The notes under the pieces were generated by a model. The model did not search any database. It was given only the letters and a program-made list of their open reading frames with translations, and was not told where the DNA came from. A stretch of 43,067 nucleotides of DNA from contig CADCHI010000032.1 of NCBI GenBank assembly GCA_902801165.1, positions 1 to 43,067 on the forward strand, read 5' to 3'. How positions within the stretch are numbered: position 1 is the first letter of the stretch; each line of letters starts with the position of its first letter. A program made the position numbers and the translations under genes. Source of the stretch: an uncultured Eubacteriales bacterium. Its GTDB lineage: Bacteria > Bacillota > Clostridia > Christensenellales > Aristaeellaceae. Positions 1 through 43,067 of the stretch are shown one piece after another.

Positions 1-453
1 CAGCTCGTCCCAGCAGACGCCCTCCATGGGCCCGCCGCCGTGGTTCCACAGGATCAGGGCGTAGTCCTCGGCGGGGAACCGCTCCACGCCGAAGTTCAGG
101 AGCGTCGTCAGCGTCTCGGGCACGCCCATGCTGGCGGCCTCCTCGCGCCACACGGCGCGGACACCGCGCTTGCCGATCTCATTGATGGTCAGGTTCGCCG
201 GGTCGAAGCCGAGGACCCAGCCCTCGGTGCCGCCGGTCATGACCAGCAGCGAGATCTGCTCGCTGTCAAAGCCGGAGGCGAGCATCTCCTCCAGGTCGGC
301 GGAGGCGGAGCCGTAGCCGCTCTCCAGGTTGCTGCCGCACATGTACACCATCACGGTCAGCTTCCGGGGCGATTCCGCCCGGGCGCACAGGGGCAGGGCC
401 AGGCACAGCGCCGCCAGCAGCAGCGCCGCGAGGATCAATCTCAGCTTTTTCAT
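1..453 (-). CDS. Clostripain-like C11 cysteine peptidase, N-terminal part (cut by window edge)
   Basis: Reading leftwards from ATG at 453, 151 codons are open to the window edge, so the C-terminus lies outside. A signal peptide covers about residues 1-26 (KKLRLILAALLLAALCLALP, then ARA). The mature start KLTVMVYMCGSNLESG is typical of the clostripain/C11 family, and LILWNHGGG near residue 140 holds the family's catalytic His. The catalytic Cys would be downstream and cannot be checked. A GGAGGA ribosome site precedes the ATG, and a TATAAT box lies at 492-497 on the same strand. C11 enzymes are secreted endopeptidases, often Arg-specific; specificity here is unknown. It is separated from the exporter genes by a hairpin at 548-571. 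Confidence 0.85.
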   Translation of the reverse strand, partial: MKKLRLILAALLLAALCLALPLCARAESPRKLTVMVYMCGSNLESGYGSASADLEEMLASGFDSEQISLLVMTGGTEGWVLGFDPANLTINEIGKRGVRAVWREEAASMGVPETLTTLLNFGVERFPAEDYALILWNHGGGPMEGVCWDEL

Positions 454-491
454 GGGCGATTCCTCCGTGTATGCAAATCTTTCCAATATCC

Positions 492-497
492 ATTATA
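492..497 (-). promoter_or_regulatory. -10 box (TATAAT) of the C11 peptidase gene
   Basis: TATAAT reads on the minus strand about 40 bases before the ATG, inside the recurring context GCTATAAT. No good -35 hexamer is visible 17 bases further up. Confidence 0.5.
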
Positions 498-547
498 GCC
501 CGCGGCGGGGCATTTGCCGCAGGACGGTTTTCCCAAGCACAACGCGC

Positions 548-571
548 GCCGCGGGCACGAATGCCCGCGGC
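548..571. terminator. GC-rich hairpin after the exporter ATPase gene
   Basis: GCCGCGGGCA, loop CGAA, TGCCCGCGGC: a perfect 10-bp stem located just after the stop of the ATPase gene (minus strand). No U tract follows on either strand, so termination may be weak or factor-aided. Confidence 0.45.
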
Positions 572-582
572 ACGGCGGCGGA

Positions 583-1842
583 TTATAGCATTTCAAGGGG
601 CTGCAGGCGCTCGTTGCCCCACAGGCGTTCCGACCAGATGAAGCCGGCGTTGACGGCGGGGTCGTCGGTGATGACGAAGCGGCTGACATCCACGATGGTG
701 TCGTAGTAGTTGGTGCGTCCCCGGGGGGTGCCGGAGATCAGGGACATCTTGATGATGTATTCGCCGGGGGCGATGCCGTCCAGCGGGAAGCGGACGCGGC
801 GGGTGAAGGTCTCCTCGGCCTGCACCTCGAAGGGCTCCGTCTGGGTCATGGCGATGGGGGTGGCGATGCTGTTCTGCAGGATCAGGCGGATGCGCAGGCG
901 GGGCTCGGCGATGTGGGCCACGCTGGTCAACCGGAACTGCATGGCGGAGTCCATCTCGTACTCCAGGGACTGGGTGTCCTCGAAGTCGATGGCGAGCATG
1001 CGCATGGTGTCGCCCCGGTCCTTGGTGCGGGGCACCTCGTCCAGGTTGCGGGACACGCTGCGGGCGCTGCTGCCGCCGTAGAGCTCCATGGCGCGCTCCA
1101 CGGTGCCGTCGTAGGTCAGGCGGCCGCTGTCCAGGTACAGGCCCCGGTTGCACAGCTGGGAGACCGTGCGCATGTTGTGGCTGACGTAGAGCACTGCGCG
1201 GCCGCTGCGGGCGATCTCCGACATCTTGGTCAGGCACTTCTGCTGGAAGGCGAGGTCGCCCACGGCCAGCACCTCGTCGCAGATCATCACGTCCGGGTCC
1301 AGGTGGGAGGCCACGGCGAAGGCGAGCTTCACGTACATGCCGCTGGAGTAGCGCTTCACCGGCGTGTCGATGAACTGCTCGATCTCGGAGAACTCCACGA
1401 TCTCCTTCAGCTTGCGGGTGGTCTCCGCCCGGTTCATGCCCAGTATGGCGGCGTTGAGGTAGATGTTGTCCCGGCCGCTGAGCTCCGGGTGGAAGCCGGT
1501 GCCGATCTCCAGCAGGCTGGCCACGCGGCCCCGGATGCGGATCTCGCCCTCGGTGGGCGCGGTGATGCGGCTGATCAGCTTCAGCATGGTGGACTTGCCC
1601 GCGCCGTTGCGGCCCAGCAGGGCCACGGCGTCGCCCCGGTCCACGTTGAAGGACACGTCCTTCAGCGCCCAGAACTTCTGGTTGTGGGTCAGGTGCTCCT
1701 TGCCGATCTTGACGTTGGGGTCCTCCTTGCCGCGCTTGCGGGCGATCCAGCTGGTCAGGTCGCCGTGCAGCGTGCCGCCGCCGATCATGCCCAGCCGGTA
1801 CTGCTTGGAGATGCCGTCTATTTCGAGAACGCGTTCAGACAT
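583..1842 (-). CDS. Polysaccharide ABC exporter, ATP-binding subunit (Wzt/TagH-like) with C-terminal glycan-recognition domain
   Basis: This 419-residue cytoplasmic ATPase powers export of a lipid-linked polysaccharide (O-antigen or teichoic-acid type) through the ABC-2 permease at 2146-3018. The N-terminal nucleotide-binding domain has Walker A GRNGAGKST (about 77-85), signature YSSGM (about 165-169) and Walker B DVMICDE (about 184-190). LLEIGTGFHPELSGRDN is characteristic of the Wzt/TagH group. Residues from about 250 to the end form a beta-rich extension ending in WSERLWG, matching the Wzt C-terminal domain, which in characterised systems reads the glycan terminus. The start at 1842 has AAAGGA upstream. 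The permease gene lies upstream on the same strand, but 303 bases of repeats separate the two. No glycan synthesis genes are in the window, so the substrate is unknown. Confidence 0.92.
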   Translation of the reverse strand: MSERVLEIDGISKQYRLGMIGGGTLHGDLTSWIARKRGKEDPNVKIGKEHLTHNQKFWALKDVSFNVDRGDAVALLGRNGAGKSTMLKLISRITAPTEGEIRIRGRVASLLEIGTGFHPELSGRDNIYLNAAILGMNRAETTRKLKEIVEFSEIEQFIDTPVKRYSSGMYVKLAFAVASHLDPDVMICDEVLAVGDLAFQQKCLTKMSEIARSGRAVLYVSHNMRTVSQLCNRGLYLDSGRLTYDGTVERAMELYGGSSARSVSRNLDEVPRTKDRGDTMRMLAIDFEDTQSLEYEMDSAMQFRLTSVAHIAEPRLRIRLILQNSIATPIAMTQTEPFEVQAEETFTRRVRFPLDGIAPGEYIIKMSLISGTPRGRTNYYDTIVDVSRFVITDDPAVNAGFIWSERLWGNERLQPLEML

Positions 1843-1883
1843 GGTGGAATCCTTTCGCGAAGTAGTGATTTCAGGGCGGATTG

Positions 1884-2144
1884 AATTGAGAATTAGGAAT
1901 TAGGAATGAGGAATTAGGAATTAGAAATGGCGGCGCCAGTCCACCGGGTATGTTTGGCGTGGATTTGAAACCCGGGGAAAGGGGCTTATGGAATTCCTGA
2001 TATCAAAGAAAGCAGCAAAGATTTCTTCCGCAACTCCTAGAGTCTGTTTCTAAAATGCCAGAAGCGCATTTTCGGCGTATTTGACTGCATTTCTGCGTTG
2101 ATTTCCCTTGATTTACCGCCAGTAAACCCGCGGTTCCTAATTCC
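1884..2144. repeat. Family C element, copy 1 (AT-rich GAATTAG arms), interrupted by family A
   Basis: The left arm 1884-1927 repeats AATTAGGAATTAGG; the right arm 2134-2144 is the inverse, TTCCTAATTCC. The core segment 2005-2039 matches 16136-16170 in copy 3 at 27 of 35 positions, and the match ends exactly where family A begins. Confidence 0.65.
2038..2133. mobile_element. Family A MITE-like element, copy 1 (right end missing)
   Basis: It begins TAGAGTCTGTTTCTAAAATG as in the copies at 7672 and 10602 and stays near-identical to about 2133, where homology stops; the right inverted repeat is absent. Internal stem TTTAC-CGCCA-GTAAA (2112-2126) differs from the other copies by two compensated base pairs. 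Confidence 0.75.
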
Positions 2145-2145
2145 A

Positions 2146-3018
2146 TCAGACCGTATCCATAAACGTCTTTTCCGTATGGGAGAACAGGATCACGCCGATC
2201 ATGAACACCGCGGCGGTCACGCCCACGGACAGCAGGTTGTAGCCGTAGGAGTAGCGGGGCACGCCCAGGTAGGCGGCACGGAACAGCTCGATGATGGGGG
2301 TGATGGGGTTGAGCATGTACAGCCCCAGCAGGTGGGGGTACTTGTCGGCGATCATCGAGGCGGAGTAGGTCACGGGCGTGGCGTACATCCACAGGTGCAC
2401 GCCGAAGGTGACCAGCATGGCCAGGTCGCGGTACTTGGTGGTCAGCGCGGAGATGATGATGCCGAAGCCCAGGCCCAGCAGCCCCAGCTGGACCAGCATC
2501 AGCGGCGTCAGCAGAATCAGCTGCCAGTTGGGCACCACGCCGCTGTCGGGCTTGGCGGCGTAGATGACCACGAACACGATGAACAGCACGAACTGCACCG
2601 CGAAGTTGATCATCTCCGTCAGCACCGTGGCGAAGGGCATCACCAGCCGCGGGAAGTAGACCTTGCCGAACAGCTTGCTGTTCTTCACGAAGGTGTCGGA
2701 GGTGACCGTCAGGCACTGGGCAAAGAAGTGCCACATGATGTTGCCTGCCATGTAGAACAGGAACTTCGGCACGCCGTCGGTGGGCAGGCCGGCCAGGTTG
2801 CCGAACACCACCGTGAACACCAGCGTGGTCAGAAAGGGCTGGATCACCACCCAGGCGGGGCCGAGGATGGTCTGCTTGTAGAGGATGGTGAAGTTGCGCT
2901 TGACCATCAGCAAAATCAGGTCGCGGTAGCGCACCAGGCCCTTGAAGTCGATGTCAAACCAGCCCTTTCGCGGGCGAATGACCGAGCTCCAGCCTTCGTT
3001 TTTCGAGGTTTTATCCAT
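2146..3018 (-). CDS. Polysaccharide ABC exporter, ABC-2 type permease subunit (Wzm/TagG-like)
   Basis: About 290 residues, a usual length for ABC-2 permeases of O-antigen or teichoic acid exporters. The chosen start at 3018 gives MDKTSKNEGWSSVIRPRKGW and has AAGGAGA seven bases upstream; an in-frame ATG further upstream would add an unlikely leader that runs through the promoter. The cytoplasmic N-terminus contains LVRYRDLILLMVKRNF, followed by TILGPAWVVIQPFLTTLVFT, the family hallmark at the first membrane segment. Several further hydrophobic segments follow to the end. It forms the membrane channel with the ATPase at 583-1842. A promoter (TTGAAA, 17 bases, TACAAT) lies at 3100-3128. Confidence 0.92.
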   Translation of the reverse strand: MDKTSKNEGWSSVIRPRKGWFDIDFKGLVRYRDLILLMVKRNFTILYKQTILGPAWVVIQPFLTTLVFTVVFGNLAGLPTDGVPKFLFYMAGNIMWHFFAQCLTVTSDTFVKNSKLFGKVYFPRLVMPFATVLTEMINFAVQFVLFIVFVVIYAAKPDSGVVPNWQLILLTPLMLVQLGLLGLGFGIIISALTTKYRDLAMLVTFGVHLWMYATPVTYSASMIADKYPHLLGLYMLNPITPIIELFRAAYLGVPRYSYGYNLLSVGVTAAVFMIGVILFSHTEKTFMDTV

Positions 3019-3099
3019 GAACGTCTCCTTGAGGGGGATATTTGGCGCGGACCCGGAGGGGCGGCGCGCCGAAAGGCATGCACACATAAAGCCATTATT

Positions 3100-3128
3100 A
3101 TTGTAGCACGGGATTGTTGCGCTTTCAA
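3100..3128 (-). promoter_or_regulatory. Promoter of the exporter operon
   Basis: On the minus strand TTGAAA (3123-3128) and TACAAT (3100-3105) are separated by 17 bases, a good sigma-70/SigA type promoter about 85 bases before the permease start. Confidence 0.65.
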
Positions 3129-3265
3129 GCAGTTTCGGCAGGAGGCGGCGGGTTTTGCCCGGATGGATGGGATGGATGATGTTTAACATAAAATCAATAT
3201 TCAAAAATGGGATAATGTGTTAATATACGATTATTGTAATATTTAGAAAAAGAGGCGAAATTGAG

Positions 3266-6253
3266 ATGAAAAGATTTGCAATCAAGAAACTGCTGGCGCT
3301 GCTGCTGGCGCTGAGCCTGCTGCTGGGCAGCGTCGCCGCGCTGGCGGAGGACGCGGCCATCCAGGCCACCGAGGACGCCGACGGCAATTACAGCGTGGAT
3401 GTCGGTGCGGTGGACGGCCAGAGCGGGGCGGGCATTTCCTTTGAAGAGAGCAGCCTGACAGTGGATGGTCAGCCGGTCGATCCCCAGCCCGGGGACGCCA
3501 CCAAGTCCATCACGATCGAGGCCAGGGACGTCAAGGAAGAGTCGGACGGAAGGTACGTTCAGGGCGTGGCTGAGAACGCGTATTGGTTCAAGGGCGACAT
3601 TACCGTCAATATTGCGGGCAATGTCGATGTTACGAGCCATCAGACGCTCAGCGACGATGAGAATGACGCGAGCGCATCTGCGCGCGGCATCGAGGTGGAC
3701 ACCGACGGGGGCAAGGTGGACGTCACGGCCGGAGATGTGACGGTTTCCGCCTCGGTCACGGGCAGCGCTTCAAAAACTGAGGATGTTTATGCCAGCGCCG
3801 AAGGCGTCCATGTCACGGGAGATGCCTGCGGCCCGACGACCATTGAGGTTGGAAATGTGACCGTTTCCGCGGAAATCGAGGGCGATTCCGGAGAGGCGTC
3901 GGCCACCGGCATCCAGGGCTATGCGGAAAAGGACAGAAATGCCGAGGGTACGACTGACATCGTCGTCAATGGCGATGTGAAGGCCACTGCCGATGCCAAG
4001 GAGGGCGACGCGTATGCCATAAAGGCCGGCGGCGGAAATGAAGGTGTCGTCGATGTCACCGTGAACGGCAACGTCGTGGCGGAAGGCACCACCTCTGCCG
4101 CGGGCATTGGCGGCTGGGCGGGGGGCAGCACCGCGAATGTCACGGTGAATGGCTCTGTCACCTCCAATTCGGAAAAAGGCAATGCCGGCGGCATTGCGAT
4201 GGATGTGTACGCCAGCACCAGCTGGACGTATGACGAAGAGACGGAGGAATACATCCGGGGAGATCTGGTCAGCGGCGAAAGCAACGTGACCGTAAACGGA
4301 GACGTGGTGGCGGAAAGCGGCAACCGGGCCGGCGGCATTACGAGCGTTTGGTCGGGCGGCAACGCGAACGTGACGGTGAACGGTTCCATCACGGCTACCT
4401 CCAAGGACAATGAAGCCATAGGCATCGACGCGGTTTCGAGCACTTACACCGACTGGATCTACAACGAAGAGACGGATGAGGATGTCGAAGGAGAACACAG
4501 GAACAGCGATGTCAACATCACCGTAAACGGCGATGTGACGGCCGAGGGCAAGGAGATCGCGTCCGGCATCGCCCTCATTGTGGACGAGAATAACACCGCA
4601 AACGTTGCCGTCGTCGGCGATGTGAGCGCGAAGGGCGACGAGGGCTTCGGCCTCCAGCTGACCACGGGGAAGGACGCCCAGGCCAATGTGCTGGTGGACG
4701 GCACGCTGTCTGGCAGCACCGTGGCGATCGCGGCGCAGAACAGCAGCGTCACCGACTACGCGGAGATTGAGGACGAAAAGTACGAGTATGATCCGCTGGC
4801 GGCCAACATCTACGTCTGGAAGGCCGAGGAGAACGCGGACGGCGCCATCGCCGGGGTCTATGACGTGGTGGACGTCGAAAAGACGGTGGAAATCACGATC
4901 ATCAACGACGAGGGCCAGGAGGAGCAGACCACCGAGCCCGAGTGGACCACTGAAAAGACCCTGAACGAGGAGGCCACCGCCAAGCTGGAGGCGGCCATCT
5001 GGTACATCGTCAAGGTGGCCGACAACTGGAAGAGCGCGCTGACTGCCACCGGCACCGGCACCTACCAGGCGGGCGACACTGTCTATGACCTGGCCCACGA
5101 GGGCGAGGACGTGAAGCTCAGCGTCAGCATCAACGAGGACGAAGAGGGCCTGGACGGCGTCTACTACTACGATGGTTCCGACAAGCAGACCACCGCGGAA
5201 TACAAGCAGGACGGCGAGAACTTCATCGTGAAGATGCTGCGCGGCGGCGGCATGCTGCTGGGCCTGAACACCCACAGGCACGAGAAGGCCACCCGCGAGG
5301 AGAACAAGGTGGCGGCCACCTGCACCGCGGCGGGCAGCTATGACCTGGTGACCTACTGCACCGTGTGCGGCAAGGTGTTCAGCACCGAGAAGAAGACCAT
5401 CGCGGCCACCGGCCACACCGCGGGCGAAAAGGTGAAGGAGAACGAGGTCGCCCCGACCTGCACCGCCGTGGGCGGCTACGATGAGGTCGTGTACTGCACG
5501 GTGTGCAAGGCGGAGCTGAGCCGCACCCACGTGACCCTGGAGATGCTGGCGCACACGCCCGGCGAGGCCGTGAAGGAGAATCGCGTGAGCGCGCAGCCCG
5601 GCAAGGCCGGCCACTATGACAAGGTCGTGTATTGCACCGCGTGCGGCGGCGAGCTGAGCCGTGAAACCGTGTCCATCGCCGCGCTGCCCGTGGAGGAAGC
5701 GGAGCCCGCGGCTATGGAGCTGGTCTACGAGCCGGCGGACGAGAACACCGAGATCAACGGCGTGAAGGCGGCGGATCATCAGCCCATGGCGGAGGTCATG
5801 CAGATCGTGGGCGACGCGCTGGACGGCGAGAACGTGACCGTGGAAATCGTGGATTCTGAGAAGCTGATGGACGCGGAGGAAAAGGCGCGCTTTGACAAGC
5901 TGACCGTGAAGGACCGCCTGCTGGTGGTGCTGAGCGCGCTGGGCTTCGGCGACGCGCTGGGCGAGATCTCCGGCGAGATGAGCGACGAGGCGAAGGCGCT
6001 GACGGACGACATCGCCGCCCGCGTGGACAGCCTGAGCGAAGAGGAGAAGCAGGCGCTTCTGGATTCGATCTCCGGCCGCTTCGAGCCGAGGACGATCGCC
6101 ATCGACGGCGTGGAGTACGAGAGCGTGGGCGTCGAAGTGGTGATCGACCGCGACGGCGAAAAGACCTACGAGCGCTACATCTTCTACAAGGACGGCGACG
6201 CCTGGAAGCTGTACGGCATCGAGGTCGGCGAATACAAGGCAGTCGAAGCGTAA
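3266..6253 (+). CDS. Large secreted repeat protein (VTVNGDV-type repeats, Cys-x2-Cys modules)
   Basis: This 995-residue protein has a clear signal peptide (KRFAIKKLLALLLALSLLLG, cleavage near ALAED). Residues about 90-480 repeat a unit of the form (N)VTVNGDV(x)A...A.GI every 35-50 residues, with Gly, Asn and Val at regular positions, suggesting a beta-helix or solenoid. Near 670-810 are three tandem 45-residue modules: CTAAGSYDLVTYCTVCGKVF, CTAVGGYDEVVYCTVCKAEL and, lacking the first Cys, QPGKAGHYDKVVYCTACGGE. Such modules recur in Clostridia surface proteins; their role is unsettled. The C-terminal about 150 residues are acidic with no LPxTG or other anchor that I can see. The ribosome site (AGAGG) is modest. 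A terminator follows at 6274. Function unknown; surface adhesion or structure is a guess from architecture. Confidence 0.8.
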   Translation: MKRFAIKKLLALLLALSLLLGSVAALAEDAAIQATEDADGNYSVDVGAVDGQSGAGISFEESSLTVDGQPVDPQPGDATKSITIEARDVKEESDGRYVQGVAENAYWFKGDITVNIAGNVDVTSHQTLSDDENDASASARGIEVDTDGGKVDVTAGDVTVSASVTGSASKTEDVYASAEGVHVTGDACGPTTIEVGNVTVSAEIEGDSGEASATGIQGYAEKDRNAEGTTDIVVNGDVKATADAKEGDAYAIKAGGGNEGVVDVTVNGNVVAEGTTSAAGIGGWAGGSTANVTVNGSVTSNSEKGNAGGIAMDVYASTSWTYDEETEEYIRGDLVSGESNVTVNGDVVAESGNRAGGITSVWSGGNANVTVNGSITATSKDNEAIGIDAVSSTYTDWIYNEETDEDVEGEHRNSDVNITVNGDVTAEGKEIASGIALIVDENNTANVAVVGDVSAKGDEGFGLQLTTGKDAQANVLVDGTLSGSTVAIAAQNSSVTDYAEIEDEKYEYDPLAANIYVWKAEENADGAIAGVYDVVDVEKTVEITIINDEGQEEQTTEPEWTTEKTLNEEATAKLEAAIWYIVKVADNWKSALTATGTGTYQAGDTVYDLAHEGEDVKLSVSINEDEEGLDGVYYYDGSDKQTTAEYKQDGENFIVKMLRGGGMLLGLNTHRHEKATREENKVAATCTAAGSYDLVTYCTVCGKVFSTEKKTIAATGHTAGEKVKENEVAPTCTAVGGYDEVVYCTVCKAELSRTHVTLEMLAHTPGEAVKENRVSAQPGKAGHYDKVVYCTACGGELSRETVSIAALPVEEAEPAAMELVYEPADENTEINGVKAADHQPMAEVMQIVGDALDGENVTVEIVDSEKLMDAEEKARFDKLTVKDRLLVVLSALGFGDALGEISGEMSDEAKALTDDIAARVDSLSEEEKQALLDSISGRFEPRTIAIDGVEYESVGVEVVIDRDGEKTYERYIFYKDGDAWKLYGIEVGEYKAVEA

Positions 6254-6273
6254 GCAATGGAATGGACGGGAAG

Positions 6274-6296
6274 CCGGGGCGCAAGCCCCGGTTTTT
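6274..6296 (+). terminator. Rho-independent terminator
   Basis: CCGGGGC, loop GCAA, GCCCCGG followed by TTTTT, 20 bases after the stop of the secreted repeat protein. Confidence 0.85.
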
Positions 6297-6568
6297 CATT
6301 GAAACCGAATGCGCTTTAAAACCTTGTGCCTCCAAAATCTTCTCCCATGGAGAAGGTGGGTCCGCAGGGCTGGCGGACGAGGTCGCGTCGCTCCGGCGCG
6401 CGAGGCCGCGCGGTTTGCCCGTGAAAGCCGTTGCGCCGCGCCGGCTTTTATGCTATAATTATCCTGTGAAAATTTGCGAACGCGCACGGAACGGCTTTTC
6501 GATGGAAAACGGAGCCCGGCGCGCGGATCGACGTGCGGCCCGATGCCGCAGGAAAGGACGGTAGAACT
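6297..6568. other. Intergenic region before ybaB: degenerate repeat and promoter
   Basis: Contains the palindrome CTTCTCCCATGGAGAAG (about 6338-6354) followed by GTCCGCAGGGCTGGCGGAC, resembling a decayed REP-like repeat; the ybaB promoter lies at 6431-6459. No gene seen. Confidence 0.5.
6431..6459 (+). promoter_or_regulatory. Promoter of ybaB-recR
   Basis: TTGCGC (6431-6436), 17 bases, TATAAT (6454-6459) with an extended -10 (TGCTATAAT). Confidence 0.7.
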
Positions 6569-6913
6569 ATGGCAAGAGGCGGATTTCCCGGCATGATGGG
6601 CGGCGGCAACATGCAGCAGCTGGCCCGGCAGGCGCAGAAGCTGCAGCAGCAGATGACCAAGATGCAGGAGGAACTGGAGGCGCGGGAGTACGAGGCCAGC
6701 GCCGGCGGCGGCATGGTGACCGTGAAGGTGTCCGGCAAGAAGGAGCTGCTCTCCATCGAGATCAAGCCCGAGGCCGTGGACCCGGACGACGTGGAGATGC
6801 TGCAGGACATGGTGCTCGCCGCCGTGAACGAGGCGCTGCGCACCGCCAACGACACCACCGAGCGGGAGATGAACAAGCTGACCGGCGGCCTGAACATGCC
6901 GGGCCTGTTCTGA
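6569..6913 (+). CDS. ybaB: YbaB/EbfC family nucleoid-associated protein
   Basis: A 114-residue protein of normal family length. The start at 6569 ([20 protein letters not shown]) has GGAAAGGA upstream; an earlier in-frame ATG lacks a ribosome site. The Gly/Met-rich N-terminus, then [20 protein letters not shown] (helix), [20 protein letters not shown] and the Pro-Glu-Ala-Val-Asp-Pro-Asp-Asp segment are diagnostic. Members are small dimeric DNA-binding proteins. It lies 86 bases before recR, the conserved ybaB-recR order; dnaX, often the first gene of the group, is not present. Confidence 0.96.
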
Positions 6914-6999
6914 TCGCCCAAGCGGGCGACATCATTCGGGTCGGAGCCGGGAGACGCGCGCTGCCGGCTCCGACCCGCAAAGCAAACTGACGAACGGAA

Positions 7000-7605
7000 G
7001 TGAATCCTTTGGCCGAAATCGAGGCGATCGCCAAGCTGGTGAACCAGCTCTCCAAGCTGCCGGGCGTGGGCCGCAAGACGGCACAGCGCCTGGCCTATCA
7101 CATCATCTCGCTGCCGGAGGAGCAGGTGCGCGAGCTGGCCGTGGCCATATTCAACGGAAAGAAGCAGATTCACTTCTGTCCGATCTGCGGCAACTATACC
7201 GATACCGATCCCTGCGCCATCTGCGCGGACGACAGCCGCCGCAAGGACATCGTGTGCGTGGTGCGCGACCCCCGGGACGTGAACGCCATGGAGCGCATGC
7301 GGGAGTACAACGGCATGTACCACGTGCTGCACGGGGTCATCTCACCGATGGACGGCGTGGGCCCGGACGACATCCGCATCCGGGAGCTGATGACCCGCCT
7401 GGCCTCCGGGGAGATCAAGGAGGTCGTGCTGGCCACCAACCCGGACGTGGAGGGCGAGGCCACCGCGGCCTACATCTCCCGGCTGATCAAGCCCATGGGC
7501 GTGAAGGTGACCCGCATCGCCCACGGCGTGCCCGTCGGCGGCGAATTGGAGTACACCGACGAGGTGACCCTGCTGCGGGCGTATCAGGGGAGGACGGAGC
7601 TGTAA
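7000..7605 (+). CDS. recR: Recombination mediator RecR
   Basis: About 200 residues, as usual. The N-terminal helix-hairpin-helix has [19 protein letters not shown], then a four-Cys zinc finger [16 protein letters not shown], then a Toprim domain ([17 protein letters not shown] ... [18 protein letters not shown]) and the conserved C-terminal [15 protein letters not shown]-type stretch (here [19 protein letters not shown]). With RecF/RecO partners it loads RecA at gaps. Start choice: the GTG at 7000 overlaps the only good ribosome site (GGAAG, 6996-7000), so the in-frame TTG at 7009, eight bases after that site, is more likely; both fit family length. Confidence 0.97.
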
Positions 7606-7644
7606 GCTCGCGCTTTACGCAGGCGGTTGAACGTGAGGCAAATC

Positions 7645-7909
7645 AGGAATTAGAAATTAGGAATTAGGAATTAGAGTCTGTTTCTAAAATGCCTGAAGCG
7701 CATTTTCGGCGTATTAGACTGCATTTCTGCGTTGATTTCCCTTGACTTAGCGCCACTAAGCCTGCGGACTTGCATTTAGAAACACACTCTAAGGCTGGCG
7801 GGCGCTTATACCGCAGGGGCGGCCAATGGCTGCCCACCTGCATTATTTTCGCTTTATGATGACACCGGCTTACTTAAATTCTCAATTCCCCATTCTCAAT
7901 TCTCAATTC
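7645..7909. repeat. Family C element, copy 2, carrying a family A insertion
   Basis: Left arm GGAATTAGAAATTAGGAATT (and on to 7673), right arm ATTCTCAATTCCCCATTCTC (and on to 7909) in inverse orientation. Family A starts at the last TA of the left arm. Confidence 0.6.
7672..7791. mobile_element. Family A MITE-like element, copy 2 (complete, 120 bp)
   Basis: The left end TAGAGTCTGTTTCTAAAATG and the inverse of the right end TAGAGTGTGTTTCTAAATGC form near-perfect terminal inverted repeats bounded by TA. Internal stems: AAAATGC/GCATTTT and CTTAG-CGCCA-CTAAG (7746-7760). It has no coding capacity. Confidence 0.8.
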
Positions 7910-7965
7910 GGCCCCTGAACCTGTCGAAATAAATCTCAATCAAACATCCCAAGGAGGTTTCCCAT

Positions 7966-8967
7966 ATGAAGGTCCTGGTCACCGGCGGCGCCGGTTACAT
8001 CGGCAGCCACACCTGCGTGGAGCTGCTGAACGCGGGCCATGAGCTCGTCATCGTGGACAACTTTGTCAATTCCAAGCCGGAAGCGCTGGACGCCATTCGG
8101 ACCATCACCGGCAAGGACTTCGCCTTCTACGAGGTGGACATCCGGGACCGCGAGGCCCTGGGAAAGCCCTTCACCGAGCACGACATCGACGCCGTGATCC
8201 ACTTCGCGGGGCTGAAGGCGGTGGGCGAATCGGTGCAGAAGCCCCTGGAGTACTACGACAACAACCTGTACGGCTTCATCGTGCTGGCCGAGGTGATGCG
8301 CGCCCATGGCGTGAAGCAGCTCGTGTTCTCCTCCTCCGCCACGGTGTATGGCATGAACAACCCCGTGCCCTTCCGGGAGGAGATGCCCACCTCCGCCACC
8401 AATCCCTACGGCTACACCAAGGTGATGATCGAGCAGATGCTGCGGGACATCGCCGCCTCCGACCCCGAGTGGCGCGTCTGCCTGCTGCGCTACTTCAATC
8501 CCATCGGAGCCCACGAGAGCGGCCTGATCGGCGAGGACCCCAACGGCATCCCCAACAACCTGCTGCCCTACGTGGCCCAGGTGGCCGCTGGGAAGCTGAA
8601 GCAGCTGACGGTGTTCGGCGACGACTACGATACTCCCGACGGCACCGGCGTGCGGGACTACATCCACGTGGTGGACCTGGCGCTGGGCCACCTGGCGGCG
8701 CTGAACTACGTGAAGGACCACGCCGGGGCTGTGGCCGTGAACCTGGGCACCGGCAAGGGCACCAGCGTACTGGAGATCGTCCACGCCTTCGAGAAGGCCT
8801 GCGGGCATCCCATCGCCTATCGCATCGCCGCGCGGCGCGCGGGCGACATCGCGGAGTGCTACGCCAACACGGACCGGGCCGCCGAGCTGCTGGGCTGGCA
8901 CGCCACGCGGAATATCGACGACATGTGCCGCGACGGCTGGCGGTTCGCGAAGAATCGCTACCAATAA
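7966..8967 (+). CDS. galE: UDP-glucose 4-epimerase GalE
   Basis: This 333-residue NAD-dependent enzyme interconverts UDP-glucose and UDP-galactose for galactose use and glycan precursor supply. The Rossmann glycine motif VTGGAGYIGSHTCVELL begins at residue 4. The sugar-nucleotide epimerase core includes VIHFAGLKAVGESVQKPLEYY, SSSATVYG and the catalytic YGYTK motif. RYFNPIGAHESGLIGEDPNG and the C-terminal ARRAGDIAECYA are GalE signatures. AAGGAGG precedes the ATG by eight bases. It is the only gene between two non-coding gaps, so apparently monocistronic; an imperfect hairpin without a U tract follows at 8979-9012. Confidence 0.97.
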   Translation: MKVLVTGGAGYIGSHTCVELLNAGHELVIVDNFVNSKPEALDAIRTITGKDFAFYEVDIRDREALGKPFTEHDIDAVIHFAGLKAVGESVQKPLEYYDNNLYGFIVLAEVMRAHGVKQLVFSSSATVYGMNNPVPFREEMPTSATNPYGYTKVMIEQMLRDIAASDPEWRVCLLRYFNPIGAHESGLIGEDPNGIPNNLLPYVAQVAAGKLKQLTVFGDDYDTPDGTGVRDYIHVVDLALGHLAALNYVKDHAGAVAVNLGTGKGTSVLEIVHAFEKACGHPIAYRIAARRAGDIAECYANTDRAAELLGWHATRNIDDMCRDGWRFAKNRYQ

Positions 8968-8978
8968 AAGAGGATATC

Positions 8979-9012
8979 ACAGGGGGCGGCTCCCGCGGGG
9001 CCGGCCCCTGTG
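8979..9012 (+). terminator. Hairpin after galE, no U tract
   Basis: CACAGGGG at 8979-8986 pairs with CCCCTGTG at 9005-9012, with GC-rich internal pairing. Termination is not assured because no T run follows. Confidence 0.35.
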
Positions 9013-9061
9013 CGTTCAGAGACCTTTGAGGCATTTCTAATGTTCCTCTAATCCAGTTTTC

Positions 9062-9089
9062 TTGGCATTTCATTTTTGGGCGTTATAAT
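9062..9089 (+). promoter_or_regulatory. Promoter of the UBA/DUF4342 gene
   Basis: TTGGCA (9062-9067), 16 bases, TATAAT (9084-9089), 33 bases before the start codon. Confidence 0.7.
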
Positions 9090-9121
9090 GGGCCCATCAA
9101 ATCAAACGGAGGGCAAAACAA

Positions 9122-9631
9122 ATGACGCATTATGAGATGGTTGAAAAGCTGGCTGAGAAGATGAACGTGAGCCTGGAGGAGGCCAAGGCCGCCCTGGAGA
9201 GCTGCGACTGGGAGCTGCTGGACGCGGCGCTGCTGCTGGAGAAGGAGCACGGCGCGCAGAACGCCGCCTACTCCACCCGCCGCGAGGCGGCGGAGGAGCC
9301 GAGCCGCCGGGAACAGGCGAAGGCCCGCCGCCGGGGCGTGGTCGAGGGCCTGGGCGGTCTGCTGCGGAGCGCCTTCAACCTGGGCAACCGCAACCGCTTT
9401 GAGGTGCGCAGGGGCGAGGAGCTGCTGTTGGAGATGCCGGTGCTGGTGCTGGTGCTGCTGATGCTCTTCGCCTTCTGGGTCTGCATCCCGCTGCTGGTGA
9501 TCGGCCTGTTCGCCGGGTTCCGCTACGCCTTCAGCGGCGATGAGCTGGGCCGGGAGAGCGTGAACCACGCCATGGACAAGGCCGCCGAGGTGGCCGAGCG
9601 GGTGAAGGAAGAGGTCACCGGCGAGAAGTGA
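9122..9631 (+). CDS. UBA-like/DUF4342 domain membrane protein
   Basis: 169 residues. Residues about 1-45 (YEMVEKLAEKMNVSLEEAKA, then ALESCDWELLDAALLLEKEHG) form a three-helix UBA-like fold as found in EF-Ts and some Bacillota membrane proteins. A basic linker follows. From about 90, NRNRFEVRRGEELLLEMPVL and a long hydrophobic stretch (about 105-135) match the DUF4342 pattern. The C-terminus is an amphipathic helix (AMDKAAEVAERVKEEV). It should be inserted in the membrane with its UBA domain in the cytoplasm. Function unknown. It has its own promoter; a long hairpin element follows. Confidence 0.75.
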   Translation: MTHYEMVEKLAEKMNVSLEEAKAALESCDWELLDAALLLEKEHGAQNAAYSTRREAAEEPSRREQAKARRRGVVEGLGGLLRSAFNLGNRNRFEVRRGEELLLEMPVLVLVLLMLFAFWVCIPLLVIGLFAGFRYAFSGDELGRESVNHAMDKAAEVAERVKEEVTGEK

Positions 9632-9684
9632 CGCGAACGACGCGAAACGCGCCTTGAACAGGCGCTTTCAAGGATGCGGCGCGA

Positions 9685-9833
9685 GGGACTGTCTCAGAAC
9701 AATGTATTGCGAAGGAATCATCTGCGATGACTTCAGAGTACGCCGTAGGGGCGCCATAATTGGCGCCCAGGGACGGCATCTCTGCCGCTCCTGCGAATGA
9801 TGAAGCAATGCTGTTCGTTTTGCGACAGTCCCC
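9685..9833. repeat. Element B: 149-bp imperfect long hairpin
   Basis: The ends GGGACTGTCTCAGAAC and the inverse of TTTGCGACAGTCCC are terminal inverted repeats. Pairing continues inwards (ATTGC/GCAAT, TCAT/ATGA, CAGAG/CTCTG, GCCGT/ACGGC) to the apical stem GGGCGCC, loop ATAATT, GGCGCCC. No coding capacity; it sits in the gap before the response regulator. Confidence 0.7.
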
Positions 9834-9926
9834 GCGCCGATTGGAATTGTACAAGATTGGGAAAACGACGTGTTTTCCGGGTCGGCGGGTTCTGGAGGAA
9901 TACGGCGACAATCACAGGAGGAAGCG

Positions 9927-10604
9927 ATGGCGGAGAGAATTCTGATCGTCGAGGACGAGGAGAAGCTGGCGCGGTTCGTGGAGCTGGAGCTGCTCCACGA
10001 GGGCTATGAGGTGGACAAGGCCTTCGACGGGCGGAACGGCCTGGAGAAGCTGGAGGGCGGCGGCTACGACCTGGCGCTGCTGGACATCATGCTGCCCGGG
10101 CTGAACGGCTTGGAGGTGTTGCGCCGCGCCCGCCGCACGGTGGACACGCCGGTGATCATGCTCACCGCCCGGGATTCCGTGATGGACAAGGTGGCCGGAC
10201 TGGACATGGGCGCGGAGGACTACATGACCAAGCCCTTCGAGATCGAGGAGCTGCTGGCCCGCATCCGGGCGGCCCTGCGCAAGTCCCAGCGCCGGGCGCC
10301 GGAAACCCAGGTGCTCGCTGCCGGGGCGCTGAGCATGGACGTGGGCCGGCACACCGTCAGCTATGATGGCCACCCCATCGAGCTGACCCAGCGGGAGTTC
10401 GCCCTGCTCCAGGCGCTGCTGGAGAACAAGGGCATCGTCCTCAGCCGCAGCACCCTGATGGAGCGGGTGTGGGGGTACGACTACCTCGGCGAGACCAACA
10501 TCGTGGACGTGTATGTGCGCTACCTGCGCGGCAAGATCGACGACGCCTTCGGCGTGCGACTGGTGCAGACCGTGCGCGGGGTGGGGTATGTGATCAGGGA
10601 TTAG
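9927..10604 (+). CDS. OmpR/PhoB-family response regulator
   Basis: 225 residues. The start at 9927 follows AGGAGGAAGCG; longer in-frame starts run into element B. The receiver domain has the acidic pair in IVEDEEKLARF, phospho-acceptor Asp53 in LALLDIMLPGLNGLEV, Thr80 in MLTARD and Lys102 in YMTKPF. The C-terminal winged helix (about 128-225) shows LTQREFALLQALLENKGIVL, then SRSTLMERVWGYDY and TVRGVGYVIRD. It should be phosphorylated by the kinase at 10860. The stop codon TAG (10602-10604) is the first three bases of a family A element, so the last codons of the original gene may have been replaced, though the end GVGYVIRD is where the family normally ends. Confidence 0.94.
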   Translation: MAERILIVEDEEKLARFVELELLHEGYEVDKAFDGRNGLEKLEGGGYDLALLDIMLPGLNGLEVLRRARRTVDTPVIMLTARDSVMDKVAGLDMGAEDYMTKPFEIEELLARIRAALRKSQRRAPETQVLAAGALSMDVGRHTVSYDGHPIELTQREFALLQALLENKGIVLSRSTLMERVWGYDYLGETNIVDVYVRYLRGKIDDAFGVRLVQTVRGVGYVIRD

Positions 10605-10749
10605 AGTCTGTTTCTAAAATGCCTGAAGCGCATTTTCGGCGTATTAGACTGCATTTCTGCGTTGATTTCCCTTGACTTAGCCCCACTAAGCCTGCATGCA
10701 GCCAAATCCGCTCGAAACTGCATCTCCCTGCATTTAGAAACACACTCTA
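10602..10749. mobile_element. Family A MITE-like element, copy 3 (complete, 148 bp)
   Basis: Same inverted ends as copy 2, bounded by TA. It carries a 30-odd-base internal addition (after 10690) relative to copy 2. The stem CTTAG-CCCCA-CTAAG at 10676-10690 is kept while the loop changed. It separates response regulator and kinase by about 255 bases and provides the regulator's stop codon. Confidence 0.8.
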
Positions 10750-10859
10750 GGCAACAGGCAGAAGGGAACAGGCAATAGTCAGAATGCCGGAGATCAGGGA
10801 ATAGGCGTCAATCAGGGTATGCGAACAGAGGAAAGCTGGCAGGGAAGGGGAGTGTGGCC

Positions 10860-12188
10860 ATGAACGCGAATCGCAGGTTTAATTCCATTGCCCGGCGCAT
10901 CCAGCACTCCTGGCAGTGGAAGCGGCTCCGGCAGATGATCTTCCTGAACCTGCTGGCGTTTTTGGCGTGCCTCGCGGCCTACCTCTACGCCCGGGAGACC
11001 GCCGTCACGGGGACCTTCGTCGGCAAGAGCCTGCCACGGTTCCTGACCCTGGACCCCGACCTCCGGGGAACGGAGGCCCTCCTCAGCCTGACCTATGGCT
11101 TCACCTGGCAGGGGGAGAGGCACCTGGTGCCGCTGGCGGACTTCCTTGGGCTGGCCTGGCGGTTCGGGCGCCCCTTGCTGATAGGCGAGGGCGTGCTGTG
11201 GGTGCTGGGCTTTTTCGGCAGCGCCCGGGGCGCGCGGCGGCTGTTGAAGCCGCTGGATCGCATGGCCGCGACGGCGCAGCGGCTGAGTGACGAGGCGAGC
11301 GCCCGCCGGGCCGCGGAGCAGAGGCCGGACCGCCAGGGCGTGGACGAGGAGAAGTTCCACAGCCTGGAGCACGCCATCGAGCAGATCGATATCGGCGACC
11401 GGCTGTCCACCGGCGACAAGGACCTGCAGGGCCTGGAGGACGCCATCAACGACCTGCTGGCCCGGATGCACGCCGCCTATCAGCAGCAGGCCCAGTTCGT
11501 CTCCGACGCCTCCCACGAGCTGCGCACGCCCATCGCGGTCATCCAGGGCTACGTGCGGATGCTGGACCGCTGGGGCAAGGACGACGAGAAGGTGCTGGAG
11601 GAGTCCATCGCCGCCATCAAGACCGAGACCGACCACATGAAGGTGCTGGTGGAGCAGCTGCTGTTCCTGGCCCGGGGCGACAGCGGCCGCCAGCAGCTGA
11701 ACCCGGAGCCCATGGACCTGTCGGACCTGGCCCGGGAGGTGCTGGGGGAGTACCGCATGATCGACGCTGCCCACGAATGGCGTGAGGGCAGGCTGGAGGC
11801 CGCGCCGGTGTCCGGCGATCCGGCCCTGTTGAAGCAGGCGGTGCGCGTCCTGGTGGACAACGCGGTGCGCTACACCCCCGAGGGCGGCAGCATCCGGCTC
11901 AGCGCCGCCGCCCGGGATGGCGAGGCCTGGCTGGAGGTGCAGGACAGCGGCATCGGCATCGAGGGGCAGGACGTGCCCCGGATTTTCGACCGCTTCTTCC
12001 GGGCCGACCCCGCCCGCGCTCGCAGCAGCGGCGGCACCGGGCTGGGGCTCTCCATTGCCCAGTGGATCGTGGAGCGCCACGGAGGCCACTTCGAGGTGAC
12101 CAGCCGCGCCGGCATCGGCACCCGCATACAGGTGCGCCTGCCGGAGGCGCAGGCCGGCGAAGGCGCGGAGGCCACTGAGGCCTCGTGA
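10860..12188 (+). CDS. Sensor histidine kinase of the adjacent response regulator
   Basis: About 442 residues. ATG at 10860 is preferred over the in-frame GTG six bases earlier because of its spacing from AAGGGGAG. A first membrane segment lies at about 28-45 (MIFLNLLAFLACLAAYLYA), a short extracytoplasmic loop follows and a second segment lies near 105-120. A HAMP-like region (LLKPLDRMAATAQRLSDEAS) and a linker precede the HisKA domain with phospho-acceptor His219 in SDASHELRTPIAVIQGY. The HATPase domain has the N box LVDNAVRYTPEGG, G1 VQDSGIGI, F box IFDRFFRAD and G2 GGTGLGLSIAQWIVERHGG. The ligand is unknown; a very short sensor loop suggests sensing in or near the membrane. Confidence 0.93.
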   Translation: MNANRRFNSIARRIQHSWQWKRLRQMIFLNLLAFLACLAAYLYARETAVTGTFVGKSLPRFLTLDPDLRGTEALLSLTYGFTWQGERHLVPLADFLGLAWRFGRPLLIGEGVLWVLGFFGSARGARRLLKPLDRMAATAQRLSDEASARRAAEQRPDRQGVDEEKFHSLEHAIEQIDIGDRLSTGDKDLQGLEDAINDLLARMHAAYQQQAQFVSDASHELRTPIAVIQGYVRMLDRWGKDDEKVLEESIAAIKTETDHMKVLVEQLLFLARGDSGRQQLNPEPMDLSDLAREVLGEYRMIDAAHEWREGRLEAAPVSGDPALLKQAVRVLVDNAVRYTPEGGSIRLSAAARDGEAWLEVQDSGIGIEGQDVPRIFDRFFRADPARARSSGGTGLGLSIAQWIVERHGGHFEVTSRAGIGTRIQVRLPEAQAGEGAEATEAS

Positions 12189-12214
12189 ACGCGCTGGAAT
12201 TAACAAAACCTTCA

Positions 12215-12243
12215 TTGACAAAGGCCCCTCTGCGGCGTATAAC
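12215..12243 (+). promoter_or_regulatory. Promoter of the FMN riboswitch-ribU transcript
   Basis: TTGACA (12215-12220), 17 bases, TATAAC (12238-12243), just before the riboswitch. Confidence 0.75.
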
Positions 12244-12265
12244 TATATCAGATCGCAAGATCTGC

Positions 12266-12376
12266 GTCTTCGGGGCAGGGTGAAATTCCCGACCGGCGGT
12301 AAAGTCCGCGAGCCGCTTCGGCGGCATGAACCGGTGTGATTCCGGTACCGACTGTAGAGTCAGGATGGAAGAAGAC
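12266..12376 (+). promoter_or_regulatory. FMN riboswitch (RFN element)
   Basis: The closing stem GTCTTC (12266-12271) pairs with GAAGAC (12371-12376). Between them lie the conserved blocks GGGGCAGGGTGAAATTCCCG, ACCGGCGGTAAAGTCCGCGA, GCATGAACCGGTGTGATTCC and GGTACCGACTGTAGAGTC. It senses FMN and controls the riboflavin transporter downstream. Confidence 0.97.
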
Positions 12377-12406
12377 AACGCGCGCAAGCGCCTGTGCCGA
12401 AATGTC

Positions 12407-12441
12407 CGCGCCCCGGGACTGATCCCGCGGGCGCGCTTTTT
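12407..12441 (+). terminator. Expression-platform terminator of the FMN riboswitch
   Basis: GCGCCCCGGGA, loop CTGA, TCCCGCGGGCGC then TTTTT, placed between aptamer and the ribU ribosome site. Termination when FMN is bound is the usual mode and fits this layout. Confidence 0.8.
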
Positions 12442-12483
12442 ATGTCCGGCGGACGCGACGCCGGGAAAGAGGAGGTATTTGGT

Positions 12484-13143
12484 ATGTCTGAGTCGAGAAT
12501 CAACAGCAAGCGATTGACCCTGATGGCCATGCTGGCCGCCATGGCCTATGTGGCCATGCTGGTGACCCGGCCCCTGCCGGCGGTGGCGGGCTTTCTGAGC
12601 TACGACCTGAAGGACGTGATCGTCGCCATGAGCGGGTTCCTGCTGGGCCCAGTGGCCGCCGCGCTGATCACGCTGGTGGTCTCGCTGATCGAAATGGTGA
12701 CGGTGAGCAGCACCGGCCCCATCGGCCTGCTGATGAACGTGCTGTCCACGCTGGCCTTCGCGCTGCCCGCCGCCCTGCTCTACCGCAAGAGCCGCACCCT
12801 GCGCAGCGCGGCTGTCGGCCTGGCGCTGGGCGTCGCGATCATGACGGCGGTGATGCTGGCCTGGAACTACATCATCACGCCCATGTACATGGCCGTGCCC
12901 CGCGCCGTGGTGGCGGGCATGCTGCTGCCCACCTTCCTGCCCTTCAACCTGGTCAAGGGCGGCCTGAACGCCGGCATCACCATGCTGCTGTACAAGCCCC
13001 TATCCGCGGCGCTGAAGCGTGCGGGCCTGCTGGCCTTCCACGGCAGCGGCGCGCCCCGGAAGTTCAACCTGACGTCCACGCTGATCTCCGCCTTCGTGGT
13101 GGTGACCTGTGTGATACTGTTCGTGCTGATGACCCGGGGCTGA
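12484..13143 (+). CDS. ribU: Riboflavin ECF transporter S component RibU
   Basis: 219 residues, with ATG at 12484 seven bases after AGGAGG; in-frame upstream starts fall inside the terminator. After a short basic N-terminus (SRINSKRLTLMAMLAAMAYV) come five to six membrane segments. PLPAVAGFLSYDLKDVIVAM and SGFLLGPVAAALITLVVSLI match RibU S components, in which the loop after the first helix lines the riboflavin site. The LLPFNLVKGGLNAGITMLLY-type helix (here PTFLPFNLVKGGLNAG) is also conserved. It binds riboflavin and docks on a shared EcfA-EcfA'-EcfT energising module encoded elsewhere. The FMN riboswitch upstream strongly supports the substrate. Confidence 0.96.
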   Translation: MSESRINSKRLTLMAMLAAMAYVAMLVTRPLPAVAGFLSYDLKDVIVAMSGFLLGPVAAALITLVVSLIEMVTVSSTGPIGLLMNVLSTLAFALPAALLYRKSRTLRSAAVGLALGVAIMTAVMLAWNYIITPMYMAVPRAVVAGMLLPTFLPFNLVKGGLNAGITMLLYKPLSAALKRAGLLAFHGSGAPRKFNLTSTLISAFVVVTCVILFVLMTRG

Positions 13144-13170
13144 TGCCCTTAGGTGCGTTTCAGAATTTCA

Positions 13171-13208
13171 ACCCCTGTCGGCCTGTGCCCGGCCGGCAGG
13201 GGTTTTCT
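13171..13208 (+). terminator. Rho-independent terminator after ribU
   Basis: ACCCCTGTCGGCC pairs with GGCCGGCAGGGGT (one mismatch) and is followed by TTTTC. Confidence 0.8.
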
Positions 13209-13305
13209 GTCGTTTGGATCAATGCGAAAGGGCGGATGCCGCGGGTGCCTTGCCATGCACCAGAGGGAGGCGGGGGATGCGGAAGGGGCCGCGGAGAACG
13301 AGGCC

Positions 13306-13407
13306 ATGTTCGAGCGGTTCATGCCGGTGATCGGCGATCTGGCCTACACCTTCGGGGAGGGCACGCTGAGCGAGCGCTGGCAGAGCGGCGACGCAGCCGG
13401 GGAATAA
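13306..13407 (+). CDS. Possible 33-residue ORF (doubtful)
   Basis: ATG at 13306 reads MFERFMPVIGDLAYTFGEGT and continues to GE before TAA, with GGAG ten bases upstream; a longer in-frame start exists at 13255. It lies between two terminators and has no promoter that I can see. No family recognised. It may be a gene remnant or chance. Confidence 0.2.
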   Translation: MFERFMPVIGDLAYTFGEGTLSERWQSGDAAGE

Positions 13408-13427
13408 CGTTTCCATCAAACTGAAAT

Positions 13428-13475
13428 AAACGCGGGCATCGGTGTCGATCTGTGGCACCGATGCCCGCGTTTGTT
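13428..13475. terminator. Bidirectional terminator
   Basis: AAACGCGGGCATCGGTG and CACCGATGCCCGCGTTT form a perfect 17-bp stem with an 11-base loop. T-rich on one side, A-rich on the other, between genes pointing at each other. Confidence 0.85.
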
Positions 13476-13509
13476 GGTATATTGCGTGCTTTGCGTCGAT
13501 TCCCGCGGC

Positions 13510-14748
13510 TCAGCCGAACTCGTACTCGTCGTCCCGCAGCATTTGCAGGCTGTAGGCCATGACCACGGCGTCGGGGTGGTACTGCTCCACCCACCACTCC
13601 AGCGGCTCGATGTCGCGGCGCATGTCGATGGCGATCACGTGCCGGGCCATCAGCGAGGTGAAGGTGGCGATGGGGGCGCTGTAGGAGTCCTTCAGCAGCA
13701 GTATGGTGAAGTCAGGCGCGGCCTCGTTGGTCAGCAGGTCGTAGTACTCCACCTGGCCGTAGTAGGTGTAGGCCAGCTTGTTCCAGGTTCTGCCGGGGTC
13801 GGGCTCCAGCCGGTCGGCGCGGGTGACGGCCTCGCGGAAGCTGCCGGAGGCCTGCTCCAGCCCGGAGGCCCGCAGCGTCTGGCGGGAGATGTTGGTGTCG
13901 TAGACGGGCCAGTATTCCACGATGTCGTCCGGGTCGACGATGGACGGGCCCACGCGCTGGCCGTACTTGCCCATGAACAGCTTCTCGTGGGTCAGCGTGT
14001 TCAGGTTGTCCAGGTCCAGCAGGGAGGGGTCCAGGTCCGCTCCGGCGAGGTCGTTCAGCTCCCCGGCGATGCGCTGGGCCATGGTGATGGCGGCCAGCGT
14101 GGACCAGTGCTGGTCCGTGACCATCAGCAGGTCGTCGAGGTCGCGGCCGCTCTCGGTCAACACCTCCCGGCTGTCCAGTACGGGAATGTCGTTCTCCCGC
14201 AGGATGGAGAGTACCTCGTCCGCCATCTGGGCGGAGTGGTCCAGCGCCTCGTAGCCGGCGGGCATCATGGCGTCATCGTACAGGGTGGGGTGCTCGTAGA
14301 CGAACAGGAAGGGGATGCCCGCCAGGGTGCTCTGCCGCGTGGCGACGATCTCCCGAGCGTTGGTCTCCAGCGGCTTGTAGTCCGTCAGGTCGTACAGGTG
14401 GCCGGTGGTCAGCGTGATCATGTTCTGGGTGCCGGTGTTGATCACCCTCTTGCCCAGGGCGTACTGGAAGGCCGAGTTGACGTAGCCCATGTCCTCCTTC
14501 AACCACATCTTGTCCGCGATGGCGGCGGTGAAGGAGCTGATGCGGGCGGAGAGGCGGTCCAGCTTGTCCGGGTGCTCGGGCAGGGTGGCCTTCAGCTCGG
14601 GGGTCATCTGCACGGAGTGCACCAGGGCGTGGTGCTCCTGGATCAGCATGACGAAGAATACGGTGAATACGAAGCCCAGGAAGGCCGCCGTCAGGATGGC
14701 GGCGGTGATCCGGGTCAGCTTCTTGGAGGGGGTCTGGGTCTTTTCCAT
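13510..14748 (-). CDS. DHHW family protein (AlgX/AlgJ-like SGNH hydrolase fold)
   Basis: 412 residues. An N-terminal signal anchor (about 12-36, ITAAILTAAFLGFVFTVFFV) places the body outside the cell. VTDQHWSTLAAITMAQRIAG gives the DHHW-family Asp/His-Trp motif and LLLKDSYSAPIATFTSL the Ser-containing strand typical of AlgJ/AlgX-like proteins, which act on acyl esters during glycan O-acetylation. These genes usually sit beside an MBOAT acyltransferase, but none is here; a partner elsewhere is inferred. It is the last gene of the minus-strand group, 38 bases after pepT. ATG at 14748 has GGAACCGACATGG context with AAAGGAA upstream. Confidence 0.82.
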   Translation of the reverse strand: MEKTQTPSKKLTRITAAILTAAFLGFVFTVFFVMLIQEHHALVHSVQMTPELKATLPEHPDKLDRLSARISSFTAAIADKMWLKEDMGYVNSAFQYALGKRVINTGTQNMITLTTGHLYDLTDYKPLETNAREIVATRQSTLAGIPFLFVYEHPTLYDDAMMPAGYEALDHSAQMADEVLSILRENDIPVLDSREVLTESGRDLDDLLMVTDQHWSTLAAITMAQRIAGELNDLAGADLDPSLLDLDNLNTLTHEKLFMGKYGQRVGPSIVDPDDIVEYWPVYDTNISRQTLRASGLEQASGSFREAVTRADRLEPDPGRTWNKLAYTYYGQVEYYDLLTNEAAPDFTILLLKDSYSAPIATFTSLMARHVIAIDMRRDIEPLEWWVEQYHPDAVVMAYSLQMLRDDEYEFG

Positions 14749-14786
14749 GTCGGTTCCTTTCAGGGAAAGCTATCGGTTGGGGGCGG

Positions 14787-15998
14787 TCAGTCCCGAGGGG
14801 CGGTCACCAGGTTAACGAGCATGTCGGTCATCAGGTCCATGTCCTGGATGGCGACGCACTCGAAGCGGCCGTGGCAGTTCATGCCGCCGGTGGCGATGTT
14901 GGGGCAGGGCAGGCCCATGAAGGTCAGCCGCGCGCCGTCGGTGCCGCCGCGGATGGGCTCGCTCCAGGGCTCCACGCCCACGGCGCGATAAGCCGCGTTG
15001 GCCCGCTCCACGATGTCCATGCGCTCCTCGATCAGCTCCCGCATGTTGTAGTAGGAGTCCTTGACCTCCACCTCCACCGTGCCGGGACCGTACTTGCCGT
15101 TCAGGTAGGCGGCGATGTTCTGGAACTGCTCCTTACGGGCCTCGAAGCGCACCCGGTCGTGGTCGCGGATGATGTAGTGCAGCGACGCGAGCTCCTCCTG
15201 GCCCTTCATCTCGGACAGGTGGAAGAAGCCCTCGTAGCCCTCGGTGTGCTCCGGGCGTTGCTGGGGCGGCAGCATGCCGGCGAACTCCATGGCCACCAGG
15301 GAGGCGTTCACCATGATGTTCTTGGCGCTGCCGGGGTGCACGTTGCGGCCGTGAACGGTGACCAGGCCGGAGGCGGCGTTGAAGCACTCGTAGCTGATGC
15401 CGCCCACCGCGCCGCCGTCCACCGTGTAGGCGAATTCGGCGCCGAAGCCCTTCACGTCGAACAGGTCCGCGCCGCGGCCGATCTCCTCGTCCGGGGTGAA
15501 GCCGACGCAGATTTTGCCGTGCTTCAGCGCGGGGTCATCGCGCAGGCGCTCCACCAGCGTCATGATCTCGGCCACGCCGGCCTTGTCGTCGGCGCCCAGG
15601 GAGGTGTTGCCGTCGGTGACGATCAGGGACTTGCCCTTCGCCCCGGCGACCTCCGGGAACACGGCGGGGTCCAGCACCATGCCGTTGGCCAGCGTCACCG
15701 GGCCGCCGTCGTAGTCCTTGATGATGGCGGGGACGACCGGCGCGCTGGGCACGCAGTCCACCACGTCCATGTGGGAGATCAGCCCGATGGCCGGCAGCCC
15801 CTCGGCGTTGGCGGGCACGCTGCCGTAGACGTAGCCGTGCTCGTCCATCCGGGCGTCCTCCACGCCCAGGGATTTCAGTTCGTCCACCAGGGCCCGGGCC
15901 AGCACCAGCTGCTTTTCGGTGCTGGGGCAGGTGGGGCTGTTCTCGTCAGAAGCGGTGTCGTATTGCACATAGTTCAGGAAGCGTTCGTAGGCGCGCAT
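14787..15998 (-). CDS. pepT: Peptidase T (tripeptide aminopeptidase)
   Basis: 403 residues, the normal length. This M20-family dizinc exopeptidase cleaves the N-terminal residue from tripeptides in the cytoplasm. Zinc-site motifs: GLISHMDVVDCVP (His and Asp), SLGADDKAGVAEIM (bridging Asp), FTPDEEIGRGADLFD (catalytic Glu and Glu ligand), YTVDGGAVGGISYECFNAAS and, near the end, PIRGGTDGARLTFMGLPCPN with IATGG. The whole is strongly PepT-like rather than PepD or DapE. The start at 15998 has GGAGG upstream (on the minus strand GGAGGTTTTTCCATG). A family C element separates it from the ROK kinase gene. Confidence 0.97.
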   Translation of the reverse strand: MRAYERFLNYVQYDTASDENSPTCPSTEKQLVLARALVDELKSLGVEDARMDEHGYVYGSVPANAEGLPAIGLISHMDVVDCVPSAPVVPAIIKDYDGGPVTLANGMVLDPAVFPEVAGAKGKSLIVTDGNTSLGADDKAGVAEIMTLVERLRDDPALKHGKICVGFTPDEEIGRGADLFDVKGFGAEFAYTVDGGAVGGISYECFNAASGLVTVHGRNVHPGSAKNIMVNASLVAMEFAGMLPPQQRPEHTEGYEGFFHLSEMKGQEELASLHYIIRDHDRVRFEARKEQFQNIAAYLNGKYGPGTVEVEVKDSYYNMRELIEERMDIVERANAAYRAVGVEPWSEPIRGGTDGARLTFMGLPCPNIATGGMNCHGRFECVAIQDMDLMTDMLVNLVTAPRD

Positions 15999-16013
15999 GG
16001 AAAAACCTCCGGT

Positions 16014-16196
16014 TATGAATTATGAATTAGAAATTAGGAATTAAGAATTGAGAATTGGGAATTGAGAATTGAGAATTGAGAATTCAGGTTCAAATCCCTC
16101 CGGGATTTGTTGGATTCAAGCATTCCTTCGGCAATAAAGAAATCCGCAAGGTTTTCCTCCGCCATTCCTGATTCCTAATTCCCAATTCCTAATTAA
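16014..16196. repeat. Family C element, copy 3 (no insertion)
   Basis: The left arm 16014-16085 is a run of GAATTAG/GAATTGA units. The right arm 16162-16196 is the inverse (ATTCCTAATTCCCAATTCC). The core contains AAATCCCTCCGGGATTT (hairpin, about 16092-16108) and the 35-base segment 16136-16170 shared with copy 1. It lies inside an apparent operon between the ROK kinase and pepT. Confidence 0.65.
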
Positions 16197-16199
16197 ATC

Positions 16200-17144
16200 T
16201 TATCTTCCCAGCATGGCCGCGCCGATGATGCCGGCGTCGTTGGTCAGCTTCGCCAGCTCGACCCGGGCGAAGGGCATGTCCTTGTAGAACACCATGCCGG
16301 GCAGCTTGGCCCGCACGGCATTCAGCAGGAACTCGCCCGCGTGGGACACGCCGCCGCCCAGGGCGATGACCTCCGGGTCGTACAGGCTGACCATGTTGCG
16401 CAGGCCCAGGCAGAGGAAGTAGACGTAGCGGTCGAACAGCGCGGCGCAGTCCGGGTCGCCCTGCTTGGCCAGGTCGATCACGTGCTTGGCGGTGATGGCC
16501 TTCAGGTCGCCGTCCACGGCCTTGGCCAGGGCGGTGTCGGGGTTGTCGGCGCAGAGCTTGCGGCCCTCGCGGATCAGCGCGGTGGCGCTGGCATAGCGCT
16601 CCCAGCAGCCGCGCATGCCGCAGGTGCAGGGCTCGCCGTCGGCGACGACGACCATGTGGCCGATCTCCGAGGCCACGCCGTGGCTGCCGGAGAACACCTT
16701 GCCGCCGATGATCACGCCGCCGCCCACGCCGGTGCCCAGCGTGATGAACAGGCTGTTGGCGCAGCCGGCGGAGACGCCCGCCACGGATTCGGCCAGGCCC
16801 GCCACGGTGGCGTCGTTGTCCACGTACACGGGGCGGTCGGTGTACTTCGCCATCTCCTGGATGATGGGCACGTCGTGCCAGCCCAGGTTGGTGCAGAAGG
16901 GCACCCTGCCGGTGCGGGAATCCATCACGCCGGGCAGGCCGATGCCGATGGCCTTGATCTCGCTCATGCGGTGGCCGCTCTTCTCCACCACGGAGATGGC
17001 CAGGTTGGCCATGTCCTGGATCACAGCGCCGTAGCCGCGCTCCGCGCCGGTGGGGCAGCTGTCCTTGAGGATGATGTTTCCCTGCTCGTCCACGATGCCG
17101 GCCTTGATGCCGGTACCGCCCAGATCGATGCCGATGTAATACAT
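16200..17144 (-). CDS. ROK-family sugar kinase (glucokinase type)
   Basis: 314 residues. The N-terminal phosphate loop is YYIGIDLGGTGIKAGIVDEQ. The ROK zinc motif is CTCGMRGCWERYASATALI, preceded by the EIGHMVVV segment that contacts the sugar; YVDNDATVAGLAESVAG and LFITLGTGVGGGVIIGGKVF complete the family pattern. These features fit the ATP-dependent glucokinases (GlcK) of Bacillota; the sugar is not certain. Direct linkage to hprK (49 bases) puts sugar phosphorylation next to the sensor of glycolytic state. ATG at 17144 has AGGAGG upstream. Confidence 0.93.
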   Translation of the reverse strand: MYYIGIDLGGTGIKAGIVDEQGNIILKDSCPTGAERGYGAVIQDMANLAISVVEKSGHRMSEIKAIGIGLPGVMDSRTGRVPFCTNLGWHDVPIIQEMAKYTDRPVYVDNDATVAGLAESVAGVSAGCANSLFITLGTGVGGGVIIGGKVFSGSHGVASEIGHMVVVADGEPCTCGMRGCWERYASATALIREGRKLCADNPDTALAKAVDGDLKAITAKHVIDLAKQGDPDCAALFDRYVYFLCLGLRNMVSLYDPEVIALGGGVSHAGEFLLNAVRAKLPGMVFYKDMPFARVELAKLTNDAGIIGAAMLGR

Positions 17145-17193
17145 TGCGGTAGCCTCCTGTATGTATAGGTCGTTGCGCGACTGCGCGCTGGGA

Positions 17194-18120
17194 TTATTCC
17201 TCGTCCAGGTTGTGCTGGAAGTGTTCCATGTGGCGGCGGGTCAGCTCGTTGGCGGCGTTGTAGCCCATCTGCTTCAGGCGCTGGTTGCGCGCCGCCACCT
17301 CCAGCACCACGGCCAGGTTGCGGCCGGGGTGGATGGGCAGCAGCAGGCTGGGCACCTTCACGCCCAGGATCTCGATGAAGTTGTCCGTCAGGCCCAGGCG
17401 GTCGTACTCCTTGTCGGCCTGCCACATCTCCAGGTGGATGACCATGTCGATGGTCTTGCTGCGCATGATGGCGCCCGCGCCGTACATGGTGGACACGTCG
17501 ATGATGCCCACGCCGCGGATCTCCATGAAGTGGCGCACCAGCTCCGGCGACTCGCCGATCAGCCGGTTGTCCTCCACGCGGCGGATGTCCACCACGTCGT
17601 CCGCCACCAGCTGGTGGCCGCGCTTGACCAGTTCCAGGGCCGCCTCGCTCTTGCCCACGCCGCTGTTGCCGGTGATCAGCAGGCCCGCGCCGAACACGTT
17701 CACCAGCACGCCGTGCCGGGTCTCCCGGGGGGCCAGGCGGTCGCGCAGGTAGGCGATCAGCTCCAGCTCGAACTGGGTGGTCTCTTTCTTGGTGGAGTAG
17801 ATGGGGATCTTGCGCGCCATGGCCAGGATCACCATCTCGTCGAAGCAGGGATAGCCGCGGCAGATGATGATGCAGGGCAGGGGATAGGTGAAGTATTTGG
17901 CCAGCCGCTCCCGGCGGGTCAGCTCGTCCAGCTGGGACAGGTAGGTCATCTCCACCTTGCCCAGCAGCTGGGGCCGTTCATAGGGGAAGAAGTCCCAGTA
18001 GTTGGCGAACTGCATGCCGGGGCGGTTGGTGTTGCTGACCTCGATGGGCAGCGTCTTGCTGTCCACGGACAGCATGCGCGTCAGGCCCAGAGTCTTGACA
18101 AAATCGGATTCGGATACCAT
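17194..18120 (-). CDS. hprK: HPr kinase/phosphorylase HprK
   Basis: 308 residues, standard length. It phosphorylates or dephosphorylates Ser46 of HPr, the switch of catabolite repression in Bacillota. The N-terminal domain (1-125) is followed by the catalytic domain with RHGVLVNVFGAGLLITGNSG (His136) and Walker A GNSGVGKS at 151-158, then LVADDVVDIRRV and the family signature MEIRGVGIIDVSTMYG. The C-terminal region has PIHPGRNLAVVLEVAARNQR. GGAGGA precedes ATG at 18120. The gene lies between the HAD phosphatase and the ROK kinase, all on the minus strand with short gaps. Confidence 0.98.
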   Translation of the reverse strand: MVSESDFVKTLGLTRMLSVDSKTLPIEVSNTNRPGMQFANYWDFFPYERPQLLGKVEMTYLSQLDELTRRERLAKYFTYPLPCIIICRGYPCFDEMVILAMARKIPIYSTKKETTQFELELIAYLRDRLAPRETRHGVLVNVFGAGLLITGNSGVGKSEAALELVKRGHQLVADDVVDIRRVEDNRLIGESPELVRHFMEIRGVGIIDVSTMYGAGAIMRSKTIDMVIHLEMWQADKEYDRLGLTDNFIEILGVKVPSLLLPIHPGRNLAVVLEVAARNQRLKQMGYNAANELTRRHMEHFQHNLDEE

Positions 18121-18187
18121 CGGCGATTCCTCCTGATGGGTGGTGTCGTCGCGGCGAGGGGGCCTCGCGCGCGGGGTTCCGGGAATG

Positions 18188-19018
18188 TCAGCGCGCCATC
18201 GGGCCGATGCGCCTTTCGCGCAGGCAGCGCTCGATCACCTGGGCCACGCCGTCCTCGGTGTTGGCGGGGGCGACGAGGGGCGTGCAGGCCAGGGCTTCCC
18301 GGCAGGCGTTCGCCATGGCGTAGCCATAGCCGGCGTACTCCAGCATGGGCACGTCGTTCTGGCCGTCGCCGAAGGCCATGACCTCCTCCGCCGCCAGGCC
18401 GAGGTGCTCGGCCAGCCGCGCCAGGGAGCGGCCCTTGTCCACGTTCTCCGGGGCGATCTCCACGAAGTGGGGCTTGGATTTCAGGAAGCAGGCTCCGTGG
18501 GGGAAGGCCTCCCGCAGGGCGGCCTGGGCCCGGTCGGCCCCCTCGGGGGTGTCGATGATCAACATCTTCTGCATGTCCCGGGGGTTTTGCTCCAGCCAGC
18601 GGGACATGGGCATGTGCACCGGGGTGGCCTCCACCCGGATCTGCCGGGCGTAGGCAACGGTATGGTCGCAAATCTCGTCACAGAAGTAGCCCTTGCCGGG
18701 ATACAGTTGGATGTAGAGTCCCATGGCCTCCGCCATGCGGACGACGCCCAGCGCCACCTCGTAGGGGATGCGCGGGGCATAGATGGTCTCGTCGGTGTTG
18801 TGGTCGTACACCAGCGCCCCGTTGTAGAGCAGCATGGGCGCGTTGACGCCGATGCGCTCGGCAAAGGGCAGCATGGCCTCCAGCATCCTGCCGCTGGACA
18901 GCGTGACGCCGCAGCCGGCCTCCATGGCGGCGGTCAGCGCCGCCTGGGTGCGGGGGGAGAGGTCGTTGTCCGCGTTCAGGAGCGTATCGTCCAGGTCTGT
19001 TGCGATCAGGCGTATCAC
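18188..19018 (-). CDS. Cof-type HAD phosphatase
   Basis: About 276 residues. The start is taken at GTG 19018, with GAAGGGA upstream; an in-frame GTG at 19039 would lie only about eight bases after the predicted transcript start. HAD motif I is LIATDLDDTLLN, motif II VTLSSGRML, and motifs III/IV are near the C-terminus (LAAEEVMAFGDGQNDVPML). A large C2-type cap lies between them. Such enzymes dephosphorylate sugar or nucleotide phosphates; the substrate cannot be read from sequence. First gene of the hprK group. Confidence 0.9.
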   Translation of the reverse strand: MIRLIATDLDDTLLNADNDLSPRTQAALTAAMEAGCGVTLSSGRMLEAMLPFAERIGVNAPMLLYNGALVYDHNTDETIYAPRIPYEVALGVVRMAEAMGLYIQLYPGKGYFCDEICDHTVAYARQIRVEATPVHMPMSRWLEQNPRDMQKMLIIDTPEGADRAQAALREAFPHGACFLKSKPHFVEIAPENVDKGRSLARLAEHLGLAAEEVMAFGDGQNDVPMLEYAGYGYAMANACREALACTPLVAPANTEDGVAQVIERCLRERRIGPMAR

Positions 19019-19053
19019 GGTATAATCATGTCCCTTCACAAATATCCAGTATT

Positions 19054-19082
19054 ATTGTAATACATTTTGGAGGGCTTTGCAA
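19054..19082 (-). promoter_or_regulatory. Promoter of the HAD-hprK-ROK group
   Basis: On the minus strand TTGCAA (19077-19082), 17 bases, TACAAT (19054-19059). Confidence 0.7.
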
Positions 19083-19148
19083 TACGGTTTTCGGGGAATG
19101 AAGCGCCGGAGTTTGCCCTGGATTTAAACAGGGCTTGACGTTCCGCGC

Positions 19149-19177
19149 TTGATTGCCGGGCGGGATTGTGATACACT
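19149..19177 (+). promoter_or_regulatory. Putative promoter of scpB
   Basis: TTGATT (19149-19154), 17 bases, TACACT (19172-19177). Its position implies a very short leader before the ATG at 19211. Confidence 0.5.
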
Positions 19178-19210
19178 ACAGGCATGTTTTTTGAAAAGGG
19201 GTGCGGGCCC

Positions 19211-19741
19211 ATGGAAAATCTGAGCGCGGTGATCGAGGCGATACTGTTCGTCTCCGGCGACCCGGTGCGCGTCGACGCGATGGCCCACGCGATGAACCTG
19301 ACGGTCTCCGAGATGGAGGAATCCCTGGCCGCGCTGGGGGACCACCTGGCGCTGGAGAACCGGGGCATCCAGCTGAACCGCAGCGGGGAGACCGTGTTCC
19401 TGTCCATTTGCCCGAAGTACGCCGAGCAGGTCGAGGCATTTTTGCAGCCGCTGCAGAAGCAGCCCCTCTCCCAGGCGGTGCTGGAGACGCTTTCCATCAT
19501 CGCCTACCGCCAGCCGGTCACCAAGGGCGACATCGAGGCGGTGCGCGGCGTGAAGTGTGATTACTCGGTGCAGAGCCTGTTGAACAAGGGCTTCATCGAG
19601 GAGCAGGGCCGGCGGGAGACCCTGGGGCGGCCCATCCTCTACGGCACCACGGACAAGTTCCTCCAGCACTTCGGCATGCAGACCCTAGCGGACCTGCCCA
19701 ACGTGGAGACCCTGCAGCCGGAGGGGGAGATCGGCATCTGA
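19211..19741 (+). CDS. scpB: Segregation and condensation protein B ScpB
   Basis: 176 residues. ATG at 19211 (MENLSAVIEAILFVSGDPVR) follows AGGGG; an in-frame ATG at 19184 would place nine extra residues before the conserved start. Two winged-helix domains are visible: the first with EAILFVSGDPVRVDAMAHAM, the second with PLSQAVLETLSIIAYRQPVT, KGDIEAVRGVKCDYSVQSLL and LGRPILYGTTDKFLQHFGMQ, the clearest ScpB signature. It forms the SMC-ScpAB condensin. scpA, normally just upstream, is not adjacent: the upstream gene is divergent. Confidence 0.96.
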   Translation: MENLSAVIEAILFVSGDPVRVDAMAHAMNLTVSEMEESLAALGDHLALENRGIQLNRSGETVFLSICPKYAEQVEAFLQPLQKQPLSQAVLETLSIIAYRQPVTKGDIEAVRGVKCDYSVQSLLNKGFIEEQGRRETLGRPILYGTTDKFLQHFGMQTLADLPNVETLQPEGEIGI

Positions 19742-19836
19742 CCCCGGCGGCGGGAAAACGGCCCGGGAGCGCTTCGCGCGGGGGCAAAAGGTCACAATTT
19801 CATCACGATAATGTAGCGGCAGCGCCAAGATTTGAC

Positions 19837-19866
19837 TTGACGTTCGATTGAGGCGCTGGCTATAAT
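19837..19866 (+). promoter_or_regulatory. Promoter of the anchored Pro/Glu-rich protein gene
   Basis: TTGACG (19837-19842), 18 bases, TATAAT (19861-19866). A second overlapping TTGACT lies at 19832. Confidence 0.7.
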
Positions 19867-19909
19867 TAATATAAGTATATCTGTCGTTTGCAGGAGGCTT
19901 TGTAAGCGT

Positions 19910-21463
19910 ATGAATAAGATTTCACCGAGACAGAGTGCGGCCATGAGGGCGCGCATACAGCGCGTTCGCGCGAAGTATCGCAAGCGCATGCTGATTGTCG
20001 GCATCATATTTTTCATCCTTGGCGTGGCGCTGGGCATACTGGCCTATCGCTGGTTTGCCGGCAGCACGCCCGAGATAGTCGTCGCGCCGGAGATCACCCC
20101 GACGCCGGAGGTCACCGAGGTTCCCACTGAACCGCCGACGCCCGCGCCGGAGATTACAGAAGCGCCGACCGAGGCCCCCACCGAGACCCCGACGCCCGTC
20201 CCGATGGTCACGGAAGCGCCGACCGAGGCGCCCACGGCCACCCCGGCCCCGACCGAAGAGCCCCAGGCTGAGCAGCCGGAGCAGACCGATGTGCCGGAGA
20301 TCTTCCCCGAGGGCGAACCCGACGGCGCCGTTGAGGGCGAGCCGGAGATCTTCCCCGAGGAGGAGCCTGCGGAGGAACCCGCCGAGGAGCCTGTGGAGGA
20401 GCCCGCGGAGGAGCCTGCGGAAGAACCCGTTGAGGAGCCCGAAGACGAGCCCGTTGAGGAGCCTGTCGAGGAACCCGCCGCGACGGCGATGCCCGCCGCT
20501 GAAGCACCCGCGGAGGTGACGCCCGCGGAGAACGAGGCCCCCGCTGAGACCGCTGTGCCCGACGAGGCCGCGGCCCCCGAGGCGAGCGTTGAGCCCGAGG
20601 AGACGGAGGCTCCCGTCGAGGAAGGCCCCCAGGTGATCGCGATCGTGCCCTATGGCGAGAGCTTCACCTACACCACCCAGATCCTGTCGGACGGCACGGC
20701 CCGCGTGACGGCCACCGATGAGCCCTACGAGACCATCAGCTTCACCCAGACCATGAAGGACTTCATGCGTCCCACCGACTTCGCCGCCAAGTATTCCACC
20801 CAGTACCGCCTGCAGGGCAACGAGGCCGGCGCGGGCTTCGAGCTGGTGCTGAACGGCTACACCGGCACGGCGACGATCGTGCCCCAGAACGTGGTGGACA
20901 TCAGCCTGCGCAGCGAGTCCGGCGATTCCACGGAGCGCGGCTATCAGCTGATGGATGCCGAGATCGCCGGCAACTACGATGTGGCGGTGGTCTCCGACAC
21001 CCCCAAGATGCTGTACAAGCGCTATCAGTACTCCGCCACCGGCGAGGAGATGGCCTACCTGGTGGTAACCACCTACAACGATGGCGTGCCCCAGATGATC
21101 CTGTTCGAGGTGGAGAGCGACGAGCCCGAGCCCACCCCCGAGGTCGTGTATCCCACGCTCCAGCGCGGCATCAAGAGCGACGAGGTCGCCGCCATGCAGG
21201 CCCGCCTGATCGAGCTGGGTTACCTGACCGGCACGGCGGACGGCAACTTCGGCCCGATGACCGAGGAGGCCATTCGCGCGGCCCAGGAGGCCTTCGGCAT
21301 GGAGCCCACCGGCATCGCCGACAACGCCTTCCAGCAGCGCCTGTTCGAAGGCGCGGAGCCCACGCCCGCCCCGGAGGCCGAGGAAGCCGAGGCTGAGGAG
21401 GAACCCGCGGCCGACGAGCCCGAGCCCACCGAGGACCCCATGGCCCAGAACGCCGTGGGCTGA
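19910..21463 (+). CDS. Membrane-anchored Pro/Glu-rich protein with peptidoglycan-binding domain
   Basis: 517 residues. A basic N-terminus (RARIQRVRAKYRKRM) and one membrane segment (about 28-47, LIVGIIFFILGVALGILAYR) make it a signal-anchored extracellular protein. Residues about 52-240 are low-complexity: first TEAPTEAPTETPTP-type units, then EEPAEEPVEEP repeats, a stalk suited to crossing the wall. A domain of unknown family (about 240-395) follows, then a classical peptidoglycan-binding domain 1 (about 398-462: LQRGIKSDEVAAMQARLIEL, GYLTGTADGNFGPMTEEAIR). The tail is again Glu/Pro-rich. No enzyme domain is recognised; a wall-tethering role is inferred. AGGAGG lies before the ATG. Confidence 0.8.
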   Translation: MNKISPRQSAAMRARIQRVRAKYRKRMLIVGIIFFILGVALGILAYRWFAGSTPEIVVAPEITPTPEVTEVPTEPPTPAPEITEAPTEAPTETPTPVPMVTEAPTEAPTATPAPTEEPQAEQPEQTDVPEIFPEGEPDGAVEGEPEIFPEEEPAEEPAEEPVEEPAEEPAEEPVEEPEDEPVEEPVEEPAATAMPAAEAPAEVTPAENEAPAETAVPDEAAAPEASVEPEETEAPVEEGPQVIAIVPYGESFTYTTQILSDGTARVTATDEPYETISFTQTMKDFMRPTDFAAKYSTQYRLQGNEAGAGFELVLNGYTGTATIVPQNVVDISLRSESGDSTERGYQLMDAEIAGNYDVAVVSDTPKMLYKRYQYSATGEEMAYLVVTTYNDGVPQMILFEVESDEPEPTPEVVYPTLQRGIKSDEVAAMQARLIELGYLTGTADGNFGPMTEEAIRAAQEAFGMEPTGIADNAFQQRLFEGAEPTPAPEAEEAEAEEEPAADEPEPTEDPMAQNAVG

Positions 21464-21513
21464 CCGTGGGAAACCGCATTGGGGCGGCTTCAAAAATTGC
21501 ATCATGTCTCTGG

Positions 21514-21880
21514 GGGGCGCGATTTTGCGCCCCTCAGACCGCTGACAAAGCCTACAAACGTAAGAATCTCTGCCGATGAATAAGAACAGGCAGAGATTCT
21601 TGCTTGCTGTGTTGGCTGCGCCTGCAAAATGCGGTCACTTACGACCGGGTAAGCTCCCTTTTTTGCAGGCTTGCCGCCTTGCCTTGCGAGGTGGAAATCC
21701 CTAAGGAATTTCCAGTTTTCAGTTCACTGAAAACCGAAAAATCAAATATAGAATAATTGATTTTTCGCCGTGGCTCTTTCATCGGTCTCCAGTCTGTTGA
21801 CTTTGTCAACATCCTGAGGGGCGCGATTTTGCGCCCCTTTGGTATGTCCAAAGCTGCCGCTCCAACCGGCAGCTTTGTGA
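21514..21880. repeat. Element D: cluster of about nine hairpins with inverted ends
   Basis: In order: GGGGCGC/GCGCCCC; AAGAATCTCTGCC/GGCAGAGATTCTT (13 bp, about 21563-21601); GCCTGCAAAA/TTTTGCAGGC; GGAAATCC/GGAATTTCC; GTTTTCAG/CTGAAAAC; GAAAAATCAA/TTGATTTTTC; TGTTGAC/GTCAACA; a second GGGGCGC/GCGCCCC (about 21818-21837); CAAAGCTGCC/GGCAGCTTTG (about 21849-21878). CCCCTCAGACCGCTGACAAA near the left end is mirrored by the inverse of TTTGTCAACATCCTGAGGGG at the right. Confidence 0.75.
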
Positions 21881-21928
21881 GCATTTGGAATAAAAACCGC
21901 GGAAAAGCAGAAATCAAGTCACATTTTA

Positions 21929-21957
21929 TTGCACAAACCCAGGCACTGTGCTATAAT
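21929..21957 (+). promoter_or_regulatory. Promoter of the Big2-GDPD gene
   Basis: TTGCAC (21929-21934), 17 bases, TATAAT (21952-21957) with extended TGC. Bases 21942-21957 (GGCACTGTGCTATAAT) are identical to 33129-33144 before the SIR2-like gene. Confidence 0.7.
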
Positions 21958-22029
21958 AAAGTGTATATTTTGGGTAATTGTCGGCGCGGCAACGCAGCGC
22001 GGTCTGCCTTGATCAGAGGAGGAATACGA

Positions 22030-24423
22030 ATGAGCCAATCAAAGCGGTTTTATAGCATGGTTTTGATCCTGGCGCTTCTGCTGTCGATGCTGACGGGTGC
22101 CGCGCTGGCGGAGGCTCTGCCGGAAGAGCTGCCGGAGGAACGGGTGGAAGAGTTACCGGAGATGGACCTGATGGAGTTCATGCAGCAGGACGCGCCTGAG
22201 GAAGCCGAGCCCGCCGCTCAGGATACGCCTGGGGAAGCCGAGCCCGCCGCGCAGGATGCGCCTGGGGAAGCCGAGCCCGCCGCGCAGGATATGCCTGAAG
22301 CCGAGCCCGCCGCGCAGGATATGCCTGGGGAAGCCGAGCCCGCCGCGCAGGATGCGCCTGAGGAAGTCGATCCCGCCGCGCAGGATATGCCCGCGGAAGC
22401 CGATCCCGACGCGCAGGTTATGTCCACGGAAGCCGATCCTGCCGCGCAGGACATGCCCGTGGAAGCTGAACCCGTCGCGCCAACGCTGGCTCTGAACGCC
22501 ACCGAGCTGACCCTGGGCGTTGGCGAGACCTTTGCGCTGCAGCCTGTCATCCCCGAGGGACAGGAAGCGCTGGGGTTTGAATATGCCACCTCCAACAAAA
22601 AGATCGCCACGGTCAACAAATCCGGCGTGATCACCGCCAAGAAGAAGGGGTCCGCGACCATCGCGGTCAGGGCCTCCGACGGCACGGTGCTGAGCTGCGC
22701 CGTCCGCGTCCTCAAGGCCCCGAAATCCATCAAGCTGAATGTGAAATCGCTGTCCCTGGGCTTCGATGCGCCGACGGGCGTGAACACCCCCTATCAGTTG
22801 ACGGTCACGCTGACCAAGAACACGGCGGCGATTGTGAAATACACCAGCAGCAACCCCGCCGTGGCGGAGGTGAGCGCCACCGGGCTGATCATACCCAAGG
22901 GCCACGGCACGACCACGATCACCGCCAGCATCTTTAACAAGAAGAAAGCCACCTGTGCTGTGACGGTGCTGCCCGGGCCGGACGCCATCGGCTTTGAGGA
23001 CCCCGCGCCGATCCTCTGCGAGAAGGAGACGCGGAAGCTGGCCCTCACGGTGCCGCAGGGCGCGCTGGCCGTTCCGCGCTTCACATCCAGCAACCCGGAG
23101 GTGGCTGCGGTGAACGCCGAAACCGGGGAGATTACCGCGCAGGCCTACGGGCAGACGGTGATCTCTGCCGCCAGCTTCAATGGCAGGACGGCCAGCTGCA
23201 CCGTCACCGTGCAGCCGGGGCCGGACAGCATCGCCCTGCCCGCTGCCACCATCACTATGGGCGTGGGGGAGAAGCTGGACCTGGGGGCGACGCCTGTCAG
23301 AAACGACGGCCAGCCCACCAGCCCCAAGCTGAAATACGCCACCTCCAAGTCCAAGTACGTCGCCATATCCGGCGACGGCGTGCTGACGGCGAAGAAGCGG
23401 GGCTCCGCGAAGATCACCGTGACCGCGCCCAACGGCGTCAAGGCCACCTGCAAGGTGAAGGCGGTGAAGGCCCCCACCTCCGTGAAGCTGTCCATCGGCA
23501 AGGACGCGCTGGTCTTTGATGCGGCGAGAGGTATAGCGGAGCAGACGAGCCTCTCCGTGAAGCTCTCCAGCGGAAGCGGTTCCTCCGTCGTCTTCTCCGG
23601 CTACGATCCCGCCGTGGTGTCCGTGGCTCCGAATGGCAGGGTGACCGCAGCCGGCGTCGGCAGTACCACCATCACGGCCACCACCTTCAACGGGCTGAAA
23701 GCCAGCTGTTCGGTGACGGTCCTCGCCCTCGGGGACATTCCCAGTCACGATGTGGTGAACGTCGCACACCGCGGCGGCGCGGGCTATTGGGCGGAAAATA
23801 CTCTGGAGGCCTTTCGCAACGCGCCTTCCGCCGGGGCGACGGCCATCGAGCTGGATGTCTGTACCACCAAGGACGGCGTGCAGGTGGTCCATCACGATCC
23901 CGGTTTCACCATCGGCGAGAAGAATTACACCATCAAGAAGCTGACCTTTGCCAGGCTGCGGAAACTGCGCCCGGACGTCTGCACGCTGGACGAGGCGCTG
24001 GAGGTCATTTCCGCCGGCGGGCTGGAGCTGAACCTGGAGCTGAAGGACACGGCGACGCCCAAGGCATGCGTGGAATCGGTACGCCGCCACAACATGCAGA
24101 GCCGCACGATGTATATCTCCTTCAGCACGGCATTGTTGAGCAAGGTGCGCAAGCTGGAGCCCTCCGCGCGGCTGGGCCTGTGCTTCACAAACGCGCCTGC
24201 CAACCTGTCGGGCCTGGTGTCCGGCCTGGGGGTGACGCACGTCTTCCAGAGGGACACCAAGCTGACCTTGACGAACCTGCAGGCCTGGCAGCAGAGAGGC
24301 CTGAAGGTGGGCGTCTGGACCGTGGATGATGCCGCGGGCATCCATAACTGGCTGGGCATGGGCGTGGATTACATCACCAGCAACTATCCCAGGCTGGTGA
24401 CCGAGGCTATTGCCGCAAGATAA
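22030..24423 (+). CDS. Secreted Big2-repeat protein with C-terminal glycerophosphodiester phosphodiesterase domain
   Basis: 797 residues; ATG at 22030 has GGAGGA upstream and begins a signal peptide (about 1-27, ending TGAALAEA). Residues about 52-155 are roughly nine units of 11 residues, EAEPAAQDxPG, encoded by a 33-bp tandem repeat. Residues about 155-565 are bacterial Ig-like Big2 domains (recurring YATSNKKIATVNKSGVITAK, KGSATIAVRASDG, GTTTITA). Residues about 570-797 are a GDPD domain with VAHRGGAGYWAENTLEAFRN, AIELDVCTTKDG, VVHHDPGF and C-terminal GVDYITSNYP; the catalytic His, Glu, Asp and second His are present. It probably cleaves glycerophosphodiesters or wall polymers outside the cell while the Big2 domains bind the surface; the substrate is inferred. 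Confidence 0.88.
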   Translation: MSQSKRFYSMVLILALLLSMLTGAALAEALPEELPEERVEELPEMDLMEFMQQDAPEEAEPAAQDTPGEAEPAAQDAPGEAEPAAQDMPEAEPAAQDMPGEAEPAAQDAPEEVDPAAQDMPAEADPDAQVMSTEADPAAQDMPVEAEPVAPTLALNATELTLGVGETFALQPVIPEGQEALGFEYATSNKKIATVNKSGVITAKKKGSATIAVRASDGTVLSCAVRVLKAPKSIKLNVKSLSLGFDAPTGVNTPYQLTVTLTKNTAAIVKYTSSNPAVAEVSATGLIIPKGHGTTTITASIFNKKKATCAVTVLPGPDAIGFEDPAPILCEKETRKLALTVPQGALAVPRFTSSNPEVAAVNAETGEITAQAYGQTVISAASFNGRTASCTVTVQPGPDSIALPAATITMGVGEKLDLGATPVRNDGQPTSPKLKYATSKSKYVAISGDGVLTAKKRGSAKITVTAPNGVKATCKVKAVKAPTSVKLSIGKDALVFDAARGIAEQTSLSVKLSSGSGSSVVFSGYDPAVVSVAPNGRVTAAGVGSTTITATTFNGLKASCSVTVLALGDIPSHDVVNVAHRGGAGYWAENTLEAFRNAPSAGATAIELDVCTTKDGVQVVHHDPGFTIGEKNYTIKKLTFARLRKLRPDVCTLDEALEVISAGGLELNLELKDTATPKACVESVRRHNMQSRTMYISFSTALLSKVRKLEPSARLGLCFTNAPANLSGLVSGLGVTHVFQRDTKLTLTNLQAWQQRGLKVGVWTVDDAAGIHNWLGMGVDYITSNYPRLVTEAIAAR
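22190..22485 (+). repeat. Tandem 33-bp repeat inside the Big2-GDPD gene
   Basis: About nine in-frame units encode GEAEPAAQDMP-like 11-mers; one unit is 10 codons. Near-identity of the central units suggests recent expansion. Confidence 0.8.
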
Positions 24424-24459
24424 GTTGTTCTATAACGCAGACAGAGAGGGAGTATAGCC

Positions 24460-26199
24460 ATGAAAAAGCTGATGCTGGGCAACCAGGCGGTGGCACGCGG
24501 ACTGTATGAAGCGGGCTGCCGGTTTGTGTCGTCCTATCCGGGCACGCCGTCCACCGAGATCACGGAGCAGGCGGCCCTCTACGATGAGATCTACGCGGAG
24601 TGGGCGCCCAACGAGAAGGTGGCCGCCGAGTCCGCCGTGGGCGCGAGCCTGGCCGGGGCCCGCAGCTTCTGCGCCATGAAGCACGTGGGCTTCAACGTGG
24701 CCGCGGACCCGCTGTTCACCGCCTCCTATACCGGCGTGAACGGCGGCCTGGTGGTGTGCGTGGCGGACGACCCGGGCATGCACAGCAGCCAGAACGAGCA
24801 GGACAGCCGCCACTACGCCATCGCGGCGAAGCTGCCCATGCTGGAGCCCTCGGATTCCCGGGAATGCCGGGACTTCGTGAAGGCGGCCTATGAGATCTCC
24901 GAGACCTTCGATACCCCCGCCGTGCTGCGCACCTGCACCCGCGTGGCCCATTCCCAGTGCCAGGTGGAGCTGTTCGACCGGGAGGAGCACGCGCTCAAGA
25001 CCTATGAGCGCAACCCGCAGAAGTACGTGGCGGCCCCGGCCAACGCCGTCAAGCGCCACATCGAGGTGGAGAAGCGCATGGACGCGCTGCGCGCCTTCGC
25101 GGAGACCACGCCCCTGAACCGGGTGGAGATGGGCGACACCACCCTCGGCTTCGTCACCTCTGGTACCTGCTACCTGTACGTGAAGGAGGCCTTTCCCGAG
25201 GCCAGCGTGGTGAAGCTGGGCCTGGTGAACCCGCTGCCGGTGCAGCTGCTGAAGGACTTCGCCGAAAAGGTGGACCGCCTGATCGTGGTGGAGGAGCTGG
25301 ACGGCGTGATCGAGAACCACCTGCGGGCCAATGGCATCCGCGTGGACGGCGGCAAGGACCTGTTCGGCTGCCTGGGCGAGCTGTCCCAGAACAAGCTGCG
25401 CAGGGCCATGGGCGAGGCGCTGCCCGCCTTCGACGCCTACGACGAGGCCGTTCCGGGCCGCCCGCCGGTGATGTGTCCAGGCTGTCCCCACCGCGGCCTG
25501 TTCACGGTGCTGAGCAAGCTGAAGCTGACCGTGCTGGGCGACATCGGCTGCTACACCCTGGGCAGCGGCGCGCCGCTGAACGCGGTGGACTCCGTGCTGT
25601 GCATGGGCGCTTCCATCGGCATGGCCCACGGCTACACCAAGGTGCTGGGCCAGGAGGCCGCCCGGCGCTCCGTCGCCGTCATCGGCGACAGCACGTTCAT
25701 GCACTCCGGCATCACCGGGGTGGTGAACCTGGCCTACAACAAGTCCATCGCCACGGTGCTGGTGCTGGACAACTCCATCACCGGCATGACCGGCCACCAG
25801 CAGAACCCCACCACGGGGCTGACGCTGCAGAACGAGCCCACCTATCCCATCAAGGTGGAGGACATCTGCCGTGCCGCGGGCATCGAGCGCGTGCGCGTGG
25901 TGGACCCCCAGGACATGGCCGCCACGGAAGCCGCCATCAAGGAGGAGATCGCCGCGGACGCTCCCAGCGTCATCATCGTGCGGCGGCCCTGCGCGCTGCT
26001 GAAGTACGTGAAGGCCAAGCCCGCTCTGTCCATCGATCCGGAGAAGTGCAAGGGCTGCAAGAGCTGCATGAAGATCGGCTGCCCCGCCATCCGGTTCTCT
26101 GACAAGAAGGCGTCGATCGACGCCACCATCTGCGTGGGCTGCGGCCTGTGCGAGCAGATGTGCAAATTCGGCGCGTTCGAGCGGAAGGAGGGCAAGTGA
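24460..26199 (+). CDS. iorA: Indolepyruvate:ferredoxin oxidoreductase, alpha subunit
   Basis: 579 residues, normal for IorA. With IorB it oxidatively decarboxylates aryl 2-oxo acids (from Trp, Phe, Tyr) to aryl-acetyl-CoA, reducing ferredoxin; oxygen-sensitive and cytoplasmic. The N-terminus LMLGNQAVARGLYEAGCRFV, SSYPGTPSTEITE is the pyrimidine-binding domain. TPP binding is by MCPGCPHRG, GDIGCYTLG and GDSTFMHSGITGVVNLAYN. The C-terminal ferredoxin-like domain has two Cys clusters (Cys530, 533, 536, 541 and Cys558, 561, 564, 568) for 4Fe-4S centres. The gene starts 36 bases after the Big2-GDPD stop, with GAGGGAG upstream. Confidence 0.97.
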   Translation: MKKLMLGNQAVARGLYEAGCRFVSSYPGTPSTEITEQAALYDEIYAEWAPNEKVAAESAVGASLAGARSFCAMKHVGFNVAADPLFTASYTGVNGGLVVCVADDPGMHSSQNEQDSRHYAIAAKLPMLEPSDSRECRDFVKAAYEISETFDTPAVLRTCTRVAHSQCQVELFDREEHALKTYERNPQKYVAAPANAVKRHIEVEKRMDALRAFAETTPLNRVEMGDTTLGFVTSGTCYLYVKEAFPEASVVKLGLVNPLPVQLLKDFAEKVDRLIVVEELDGVIENHLRANGIRVDGGKDLFGCLGELSQNKLRRAMGEALPAFDAYDEAVPGRPPVMCPGCPHRGLFTVLSKLKLTVLGDIGCYTLGSGAPLNAVDSVLCMGASIGMAHGYTKVLGQEAARRSVAVIGDSTFMHSGITGVVNLAYNKSIATVLVLDNSITGMTGHQQNPTTGLTLQNEPTYPIKVEDICRAAGIERVRVVDPQDMAATEAAIKEEIAADAPSVIIVRRPCALLKYVKAKPALSIDPEKCKGCKSCMKIGCPAIRFSDKKASIDATICVGCGLCEQMCKFGAFERKEGK

Positions 26200-26200
26200 T

Positions 26201-26770
26201 ATGAAGACCACTTCCATCATGATCGTCGGCGTCGGCGGGCAGGGCACCCTGCTGGCCTCGAAGCTGCTGGGCAACGTGCTGATCGGCGCGGGCTACGACG
26301 TGAAGCTGTCCGAGGTGCACGGCATGTCCCAGCGAGGCGGCTCGGTGGTGACCTACGTGCGCTACGGCGACAAGGTGTATTCGCCCATCGTGGACCAGGG
26401 CGAGGCGGACTATATCCTGTCCTTCGAGATCCTGGAGTCCGCGCGGTGGATTTCCTACCTCAAAAAAGGTGGGAAACTCATCACCAATACCCAGAAGACC
26501 TGGCCCATGCCCGTCATCACCGGCGCGATGGCCTATCCCGAGGGCATCGTGGAGAAGCTCTCCGCCATGGCCGACGTGCAGGCCGTGGACGCCCTGGCGC
26601 TGGCCGAGCAGGCGGGCAGCCCCAAGGCCGTGAACGTGGTGCTGATCGGCGTGCTGTCCCGGCACATGGACTTCCCCGAGGAAGCCTGGATCAAGGCCAT
26701 CGAGGAGACCGTGCCGCCGAAGTTCCTGGAGATGAACAAGAAGGCGTTCCAGCTGGGCAGAAACGCCTGA
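26201..26770 (+). CDS. iorB: Indolepyruvate:ferredoxin oxidoreductase, beta subunit
   Basis: 189 residues, the expected length. The gamma-type 2-oxoacid oxidoreductase domain shows IMIVGVGGQGTLLASKLLGN, EVHGMSQRGGSVVTYVRYGD and PIVDQGEADYILSFEILESA. Its ATG is one base after the iorA stop, and AAGGAGG in the last iorA codons serves as ribosome site, so the two are translationally coupled. A strong terminator follows. Confidence 0.97.
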   Translation: MKTTSIMIVGVGGQGTLLASKLLGNVLIGAGYDVKLSEVHGMSQRGGSVVTYVRYGDKVYSPIVDQGEADYILSFEILESARWISYLKKGGKLITNTQKTWPMPVITGAMAYPEGIVEKLSAMADVQAVDALALAEQAGSPKAVNVVLIGVLSRHMDFPEEAWIKAIEETVPPKFLEMNKKAFQLGRNA

Positions 26771-26788
26771 TGGGTTTGAGGAAAACGC

Positions 26789-26838
26789 GAGGCTCCCCGC
26801 CCCGAATCCGAGGATTCGGGGCGGGGAGCCTCGTTGTA
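26789..26838. terminator. Strong hairpin terminator between iorB and the SDR gene
   Basis: GAGGCTCCCCGCCCCGAATC pairs with GATTCGGGGCGGGGAGCCTC (about 20 bp), followed by T-rich GTTGTATTTTG. It lies between convergent genes and may serve both. Confidence 0.85.
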
Positions 26839-26859
26839 TTTTGCAGGGGTAAGGCGCGA

Positions 26860-27603
26860 TCAGATGTCCACGCCGCCGTCCACGCGGATCAGCTGGCCGT
26901 CGATGAAGGAGGAGTCCTTCGTCGCCAGGAACAGCGCCACGGTGGCGATTTCGCTGCCCTGCGCCACGCGGTGCAGCGGGGAGCGGTCCTTCATGAAGCC
27001 CATGGCGGCCTCGCCGCCGGCCTCGTCCAGCATGGCGGTGAGAATCGCGCCGGGCTGGATGCCGTTCACGTGGATCTCCGGCCCCAGTTCCAGGGCCATG
27101 GCCTTGGTCAGGCCGTTCATGGCGTGCTTGCTGGTGCAGTAGGCCACCGGGCCCCAGTGGGCCGCGCAGCCCGCCACGGAGGAGGTGTTGATGATGTGGC
27201 CCTCGCCCTTGGCCTTCATGACCGGCGCGCACAGCTTGGTCAGCAGGAAGGCGGAGGTGACGTTCACGGTCATGACCCGCTGGAACTCCTCCAGGGAGCA
27301 GTCCAGGATCGGCTTCAGGCTCAGCATGCCCGCGTTGTTGAACAGGATGTCCACGGTGCCGTAGGCTTCCATCGTGGCGTCGAAGATCTTCTGGGGGGCG
27401 TTCAGGTCGCTGGTGTCCGCGATGACGCAGATCGCCTCGCCGCCGTCGGCCTTGATCTTGTCCACGACGGCCTGGGCGCGCGCCTCATTGCGGCCCGTCA
27501 CGACCACCTTCGCGCCCTCCTTGGCGAACAGATAGGCGGTGTCCCGGCCCATGCCGGAGGTGGAACCAGTGATGATTGCGACTTTTCCATCGAGTTTGCC
27601 CAT
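26860..27603 (-). CDS. Short-chain dehydrogenase/reductase
   Basis: 247 residues, classical SDR. Cofactor motif TGSTSGMGR at about 12-20, NNAG at 89-92, Ser142 (NTSSVAG) and the catalytic Tyr155-x3-Lys159 (YCTSK). Arg38 after the second strand (VVVTGRNEAR) favours NADP. The best overall likeness is to FabG/glucose-dehydrogenase-like members, but the substrate is not deducible. AAGGAGG precedes ATG at 27603. The promoter holds a palindrome at 27644-27656, so it is probably regulated by a dedicated repressor or activator. Confidence 0.9.
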   Translation of the reverse strand: MGKLDGKVAIITGSTSGMGRDTAYLFAKEGAKVVVTGRNEARAQAVVDKIKADGGEAICVIADTSDLNAPQKIFDATMEAYGTVDILFNNAGMLSLKPILDCSLEEFQRVMTVNVTSAFLLTKLCAPVMKAKGEGHIINTSSVAGCAAHWGPVAYCTSKHAMNGLTKAMALELGPEIHVNGIQPGAILTAMLDEAGGEAAMGFMKDRSPLHRVAQGSEIATVALFLATKDSSFIDGQLIRVDGGVDI

Positions 27604-27631
27604 GGGATTACCTCCTTATTTTCGTGTAATC

Positions 27632-27656
27632 ATTATAGAACGCTGACTTGAAGTCA
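27632..27656 (-). promoter_or_regulatory. SDR promoter with overlapping palindromic operator
   Basis: The minus strand has TATAAT at 27632-27637 and, directly upstream, the palindrome TGACTTCAAGTCA (27644-27656). TTGACT inside it is only 14 bases from the -10, too short for a normal -35, so the palindrome is more likely a regulator site. Confidence 0.5.
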
Positions 27657-27750
27657 ATGATTAGTCTGCGTTAATTTATGAAGAATATACGAAAAAGGGG
27701 GTTCTGAGGGGAAAGGAAGGCGGCGACAGCTTGCGAAATGGCGCAAAATA

Positions 27751-27784
27751 GCGGGGCGGCGATGGTTTTTCATCGCCGCCCCGC
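27751..27784. terminator. Hairpin terminator after the PfkB kinase gene
   Basis: GCGGGGCGGCGATGG, loop TTTTT, CATCGCCGCCCCGC: a 14-bp stem. On the minus strand it is followed by TATTTTG. Confidence 0.7.
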
Positions 27785-27826
27785 GAAACGCATGGGCTGT
27801 GGACTGTCGAAGAGACGCTTCCGCGC

Positions 27827-28783
27827 TTACTCCGCCAGCTTCTTCTCCACCTCTTCCAGCTCCGGCACGCTGGAGATGCCGCCGTGCTTCTGGGTGGAGA
27901 GGCTCGCGGCGGTGCAGGCGAACCGGGTGATGTCGGTCATCTCCTGGACGGTGAGGTCGCCGGGGGCCTTGTTCAGCTTGAGGAAGCGACTCATGGCGCT
28001 GCCGCCGAAGATGTCGCCCGCGCCGGTGGTGTCGATCACCTTCAGGCCGGTGGGGGAGGCCACGGTGGCGCTGCCGTTGCGGTTGGCCACGTGGCAGCCC
28101 TTCGGGCCCAGGGTGGCGTAGACCAGGGACACGCCGTACTCGTTCAGCAGCTTCTGAGCGCCCGCCTCGGGGGACAGGCCCCACAGGAATTCGATCTCCT
28201 CGTCGCTGATCTTGACGATGTCCGCCTGGTGCAGGCTCCACTCGATGGCTTCCTTGGCCGCGTCCATGCTCGGCCAGAGGGGCTTGCGCAGGTTCGGGTC
28301 GACGCTGATCAGCACGCCCTGGGCCTTTGCCAGTTCCACGGCGCGGTGGGTGGCGGTGCGGGCGGGGTCGTCGGTCAGGGAGAGGGTGCCGAAGTGGAAC
28401 ACCCGGCTGCCGGTGATCAGGCTGGCGTCCATCTCGTCCGCGTTGATGCAGGTGTCCGCGCCGGGCTTCCGGGCAAAGCTGAAGTCCCGGTTGCCGTTGG
28501 CGTCCAGGGAGACGAAGGCCAGGGTGGTGAACTGGTCGGGGTCGACCACGATGCCCCGGGTCTCGATGCCCGCCTGGCGCAGCGTGTTCAGCAGCAGGCG
28601 GCCAAACATGTCGTCGCCCACCTTGCCGATCATGGCGGTGGAGCAGCCGTACTTGTTCAGCGCGGCCAGGAAGTTGCCGGGCGCGCCGCCGGGATTCGCG
28701 GCCAGGGTGGGGTAGCCCGCTTCGTCCACGGACTTGGGGGCAAAGTCAATCAGCAGTTCGCCGAGCGCAGTGACATCATACAT
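27827..28783 (-). CDS. PfkB-family carbohydrate kinase (fructokinase-like)
   Basis: 318 residues. The ribokinase/PfkB fold shows the N-terminal signature GGAPGNFLAALNKYG, MIGKVGDDMFGRLLLNTLRQ, the phosphate-transfer motif VIDTTGAGDIFGGSAMSRFL with catalytic Asp, and a C-terminal AAS-LSTQKHGGISSVP segment. Fructokinase/ScrK-like proteins share this pattern closely, but sugar choice is not proven. A promoter (TTGAAA, 17 bases, TATGAT with extended TGC) lies at 28807-28835 and GGAGGGA precedes the ATG. Confidence 0.9.
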   Translation of the reverse strand: MYDVTALGELLIDFAPKSVDEAGYPTLAANPGGAPGNFLAALNKYGCSTAMIGKVGDDMFGRLLLNTLRQAGIETRGIVVDPDQFTTLAFVSLDANGNRDFSFARKPGADTCINADEMDASLITGSRVFHFGTLSLTDDPARTATHRAVELAKAQGVLISVDPNLRKPLWPSMDAAKEAIEWSLHQADIVKISDEEIEFLWGLSPEAGAQKLLNEYGVSLVYATLGPKGCHVANRNGSATVASPTGLKVIDTTGAGDIFGGSAMSRFLKLNKAPGDLTVQEMTDITRFACTAASLSTQKHGGISSVPELEEVEKKLAE

Positions 28784-28806
28784 AATAATCCCTCCTCATT
28801 GTGCCT

Positions 28807-28835
28807 ATCATAGCATATGCGGGGCTCAATTTCAA
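28807..28835 (-). promoter_or_regulatory. Promoter of the PfkB kinase gene
   Basis: On the minus strand TTGAAA (28830-28835), 17 bases, TATGAT (28807-28812), extended -10 TGC. Confidence 0.7.
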
Positions 28836-28876
28836 TGGGAAATTGACCGTTTGAGGCGGGAAAGGCTCGACTTGCG

Positions 28877-28905
28877 TTGCAACCCAGCGGGAAAAATGCT
28901 ACAAT
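28877..28905 (+). promoter_or_regulatory. Promoter of the pseudouridine synthase operon
   Basis: TTGCAA (28877-28882), 17 bases, TACAAT (28900-28905), extended -10 TGC. Confidence 0.7.
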
Positions 28906-28942
28906 GATCGGGATGAGAGCCCATGCGAAGAGGGGGAGGCCT

Positions 28943-29668
28943 ATGGTGGAACAGGTGCGGGCGGGAAGGTTCGCCATCGACGTGCTGTACGAGGACAACC
29001 ACCTGCTGGTGGTGGTGAAGCCCCCGAACCTGCCCGTGCAGGCGGACAGCTCCGGGGACGACGACCTTTTGAGCATATTGAAGCGCTACATTGGCAATAA
29101 ATATCAAAAGCCGGGCAATGTTTACCTCGGGCTGGTGCACCGGCTGGACCGGCCCGTGGGCGGCGTGATGGTATTCGCCCGGACCTCCAAGGCGGCCTCG
29201 CGGCTGTCGGCGGATTTCGCCGGCCATGCCCAGGACAAGCGGTACCTCGCCGTGGTCCAGGGAGAGTTGTCCCGGCCGCTGACGCTCGAGGACGCGCTGC
29301 TCAAGGACGGGAGCACCGGCATGGTCCGGGTGGTGCCGGAGGGCACGCCCGGGGCGAAGCGGGCGCGGCTCGCGACGCGCCCGCTGGCCCGCCGCGACGG
29401 GCTGACGCTGCTGGAGGTGGAGCTGTTCACCGGGCGGGCCCACCAGATCCGCGTGCAGCACGCCCACGCCGGCCTTCCCCTGTGGGGGGACGCCCGTTAC
29501 GGCGGCGGCAGGCCGGGCCAGCAGATCGCCCTGTGGGCGGCCTCGCTGACCTTTGACCACCCCACCCGGCATGAGGTGATGCGCTTCGTCAGCGCGCCGC
29601 CGGACGAGGGCGCCTGGGCGGCGTTCCGGGACGACATCGGAACCTTTTTCAGGGAGATTGACGCGTGA
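28943..29668 (+). CDS. RluA-family RNA pseudouridine synthase
   Basis: 241 residues; ATG at 28943 follows GGGGGAGG, while in-frame ATGs upstream overlap the promoter. The domain begins DVLYEDNHLLVVVKPPNLPV. The catalytic Asp69 lies in GLVHRLDRPVGGVMVFARTS, followed by KRYLAVVQG and the conserved LFTGRAHQIRVQHAHAGLPL and GDARYGG. There is no N-terminal S4 domain, as in the short RluA/RluC-like group. It isomerises uridines in rRNA or tRNA; target unknown. The stop overlaps the start of the next gene. Confidence 0.95.
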   Translation: MVEQVRAGRFAIDVLYEDNHLLVVVKPPNLPVQADSSGDDDLLSILKRYIGNKYQKPGNVYLGLVHRLDRPVGGVMVFARTSKAASRLSADFAGHAQDKRYLAVVQGELSRPLTLEDALLKDGSTGMVRVVPEGTPGAKRARLATRPLARRDGLTLLEVELFTGRAHQIRVQHAHAGLPLWGDARYGGGRPGQQIALWAASLTFDHPTRHEVMRFVSAPPDEGAWAAFRDDIGTFFREIDA

Positions 29669-30027
29669 AGAAGAAGAGAGGCGGAAGCCGAACCATCGTA
29701 TTTTTATGCTGCGTGCTGGCGGTGCCCACGGTGGCGATGATGATGGGCGTGTACGAGGGGACGCCCACGCTGGAGCAGCTCAAGCCCGCGCTGGTGACCG
29801 GCGCGCTGCTGGGCATCGCCCACCTGCTGCTGAGGCCCGTGCTGCGGGTGCTCTCCGCGCCCCTGGGCTGCCTGACCCTGGGGCTGTTCGGCATGGTCAT
29901 CGACGTGGGGATGATCTACGGCTGCGACAAGCTCGTGGAGGGCTTCGAGGCCCCCGGCCTGCTGTACGCGGTGCTGACGGCGGTGCTGATCAACGCGGTG
30001 TGCGCCGTGACCGGGAGCCGGCGATAG
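29665..30027 (+). CDS. Small four-helix membrane protein (phage holin superfamily IV / YvlD-like)
   Basis: 120 residues, starting with GTG that overlaps the preceding stop (GTGA), so translation is coupled. After KKKRGGSR come about four hydrophobic segments. AHLLLRPVLRVLSAPLGCLT and LGLFGMVIDVGMIYG match PF04020-type proteins, which in most bacteria are not phage holins but small membrane proteins linked to envelope stress. Function not known. Confidence 0.8.
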   Translation: MKKKRGGSRTIVFLCCVLAVPTVAMMMGVYEGTPTLEQLKPALVTGALLGIAHLLLRPVLRVLSAPLGCLTLGLFGMVIDVGMIYGCDKLVEGFEAPGLLYAVLTAVLINAVCAVTGSRR

Positions 30028-30094
30028 CGGGCTCCGGCGGCGGGGCCGACGGGATGCCCGGGAGAAATGAAACGACAAAGGGGAAATACGACGG

Positions 30095-31003
30095 ATGAAG
30101 CACATCATCAGCTGCTCGGCGGCCGCCATGGCCAAGGTGTCGCCGCTGGAGGACTGCGTCGCCGCGCTGGCGGGGGCGGGCTTTGACACGATCGATTTCT
30201 GGCTGTACCGCTACAGCGAGGGCAAGGACGCCCCGATGCTGGGGCCCGGCTGGCGGGACTGGGTCCGCCGGACGCGGGACACCCTGGCAGAGGCGGGGCT
30301 GTCGGTGGGACAGGCCCACGGCCTGTGGAACCACGGCGGGCCGATCCGCCCGGACCTGTCCGTGGATCCGCCCACGGAGATCTTTTACCGCACCATCGAG
30401 GTCGCCTGGATGCTGGGCTGCCGCCGCCTGATCTTCCACCCTCAGTTCTACGGCGGGCGGGTGGACAGCGAGGCGCTGCGGACGCGGCTGCTGGACATCA
30501 ACGCGGCGTGGTTCTCGGCGCTCCTGCCCACAGCGGAACGCTTCGACGTGGAGCTGCACCTGGAGAACACCTTCGACTTCAACCACGTGCAGCAGCCGGG
30601 AGACGGGGGTTATCAGTGCACCACCGCCGCCGAGATGGTCTACCTGGCAGAGAAGCTGGACCACCCGCTGGTCAAGCTGTGCCTGGACACCGGCCACGCC
30701 AACATCGCCGGACAGGACGTTCCGGCCATGATCCGCGCCTTCGGCAGGCACCTGGGCTCGCTGCACCTGAACGACAACTACGGCAGGATCGGGCCGATCT
30801 GGGAGGACCTGCACCTGTTCCCCGGCTACGGTCGGATCGACTGGAACGGGGTGATGGAGGCGCTGCGAGAGACGGGCTACGCGGGCACGTTGAACCTGGA
30901 GCCCACCGCCGAGCTGCCCCGGGCCGACGCCCGGACGCGGGTCATCCAGCTGCGCGCGGCCCGGGAGGTGCTGGAGGCGATGGCCGAGGCCCACGACATG
31001 TAA
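30095..31003 (+). CDS. Sugar phosphate isomerase/epimerase-like TIM barrel
   Basis: 302 residues. The AP-endonuclease-2/xylose-isomerase-like fold is seen in HIISCSAAAMAKVSPLEDCV, RLIFHPQFYGGR, DVELHLENTFDF (metal Glu), LCLDTGHANIAG (Asp and His), GSLHLNDNYGRIGPIWEDLH and PGYGRIDWNGVMEALR, and NLEPTAELP (final Glu). These carboxylate and His residues would bind a divalent metal. Activity could be on a sugar, inositol or keto-sugar; not deducible. It follows the small membrane protein by 67 bases with GGGGAAA as a weak ribosome site. Confidence 0.85.
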   Translation: MKHIISCSAAAMAKVSPLEDCVAALAGAGFDTIDFWLYRYSEGKDAPMLGPGWRDWVRRTRDTLAEAGLSVGQAHGLWNHGGPIRPDLSVDPPTEIFYRTIEVAWMLGCRRLIFHPQFYGGRVDSEALRTRLLDINAAWFSALLPTAERFDVELHLENTFDFNHVQQPGDGGYQCTTAAEMVYLAEKLDHPLVKLCLDTGHANIAGQDVPAMIRAFGRHLGSLHLNDNYGRIGPIWEDLHLFPGYGRIDWNGVMEALRETGYAGTLNLEPTAELPRADARTRVIQLRAAREVLEAMAEAHDM

Positions 31004-31321
31004 TGCCAATACTCCCTTAATGTATACCTAAAGGACGTATTCATGAAATACTTTTGTAATAATTAGTAATATTAATGACACTATTATGCCGGTAGGAAAT
31101 CTGTGAAAGGGGCGGCCCGACGGGGGTAAAAAGCCTTTTGAACCCCGGATTGTGACAGAAATTGGAACAATTGAGCGTGGAAAAGTCACAAAGCGGCTCG
31201 GAATGCGAATGAAATGAGACTAAAACAAACCGAAGTCTGTGGAAAGATTTTATGCATAAAGGCCGATAGCGTGGAGAAATGCCCAAAAAGCCGATAAAAT
31301 GGGGGTTTTAGCCACAATTTC

Positions 31322-31351
31322 TGTGGATAACCGTGTGGAAAATGTGGATTT
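31322..31351 (-). promoter_or_regulatory. Three adjacent DnaA-box-like 9-mers
   Basis: On the minus strand they read AAATCCACA, TTTTCCACA and TTATCCACA; the last equals the consensus DnaA box and the second fits TTWTNCACA. They share one orientation. Origin or regulatory role unproven. Confidence 0.4.
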
Positions 31352-31489
31352 CTGCATAGGGAATTCAATGTATATACAGTTTGGAGGCTGCATAACCGCC
31401 CCTTTGGATTCCGAAATTAAGCTGAGTTATTAAAATTCTGTGGAGCGGCGCGAAGGGCGGCACGGGCAGCTGTAGAGGGCCCGCCGCGG

Positions 31490-31517
31490 TTGACAAACCG
31501 CCCGAAGTCGCTATAAT
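31490..31517 (+). promoter_or_regulatory. Promoter of deoC
   Basis: TTGACA (31490-31495), 16 bases, TATAAT (31512-31517). Confidence 0.8.
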
Positions 31518-31573
31518 GAAGGGTGAACGGCCCGAAGGGGTCCTGAGAATACAGACGACAGGAGTGTTGAAAT

Positions 31574-32224
31574 ATGAACGCGAGAGAGTTGGCGAAGTAC
31601 ATCGACCACACCCTGCTGAAGCCTGAGGCCAGCGCGGAGCAGATCCGGAAGATCTGCGACGAGGCCAAGACCTGGCACTTTGCCTCCGTGTGCGTCAATC
31701 CCAGCCGGATCGCCCTGGTGGCGGAGGAGTTGAAGGGCTCCGACGTGACGCCCTGCTGCGTGGTGGGGTTCCCCCTGGGCGCGATCCCCAGCGAGAGCAA
31801 GGCGGCGGAGACCGCCGTGGCCGTGAAGAACGGCGCGGGGGAGATCGACATGGTCATCAACCTGGGCGCGGCCAAGGACGGCGACTGGGCCCTGGTGGAG
31901 AGTGACATCGCCGCGGTGAAGGCGGCCTGCGGCCCGGCGAAGCTGAAGGTCATCATCGAGACCTGCCTGCTCACCGACGACGAGAAGGTGAAGGCCTGCC
32001 TGGCGGCCAAGAGCGCCGGCGCGGACTTCGTCAAGACCTCCACCGGCTTCTCCAAGGCCGGCGCCACCGTGGAGGACGTCCGCCTGATGCGCAAGACCGT
32101 GGGCCCGGACATGGGCGTCAAGGCCGCTGGCGGCGTGCACAACAAGGCCGAGGCCCTGGCCATGATCGAGGCGGGCGCGACCCGCATCGGCGCCAGCAGC
32201 GGCATCGCCATCGTCAGCGAATGA
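31574..32224 (+). CDS. deoC: Deoxyribose-phosphate aldolase DeoC
   Basis: 216 residues, standard for Bacillota. It cleaves 2-deoxyribose 5-phosphate to glyceraldehyde 3-phosphate and acetaldehyde in deoxynucleoside breakdown. The N-terminus has [20 protein letters not shown]; the barrel shows [32 protein letters not shown]; the Schiff-base Lys154 is in [10 protein letters not shown] and the second Lys183 in GVKAAGGV; the end is [10 protein letters not shown]. The ribosome site ACAGGAG precedes ATG. It has its own promoter and terminator, so stands alone without other deo genes in view. Confidence 0.98.
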
Positions 32225-32250
32225 CCGGCTGACCGCAGCGGACCTCGATA

Positions 32251-32312
32251 AAAATGCCTGGCGAGGTTGTCGTTCCCCGTGCGAAGGGGACGGCGGCACG
32301 CCGGGCATTTTT
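32251..32312 (+). terminator. Rho-independent terminator after deoC
   Basis: AAAATGCCTGGCG pairs with CGCCGGGCATTTTT; the interior has a second stem (TTCCCC/GGGGA). The 3' arm ends in TTTTT. Confidence 0.75.
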
Positions 32313-32545
32313 CTGCCGCGGGCACAAAACAGAACTCGGTCTGTTTAACGGAAAGACGCTGCGACATGCCGCATTTCGGTCGAAAGAGGACACAAAATGA
32401 CATAAATTAGACTTTGGTATTTTTAAAATGTTTCAATATATCGGAATTGTATATTGATTGTGTAGAATTGGAAGATTTGTTGTCTTTTGCGAAGGACGAA
32501 TGCTATAATTCTGTTAATCCAATATCACAACAGGGGGCATTACCA
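32313..32545. other. AT-rich leader and promoter of the SH3-like protein gene
   Basis: Holds the small hairpin AAACAGA/TCTGTTT (32327-32346) and a promoter TTGTCT (32480-32485), 18 bases, TATAAT (32504-32509) with extended TGC. The rest is AT-rich without visible structure. Confidence 0.55.
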
Positions 32546-33010
32546 ATGAAAAGAGCATTCTTCTTCGCGCTGTCCGTCGCGCTGATCCTGACCCTGCTCT
32601 GCGGGCAGGCGCTGGCCGCGGGCGGAGACATTACCATCCGTGAGGTCAAGGCGTACTCCGATCCCGACATGACCAACTACGTGGGCACCATTCCCACCGC
32701 CACCTCCCTGCTGGTGCGCTCCTATGAGAAGTACGCGGACGTCTATGTGAACGGCAAGCTCGTGTACATCGATGCCTCCGCGCTGCTGAACCGCGACATC
32801 GCGGGCCCCTACAACGCCACGCTGAAGAAGGGCACCCGGGTGTACCAGCGCGCCACCACCTCCGCCAAGAGCGTCAAGCTGAAGAAGAGCGGCGTGGTGA
32901 ACATCTGCGCGATGTCCGGCGACTGGGCGCTGGTGCGCTCCACCGGCAGCCTCGGAGCCTTCGCCTTCGTGAAGACCAGCAAGCTGACCAACATCGTGGC
33001 GATGGACTGA
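32546..33010 (+). CDS. Small secreted SH3-like domain protein
   Basis: 154 residues, starting at 32546 (MKRAFFFALSVALILTLLCG) with a signal peptide that should be cut near ALAAGG. The mature part looks like two bacterial SH3-type beta barrels: about 30-85 (ITIREVKAYSDPDMTNYVGT, IPTATSLLVRSYEKYADVYV) and about 95-150 (GTRVYQRATTSAKSVKLKKS, VNICAMSGDWALVRS). Such domains bind the cell wall. No catalytic domain. The upstream CAGGGGG is a fair ribosome site. A strong terminator follows at 33027. Confidence 0.72.
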   Translation: MKRAFFFALSVALILTLLCGQALAAGGDITIREVKAYSDPDMTNYVGTIPTATSLLVRSYEKYADVYVNGKLVYIDASALLNRDIAGPYNATLKKGTRVYQRATTSAKSVKLKKSGVVNICAMSGDWALVRSTGSLGAFAFVKTSKLTNIVAMD

Positions 33011-33026
33011 CATCAAGGGAATGAAC

Positions 33027-33060
33027 GGGGGCTGTCTCAAACTGAGGCAGCCTCTTTTTT
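33027..33060 (+). terminator. Rho-independent terminator
   Basis: GGCTGTCTCA, loop AAC, TGAGGCAGCC and a run of Ts. It closes the SH3-like gene. Confidence 0.85.
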
Positions 33061-33128
33061 TGCGCAGCGCGGGCTTCTGTTTTCTCCAAATCTCCGGAAG
33101 ATAACGTGAAGGCGCGGGATTTTGCCCG

Positions 33129-33144
33129 GGCACTGTGCTATAAT
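33129..33144 (+). promoter_or_regulatory. Extended -10 promoter of the SIR2-like gene
   Basis: TATAAT at 33139-33144 with TGC directly before it; no good -35. The 16-mer GGCACTGTGCTATAAT is the same as at 21942-21957. Confidence 0.55.
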
Positions 33145-33168
33145 GGGGCCCGAACAGAGGAAGCTCGA

Positions 33169-34170
33169 ATGGAGATACCGATATCTATGGATGAAACGCG
33201 ACGGGACAATGTAGCGGCGGAGGGCGGCGAGCGCCCCGCCGGCTGCATGGGACAGGTGCGAACGCTGCCCCGATACGAGTTCGACCTGGCCTCGAGGCGC
33301 TATCCCCGGGTGCTGCTGCTGGGCAACGGCATCCTGCGGCTGCGGGGCGGCGTCAGCTGGGAGGCGCTGCTTGAGCGCATCGCGGTGAATGACGACATCC
33401 CCGACGAGGTCCTGCGGGAGATCCCGCTGGCCATGCGGGTGGAGGCGCTCTGCGGCGCGGACGTGGAAGGCGCGCGCCTGCGGGCGGCGAGGGAGTTCGA
33501 GCCCATCGACGCCTGTATCACCGACACGCTGCGGCGGTTGCTGAGCCTGCCCTGGGACTGTGTGCTCACCACCAACTACACCTACGAGGCGGAGGGCGTG
33601 CTGCTGAACCGCAACCGCTTCGGTCGGGAGGATCGGCGCAGGATGCTGGCCTGCATGGACGGCTCCGTGCTCCGGCGGGACAACCTGCACTTCTGCTATA
33701 TCATGGAGCGGACCGGCCTGCCGCCGCTGCCGGTGTGGCACATCCACGGCGACCTGGGGCGGCCCGAGTCGATGATCCTGAGCTACTACAGCTACGCCAA
33801 GGCCATCTCCCGGCTGCAAAAGTACAACCGAAAGCTGAAAAACGCCTTCCAGGACGCGGTGGAGGCCCGCCGGACGATCGCGCCGCTGAGCTGGTCGGAC
33901 TGGTTCATACTGGGAGACGTGTACTCCGTGGGCTTCGGCTACGACTTCTCCGAGTTCGACCTGTGGTGGGCCGCCGAGCGCAAGGCCCGGGAGAACGCCG
34001 CGGTGGGGCGGCTGATCGCCTACCAGGATCGGCAGGAGAAGTCCGACCCGGTGTGCGCGCTGCTGAAATCCATCGGGGCCGAGGTGGTGCGGGTGCGGGA
34101 CTACGAGGACTACGCCCAGTTCTACAGCATCGTGATCGACGATATCGAGAAGCGGATGCGGACGGAATGA
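33169..34170 (+). CDS. SIR2-like (SIR2_2 type) domain protein, stand-alone
   Basis: 333 residues, ATG at 33169 seven bases after AGAGGA. The NAD-binding pattern of SIR2-like proteins is present in order: PRVLLLGNGILRLRGGVSWE (about 47-65, like the Gly-x-Gly ... Pro/Ser-Trp-x2-Leu start), the hallmark VLTTNYTYEAEGVL (Thr-Thr-Asn-Tyr at 134-137), VWHIHGDLGRPESMILSYYS (His at 191 and 193, with the S/T-x-x-Y segment), and FILGDVYSVGFGYDFSEFDL. No transmembrane or second effector domain is seen. In characterised defence systems such domains are NAD hydrolases that starve infected cells; others have unclear roles. There is no HerA, STAND or Argonaute partner next to it, so defence is inference. The N-terminal 40 residues are unrelated to the fold. 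Confidence 0.72.
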   Translation: MEIPISMDETRRDNVAAEGGERPAGCMGQVRTLPRYEFDLASRRYPRVLLLGNGILRLRGGVSWEALLERIAVNDDIPDEVLREIPLAMRVEALCGADVEGARLRAAREFEPIDACITDTLRRLLSLPWDCVLTTNYTYEAEGVLLNRNRFGREDRRRMLACMDGSVLRRDNLHFCYIMERTGLPPLPVWHIHGDLGRPESMILSYYSYAKAISRLQKYNRKLKNAFQDAVEARRTIAPLSWSDWFILGDVYSVGFGYDFSEFDLWWAAERKARENAAVGRLIAYQDRQEKSDPVCALLKSIGAEVVRVRDYEDYAQFYSIVIDDIEKRMRTE

Positions 34171-34251
34171 ATATGCGCAATTCTATGGATTTATGCATCT
34201 TTTATGCAGTTTCGCCCCGGATGAAGGATAAAAACAGGTTGACAAAGTATT

Positions 34252-34274
34252 AATATGCATGATTTGTGCATATT
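34252..34274. promoter_or_regulatory. Operator-like palindrome before the amino acid transporter
   Basis: AATATGCA, 7-base spacer, TGCATATT: a perfect 8-bp inverted repeat. More TATGCA half-sites are nearby (about 34191-34207). TTGACA at 34239-34244 overlaps the region. A site for an amino-acid-responsive repressor (for example ArgR type) is a guess. Confidence 0.5.
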
Positions 34275-34297
34275 TTGTTAATTATCGTGAATAACTA

Positions 34298-34326
34298 TTG
34301 CATTCTGACGCATATGGATGTATAAT
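34298..34326 (+). promoter_or_regulatory. Promoter of the amino acid ABC transporter operon
   Basis: TTGCAT (34298-34303), 17 bases, TATAAT (34321-34326), 24 bases downstream of the palindrome. Confidence 0.75.
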
Positions 34327-34377
34327 CAGGCCAATTCAAGCGGAACACAATCCGCCGGTTCAATGGAGGTACATAAA

Positions 34378-35130
34378 ATGAAGAAGATTATCGCCCTGGC
34401 AATCGCCGCCATGTTTATCCTCTCCGGCATCGCCGCGCTCGCCGAGAACGGAACCCTGACCCTGTGCACCAACGTCGCCTTCCCGCCCTATGAGTTCTAC
34501 GGCGAGGATGGCGAGGCCACCGGCATTGACATCGAGATCGCCAAGGCCATCGCCGCGAAGCTGGGCTACGAGATCGAGGTCGTGGACATCGAGTTCGCCC
34601 AGTGCATCCCCGGCGTCCAGTCCGGCAAGTACGACTTCTCCGCCGCCGGCATGACTGTCACCGAGGAGCGCAAGCAGATGGTGCAGTTCACCGACACCTA
34701 CGCCACCGGCATCCAGTCCGTCATCGTGCCCGCGGATTCCGCCTATGAGAGCATTGACGACATCGTGGAAGCCAACGGCACCGTAAAGATCGGCGTGCAG
34801 ATGGCCACCACCGGCGACCTGTACACCACCTGGGACTATGAGGACGAGGGCAAGGGCACCGTGGACCGCTACACCAACGGCGCCGCCGCCGTGCAGGCGC
34901 TGCTGGCCGGCAAGGTGGACTGCGTGGTCATCGACAACGAGCCCGCCAAGAACTTCGTCGCCCAGAACGAGGGCCTGAAGATCCTGGACACCGCCTACAC
35001 CGAGGAAGACTACGCCATGGCCTTCGCCAAGGAAAGCCCGATCTTCGAGGAGTTCAACGCCGCGCTGGCCGAGCTGATCGCCGACGGCACCGTGCAGGGC
35101 ATCATCGACGAGTTCATTCCCGCCGAATAA
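34378..35130 (+). CDS. Polar amino acid ABC transporter, substrate-binding protein
   Basis: 250 residues, ATG at 34378 after TGGAGGT. A signal peptide (KKIIALAIAAMFILSGIAAL) ends AEN with no Cys, so there is no lipobox; unusual for a Gram-positive solute-binding protein, where a lipid anchor is normal. The mature protein is family 3: LTLCTNVAFPPYEFYGEDGE, ATGIDIEIAKAIAAKLGYEI, FSAAGMTVTEERKQMVQFTD, TVKIGVQMATTGDLYTT and CVVIDNEPAKNFVAQN. The ligand is probably a polar or basic amino acid. First gene of a three-gene operon; a hairpin separates it from the permease. Confidence 0.93.
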   Translation: MKKIIALAIAAMFILSGIAALAENGTLTLCTNVAFPPYEFYGEDGEATGIDIEIAKAIAAKLGYEIEVVDIEFAQCIPGVQSGKYDFSAAGMTVTEERKQMVQFTDTYATGIQSVIVPADSAYESIDDIVEANGTVKIGVQMATTGDLYTTWDYEDEGKGTVDRYTNGAAAVQALLAGKVDCVVIDNEPAKNFVAQNEGLKILDTAYTEEDYAMAFAKESPIFEEFNAALAELIADGTVQGIIDEFIPAE

Positions 35131-35150
35131 GCAGTAGTCTGATCCCCGCG

Positions 35151-35181
35151 AAACAGGGCGCGCTCGCCGCGTGCCCTGTTT
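35151..35181 (+). terminator. Intra-operon hairpin after the binding-protein gene
   Basis: AAACAGGGC and GCCCTGTTT form a 9-bp stem with further GC pairing inside. No long U tract. Such hairpins usually raise the amount of binding-protein mRNA relative to the permease genes. Confidence 0.6.
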
Positions 35182-35221
35182 GTGCGTGGATGCGGGTGGT
35201 ATGGAATGACAGGAAGGAGAG

Positions 35222-35956
35222 ATGGCTTTGCAGTCCTGGTGGGAGAATATCAAGTTTCAGTTTGACCTGAATTTCGTGCAGCGCAACCGCTGGCGCTTTA
35301 TCACCACGGGCCTGGGGAACACGCTGCTGATCACGCTGCTCTCGCTGATGCTGGGCGTGGTGATCGGCGTGGTGATCGCCGGCGTGCGCTCCACCTATGA
35401 CAAGACCGCCGACAGCGCGCGCCCCACCTTCGGCAGGAAGGTGCTGGGCTTCTTCAACGCGCTGTGCAAGGTGTACATCACCGTGCTGCGCGGCACGCCG
35501 GTGGTGGTGCAGCTGATGATCATCTGCCTGGTGATCTTCGCCTGGTCCGACAACGGCGTCGCGCTGGCGTCCCTGGCCTTCGGCCTGAACTCCGGCGCCT
35601 ACGTGGCGGAGATCATCCGCGGCGGCATCATGGCCATCGACAACGGCCAGTTCGAGGCGGGCCGAAGCCTGGGCTTCAACTATCTGCAGACCATGCGCCA
35701 CGTGGTGCTGCCCCAGGTGATCAAGAACGTGCTGCCCAGCCTGATGAACGAGTTCATCGCGCTGCTGAAGGAGACCTCGGTGGCGGGCTACGCCGCGGTG
35801 CGGGACCTGACCTACGGCGGCAACACCATCGCGGGCCAGACCTATTCCTATTTCATGCCGCTGATCGCCGTGGCGCTGATCTACCTGACGCTGGTGATGT
35901 TCCTGACCTGGGTCGTGGGTCGGGTCGAAAGGAGGTTGAGGAGCAATGACCACTGA
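35222..35956 (+). CDS. Polar amino acid ABC transporter, permease
   Basis: 244 residues, HisM/GlnP type. After an N-terminal amphipathic part ([20 protein letters not shown]) there are about five membrane helices, beginning [20 protein letters not shown]. The conserved [17 protein letters not shown] and the EAA loop, here [20 protein letters not shown] followed by [20 protein letters not shown], contact the ATPase. AAGGAGAG precedes the ATG. The end overlaps the next gene by 11 bases. Confidence 0.96.
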
Positions 35957-36686
35957 CGTTCTGATTCGCGTGGAGGGGCTTGAAAAGCACTTCGGCGGCA
36001 GGATTCACGCGCTGAACGGCGTGAGCGCCGAGATCCGCAAGGGCGAGGTGGTGGTGGTCATCGGGCCCTCCGGCTCCGGCAAGTCCACTTTCCTGCGCTG
36101 CCTGAATCTGCTGGAGATGCCCTCGGCGGGCAAGATCACCTTCGAGGGCGTGGACATCACCGACCCCAAGGTGAACATCAACCTGCACCGCCAGAAGATG
36201 GGCATGGTGTTCCAGCACTTCAACCTGTTTCCCAACATGACCGTGCTGAAGAACATGACCGTCGCGCCGGTGACGCTGCACAAGAAGAGCCGCGAGGCCG
36301 CCGAGGTGCTGGCCAAGCAGCTGCTGGAGCGCGTGGGCCTGGCCGACCGCGCCGGGGCCTATCCCAACCAGCTCTCCGGCGGGCAGAAGCAGCGCATCGC
36401 CATCGTCCGCGCCCTGTGCATGGAGCCGGACGTGATGCTGTTCGACGAACCCACCTCCGCTCTGGACCCCGAAATGGTCGGCGAGGTGCTGGACGTCATG
36501 AAGCAGCTGGCCCGGGAGGGCATGACCATGGTGGTTGTCACCCACGAGATGGGCTTCGCCCGCGAGGTGGGGGACCGCGTGATCTTCATGGACGGCGGCC
36601 GCATCATCGAGCAGGGCACCCCCGAGCAGGTGTTCGAGCATCCCGAAAATCCCAGGCTCAAGGAGTTCTTGGGGAAGATACTGTAA
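35946..36686 (+). CDS. Polar amino acid ABC transporter, ATP-binding protein
   Basis: 246 residues, GlnQ/HisP type. Walker [10 protein letters not shown] at about 40, Q loop [20 protein letters not shown], signature [15 protein letters not shown], Walker [21 protein letters not shown], and the switch His in [16 protein letters not shown] at 35946 overlaps the permease end; the ribosome site AAAGGAGG is within permease codons. Completes the transporter. Confidence 0.97.
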
Positions 36687-36772
36687 TTCTGGTTTGTCAA
36701 GAAGTTCTCCCTCGCACTGACCTTTGTTTGCCGCCCGACTTCCCGATAAATCAGAATTGGAAAGGTCCTCTC

Positions 36773-37456
36773 ATGCGCTACAAGGCCATACTTTTCGACA
36801 TCGACGATACGCTGCTGGACTTCCAGGCGGGAAACCGGATTGCGGTGGACCGGCTGATGGACGAGCTGGGGTATCACCACCCGGACCGTTACGAGCAGTA
36901 TGAAGCGGTGAACCTGGAGTGCTGGGCGGCGCTGGAGAAGGGCCAGCTGACCCAGGGGCAGCTGAAGGTGGCGCGGTTCGTGCGCTTCTTCGACCGCTAC
37001 CCGGTGCCGGGGGACCCAAAGTGGGCGGCGGAGCGCTTCGTGGAGCTGCTGGGCCAGCAGAGCATATTGCTGCCCCACGCCTTTGAGACGGTGCAGGCCA
37101 TCGCCGAGAGGCTGCCGGTGACGCTGGTCACCAACGGCATCACGTCGGTGCAGAGGAACCGCCTGGCGGCCTCGCCGCTGAAGGACCTGGTGTCCGGCGT
37201 GGTGATCTCCCAGGAGGTGGGCGCATCGAAGCCCCGGCCGGAGATCTTCCACCTGGCCCTGGAGCCCCTGGGGGTGAGGACCCGGGAGGCCCTGATGGTG
37301 GGGGATGGCGTGAACAGCGACATCCGCGGCGCGAACAATGCCGGCATCGACGCCTGCTGGCTGAACCCCGGGGGGAAGGAATTGCCCGGGGGCGTGCATG
37401 CGGAGTACGTGATCTCCGACATCCGCCAATGCGCGGCCATCGCGCTGGGAGAGTGA
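36773..37456 (+). CDS. HAD-superfamily hydrolase, YjjG-like nucleotidase
   Basis: 227 residues, with ATG at 36773 after GGAAAGG; the frame is open further upstream across the transporter gene but only as a shadow. Motif I YKAILFDIDDTLLDFQ (Asp9 and Asp11), motif II VTLVTNGITSVQ, motif III Lys in GASKPRPEIFHLAL, motif IV VGDGVNSDIRGANNAGIDAC. The alpha-helical C1 cap between motifs I and II fits YjjG/YfnB proteins, which dephosphorylate pyrimidine nucleotides including non-canonical ones. The gap of 86 bases from the transporter may mean readthrough or an unseen promoter. Confidence 0.88.
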   Translation: MRYKAILFDIDDTLLDFQAGNRIAVDRLMDELGYHHPDRYEQYEAVNLECWAALEKGQLTQGQLKVARFVRFFDRYPVPGDPKWAAERFVELLGQQSILLPHAFETVQAIAERLPVTLVTNGITSVQRNRLAASPLKDLVSGVVISQEVGASKPRPEIFHLALEPLGVRTREALMVGDGVNSDIRGANNAGIDACWLNPGGKELPGGVHAEYVISDIRQCAAIALGE

Positions 37457-37483
37457 TAGTTCCTGTTCCTGAATGGGAACTGG

Positions 37484-37667
37484 ATAAGGTCCTTTGCTTC
37501 GCAATGCTTACGCGAACGCTTCGCTTGGGATGGCAGGGCTGCGTTCAGGCGTCATCCTGGGCGGAGATGCGCAAGCGGCGCAGTTGAAGGATCCTTTCCA
37601 TATTCAACGACAAGGGGGACGGCCCTCGATGTCACCAAAAGGTGATGTTGAGGACCGTCCCCCTGTC
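37484..37667. repeat. Element E: two repeat segments between convergent genes
   Basis: GGATAAGGTCCTTTGCTTCG (about 37482) has an imperfect inverse near 37582-37600 (GCAGTTGAAGGATCCTTTCC). Next to it, 37609-37667 is an imperfect long hairpin: GACAAGGGGGACGG...CTC, GTCACC, loop AAAA, GGTGAT, GAGGACCGTCCCCCTGTC. No U tract. I recall similar GGGGGACGG repeats in Clostridia genomes, but could not check. Confidence 0.55.
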
Positions 37668-37687
37668 ATGGGTGTCCGGGGACTTCG

Positions 37688-38113
37688 TCAGTTCACGCAC
37701 CCTTCGCCGCCCATCAGCCGGGTCAGCTCCTCGATGCGCTCCAGTGGGAACGGGGGCTGGCCCAACGGGCCCATGGCGATGGACATCAGCTTCATGGGGT
37801 TGTCGTCAGCGGCGACGCGGTTCGCGCTCAGCCTGCCACACCGGCTGCAGCGGTGGATAATGGCCCATTCGCCGTTGCGCTTGACCCAGACGGCTATGGC
37901 CGCCATGTGCCCGCCGCAGTCGGCGGCCCGGTCGCCGGGCGCGTCGTCCACGTGCAGGCTGGTCAGGCAGTTGGGACAGTGGTTCCGGTGCTGGCTGCCC
38001 GCGCCTTCAGGGATCACCAGCCGTCCGCAATGGCAGCAGGTGAACGTCTCGTCGCAGGGATGATTCCTGTAATAGCCCTTTTCAAAGGACCGTCGCTTGT
38101 TTTCCTGGTTCAT
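37688..38113 (-). CDS. RNHCP domain protein
   Basis: 141 residues. The diagnostic RNHCPNCLTSLHVDDAPGDR is followed by AADCGGHMAAIAVWVKRNGE and HRCSRCGRLSANRVAADDNP. The first Cys pair is TFTCCHCGRLVIPEGAG. With about seven Cys and several His the protein is expected to bind zinc. No function is established for this family. Its ATG overlaps the stop of the CD3324-family gene (ATGA, 38110-38113), so both are co-translated. Confidence 0.92.
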   Translation of the reverse strand: MNQENKRRSFEKGYYRNHPCDETFTCCHCGRLVIPEGAGSQHRNHCPNCLTSLHVDDAPGDRAADCGGHMAAIAVWVKRNGEWAIIHRCSRCGRLSANRVAADDNPMKLMSIAMGPLGQPPFPLERIEELTRLMGGEGCVN

Positions 38114-38418
38114 GGGGAACCCTCCTCAGTCCATTTCTGGGATGCCTCGGAGGGTGCGCCGTCCCGAAGGATGCGCTGGATGCTCTTTTCGGAAAGGTAG
38201 TAGCGCTCCGCCAGCTCGCCGACGGTGCGCCCGGCCCTGCTCTCGTCCCGTATGCGGGCGTTTCGCTCCCGCAGGTGCGTCTGCGCCCCGCTGAGCGAGC
38301 CCCAGGCATTGCGACGCGCGTCCCGCCGGGGAATGTACAGCAGCTGCCCCTCGGCGTACTCCTGCACGCGGCGCAATAGCTCGGGCGGAAGCAGGTCTTC
38401 CGCTTTGATATAGCCCAT
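38110..38418 (-). CDS. CD3324/Mor-like DNA-binding protein
   Basis: 102 residues. Opening GYIKAEDLLPPELLRRVQEY, then AEGQLLYIPRR and the C-terminal helix-turn-helix (RNARIRDESRAGRTVGELAE, RYYLSEKSIQRILRD) match the CD3324 family, related to Mor transcription activators. AGGAAGG precedes ATG at 38418. A 13-bp inverted repeat lies 33 bases before the start and could be its own operator; autoregulation is inferred. First full gene of a two-gene operon with RNHCP. Confidence 0.88.
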   Translation of the reverse strand: MGYIKAEDLLPPELLRRVQEYAEGQLLYIPRRDARRNAWGSLSGAQTHLRERNARIRDESRAGRTVGELAERYYLSEKSIQRILRDGAPSEASQKWTEEGSP

Positions 38419-38450
38419 TATTGCCTTCCTGATGTTTGCCGCAAGAGGAA

Positions 38451-38493
38451 AGCGATGGCTATAGCGTATCGTGAATCTATATAGCCATCGCTA
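38451..38493. promoter_or_regulatory. 13-bp perfect inverted repeat (operator or RNA hairpin)
   Basis: AGCGATGGCTATA (38451-38463) and TATAGCCATCGCT (38481-38493) are separated by 17 bases. In the transcript it would be a stem-loop beginning inside the stop codon region of the short leader ORF and ending before the CD3324 ribosome site. Confidence 0.7.
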
Positions 38494-38523
38494 TACGGCC
38501 ACGGCCTCATTCTTGGTCTTCAT
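38491..38523 (-). CDS. Possible 10-residue leader peptide
   Basis: Reads MKTKNEAVAV then TAG. A perfect ribosome site GGAGGAA (38531-38537) sits seven bases before the ATG, and a promoter lies just upstream. The stop codon is inside the right arm of the inverted repeat. Too short for homology; the good initiation signals are the evidence. Confidence 0.45.
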   Translation of the reverse strand: MKTKNEAVAV

Positions 38524-38574
38524 GCAATTGTTCCTCCTTCTTTGGATGATTGTGAACGGTCGGTCCACAGCATT

Positions 38575-38603
38575 ATCATAGCATGCGACCGGGTCGGACG
38601 CAA
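38575..38603 (-). promoter_or_regulatory. Promoter of the CD3324-RNHCP operon
   Basis: On the minus strand TTGCGT (38598-38603), 17 bases, TATGAT (38575-38580), extended -10 TGC. Confidence 0.7.
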
Positions 38604-38680
38604 CCTCGAAAACCGGTTTACATGTTTTTGCGCCGGGGCTTTATCAACAGCTACGGTCTGTTGACAACCCCTGGAGAATG

Positions 38681-38714
38681 AAAATACCCGCCGGCAGAAC
38701 CGACGGGCATTTTG
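38681..38714 (-). terminator. Terminator of the SleB-like gene
   Basis: On the minus strand TGCCCGTCGGTTCTGCCGGC GGGTA forms a GC stem followed by TTTTC. Confidence 0.7.
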
Positions 38715-38729
38715 TGATTGTAACCAATA

Positions 38730-39134
38730 TCAGCGGTAGAACGCGTATCCGCCCACTGTCGCCAGCGGCGCGCCATCCAGGGGCTGGGCGGAGGCCAGGG
38801 ACTGGTAGTGCAGCGCGTCCGCGCTCAGCGCGCGCTTGCCGGAGAGCACCGCGTGGGCGGCGGCCAGGCTCTCGGCGTCGTAGCGATTGCCGATGGGGAA
38901 CTGGTGCTGCTCGTTCAGCACGCCCTCCAGCGTGTCAGCGAACCAGGGGTCGTCCAGCCGGTTCATGGCCACCGTGCCGAGGGCCAGCTTGGTCTCGTAG
39001 GATTCGCCGTGCCCGAGGGCATAGATGGCCCGGGCCAGCAGCACGGTGCTTCGATCCTCCGTGAAGCTGACCGACGGCGCCAGCGCGCAGGTCAGCAGGG
39101 CCGCGAGGGCGATGACGGCAATCCATTTCTTCAT
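38730..39134 (-). CDS. SleB-like cell wall hydrolase, divergent
   Basis: 134 residues, start at 39134 (MKKWIAVIALAALLTCALAP), a signal peptide. The rest matches the Hydrolase_2/SleB core: STVLLARAIYALGHGESYET, KLALGTVAMNRLDDPWFADT, LEGVLNEQHQF and SLAAAHAVLSGKRALSADAL. Usual members read YxEAxGEP at the first helix; here it is YALGHGES, so the first Glu is Leu while the second is kept. It may be inactive or altered. SleB enzymes are lytic transglycosylases acting on spore cortex or vegetative peptidoglycan. The promoter is TTGAAA, 17 bases, TATAAT at 39196-39224. Confidence 0.8.
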   Translation of the reverse strand: MKKWIAVIALAALLTCALAPSVSFTEDRSTVLLARAIYALGHGESYETKLALGTVAMNRLDDPWFADTLEGVLNEQHQFPIGNRYDAESLAAAHAVLSGKRALSADALHYQSLASAQPLDGAPLATVGGYAFYR

Positions 39135-39195
39135 AGGGCAGGGCCTCTTGTTCCGCCGGGCGGACGCCTCGGCTGGTATTTCATTCATGGATGTA

Positions 39196-39224
39196 ATTAT
39201 ATACCATTCTGTAATATCTTTCAA
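39196..39224 (-). promoter_or_regulatory. Promoter of the SleB-like gene
   Basis: On the minus strand TTGAAA (39219-39224), 17 bases, TATAAT (39196-39201). Confidence 0.75.
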
Positions 39225-39435
39225 TTGATCTGTAATAAATGTGAAACAATTGCCCAGATTGACGAATTTGGTCACAATCCCGGGGGAATGTGACAAATCC
39301 GCGCGGGCCCGTCCAGCCGGGCCGTGTGGCGTCGAACGGTCAAAGGACCCGAAAACACAGGGCCCCGCGCGCGGAAACACACTGTAAATATAACCGTAAA
39401 TTTGCAATGGCCTGTCGAAGAATGCGGTGCGCGCA

Positions 39436-39444
39436 TGTTATAAT
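39436..39444 (+). promoter_or_regulatory. Extended -10 promoter of the nucleoside ABC importer
   Basis: TGTTATAAT, with TG one base before TATAAT; no clear -35 at 17 bases. Confidence 0.55.
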
Positions 39445-39495
39445 TTATATGTGCAACAATGCGGCCCGGCCTGCCGGGCGAGGAGGGATAACCGG

Positions 39496-41028
39496 GTGAA
39501 GGACGTAAACGCCATCGAGCTTCGGAACATATCCAAGCGCTTCGGCAAGGTGGTCGCCAACGACCGGATCAATCTGTCCGTGCGCAGCGGAGAGATCCTG
39601 GCCATACTGGGCGAGAACGGCAGCGGCAAGACCACGCTGATGAACATGATCTCCGGCATCTATTACCCGGACGAGGGCCAGATCTTCGTCCAGGGCGAAG
39701 AGGTGAGCATCCGCTCGCCGAAGGACGCCTTCCCGCTGGGCATCGGCATGATTCACCAGCACTTCAAGCTGGTGGACGTGCTCACCGCCGCGGAGAACAT
39801 CGTGCTGGGGCTCTCCGGCCCCACGAAGCTGGACATCACCGCCGTGGCGACGCGCATCAGCAAGCTGGCCCACAAGTACGGCTTCGAGATCGACCCCTTC
39901 AAGAAGGTCTACGAGATGTCCGTGTCCGAGAAGCAGACGGTGGAGATCGTGAAGATGCTCTATCGCGGCGCGAACATACTGATCCTGGACGAGCCCACCG
40001 CGGTGCTGACGCCCCAGGAGACGGACAGCCTGTTCGCCGTGCTGCGCAACATGCGGGACGCGGGCAACGCCATCATCATCATCACCCACAAGCTGAACGA
40101 GGTGCTGGCCCTGTCCGACCGCGTGGCCGTGCTCCACAAGGGCAAGTACATCGGCACCGTGGAGACCTCCGAGGCCACCGTGGAATCCCTGACGGAGATG
40201 ATGGTGGGCAAGAAGGTGACGCTGAACATCGACCGCCCCGACCCGGTGAACCCGGAGCTCCGGCTGAACGTGAAGGACGTCACCTGCGTGAACAAGGAGG
40301 GCGTGATCACCCTGAACCACGCCAGCTTCACCGCCTTCGGCGGGGAGATCCTGGGCATCGCGGGCGTGGCCGGCAGCGGCCAGAAGGAGCTGCTGGAGTC
40401 CATCGCCGGCCTGACCCCCAAGGAGTCCGGCGAGATCGACTACTATCCGCCGAACCAGCCCATGCAGGAGATCTCCAAAATGAGCGCCGTGGAGATCAGC
40501 CGGCTGGGCATCAAGCTGTCCTTCGTGCCGGAGGACCGCCTGGGCATGGGCCTGGTTGGCCCCATGGACATGGTCGACAACATGATGATCCGCAGCTACA
40601 AGAAGGGCGGCTTCTTCTGGGCCGACCGCCGCGCGCCGAAGACCCTGGCCGAGCGCATCATCAGCGAGCTGGAGGTCTCCACCCCGGGCGTGAGCACGCC
40701 GGTGGGCAAGCTCTCCGGCGGCAACGTGCAGAAGGTGCTGGTGGGCCGTGAGATCTCCTCCGCGCCCATCGTGCTGATGGTGGCCTATCCCGTGCGCGGG
40801 CTGGACATCAACTCCTCCTACACCATCTACCGCCTGCTGAACGAGCAGAAGAAGCGCGGCGTGGCCGTGCTGTGCGTGGGCGAGGACCTGGACGTGCTGC
40901 TGGCGCTGTGTGACAGGATCCTGGTGCTGTGCGACGGCAAGGTGACCGGCATCGTGGACGCGCGAACCGCCACCAAGGAGCAGATCGGTCTGCTGATGAC
41001 CCATACCGGAAAGGGAGGTGCCCGCTGA
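39496..41028 (+). CDS. BMP-family nucleoside ABC importer, ATP-binding protein (YufO-like)
   Basis: 510 residues with two fused nucleotide-binding domains. GTG at 39496 lies eight bases after AGGAGGG and begins KDVNAIELRNISKRFGKVVA. Domain 1 has Walker A GENGSGKTT, MIHQHFKLVDVLTAAENIVL, a modified signature MSVSEKQTVEIVKML, Walker B ILILDEPTAVLTPQE and IIIITHKLNEV. Domain 2 has GVAGSGQKELLESIAGL, FVPEDRLGMGLVG, signature KLSGGNVQKVLVGREI and a degenerate Walker B (LMVAYPVRGLDINSS). The FKLVDVLTA and PVRGLD variants favour the nucleoside/BMP group over RbsA. The binding protein usually encoded just upstream is absent here. Confidence 0.93.
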   Translation: MKDVNAIELRNISKRFGKVVANDRINLSVRSGEILAILGENGSGKTTLMNMISGIYYPDEGQIFVQGEEVSIRSPKDAFPLGIGMIHQHFKLVDVLTAAENIVLGLSGPTKLDITAVATRISKLAHKYGFEIDPFKKVYEMSVSEKQTVEIVKMLYRGANILILDEPTAVLTPQETDSLFAVLRNMRDAGNAIIIITHKLNEVLALSDRVAVLHKGKYIGTVETSEATVESLTEMMVGKKVTLNIDRPDPVNPELRLNVKDVTCVNKEGVITLNHASFTAFGGEILGIAGVAGSGQKELLESIAGLTPKESGEIDYYPPNQPMQEISKMSAVEISRLGIKLSFVPEDRLGMGLVGPMDMVDNMMIRSYKKGGFFWADRRAPKTLAERIISELEVSTPGVSTPVGKLSGGNVQKVLVGREISSAPIVLMVAYPVRGLDINSSYTIYRLLNEQKKRGVAVLCVGEDLDVLLALCDRILVLCDGKVTGIVDARTATKEQIGLLMTHTGKGGAR

Positions 41029-42134
41029 TGGCAGGAAACAATCACGGCGTGCGCGAGCCGCTGCTGCATATCTCCAAGCGGGAGGACTGCGGGCTGCTGC
41101 GTGCCTGTCTGGTGCGGCTGGCGGCCATCGCTCTGGCGCTGGTGGTCTGCGCGGGCGTCATCTATTCTCTGACGGGCCTGAACCCGATCCAGGTGTACGC
41201 CGGCATCATCGACGGCGCGGTGGGCAGCAACCGCCGCCTGTGGGTCACCATCCGCGACACGCTGGCGCTGCTGCTGGTGGCAGTGGCCATCACCCCGGCC
41301 TTCCGGATGCGCTTCTGGAACGTGGGCGGCGAGGGCCAGGTGCTGGTCGGCGCGGCGGCCACCGCCGCGGTGATGATCAACCTGGGCGGCTCCGTGCCCA
41401 CCTGGCTGCTGTTTTTGCTGATGATCCTGGCGGCCATCGTCGCCGGCATGATCTGGGGCGTGCTGCCCGCGCTGTTCAAGGCGGGCTGGAACACCAACGA
41501 GACGCTGTTCACCCTGATGATGAACTACGTCGCCACCCAGCTGGTGGCCTTCTGCATCGTCTACTGGGAGAACCCCGCGGGCTCCAACAGCGTGGGCATC
41601 ATCAACTCCTCCGACAAGGTGGGCTGGCTGCCGCCGCTGTTCGGGCTGACCTACGGCTGGAACCTGGTGATGGTGCTGATCATCACCGTGTTCATGTACG
41701 TGTACCTGCGCTACTCCAAGCAGGGCTATGAGATCGCCTACGTGGGCCAGAGCGTGAACACCGCGCGCTACGCGGGCATCAACGTCAAGACCGTGATCGT
41801 GCGCACCATGGCCATCTCCGGCGCGCTGTGCGGCCTGGCGGGCTTCATACTGGTCAGCGGCGCGGGACACACCGTGTCCACCACGCTGGCAGGCGGCCGC
41901 GGCTTTACGGCCATCGTGGTGGCCTGGCTGTCCAAGCTGAACACCTTCACGATGATCGTGGTCTCCTTCCTGCTGACATTCATGGCCAAGGGCGCCATCC
42001 AGATCGCCAGCCAGTTCAGCCTGAACGAGAACGCCAGCGAGATCATCACCGGCATCATACTGTTCTTTGTGCTGGGCTGTGAATTCTTCATCAACTATCG
42101 GGTGAGTTTCCGCCACCGCCGGAAGGAGGACTGA
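41028..42134 (+). CDS. BMP-family nucleoside ABC importer, permease 1 (YufP-like)
   Basis: 368 residues. ATG at 41028 overlaps the ATPase stop (TGATG), with GGGAGGTG upstream. About eight to ten membrane helices; LVVCAGVIYSLTGLNPIQVY and AGIIDGAVGSNRRLWVTIRD, ALLLVAVAITPAFRMRFWNV and GGEGQVLVGAA are typical of this family (binding-protein-dependent transport system permease, RbsC/YufP branch). VGQSVNTARYAGINVKTVIV, RTMAISGALCGLAGF is the conserved cytoplasmic EAA-like loop. Works with the next gene as a heterodimeric channel. Confidence 0.94.
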   Translation: MAGNNHGVREPLLHISKREDCGLLRACLVRLAAIALALVVCAGVIYSLTGLNPIQVYAGIIDGAVGSNRRLWVTIRDTLALLLVAVAITPAFRMRFWNVGGEGQVLVGAAATAAVMINLGGSVPTWLLFLLMILAAIVAGMIWGVLPALFKAGWNTNETLFTLMMNYVATQLVAFCIVYWENPAGSNSVGIINSSDKVGWLPPLFGLTYGWNLVMVLIITVFMYVYLRYSKQGYEIAYVGQSVNTARYAGINVKTVIVRTMAISGALCGLAGFILVSGAGHTVSTTLAGGRGFTAIVVAWLSKLNTFTMIVVSFLLTFMAKGAIQIASQFSLNENASEIITGIILFFVLGCEFFINYRVSFRHRRKED

Positions 42135-42137
42135 GCC

Positions 42138-43067
42138 ATGGGCGCGATCATCGTATTCATCCAGAAGGCCATCGGCCAGGGCATCTGCATACTGTTCGGC
42201 GCGGACGGCGAGATTCTGACGGAGAAATCCGGCAACCTGAACCTGGGCGTGCCCGGCATGATGTACATGGGCGGCATCGCGGGCATCGCGGCGGCGTTCA
42301 TGTATGAGCGGGCCGTCGAGACGCCCAACGCGGCCATCGGCTTCCTGCTGGCCCTGCTGGCGGCGCTGCTGGCGGGCGGCCTGGGCGGCCTGATCTACAG
42401 CGTGCTCACCATCACCCTGCGGGCCAACCAGAACGTCTCCGGTCTGGCGCTGACCACCTTCGGCGTGGGCCTGGGCAACTTCTTCGGCGGCTCGATGGCC
42501 AAGCTGGCCGGCGGCGTGGGCCAGATCTCCACCGCCGTGACCGCCAGCGCCTTCCGCATCAAGGTGCCGCTGCTCAGCGACATCCCCGTGGTGGGCGACA
42601 TCCTGTTCAGCTACGGCTTTTTGACCTACTTCGCCATCGCGCTGTCGGTGGCACTGTCCTGGTATCTGAACCGCACCCGCCAGGGCCTGTGCCTGCGGGC
42701 CGTGGGCGAAAGCCCCGCCACCGCGGACGCCGCCGGCATCAACGTGAGCCTGTACAAGTACCTGGCCACCGTCATCGGCGGGGCCATCGCCGGCCTGGGC
42801 GGCCTGTACTTCGTCATGGAGTACTCCGGCGGCACCTGGACCAACAACGGCTTCGGCGACCGCGGCTGGCTGGCCGTGGCGCTGGTCATCTTCGCCCGCT
42901 GGCGCCCGCTGAACGCCATCTGGGGCGCCATGCTGTTCGGCGCGCTGTACATCCTCTACCTGTACATTCCCGGCCTGGGCCGCAGCACCCAGGAGATCTT
43001 CAAGATGCTGCCCTACGTGGTCACCATCATCGTGCTGATCCTCACCAGCCTGCGCAAGAAGAAGGAG
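42138..43067 (+). CDS. BMP-family nucleoside ABC importer, permease 2 (YufQ-like), cut by window end
   Basis: 310 codons are open to the window edge; the stop is outside, though KKKE at the edge suggests it is near. ATG at 42138 follows GGAAGGAGGA. Family marks: ADGEILTEKSGNLNLGVPGM, MYMGGIAGIAAAFMY, LTITLRANQNVSGLALTTFG, LRAVGESPATADAAGINVSL and LGGLYFVMEYSGGTWTNNGF, GDRGWLAVALVIFARWRPLN. Three bases separate it from permease 1. The substrate-binding protein may follow beyond the window. Confidence 0.94.
   Translation, partial: MGAIIVFIQKAIGQGICILFGADGEILTEKSGNLNLGVPGMMYMGGIAGIAAAFMYERAVETPNAAIGFLLALLAALLAGGLGGLIYSVLTITLRANQNVSGLALTTFGVGLGNFFGGSMAKLAGGVGQISTAVTASAFRIKVPLLSDIPVVGDILFSYGFLTYFAIALSVALSWYLNRTRQGLCLRAVGESPATADAAGINVSLYKYLATVIGGAIAGLGGLYFVMEYSGGTWTNNGFGDRGWLAVALVIFARWRPLNAIWGAMLFGALYILYLYIPGLGRSTQEIFKMLPYVVTIIVLILTSLRKKKE

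Follow-up and report, generated by a model that had tools for sequence, protein, structure and literature searches.

The window, by which we mean the whole stretch of 43,067 nucleotides analysed here, carries three copies of a short repeat close to genes identified by family searches. An FMN riboswitch that precedes the gene of an ECF transporter S component was the only Rfam match in the window, and no tRNA was found in it. For a 995-residue open frame at 3266-6250, neither Pfam nor NCBIfam gave a match at E 0.001. The genes near the repeats and the parts of each copy, with the terminal inverted repeats placed by end-sequence search, are as follows.

583-1842 and 2146-3204, minus strand: ABC transporter ATPase and permease (family search)
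2038-2133, plus strand: copy 1, the left 96 bases of the element with the right 68 bases missing; TTTAC/GTAAA-tip subfamily
2038-2054, plus strand: left terminal inverted repeat of copy 1 (TAGAGTCTGTTTCTAAA)
2112-2126, plus strand: tip hairpin of copy 1, TTTAC-CGCCA-GTAAA
7000-7605: RecR (family search)
7672-7791, plus strand: copy 2, both ends present, right arm 44 bases shorter than in the intact form
7672-7688, plus strand: left terminal inverted repeat of copy 2
7746-7760, plus strand: tip hairpin of copy 2, CTTAG-CGCCA-CTAAG
7775-7791, minus strand: right terminal inverted repeat of copy 2 (TAGAGTGTGTTTCTAAA on the minus strand)
7966-8967: GalE (family search)
9870-10604: response regulator (family search), ending at the TAG of copy 3
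10602-10604, plus strand: left-end TAG of the element, serving as stop codon of the response-regulator gene
10602-10749, plus strand: copy 3, both ends present, right arm 16 bases shorter than in the intact form
10602-10618, plus strand: left terminal inverted repeat of copy 3
10676-10690, plus strand: tip hairpin of copy 3, CTTAG-CCCCA-CTAAG
10733-10749, minus strand: right terminal inverted repeat of copy 3
10854-12188: histidine kinase (family search)
12262-12380: FMN riboswitch (Rfam)
12394-13143: ECF transporter subunit (family search)

A preliminary description of this DNA had placed the three copies at 2038-2133, 7672-7791 and 10602-10749, which we confirmed, and had given all of them inverted ends bounded by TA, which is correct for copies 2 and 3 but not for copy 1, where the element breaks off after position 96 and its right end is lacking. 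All three are defective, copies 2 and 3 by internal deletion, and the fold of copy 2 differs from that of the intact element in that the long inner stem is absent. The tip stems were described accurately: in copy 1 both bases of two pairs are changed, and in copy 3 the difference is confined to the loop. Over the 96 bases that they share, copies 1 and 2 differ at seven positions, namely the four stem positions and positions 23, 45 and 92, so that within the window the paired change represents a single lineage difference; its independent recurrence was found only in the wider family. At the corresponding places of the closest relative seen (genome G016) none of the three copies was present: homology to the flank of copy 1 resumes at 2135, a short run of N lies about 35 bases further on from the place of copy 2, and the site of copy 3 is empty, the response-regulator gene ending at the same TAG without the element.

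The intact element is 164 bp long, running from TAGAGTSTGTTTCTAAA at its start to TTTAGAAACASACTCTA at its end, and is composed of the flanking TA, inverted ends of 17 bases that are nearly identical, and a hairpin-forming interior. This length was shared by 69 of the 130 elements with both ends that were collected from fetched loci (40 of them from the source genome), a set that includes at least one evident false pair (L121) and eight elements without an assigned orientation. With copy 2 as the query, 53 matching stretches were found in its own genome (3.55 Mb, 98 contigs), copy 2 itself included. The end sequence TAGAGTNTGTTTCTAAA occurred with up to two mismatches at 92+67 = 159 sites of that genome, against 1+0 for a reversed-pattern control, and TAGAGTSTGTTTCTAAA with up to one mismatch at 146 sites, against 0 for the control. 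The element was present in 25 of the 28 genomes of the genus, a group of gut bacteria (source genome counted), and in 1 of 8 other sampled genomes of the same family, and was absent from 24 other genomes of the order; a further sample of the order, made up of 150 other genomes from outside this genus, likewise contained no end sites. At least 55 of the matches listed (80 of 114) belong to "uncultured Clostridiales" MAGs of the RUG series, which from their names we take to be rumen genomes, and six single-end matches to unrelated bacteria were also among the matches listed. No Rfam family matched the element above its gathering score, and among the papers listed by literature searches none dealt with this element or with MITEs of these bacteria.

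The insertion sites followed a rule, with a YTAR target in 105 of 120 elements; among the 98 elements with TA at both ends TTAG was the commonest form (44), and CTAA accounted for 17. For the empty-site comparison, the joined flanks of the 40 source-genome elements were aligned with 30 loci of G016, which is 92-97% identical to the source genome in the blocks compared; these loci had been located with 14 of the elements. In the 12 elements that aligned across the join, G016 had a single TA at only five (the second element of L007, L008, L017, L022 and L036), another dinucleotide at six (TG at L004, CC at L006, TG at the first element of L007, CA at L021, TT at L035 and TT at L175) and a deletion at one (L176). 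Long alignments make the orthology firm for L004, L008, L021 and L022; L017, L036, L035 and further matches of L022 touch other repeats. Intergenic tracts of GGAATTAGGAATTAG (also GGGATTAG and AACAGGCAACAGG) supply TTAG targets at 1888-1928 and 7646-7672 of the window and in the flanks of other copies.

Several copies lie directly behind genes, as copy 3 does. The gene finder was a simple codon-usage script that missed some genes (L004 was called wrongly) and is blind to genes interrupted by the element, and for 19 of the 122 oriented elements the flank was too short for it. Flanks of 330 bp or more were available on the left for 107 elements, of which 17 had a coding frame ending exactly at the element's TAG and one more had one in another frame; the corresponding figures for 107 right flanks were three and one. 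In a second count the element supplied 16 stop codons at the left and three at the right (P 0.004), and between tandem genes the two orientations stood at 40 vs 20 (P 0.013), figures to be read with the incomplete independence of copies in related genomes in mind. The left-end stop sites include TTAG (6), TTAA (4) and CTAA (4). When the element enters a stop codon at its TA, a TAG remains and the protein is kept; under the YTAR rule this happens quite often, and the element comes to sit at gene ends with the protein unbroken. The left-end excess and the orientation skew may reflect target preference, selection at the RNA level, or both.

Full-length elements encoding a transposase between the same ends, which the preliminary description had thought worth seeking, were found in relatives. 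The first (L112) is an IS of 928 bp with TAGAGTGTGTTTCTAAA at both ends, and the second (L052, in genome G019 of the genus) is an IS of 1016 bp with near-identical ends at a TTAA site; both are bounded by TA. In L112 the frames 2529-2888 and 2866-3339 overlap, and L051 has a single frame of 269 aa, so the two-frame layout is not universal. The proteins of L112 and L051 carry PF13340 and PF01609 and score above the cut-off of NCBIfam NF033580 (IS5 family transposase). PF13340 was found in 3 of the 28 genomes of the genus and the L112 protein query matched in four, the fourth match being weak and containing two stops. Neither PF13340 nor the IS protein query found a complete IS copy in the source genome. 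Two of its contigs (C12 and C40) stop within the same IS, 97 bases in from its 3' end, with 92% identity to L052 over those 97 bases and 89% to L051, and one frame reads KLASRFLAFVHLASIRILLA; since the two contig ends lie beside different flanks, the source genome probably has at least two IS copies that were lost in assembly. The IS and the MITE have only about the terminal 21 bases in common and share no interior 13-mer.

In the portions of PMC3281130 that deal with the IS427 group (IS1248 and ISPpa2 of Paracoccus), the target duplication is mostly of 2 bp, with one case of 4, the inverted ends measure 13-21 bp, members have two overlapping frames with a frameshift motif, and those tabulated are 832-865 bp long. 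The elements described here share with that group the TA duplication and ends of about 17-21 bp, and L112 has the two overlapping frames and an IS5-family transposase, but at 928-1016 bp the partner IS is longer, and the MITE, unlike IS427 members, is without coding capacity and has an interior with no 13-mer from the IS found. By these features the partner, with its IS5-family transposase, is most likely IS427-like. Being short, non-coding, terminally inverted and dispersed in many copies, with TA duplications, empty sites and full-length autonomous partners with the same ends (L112 and L052), the repeats form a MITE family, of a kind already known, whose partner is of IS5 type. The matching ends, the transposase family and the TA duplication are direct observations, and they suggest that this IS5-type enzyme would move the MITE.

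Hairpin-forming MITEs are common, but to our knowledge it has seldom been tested whether their fold is selected or is a by-product of the inverted repeats; here the recurrent compensatory change seen along 74 intact-length copies from many genomes, with pairing that persists on internal and decays on terminal branches, makes the question directly testable. In its full 164-bp form the element makes up a single imperfect palindrome, which folds along its whole length and has the CTTAG/CTAAG stem as its tip. For the intact copy L012 the folding energy is -56.7 kcal/mol (z -7.0) for the plus strand and -77.5 kcal/mol (z -9.5) for the minus strand. The second stem, AAAATGC/GCATTTT, which had been called constant, is not a stem of the family, as each half pairs across the element: in 26 of the 74 copies position 20 is C with its supposed partner 30 still C, and position 20 varies instead with position 146 on the far arm.

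Covariation was assessed in the 74 of 130 elements that were 161-166 bases long, oriented and free of N, an earlier alignment of 84 copies being gappy; elements with large indels or strong divergence were dropped (L023, L072, L081, L087, L103, L182, L214, L228 and L251). Across 56 pairs, which were named on the consensus of the same 74 sequences, a choice that by itself favours the drawn structure over slid registers, 93.4% of cells were paired, against 25.7-47.2% in registers slid by one to three columns. Changes on both sides were seen in 20 of the 56 pairs (12.1 in shuffles, 8-10 in slid registers) and in 182 cells (55.8 in shuffles, 10-38 in slid registers), the covariation score of the named pairs was 0.127, and none of 500 shuffles matched the observed pairing, double-changed pairs or cells, or covariation score. 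The outer pairs are part of the terminal repeats, which a transposase would conserve regardless.

When all column pairs were scored against a tree-based null of 40 simulated sets, as the preliminary description had suggested in outline, the tip pair 79/85 was the only pair with E <0.05, and its score exceeded that of every pair in the 40 null sets. Ranks 2 to 6 all fell in the hairpin register without reaching significance (20/146, 47/117, 75/89, 44/120 and 45/119; E 0.65 to 2.45), and the seventh-ranked pair, 138/147, lay outside it. Parsimony gave six G-C/C-G switches at 79/85 and three changes from C-G to T-A at 75/89. The preliminary description would have been undone by a lack of further copies, of which there are many, or by unpaired changes in the tip stem, which do occur but rarely (75/89 is unpaired in 3 of 74 copies and 79/85 in 1 of 74). 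Several of the other named pairs frequently fail to pair (47/117 does so in 31 of the 74 copies, 68/97 in 30 and 20/146 in 21). A tally of tips by pattern, which caught 86 of the 130 elements and was escaped by 44, gave CTTAG/CTAAG, TTTAC/GTAAA, TTTGC/GCAAA and CTTGC/GCAAG among other forms, together with the G-T intermediates CTTGC/GTAAG and TTTGC/GTAAA and a few broken tips. The covarying hairpin is real and spans most of the element; what it does we infer.

Pair states were reconstructed by parsimony on a tree of the copies, which for interspersed repeats is approximate and has some deep terminal branches, and the same reconstruction was applied to 30 independent-sites simulations as the null. 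Paired double changes numbered 37 against 2.0 under the null, with 19 on internal branches (null 0.6) and 18 on terminal branches (null 1.4), the latter partly because single deep branches count as terminal. With 20 double-changed pairs and this many double switches, selection on a folded nucleic acid is better supported than the preliminary description had claimed. Single pair-breaking changes numbered 28 on internal branches (null 48.7) and 68 on terminal branches (null 62.0), and the ratio of breaking to restoring changes was 30:46 internally and 75:24 terminally (P 1.3e-6), a result that runs in the same direction as the bias of parsimony towards consensus ancestors. We read this as a constraint to pair in the lineages that multiply, and decay in the resident copies; since pairing persists on internal branches and terminal ones lose it at close to the null rate, the fold probably matters for the spreading of the element.

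The mismatches also bear on the strand that folds. Changes out of Watson-Crick pairs, read on the plus strand, gave A-C 59 times and G-T 27 times, and the mismatched cells of the 56 pairs comprised 104 G-T and 155 A-C, or 36 and 155 without the near-constant G38/T127 (111 and 160 on a slightly different pair set). As an A-C mismatch of the plus strand corresponds to G-T when the minus strand is read, the excess leans towards a fold of the minus strand, with few pairs carrying the effect, 47/117, 68/97 and 20/146 together holding 77 of the 155 A-C cells. This lean fits minus-strand RNA and minus-strand single-stranded DNA alike.

We consider it quite probable that the repeat is a TA-flanked hairpin MITE, most likely moved in trans by an IS5-family, IS427-like transposase, and that its fold is kept most likely for propagation. 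The transposase of an IS with the same ends would most likely cut the MITE and move it. The entire MITE folds into one long hairpin, and compensatory change keeps the pairing in multiplying lineages, individual resident copies losing it freely. The fold could act as DNA, placing side by side for the transposase two ends that are separated by only about 130 bp, or it might act as RNA, allowing the host to tolerate new insertions at gene ends.

It is possible, if on balance unlikely, that the hairpin of the same MITE is selected as RNA, being transcribed in the 3' untranslated region behind genes where it would protect, terminate or be processed. The stop codons supplied to neighbouring genes by 17 left ends and only 3 right ends and the 40 vs 20 orientation with tandem genes are in keeping with such a role, as are the strong RNA folds of both strands (z -7.0 and -9.5), and the portions of PMC10969869 and PMC2229807 on Correia/NEMIS of Neisseria and ERIC of Yersinia provide precedents. 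Yet the excess of A-C over G-T changes (59 vs 27) and the better fold favour the minus strand when it is the plus strand that runs with genes more often, and part of the orientation skew may be explained by the preference for TTAG over CTAA targets (44 vs 17 of 98). Pair loss at about the null rate on terminal branches, and the loss of part of an arm in all three window copies, also argue against this reading.

Doubtful, in our estimate, is the idea that the hairpin is a working part of transposition, in which a cruciform or a single-stranded DNA fold would set the ends side by side for the IS5-type DDE transposase. The element is about as long as the persistence length of DNA and would be hard to loop as a double helix, and on this proposed reading it would therefore have been selected to extrude or fold, the minus strand being the one that folds better. 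IS5-type DDE transposases act, on the usual view, on double-stranded ends, so that the idea, if true, would mean a structure-assisted route for that class.

That the paired changes are mutational, with template switching at the quasi-palindrome copying a change from one arm to the other, is improbable as a general account. Neighbouring pairs do change together in some copies, like a copied tract (in L155, positions 65-68 with 97-100), and arm-to-arm copying may contribute to block changes of that kind. It should, however, erase internal mismatches, several of which are near fixation (T71/C94 in 74 of 74 copies, T61/C104 in 72, T32/C133 in 66 and C39/C126 in 66); moreover, individual tip pairs switched repeatedly (79/85 six times and 75/89 three times), and pair-breaking changes are depleted on internal branches only.

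A MITE of an IS630/Tc1-type transposon, which the preliminary description had suggested and of which TA duplication is typical, is very improbable, and this partner was rejected because the MITE ends are carried by IS5-family elements and were present at 0 of the 13 DDE_3 (IS630-type) loci, which lie in 12 of the 28 genus genomes, with no DDE_3 gene found in the source genome. A structured RNA unrelated to mobility, its other suggestion, is contradicted and ruled out by the TA duplications and the empty sites in the close relative G016.

Elements of similar build are known elsewhere. Those of the Correia/NEMIS family in Neisseria have ends that differ from those of the MITE. As treated in parts of PMC2229807 and PMC10969869, they are about 100-200 bp long with TA ends, a long hairpin and many intergenic copies, and RNase III processing and promoters have been reported for them. 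RUP of Streptococcus pneumoniae, in the portion of PMC2229807 devoted to it, is a short, non-autonomous, TA-targeting element with ends in common with an IS of the same species; that IS is IS630-Spn1, a precedent for an IS630/Tc1 assignment, whereas the IS here is of IS5 type. The stem-loop repeats of Borrelia plasmids are also dispersed, lie in some cases just behind genes and show compensatory stem changes, but they measure 34-122 nt, and PMC2674063 goes no further than to suggest a relation to MITEs.

Other repeats accompany the family. Several copies (L177 at G000:C23:68650-69250, L178 and L179; L009 and L013) have further palindrome-rich repeats nested at their tip or close to it, and one kind, with N runs inside, breaks the tip in three source-genome copies. 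A repeat family starting GGAAAACGGAACGTTTTCCGGGTCGGCG is abundant in G016 and directly adjoins some copies (flanks of L022 and L036). More divergent relatives with the same ends and hairpin plan were seen at L174, L183 and L123; among them are TTTGC/GCAAA tips and one copy, from a Christensenella MAG (UBA7703), with a palindromic tip and a different interior.
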